A DNA stretch of 9,907 bases from Nitrospinota bacterium (lineage in GTDB: Bacteria > Tectomicrobia > Entotheonellia > J063), in assembly GCA_003696125.1 (NCBI GenBank), contig RFHZ01000505.1:1-9907 (forward strand). The letters run 5' to 3'. Below the pieces are notes generated by a model. That model made no database searches and had not been told where the DNA came from. It saw nothing but the letters and a program-made list of their open reading frames with translations. This document shows, piece by piece, positions 1 to 9,907 of the stretch. The translations under genes were made by a program, and so were the position numbers. The number at the start of each line of letters is the position of its first letter. Position 1 is the first letter of the stretch.

Positions 1-2
1 AT

Positions 3-1151
3 CGCCTTTCTCCCCCTGCCTCCCCTTCTCCACCTCTTCCGGCAAAGATGAAGCGCTATCTGCAGCTCCCTCCCCTTGCCCCCCGCCTCTATCAGCTGGC
101 CAGAGAGGTGACGGCAGAGGCCTCAACTCCTTACGAGAAGGCAAGACGACTGGCGGCCTATCTCCGTTCCCATTACCGTTATAGCCTTTCTCTCCACCTC
201 CCGCAGGGTGATCCGGTGGAATACTTCCTCTTTGTCTCGCGGGCCGGTCATTGCGAGTACTTTGCCTCGGCGATGACCTTGCTGCTACGTACCCTGGGGA
301 TTCCCGCGCGCTATGTTACCGGCTTTCAAAGGGGAGAGTGGAACGATTTTGGGAGATATTTCCTGGTGCGACAACGGGATGCCCATGCCTGGGTCGAGGC
401 CTATTTCCCTGCCTATGGCTGGCTTGCCTTTGATCCTACCCCTTCCCGTCCTGTACAGGCATCTGCGGGCTGGACAGAAGAACTCCCCCTCTTTTCCCAG
501 TACCTGGATGCTCTCCGCATGCGCTGGTACGCGTACGTCATCGGATATAATTCGCGTCATCAGATGGAGTTAGCCACAGGACTCGGCACCAGTATCCTGC
601 AACTCAAGGAGAAGGTGGTAGCCTCTGGGCGGGTAATCAGCCGTTGGGGCCGCTACCTGTGGCAGCAGGTGTTACAACAAGAGGAGGTTTGGGCGATGAT
701 CCCCCAGAGCTGGACCCTCTTCTGGGGAACCTTCTTCCTCTGCCTGGGAATCTGGGGAGGAGTATGGGCGGGACGAAACTGGCTGGAGAGGAGGAAAAGG
801 AGGAGAAACGGAGAGCCGGTCGAGGTTTTCTACCACGATCTGCTCAGGCTCCTTGCCCAACAGGGCTACCCGAAGCCTCCGCAGTATACCCTGCAGGAAT
901 TTGTGGCACTGCTGGCAAGAGAAGAGCCGGAATGGGCGTTACCACTGCAGCGCTTTACCGAGATCTACTACAGAACTCGTTTTGGAGGAAAGGCGTTACA
1001 GGCGGAAGAGAGGGCACAGCTTACCTTGCTTCGCCAGGCCTTAAAGCGGAAGGGGAGGAGGCGCGCAACCGGGTCAGGATGGCCTGGTGAACGACGAAGT
1101 GAGGGGCGTGCAGCGGATCGAGTGAGCGATCCGCTGGCCAGAGAACCGTAG
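3..1151 (+). CDS. Membrane transglutaminase-like protein with C-terminal DUF4129 domain (5' end outside window)
   Basis: The C-terminal part of a TgpA-type protein: an extracytoplasmic transglutaminase/protease-like domain, one membrane segment, then a cytoplasmic DUF4129 domain. Counting from the ATG at 48, the papain-like triad is Cys69 ([10 protein letters not shown]), His113 ([10 protein letters not shown]) and Asp129 (AFDPTP). A hydrophobic stretch at about 222-244 is followed by an Arg/Lys-rich stop-transfer (ERRKRRRN), and the DUF4129-like helices run from about 258 to 335. The frame stays open back to base 3, there is no ribosome binding site before the ATG at 48, and the YLQLP segment just after it is normally internal in this family. 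The real start and the multi-pass DUF3488 region therefore probably lie off the left edge. Relatives usually sit beside MoxR and DUF58 genes; the precise substrate is not known from sequence. The last 43 codons overlap the opposing phosphoesterase gene, and the tail after residue 335 looks non-conserved. Confidence 0.9.
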
Positions 1152-2274
1152 GGAAACCCGCGGAAGACCAGGCCTCCTCCTCGGTCAGAATAACGTAGGG
1201 GATCTGGCCAGAGGAAAGGGTTCTGTACCAGGTCTCTCGCTCGGAGAGGGAGAGCAGCGTGGTGTCAAAGAGGAGGGGAGAGGAGAGGGGGAGGGAGAGA
1301 GAGACCTCCAGGTCTGCTTTAGAGGCCCTGGAGATGCCATAGTCTTGAGCAAGGACCTGGACCAGACGTTTTTGGCGAGCAGGAGCCAGGGACTCCAGGA
1401 TGAGCACAAAGGGATAGGTGTGGAGATAGCACCTTTTGAGGTTGAGGGCTACCACATAGGGGATAAGGGTTTGTCCACGACTGCTGCCGATCTGGCTTCC
1501 GTATTGTTCACTATGGTAGTCGGACCCACCGGTATAGGTGAGACCATGAGCCCGGGCAAGCTTCTGGAAGTAGGTGATGTCGATGGCTTCTGCTCCGTTG
1601 TGATACGCCTCCAAGCCGAGAAGCCCCTCCCTGCTCCACTCCTGCAGGAGCTGTCGCAGTTTGGGGCGATCCTGGGTGACATAGGTGGGGTGGGCAAGCA
1701 CCGGGATGCCGCGGGCATGCTGCAGGAGGCGCATCGCTTCGGGCAGGGGTAGTGAGGGCTTCTGGACGTTACAGGGGATAAGGTATTGCTGGAAAGCCTC
1801 CTCATTATTACGGACATACCCCCTGGCCCGAAGCTGTTCGGCGATGTGAGGACGGCCTAATGATCCGGTGATCCGGGCCGAGAGCTCTTCATAAGGGATC
1901 ACTTCCCGTCCCTCAGCCTTCAGGCGGGTATTGACCTTTTCCAGAATCGCCTTTCCCCGCTGTACACGGTGGAACTGGAACTCCTGCAGCCGTTCTCTCA
2001 ACTCCGCATTCATCCAGTCGAAGTAATATCCCAGCAGGTGGATATCGTCCATATCCTCATAGCAGGTACTCAGCTCCACTCCGGGAATGACCTCGATCCC
2101 TTCTCTCAGCCCGAGGGCTATCCCTTCCTGCAGGCCGGTGATGTTATCGTGATCGGTGATGGCAATGGCCTTGACCTGCCGGGCTTTGGCTTGCAGAACG
2201 ACCTCCCCGGGGGTGTCTTGCCCGTCTGAGTGATGGGTGTGGATGTGAAGATCGGCTTTCCATTGATGGATCAT
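1021..2274 (-). CDS. PHP-domain metal-dependent phosphoesterase (YciV/RnaAM-like) with extra C-terminal domain
   Basis: A 417-residue protein. The first 285 residues carry the full PHP metal-binding set: [11 protein letters not shown] (His10, His12, Asp17), ITDHDN (Asp41-His42-Asp43), GVELS (Glu67), IHLLG (His79), RPHIAE (His143), LAHP (His195) and GSDYH (Asp252, His254). Order and spacing fit the YciV/TrpH group, whose studied members hydrolyse nucleoside 3',5'-bisphosphates or short 5'-phosphorylated RNA; the substrate here is inferred. The family normally ends near 280-295 residues. This protein has about 130 more, with a strand/helix rhythm like a degenerate receiver domain (about 288-405). 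The ATG at 2274 is chosen because it overlaps the nagZ stop as ATGA, has AGGAG five bases upstream, and opens directly onto the first PHP strand. A longer upstream frame would overlap nagZ by over 200 bp and adds a Pro/Gly-rich, non-family segment. The 3' end overlaps the converging transglutaminase gene by 131 bp. Confidence 0.9.
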
Positions 2275-2284
2275 AGCCTCTCCT
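2271..2284 (-). promoter_or_regulatory. Translational coupling site nagZ/PHP (ATGA overlap with AGGAG)
   Basis: The TGA of nagZ (2273-2271) and the ATG of the phosphoesterase (2274-2272) share bases as ATGA. The ribosome binding site AGGAG (2284-2280) lies inside the last nagZ codons. This arrangement usually means that ribosomes ending nagZ restart on the next gene, so the two proteins are made together. Confidence 0.85.
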
Positions 2285-3419
2285 GGGGTTCCTGCTGGAG
2301 GATCTCGGCGATCAGGGCCTGATCCGCCTGTTGGGTAGTAACAAACTCTACCAGCCGTTGGGGAGAGAAAGGGGGCAGAGGGAAGCGGCGTTTGAGGGCA
2401 AGGACACGTCGTACACTCTGGGACAGGCGGGCCAAAGAGATCTTCCCCTGCTGTACCGCGGTGAGAATCGCCTGGTAGGCTTCCCACTGCTGCTCGCTAT
2501 CCCGGCTGATCAGGAGGAGATCGGCACCGGCCTGAAAGGCGAGGAGGGCAGCTTCTCCCAAGGAGTAGTGTTTCGTAATCGCCTGCATGCTCAGGTCATC
2601 GGTGATGATGACCCCGCCGAAACCACAGCCCTCTCGTAAGAGTCCCTCCAGAATAGATCGGGAGAGGGTGGCCGGAAAGAGAGGGTCGAGTTGCGGGTAG
2701 AGGACATGGGCCGTCATTACCGACTCCACTCCGGCCCGGATGGCTGCACTAAAGGGGACCAGCTCTACCCGGGACAGCCGCTCCCGGTCGTGAGGCACAA
2801 CGGGGAGGGTAAGGTGAGAATCGAGGCTCGTGTCCCCATGGCCGGGAAAGTGTTTTGCGGTGGCGATCACCCCCTGTCCCTGTAGCGCTTTAATAAAGGC
2901 TACTCCCAGGGAAGAGACGAGGGAAGGATCAGGAGAAAATGAACGGGAGCCGATGACAGGATTCTCTGGGTTGGTGTTCACATCCAGGACCGGGGCGAGG
3001 TTCATGTTGATGCCGGCAACACGGAGTTCACGAGCCATCATGTGTGCTATTCTCCTGACAAGGGCTGTTGAACGGCGTTGTCCCAGAAGCGCAGGAGAGG
3101 GGAATTGGGTGAAAGGAGGGGGTAAGCGGCTGACCTGTCCCCCCTCTTGATCTATGGCCATCAGAAAGGGGATCGATCGCGGGGTACAGGTCGCCAGCCT
3201 GTGCAGCCGGCCAAAGATCGATGATTCCCAGGCGCTTGCCGACCAGTGATCGACGCTTTCCGGCAGATCGATGTTGGAGCGAAAGAGGATGATACCCCCT
3301 AAGCCCCGGTGTGTGATCCAGGTTTCTATTTCGGCAGGAATCTCTGTTCCGGCAAAGCCGAGCATAAAGAGCTGGCCAACCTGCTGCGCTAAGGGGAGAT
3401 CAACGGTGTCTGGTTTCAT
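2271..3419 (-). CDS. nagZ: Beta-N-acetylhexosaminidase, glycoside hydrolase family 3 (NagZ type)
   Basis: A 382-residue GH3 TIM-barrel enzyme expected to release terminal N-acetylglucosamine from cell-wall fragments during peptidoglycan recycling. Visible motifs are VGQLFMLGF at the start of the barrel, AIDQEGGQVSRL (about 88-99), NLAPVLDVN (140-148), the substrate loop KHFPGHGDTSLDSH (189-202) with the Asp200/His202 pair that serves as general acid/base in NagZ, and ITDDLSM (272-278) holding the nucleophile, most likely Asp274. No signal peptide is seen, so it is probably cytoplasmic. The start at 3419 is the ATG directly ahead of the conserved N-terminus. A TTG at 3476 would add 19 non-family residues and run through a stem-loop, and the site before 3419 is weak (GAGAG). 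It lies 98 bp downstream of the ABM gene and is coupled to the PHP gene. The pairing with a phosphoesterase does not by itself show a shared pathway. Confidence 0.92.
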   Translation of the reverse strand: MKPDTVDLPLAQQVGQLFMLGFAGTEIPAEIETWITHRGLGGIILFRSNIDLPESVDHWSASAWESSIFGRLHRLATCTPRSIPFLMAIDQEGGQVSRLPPPFTQFPSPALLGQRRSTALVRRIAHMMARELRVAGINMNLAPVLDVNTNPENPVIGSRSFSPDPSLVSSLGVAFIKALQGQGVIATAKHFPGHGDTSLDSHLTLPVVPHDRERLSRVELVPFSAAIRAGVESVMTAHVLYPQLDPLFPATLSRSILEGLLREGCGFGGVIITDDLSMQAITKHYSLGEAALLAFQAGADLLLISRDSEQQWEAYQAILTAVQQGKISLARLSQSVRRVLALKRRFPLPPFSPQRLVEFVTTQQADQALIAEILQQEPQERL

Positions 3420-3446
3420 GAAACGACTCTCTGTGACGTCCCTGGA

Positions 3447-3493
3447 CTCCCCCCCTTCCCTGGGGCCTCCCGGCAAGAGAGGGAAAGGGGGAG
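3447..3493 (-). other. GC-rich stem-loop between the ABM gene and nagZ
   Basis: On the minus strand CTCCCCCTTTCCC (3493-3481) can pair with GGGAAGGGGGGGAG (3460-3447), about 13 pairs with one G-U and one bulge or mismatch, around a 20-base loop. It starts 25 bases after the ABM stop and ends 28 bases before the nagZ start. No T-run follows, so it is not a standard intrinsic terminator. It may stabilise or block transcript ends, or cause partial termination. Confidence 0.45.
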
Positions 3494-3517
3494 GAAAGAG
3501 AGACGAGGGAGGATGGT

Positions 3518-3805
3518 TCAGTAGATTTGTCGATACACGGCAATGCCGGGAGACTGGGCCAGCCAGGGGGTAATGGTCTGCATGGTCTCTTGAAAATGGG
3601 TGGAGACGCTGTGTTCTTCAAAAGATTCCTGGTCTTTGAAGACTTCATACAGGAAGAAAGCCCGCTCGTTTTCCAGCGACCGATACAGGATAGAGGTGCT
3701 GTTACCCGGTTCATCTCGGGTGTGCTGAACAAGCTTACGTAGTGCCGCTTCCAACGGAGCTTCTTTGCCTTGGATTGCCCGGAGATGTGTGGTCACAACA
3801 AACAT
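3518..3805 (-). CDS. Small ABM-domain protein (antibiotic biosynthesis monooxygenase / YgiN-like)
   Basis: A 95-residue single-domain protein of the dimeric alpha/beta-barrel ABM superfamily, the usual length for this group. Hallmarks are a first strand MFVVTTHLRAIQGKEAPLEAAL, a long helix, a Ser-Thr-Ser-Ile-Leu-Tyr-Arg strand, the strand FFLYEVFKDQESFEEH (about 50-65) that is very typical of YgiN-like proteins, and STHFQETMQTITPWL near the end. Relatives include quinol monooxygenases and many cofactor-free or heme-linked enzymes of unknown substrate, so no reaction can be assigned. The ATG at 3805 is preceded by AAGGGAAGG. A longer open frame upstream would overlap the oxidoreductase gene and is not family-like. 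It lies 115 bp after the oxidoreductase, in the same direction, and stem-loops stand on both sides. Confidence 0.85.
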   Translation of the reverse strand: MFVVTTHLRAIQGKEAPLEAALRKLVQHTRDEPGNSTSILYRSLENERAFFLYEVFKDQESFEEHSVSTHFQETMQTITPWLAQSPGIAVYRQIY

Positions 3806-3856
3806 AGACCTTCCCTTCTGGAAGACTCTACTTTGCCTCGCTTCTAGATACTCCTC

Positions 3857-3899
3857 GGAGAGAGGGGGCAGAGAACGTCTCCCTGTTCCCCCTGTCTCC
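3857..3899 (-). other. Stem-loop between aldehyde oxidoreductase and the ABM gene
   Basis: On the minus strand GGAGACAGGGGG (3899-3888) pairs with CCCCCTCTCTCC (3868-3857) with one mismatch in twelve. Inside the 19-base loop lies a second short stem, GAGA/TCTC (3881-3878 with 3874-3871). It begins 22 bases after the oxidoreductase stop. No T-run follows, so simple Rho-independent termination is unlikely; RNA end protection or processing is more plausible. Confidence 0.5.
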
Positions 3900-3920
3900 A
3901 GGTTAGAAGAGAGTCTCTCG

Positions 3921-5825
3921 TTAATCCGCTGCAGAAGTAGCAATCTGTTCTGGGGCAAGCCAGTCGAGGTCGAGCTCGGCGAGTTTGGCCCGTGTGGGAT
4001 AGCCGGTGTCCGGATCCCAGCCAGCCATCTGGTAGTAGAGGCGTAGCGCCTCGGCAAACTCCTTGCGGTCGAGCTTCTTCCCTTTCAAGGCACCGCTCTG
4101 TAAGCCTTCAAACATCCGATCGGGCAGGGTATCGTCCGCCTTGGTGAACCCTTCCCGGAAGTTAAATATCCGCGCCATGGTGTTGGCGCGTTCTCCTACT
4201 TTTAACAACTCCCACAGACTGGTATTCCAGCCGGTCACACTGCGGACAAACTCGACCAGCTTTTCCAGTCGCACATGCCCGATCGGTACCCCGTCAAAAT
4301 CGCACATTCCCACCGAATTATAGAGGCTCCAGACCGCCTGGCAGTAGTAGAAGGCCTTGACCTTCTTCGGACCGAGATCGAGTCGATCCACCGGTTCGAC
4401 CAGCCCCAGAGGAGAGAGCGGATTCATCTCTTCATGCCCAAAGGCTTCATAGAACGGGTCATGGGGCGCTTCCATGTGATCTGCACCGGTGGGCGAGGTG
4501 GCATAGGCGATGGCCAGACTGCGTTTCCCACGCGGTTCATGCATGGGCAGTTCCTGGCCTTTGACATGCAGGGCAAACTTCTCCGCCCCTTTGCCGATCT
4601 TCTCGGCAGCACGTTTGACCCCTTCGGCCAGGATATCCCCGATTCCCTCACGGCGACCGATCATCTCGATGAGCTTGATGGCCGCCTCTTCATTGCCGAA
4701 GTTGAGTTCCAGCCCTCCTGTGTCCTCTTTGGTGAGGATACCGTTTTCATAACACTCCATGGCAAAGGCGATGGCCATACCGGTTGAGATGGAATCGAGC
4801 ACGTATTGTCCCAGGAGCTGGTTGGCCAGGGCGATCGACTTCAGGTTGCCGATACCGAGCAGGGAACCGTTGGCGGCAATGGTTTCGTACTCGGGGCCCC
4901 CGTAGCGCGGATCAACACCCAACTCCTCCACCTTTACCTCACGTTTGCAGGCTACCGAGCAGCCATAGCAGGTGCCCCGGTTTACCAGGATCGTCTCCTT
5001 CATCGTCTTACCGCTGATCTCCCGGGCAAATTCGAACGATCCCTCGCGGAAGTTGCGCGTGGGAAGGATACCATCCTGATCCAGGCTGGGAACACCACGC
5101 GATGTCCCCATGTCGTGCATCGGATCGTTTTCCCGGTCGTAGTGTTCCTTAAACCACTTGTATACGGTGAACATCGCCTCTTTATCCGCCGGCTGTGGCT
5201 TGTTCTTCCCCCTGACCGCAATGCCCTTCAGGTTTTTGGATCCCATGACCGCACCCATACCGCACCGGCCATTGAAGTGCTTCAATTCGTTGACCAGGGC
5301 AGCATAGCGCACCAGATTCTCCCCGGCCACACCGGTCTGGAGTAAGCGTACCCCCTTGACACCGACATCCGCCTTGATGATCTCTTCCGCCTCACCGGCC
5401 AGCTTCCCCCAGGCCTTGGAGGCATCACGGATTTCAGCCTGGCCGTCGTGTACCCAGAGATAGACCGGTTGGGGGGCTTTCCCTTGGATAACAATGCCAT
5501 CAAACCCGGCAAACTTCAGCTCTGGTCCCCAGTACCCGCTCGCCTCTGCCTCTCCATAGCCTCCGGTCAGGGGAGATTTGGCTACCGCAGAGAAACGGTT
5601 GGCACCGGACATGTTCATGCCGGTGATCACACTGCACATCAGGATCAGCATGTTCTCCGGTCCTAAGGGATCTACACCCGGTTTTAACTCCTTGAGCAGA
5701 TAATACGTCGCCAGCGCCCCTCCACCCAGATAGCGCCGATAGATCGACTCGGGAAGCTCTTCGGTCCAGGTCTTTCCTTCGGTCAGGTCTACCCGTAAGA
5801 TCTTTCCGTTAAATCCATAAGGCAT
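3921..5825 (-). CDS. aor: Aldehyde:ferredoxin oxidoreductase, tungsten/molybdopterin type
   Basis: A 634-residue cytoplasmic enzyme of the AOR family, normal full length. These enzymes oxidise aldehydes to carboxylates, or run the reverse on acids, using a tungsten-bis-pterin centre and one [4Fe-4S] cluster, with ferredoxin as electron carrier. The N-terminal domain begins GFNGKILRVDLTEG and has the pterin-contact segments GANRFSAVAKSPLTG (about 74-88) and GRCGMGAVMGSKNLKGIAV (186-204). The cluster ligands are CYGCSVAC (Cys286, Cys289, Cys293) and Cys508 in SVGMCDF. DSISTG (344-349) is also typical. In the second pterin motif the usual Asp is Asn503 (NSVGMC). The substrate cannot be told from sequence. 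AAAGGAGG sits just ahead of the ATG, and a promoter-like site lies 96 bp upstream. No ferredoxin, pterin synthesis or tungstate transport gene is in the window. The enzyme class is oxygen-sensitive, pointing to anaerobic or microaerobic life. Confidence 0.95.
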   Translation of the reverse strand: MPYGFNGKILRVDLTEGKTWTEELPESIYRRYLGGGALATYYLLKELKPGVDPLGPENMLILMCSVITGMNMSGANRFSAVAKSPLTGGYGEAEASGYWGPELKFAGFDGIVIQGKAPQPVYLWVHDGQAEIRDASKAWGKLAGEAEEIIKADVGVKGVRLLQTGVAGENLVRYAALVNELKHFNGRCGMGAVMGSKNLKGIAVRGKNKPQPADKEAMFTVYKWFKEHYDRENDPMHDMGTSRGVPSLDQDGILPTRNFREGSFEFAREISGKTMKETILVNRGTCYGCSVACKREVKVEELGVDPRYGGPEYETIAANGSLLGIGNLKSIALANQLLGQYVLDSISTGMAIAFAMECYENGILTKEDTGGLELNFGNEEAAIKLIEMIGRREGIGDILAEGVKRAAEKIGKGAEKFALHVKGQELPMHEPRGKRSLAIAYATSPTGADHMEAPHDPFYEAFGHEEMNPLSPLGLVEPVDRLDLGPKKVKAFYYCQAVWSLYNSVGMCDFDGVPIGHVRLEKLVEFVRSVTGWNTSLWELLKVGERANTMARIFNFREGFTKADDTLPDRMFEGLQSGALKGKKLDRKEFAEALRLYYQMAGWDPDTGYPTRAKLAELDLDWLAPEQIATSAAD

Positions 5826-5920
5826 TGTTCTTCCTCCTTTGCTGCTCTACGAGATGAGAATCGTCCCGAGATAACACTTCCAGGAAAGCCTCTCCCTCCC
5901 TTAGTCCAGAATTTTCTCTC

Positions 5921-5949
5921 AGTCTATGCCACTTCTGGAGGAAAGTCAA
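5921..5949 (-). promoter_or_regulatory. Candidate sigma70/sigmaA promoter for the aldehyde oxidoreductase gene
   Basis: On the minus strand TTGACT (5949-5944) and TAGACT (5926-5921) are separated by exactly 17 bases, each close to consensus. This would start transcription roughly 85-90 bases before the ATG at 5825. It lies in the only gap between the DUF1614 gene and the oxidoreductase, suggesting that the latter is transcribed on its own or with its downstream genes. Confidence 0.55.
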
Positions 5950-6020
5950 GCGAAATAGTATACAAGGCCCCTTTTCTCCTCTGGTCAGGTACCCGGGAGG
6001 GAGGAGGCTCTCATACAGGC

Positions 6021-6704
6021 TCAGGCCAGCAGGACCGCCAGGATCCCGGTCAGAAAGATCCCATCAAAAGTCCCTGCCCCTCCGATGGAGACGATCGGTG
6101 CTCCCAGGCCCTGTATCCTGTTCAAGTTGCAAAGATCGGCTCCGATCAATGTCCCCAGACTCCCAACGATATAGGCCAGGGGAGGAGCGGCCCGGGGAGA
6201 GAGGAGGAGGGAGACACCGGCCGCGACCAGAGGGGGGATGAAGGTGGGAACCGCAATGCCTACTCCCCGTATCGGATAGGACAGCCAATAGACAATGAGG
6301 GCCACAATGGCGGTACCCAGGAGAGCTCGACCATAGATCCCTCTCTGGAGAAGGAGATAGAGGGAGAGAAGAGTCGGGATCACTGCTCCCCCGACATTGA
6401 CGGCTATAACGGTTCGGGGCCATTCTCGTACCACCGGGATGACGTAGCGTATGCCGAAAAACGAGACCTCTTGCCCTGAAAGCACCCGTTTGGCCGGGAG
6501 TTCGGCAACCGGGATGTTGATGGAACTCCCTAAGAGAGAAAGGAGAAGGAGCAGGAAGATATAGCGCCGGTCGATCCCGATCTTTTCATAGGCATAGTGG
6601 AGGATCCCGATCTCGATCACCCCGATCAGCAGGAAGAAGAGGAGAAAGAGGATCAGCAGAAAAGGGAGGGTAAGGGGAAAAAAGTGATAGCTGGAAAAAC
6701 GCAT
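6021..6704 (-). CDS. DUF1614 integral membrane protein
   Basis: A 227-residue, very hydrophobic protein with about six or seven membrane segments (roughly 10-33, 47-67, 98-119, 125-143, 150-168, 174-195, 205-227). The C-terminal block AYIVGSLGTLIGADLCNL (177-194), and after a short loop VSIGGAGTFDGIFLTGI (205-221), is the signature of the DUF1614 family, as is GSSINIPV (59-66). The function of the family is unknown; the conserved polar residues within membrane segments (Asp190, Asn193, Asp214) could line a transport or catalytic site, but that is inference. AAGGAGG lies six bases before the ATG. It is the first gene of the leftward series, but a 195-bp gap with a separate promoter follows it. 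A TATAAT on the minus strand at 6832-6827 may be its -10 box, though no good -35 box goes with it. Confidence 0.9.
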   Translation of the reverse strand: MRFSSYHFFPLTLPFLLILFLLFFLLIGVIEIGILHYAYEKIGIDRRYIFLLLLLSLLGSSINIPVAELPAKRVLSGQEVSFFGIRYVIPVVREWPRTVIAVNVGGAVIPTLLSLYLLLQRGIYGRALLGTAIVALIVYWLSYPIRGVGIAVPTFIPPLVAAGVSLLLSPRAAPPLAYIVGSLGTLIGADLCNLNRIQGLGAPIVSIGGAGTFDGIFLTGILAVLLA

Positions 6705-7036
6705 GCTCTCCTCCTTTCCATAGATAACAGATCTCAGATTGCCTCTGACATGGCCGGGAACAGGGAAACCCTGTCCTCACCCAAGACAGCCGATCTATAC
6801 GGAAAACCCCTGTCTCGGTACGCTGCATTATACGATACGATAGCTCCATTATCTATACAAGGGGCATTTCAGACAGAGGCAGAAGGAATTTGTCTTGACA
6901 CAGGGAGGTTTCATCAGGGACGATACAGGTATCCCCTCTTCTAATAAGATGACCGGCAGAGGCGGAGCGGAACAGGTAAGAACGAACCGGATACCCGTGA
7001 AGGGAAAGCAATAGCCTCTGGTAGAGGAGAAGACCT

Positions 7037-7297
7037 ATGCAGCATCAGAGTCCCTTTTCCCCTTTTCCCCGTCTCCTCTCCTGGCTCCTCTGTTTTTTAG
7101 TGGGAGTCCTGGGCAGGGGAGAATTGTCCCCTATTGATGCGGGGGAACTTCCCGGCCCCTGTGAACCGGGTCTGGTGGACTACCAGCCGTTCAGATCCCT
7201 CCTCCTGCCGATCGCCTATCGTCCGGTAGGAAGCGGCCCAGGGGGGGGCAGGCTGGAGTGGCTGAGGCATTCCAGCTTCCTGTCAGTGATTAGGTAG
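7037..7297 (+). CDS. Doubtful small protein with a hydrophobic N-terminus
   Basis: An 86-codon frame with GAGGAG seven bases before its ATG and a short hydrophobic stretch (RLLSWLLCFLVGVLG, about 12-26) that could act as a signal or anchor. The rest is Pro/Gly/Leu-rich with no recognisable domain. It overlaps several stem-loops that explain the base pattern better than coding does, and its stop adjoins the next reading frame. I do not recognise it; it may be chance, a leader peptide, or a short secreted or membrane protein. Confidence 0.2.
   Translation: MQHQSPFSPFPRLLSWLLCFLVGVLGRGELSPIDAGELPGPCEPGLVDYQPFRSLLLPIAYRPVGSGPGGGRLEWLRHSSFLSVIR
7116..7276 (+). promoter_or_regulatory. Possible structured 5' leader of the acyl-CoA dehydrogenase-like gene
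   Basis: Consecutive short inverted repeats occur: GGGGA/TCCCC (7116-7131), GGG/CCC around AACTT (7143-7153), CCCGG/CCGGG (7151-7170), CTGGT/ACCAG (7172-7186), CCTA/TAGG (7215-7230), and a strong final stem GCTGGAGTG/CATTCCAGC with a seven-base loop (7252-7276). The last one ends about 50 bases before the start codon at 7328. The first two are also near-perfect DNA palindromes and could instead be repressor operators. No known riboswitch class is recognised. Confidence 0.3.
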
Positions 7298-7327
7298 ATG
7301 GGAATCTTTGTCAAGGAGGAGAAAAGG

Positions 7328-8491
7328 ATGAAGTTTATCTTGAGTCCAGAGCAAGAGATGTTACGGAAGATGGTACGGGAACTGGCCGAAAAGGAGTTTC
7401 GCCCCCGGGCAGCGCGATGGGATCGAGAGGAGGCTTACCCCTGGGAGAATGTTGAACCCCTGGTGCAGGCCGGGTTGATGGGGATGACGATCCCCCCAGA
7501 ATATGGAGGCGGGGGGAAAGGGGTGCTGGAGACGATCATCGCAGCCGAAGAAATCGCCCGCGTCTGCGGCGTGACCGCCCGCCTGGTGGTGGAGGGAAAC
7601 CTGGGCACGGTAGGGGTCCTGGTGCACTACGGGAGCGAAGCCCAAAAGCGCAAATATCTTCCCTGGATCTGCCAGGGAGAGAAACCGGCCATCGCCATCA
7701 CCGAACCGGAAGCCGGTTCGGCTGCCACCGATCTGCAGACCACTGCCGAGTTGGATGGGGATCATTATGTGCTCAACGGGACCAAGTGTTTCATCACCGG
7801 AGCCGGCGTCTCCCGCCTCTATCTCGTCTTTGCCCGTTTCAACCGTGTGCCCGGTGCGCGAGGAATCGGGGCACTCCTGGTAGAGAAGGGAACTCCCGGC
7901 TTCTCCTTTGGTCGGCGGACCCCCATGATGGGACTGCGGGGTATCCCGGAGGGGGAGCTGATCTTTACCGGGTGCCGGGTACCTCGCGAGAACCTGATCG
8001 TAGAACCGGGAGAGGGATTCAAGCGATTGATGCAGGCCTATAATGGGCAGCGCTGTGGGGCGGCAGCCGTGGCATTAGGCATCGCCCAGGGAGCCTTTGA
8101 CCTGGCCGTGCGCTACACGCAGGAGCGCAGGCAGTTCGGACGAGAACTGGCCGATTTCCAGGGGATACAGTGGATGCTGGCCGACATGGCCATCGCACTG
8201 GAGGCGGGAAGACTGTTACTGTACAGGGCAGCGGCTGCTGCCGGAGGTACCCTGCTCCCTCCTGCCCTGGAGACAGCCATGGCCAAGACCTACATCGGAG
8301 AGATGGCGGTGGAGGTGACCAATACGGCGCTCCAGATCCATGGGGGCTACGGGTATTCGCGGGATCTGCCCCTGGAACGGATGGTACGGGATGCGCGCAT
8401 GTTTACCATCGGTGGAGGGACGGCTCAGATGCTGCGCACCCTCATCGCCTCCCAGGTCCTGGGACGGAAGATCAGCCAGAGAAAGGAGTGA
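7328..8491 (+). CDS. Acyl-CoA dehydrogenase-fold flavoprotein lacking both usual catalytic Glu positions
   Basis: A 387-residue, full-length cytoplasmic member of the FAD-dependent acyl-CoA dehydrogenase superfamily. It has the family signatures AITEPEAGSAATDL (123-136) and QIHGGYGYSRDLPLERMVRDAR (336-357), plus the FAD-contact segment QERRQFG (265-271). Against medium-chain enzymes the gapless match of GEGFKRLMQAYNGQR (228-242) puts Gln241 where long-chain and isovaleryl enzymes keep their catalytic Glu. The match of TIGGGTAQMLR (360-370) puts Gly363 where medium- and short-chain enzymes keep theirs. Arg85 (TARLVV) is also unusual. Candidates are a 3-sulfinopropionyl-CoA desulfinase-like enzyme or another non-dehydrogenase; a dehydrogenase with a different base remains possible. 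The start at 7328 is chosen because AAGGAGG lies eight bases upstream; an in-frame ATG at 7298 would put this site inside the gene. A severed second gene begins three bases after the stop, showing that this was once an operon. Confidence 0.93.
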   Translation: MKFILSPEQEMLRKMVRELAEKEFRPRAARWDREEAYPWENVEPLVQAGLMGMTIPPEYGGGGKGVLETIIAAEEIARVCGVTARLVVEGNLGTVGVLVHYGSEAQKRKYLPWICQGEKPAIAITEPEAGSAATDLQTTAELDGDHYVLNGTKCFITGAGVSRLYLVFARFNRVPGARGIGALLVEKGTPGFSFGRRTPMMGLRGIPEGELIFTGCRVPRENLIVEPGEGFKRLMQAYNGQRCGAAAVALGIAQGAFDLAVRYTQERRQFGRELADFQGIQWMLADMAIALEAGRLLLYRAAAAAGGTLLPPALETAMAKTYIGEMAVEVTNTALQIHGGYGYSRDLPLERMVRDARMFTIGGGTAQMLRTLIASQVLGRKISQRKE

Positions 8492-8494
8492 GCC

Positions 8495-8557
8495 ATGACG
8501 AGTCAACCCACCTTCCTGGCCATCGATTCGGGAACAACCGACGACACTATCACCTGA
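8495..8557 (+). pseudogene. Severed 5' end of an ASKHA-type (probably FGGY carbohydrate) kinase gene
   Basis: An ATG three bases after the preceding stop, with AAAGGAG six bases upstream, opens a 20-codon frame, MTSQPTFLAIDSGTT followed by five unrelated residues and TGA. FLAIDSGTT is the first phosphate-binding strand of ASKHA ATPases; the form fits FGGY sugar kinases best, with acyl-CoA dehydratase activators and related ATPases as alternatives. A full gene would be about 1.3-1.6 kb, so nearly all of it is missing. Homology appears to end near 8539, only about 25 bases before the 3' end of the desaturase gene on the other strand. A genuine short peptide is unlikely. The break could be an insertion, a deletion, or an assembly join. 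Confidence 0.65.
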
Positions 8558-8563
8558 CGCCCT

Positions 8564-9655
8564 TTAGCCAGCGGTGTCTGCACCTCCGTTGCGATCCTCG
8601 GGTCTGTCCTTTTCGACGCGCTTCTCTTCTCTGCGTAGTCTCCTGAGGTGCCGGAAACCCACGAGCCTGTGTAGTCGCTCATCCCAGAGCCGGAAACCCA
8701 ACGACTTCAGGCTCGAAGCCAGGGTGATGGGCTTCACCTCCTGGAAGAGCGGATGGGATTTGTGGCATCGCTCCAGGTTGTAGTTAGGAATCCGGGGGCT
8801 GAGGTGATGAATGTGGTGGTACCCGATGTTGCCTGAGAACCACTGGAGGATACGCGGCAGGTTATAAAAGGAGCTACCCTGCAGTGCCGCGGTTGTGTAG
8901 TCCCAGTTCTCACGGCGTTCCCAGTAGGCATCTTCAAATTGGTGTTGCACGTAGAACAGCCACACTCCGGCCGTACCACCCACCATCAGAATCATCCCCT
9001 GGATGAGCAGGTACGGCACGAGGCCAAAGATCCCGCTCAGTGCAGCGGCCATCCCCAGGATCGCTCCGTTCATCCACCACACCGAGTGTCGCTCCCGCCG
9101 GTTCGCCTGGGGCGAGGGGAACCGCTGCAGAACCGCAAACAGGAACACAGGCGCAAGCACAAACAGCACGATGGGGTTGCGCGCCAGCCGATAGGCGAAG
9201 CGCTTCCAGCGAGACGACTCGAGGTACTCCTGTACGGTCATCGTCCACACATCGCCCGTTCCACGCCGGTCCAGATCACCTGAGGTCGCATGGTGGCGCG
9301 AATGCTCCCAACGCCAGTGATAGAACGGGGTGAACGTCAGCATGCCCGTGATGAATCCGGTGATGGTGTTGGCCAGACGGGACTTGAAAAACGAGCCATG
9401 CCCACAGTCGTGAAAGATGATGAACACGCGGACCAAAAGTGCCCCGGCCAGAACCGCCAGCGGTAGCGTCAGCCAATACGAGATGGCCAGGCTCCGATAC
9501 ATGAGATACCAGAGCACGACATACGGACCCAGGGTATTGACGATCTGCCAACTCGCCCGCCACGACGAGGGCTGTTCGTATTGGGCCACGATCTGCTTCC
9601 ACTGAGAAACGCTTACCTGGGGTCTTCCTGGAGTTGACTCGGCGTGATTTGGCAT
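8564..9655 (-). CDS. Membrane fatty acid desaturase (acyl-lipid, Bacillus Des-like)
   Basis: A 363-residue di-iron membrane enzyme that uses O2 and electrons from a ferredoxin or similar carrier to put a cis double bond into membrane lipid acyl chains. The three histidine boxes are complete: HDCGH (82-86), HSRHH (118-122) and HHIHH (280-284), with an extra conserved His238 in YVQHQFED. Hydrophobic stretches at about 41-80, 96-112, 160-178 and 195-235 give the usual membrane core. The block from SSFYNLPRILQW through NIGYHHIHHLSPRIPNY to SLKSLGFRLWDE closely follows Bacillus Des. The position of the double bond cannot be told. The ATG at 9655 has GGAGG five bases upstream; a start at 9727 would add 24 residues and cover this site and the promoter. 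The tail is Arg/Glu-rich and variable. Its purine-run content looks lower than that of the genes to the left, and it faces a broken gene, consistent with recent arrival. Confidence 0.95.
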   Translation of the reverse strand: MPNHAESTPGRPQVSVSQWKQIVAQYEQPSSWRASWQIVNTLGPYVVLWYLMYRSLAISYWLTLPLAVLAGALLVRVFIIFHDCGHGSFFKSRLANTITGFITGMLTFTPFYHWRWEHSRHHATSGDLDRRGTGDVWTMTVQEYLESSRWKRFAYRLARNPIVLFVLAPVFLFAVLQRFPSPQANRRERHSVWWMNGAILGMAAALSGIFGLVPYLLIQGMILMVGGTAGVWLFYVQHQFEDAYWERRENWDYTTAALQGSSFYNLPRILQWFSGNIGYHHIHHLSPRIPNYNLERCHKSHPLFQEVKPITLASSLKSLGFRLWDERLHRLVGFRHLRRLRREEKRVEKDRPEDRNGGADTAG

Positions 9656-9717
9656 GATAACCTCCGCTTTCTTAAGCCACGCCTGCTGGAACGACTGATC
9701 TCTTCTCTGGTCTATAA

Positions 9718-9746
9718 ACAATAGCAATAAAGGGGGTAACAGTCAA
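9718..9746 (-). promoter_or_regulatory. Candidate promoter of the desaturase gene
   Basis: On the minus strand TTGACT (9746-9741) and TATTGT (9723-9718) are 17 bases apart, both near consensus for the housekeeping sigma factor. Transcription would begin near 9711, leaving a leader of about 55 bases before the ATG at 9655. In Bacillus the des promoter responds to cold through DesK-DesR; no such operator could be recognised here. Confidence 0.6.
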
Positions 9747-9835
9747 CTGCATAACGCCGATGTGCCTGTAAGTAAGTATGACTAACGTTTACGCGCTTTT
9801 TTGTCCCGCGAACTTCGCGCTGTCTACAAGTTTAC

Positions 9836-9906
9836 ACCGCCGAGGACGCCGAGTCCGCAGAGCGTTTTTGCTTATGTATCCCGGCGTTCTCTGCGTGCTC
9901 GGCGGT
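9836..9906. repeat. Long imperfect inverted repeat at the right edge
   Basis: The left arm is ACCGCCGAG (9836-9844), an insert, then CGCAGAG (9856-9862). The right arm is CTCTGCG (9889-9895), two bases, then CTCGGCGGT (9898-9906). All sixteen arm bases pair. The left insert repeats the CGCCGAG unit at 9847-9853. The loop between the arms is 26 bases. Repeats built on CGCAGAG/CTCTGCG units are scattered between genes in many environmental bacterial genomes, including Chloroflexi. It may go on past the window edge. The stretch 9747-9835 before it shows no gene, only a small CGCG-AACTT-CGCG hairpin (9807-9819). Confidence 0.7.
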
Positions 9907-9907
9907 A

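Follow-up and report, generated by a model that had tools for sequence, protein, structure and literature searches.

The window, a contig of 9,907 nucleotides assigned to a Nitrospinota bacterium, contains a gene for a protein of the acyl-CoA dehydrogenase (ACAD) fold that carries glutamine and glycine at the two positions where such enzymes keep their catalytic glutamate. This raises the question of which reaction an ACAD-fold enzyme performs without its base. A sequence-only reading had proposed a desulfinase-like, non-oxidising lyase comparable to Acd, the 3-sulfinopropionyl-CoA (3SP-CoA) desulfinase of Advenella mimigardefordensis DPN7 (PDB 5af7, 5ahs; NF042439). Sequence and profile searches, fold, phylogeny and diagnostic residues all side with Acd.

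Fold and active-site residues

The reading frame translates without internal stops and its ATG is preceded by a ribosome-binding site (Table 1); starting instead at the in-frame ATG at 7298 would lengthen the protein by 10 residues. Each of the three Pfam acyl-CoA dehydrogenase domains is matched (3/3). Among PDB entries, Acd (5af7) is closest in sequence, with E 4.9e-112 and about 50% identity, and outranks butyryl-CoA dehydrogenase 5ol2; the top NCBIfam model is NF042439, 3-sulfinopropanoyl-CoA desulfinase (9.7e-158, 524.8 bits), with acryloyl-CoA reductase second at 412.6 bits, 112 bits lower. The curated equivalog cut-off of NF042439 is 600 bits, and the window protein falls under it, as do the other deep branches described below. 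Scores drop with depth, from 651-682 bits in sampled crown members to 525 in the window protein, 510 in L013, 487 in L036, 396 in L012 and 362 in the Glu-bearing P0002.

An AlphaFold2 model gives a confident fold over the full length (pLDDT 92.2, pTM 0.93). Its best Foldseek matches are 5ahs and 5af7, which VIA-align superposes with a Z score of 58.0 and an rmsd of 1.3 over 383 residues; rat SCAD ranks next by fold (Z 53.4). A non-catalytic or decaying paralogue might be suspected in a single gene that stands without pathway neighbours in a fragmented assembly, but the intact reading frame with its ribosome-binding site, the confident full-length fold and the retained active-site residues make this hardly credible.

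Table 1. Coordinates of the gene, its active-site codons and the partner gene found in relatives (window positions unless a locus is named).
Feature	Position	Strand	Remark
ACAD-fold CDS, 3SP-CoA desulfinase clade	7328..8491	+	387 aa
Shine-Dalgarno-like AAGGAGG	7313..7319	+	8 nt ahead of the ATG at 7328; read directly
Arg85 codon, equivalent to Arg84 of Acd	7580..7582	+	proposed sulfinate-binding residue; from the Acd alignment; kept in 80/80 homologues
Glu89 codon	7592..7594	+	conserved acid, one helix turn past Arg85; Asp88 in Acd
Gln241 codon (in YNGQR), equivalent to Gln246 of Acd	8048..8050	+	IVD catalytic-Glu position
Gly362-Gly363-Gly364 codons	8411..8419	+	loop equivalent to YEG in MCAD
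Gly363 codon (in IGGGT), equivalent to Gly366 of Acd	8414..8416	+	
Thiamine-diphosphate partner gene	L027:7191-8798 and 24 other loci; L129 around 18573-20123		

The catalytic glutamate is missing both in loop JK (Gly363) and in helix G (Gln241). Comparison with dehydrogenases bears out the positions assigned by the sequence-only reading: Gln241 stands where human IVD has its glutamate (LDLER), and Gly363 stands at the glutamate of MCAD, which reads IYEGT where the window protein reads IGGGT. Human IVD has IGAGT (GAG) in the loop, and MCAD has DKTR, with Thr ahead of Arg, at the 241 site. The resemblance to Acd claimed for the active site also holds, as alignment to 5af7 sets Arg85, Gln241 and Gly363 opposite Arg84, Gln246 and Gly366 and is free of gaps around the arginine. 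Glycine is by itself a common residue at the MCAD-Glu position: Gly or Ala is also seen there in enzymes with an IVD-type base, so the weight rests on Gln241 together with Arg85, which are the telling feature. Acd shares with the window protein the fold, the residue trio and many clade-specific residues, but it differs in having AGG rather than GGG in the loop and Asp88 in place of Glu89.

A scan of GTDB genomes yielded at least 575 relatives, and the 80 best were retained. The Arg/Gln/Gly trio is present in 80/80 of these nearest homologues and in 0/18 outgroup sequences, a distribution that excludes chance; because the 80 were picked by similarity to the window protein and Acd, the count measures conservation inside the clade and not frequency in the superfamily. 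Glutamate at position 89 is likewise found in 80/80 kept homologues, and Glu or Asp is conserved at this site across the whole clade. An ordinary dehydrogenase that draws its base from elsewhere, for example from Glu89 at the end of the Arg85-bearing helix, could explain this conservation. Such an enzyme is nevertheless highly unlikely here, since Acd, reportedly without dehydrogenase activity, has Asp at the same site, and the C. necator N-1 homologue, reportedly an assayed desulfinase, has Glu.

Position among base-bearing and base-less relatives

Maximum-likelihood analysis of 57 rows places the sequences with the trio in one clade (97/87), in which Acd is nested and the window protein lies near the base, in agreement with a desulfinase-like identity. 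L012, the window protein, L013 (Chloroflexota) and L036 (Desulfobacterales) branch off in this order before a crown supported at 100/99, whose members include Acd and sequences of Pseudomonadota, Acidobacteriota, Actinomycetota, Myxococcota and other groups. With the trait columns removed, support is 95/87 for the clade without L012 and 87/72 with it. Both trees, full and with the trait columns removed, rule out a position of the window protein inside a proven dehydrogenase clade.

Thirty-three positions are diagnostic of the clade, being nearly fixed within it (the window protein was excluded from the definition) and seldom seen in other sequences; the window protein agrees with the clade at 25 of them. 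R85, V88, G158, E208, Y238, Q241, A245, M358 and F359 are common to the window protein, Acd, L012 and L013, and all nine are present in the C. necator N-1 homologue. We know of no assayed enzyme that lies as deep in the desulfinase clade as the window protein. The window protein is an early-branching relative of the 3SP-CoA desulfinase that extends a known family into a poorly sampled lineage, not a new kind of enzyme.

The tree-adjacent rows L010/P0002, L116 and L118 (46-52% identical) have Glu at 241, within the motif NSER or DLER, lack Arg at 85 and are presumably true dehydrogenases. Since these neighbours carry the glutamate without the arginine, the simplest history is an exchange of Glu for Gln and the gain of Arg, which suggests that the ancestor was probably a dehydrogenase with Glu at 241. 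In genome G001, from the window's class, the ACAD-fold protein L119 reads NTQR, with Gln in place of the IVD base, and has a loop Gly, but it lacks Arg85. L119 is a second base-less lineage; thus, Gln alone does not define the desulfinase group.

A decarboxylating dehydrogenase like IaaF (benzylmalonyl-CoA dehydrogenase) would also dispense with a base, as loss of an alpha-carboxylate would replace proton abstraction, and Arg85 would then bind the carboxylate. IaaF has no Glu in the YEG loop and carries the motif GGG there (PMC8360864), as does the window protein at G362-G364. However, IaaF performs an oxidative decarboxylation, belongs to indoleacetate operons and forms a sub-branch separate from the desulfinase in the published tree (PMC8360864). 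In the tree built here, without IaaF sequences, the window protein groups with Acd, and GGG is the common form within the desulfinase clade. An IaaF-like activity is accordingly very improbable. The window contains no iaa-type neighbours.

Gene neighbourhoods

The window gene is a single gene flanked on one side by a DUF1614 gene and on the other by a fatty acid desaturase gene, both on the opposite strand, and no CoA-transferase (act), mdo, lysR or sulfite export gene lies within the 9.9-kb contig. Among the 80 loci of relatives, a class III CoA-transferase gene is beside the desulfinase gene in 13 and a LysR regulator is beside it in 12; in the deep branch L036 the CoA-transferase gene lies directly downstream. 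TRAP transporter parts also occur among the neighbours. An acetolactate synthase-type thiamine-diphosphate enzyme is encoded immediately downstream in 25 of the 80 loci, mostly overlapping or within 100 bases; no role in the 3-sulfinopropionate pathway is known to have been assigned to it. Another frequent neighbour, seen in 16 loci (L019:5144-6547 and 15 others), encodes a TPR-repeat protein of about 470 residues.

In Advenella, and unlike in the window, genes for a family III acyl-CoA transferase and a LysR regulator adjoin acd and mdo (PMC5373536). In Variovorax TBEA6 the cluster includes act, acdA and mdo together with ilvX, an acetolactate synthase-like gene; the ilvX product is more abundant on 3SP, and deletion of the gene left growth on TDP unchanged (PMC6370202). 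Judged by kind of gene, the neighbours found in relatives match the published 3SP clusters. Annotated plasmid records have genes for a cysteine dioxygenase (Mdo type), a CoA-transferase and sulfate/sulfite exporters beside genes named 3-sulfinopropanoyl-CoA desulfinase; the plasmid records gave matches with the Acd sequence as query at 1e-70 and none with the window protein as query at 1e-110. On pBB1 of C. necator N-1, the desulfinase homologue and a thiamine-diphosphate enzyme are encoded 5.4 kb apart on one strand.

The window comes from a draft assembly of 990 contigs with 95% completeness and 8% contamination, and gene absences from it are therefore weak evidence. A 16S gene was not found in this assembly. 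The window's GC content (0.577) fits that of other contigs sampled (0.563-0.605), while the estimated 8% contamination leaves the assignment of the contig unproven. In this draft genome, class III CoA-transferases have 13 matches, of which the closest to the L036 partner shares 41% identity with it, and the best match to the conserved thiamine-diphosphate partner is only 33% identical; no CDO-family thiol dioxygenase (Mdo, 3-mercaptopropionate dioxygenase) was found.

Three further observations concern the surroundings of the gene. An ATG directly after it opens a 20-codon frame (8496-8557, plus strand; MTSQPTFLAIDSGTTDDTIT) that resembles the truncated beginning of a sugar kinase with an actin fold, or of a similar ATPase; it may be a gene remnant. 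An aldehyde ferredoxin oxidoreductase (AFOR) gene lies nearby (3921-5825, minus strand), with its best matches outside the window's class-mates, and another (L114:7007-8971) lies near a Glu-bearing relative in genome G036; this recurrence may be coincidence. The AFOR family is usually oxygen-sensitive, and the fatty acid desaturase on the same contig (8564-9727, minus strand) is of an oxygen-requiring type, a combination that may point to facultative or microaerobic life.

Proposed reaction, substrate and significance

The best explanation, to which we assign a probability of roughly 0.7, is that the gene encodes a base-less ACAD-fold flavoprotein that has given up acyl-CoA oxidation and instead releases a beta-carbon sulfinate group from a short acyl-CoA; the substrate is most likely 3SP-CoA, which would yield propionyl-CoA and sulfite. 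Structural work on Acd reportedly found no dehydrogenase activity, an inactive Arg84Lys variant and Arg84 in a position to contact the sulfinate. The residues that the Acd mechanism appears to need are present in the window protein, which argues that 3SP-CoA or a close analogue is desulfinated, with Arg85 anchoring the sulfinate. By analogy with Acd, Arg85 would bind and polarise the sulfinate in the acyl pocket, and with Gln241 and Gly363 in the base positions the alpha proton would have no carboxylate close by, so that dehydrogenation would not start. Water would take the sulfur as sulfite, the beta carbon would be protonated, and FAD would remain bound with no net redox change.

As the physiological substrate, 3SP-CoA is a likely candidate rather than a certain one, as the branch lies outside the well-sampled crown, the NF042439 score is under the cut-off and the genome has no recognisable upstream pathway. 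The same score counts against 3SP-CoA desulfination, as do the want of pathway neighbours, the failure to find a CDO-family (Mdo) gene in the genome, and matches there of just 33% for the thiamine-diphosphate enzyme and 41% for the CoA-transferase. Because the branch split off before the characterised crown, the base-less scaffold could perform a similar C-S cleavage on a beta-anionic or beta-sulfinyl acyl-CoA other than 3SP-CoA. The depth of the branch, the scores below the cut-off that it shares with L012, L013 and L036, and the failure to find Mdo and a close pathway partner in the genome would fit another substrate. The clade-diagnostic residues are kept, however, and L036, also deep, still has its adjacent CoA-transferase; we regard another substrate as unlikely for the window protein.

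Desulfination of 3SP-CoA remains the preferred reading, and a broader proposal can be made for the deep branch as a whole. The window protein, L012, L013 and L036 might represent an early desulfinase whose natural substrate is another beta-sulfinyl or beta-anionic acyl-CoA, in hosts without the oxygen-dependent thiol dioxygenase route. The proposal is a tentative one; if it is true, the known 3SP enzyme would have arisen late from a more ancient activity on organosulfur compounds.

Most knowledge of the desulfinase comes from a small number of Betaproteobacteria able to grow on synthetic thio-acids. The present analysis follows its active site through many phyla and brings out a probable transition from a Glu-bearing dehydrogenase to a Gln/Arg desulfinase, together with a conserved, unexplained thiamine-diphosphate partner. 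This makes it possible to test how the switch evolved and where 3-sulfinopropionate comes from in nature.
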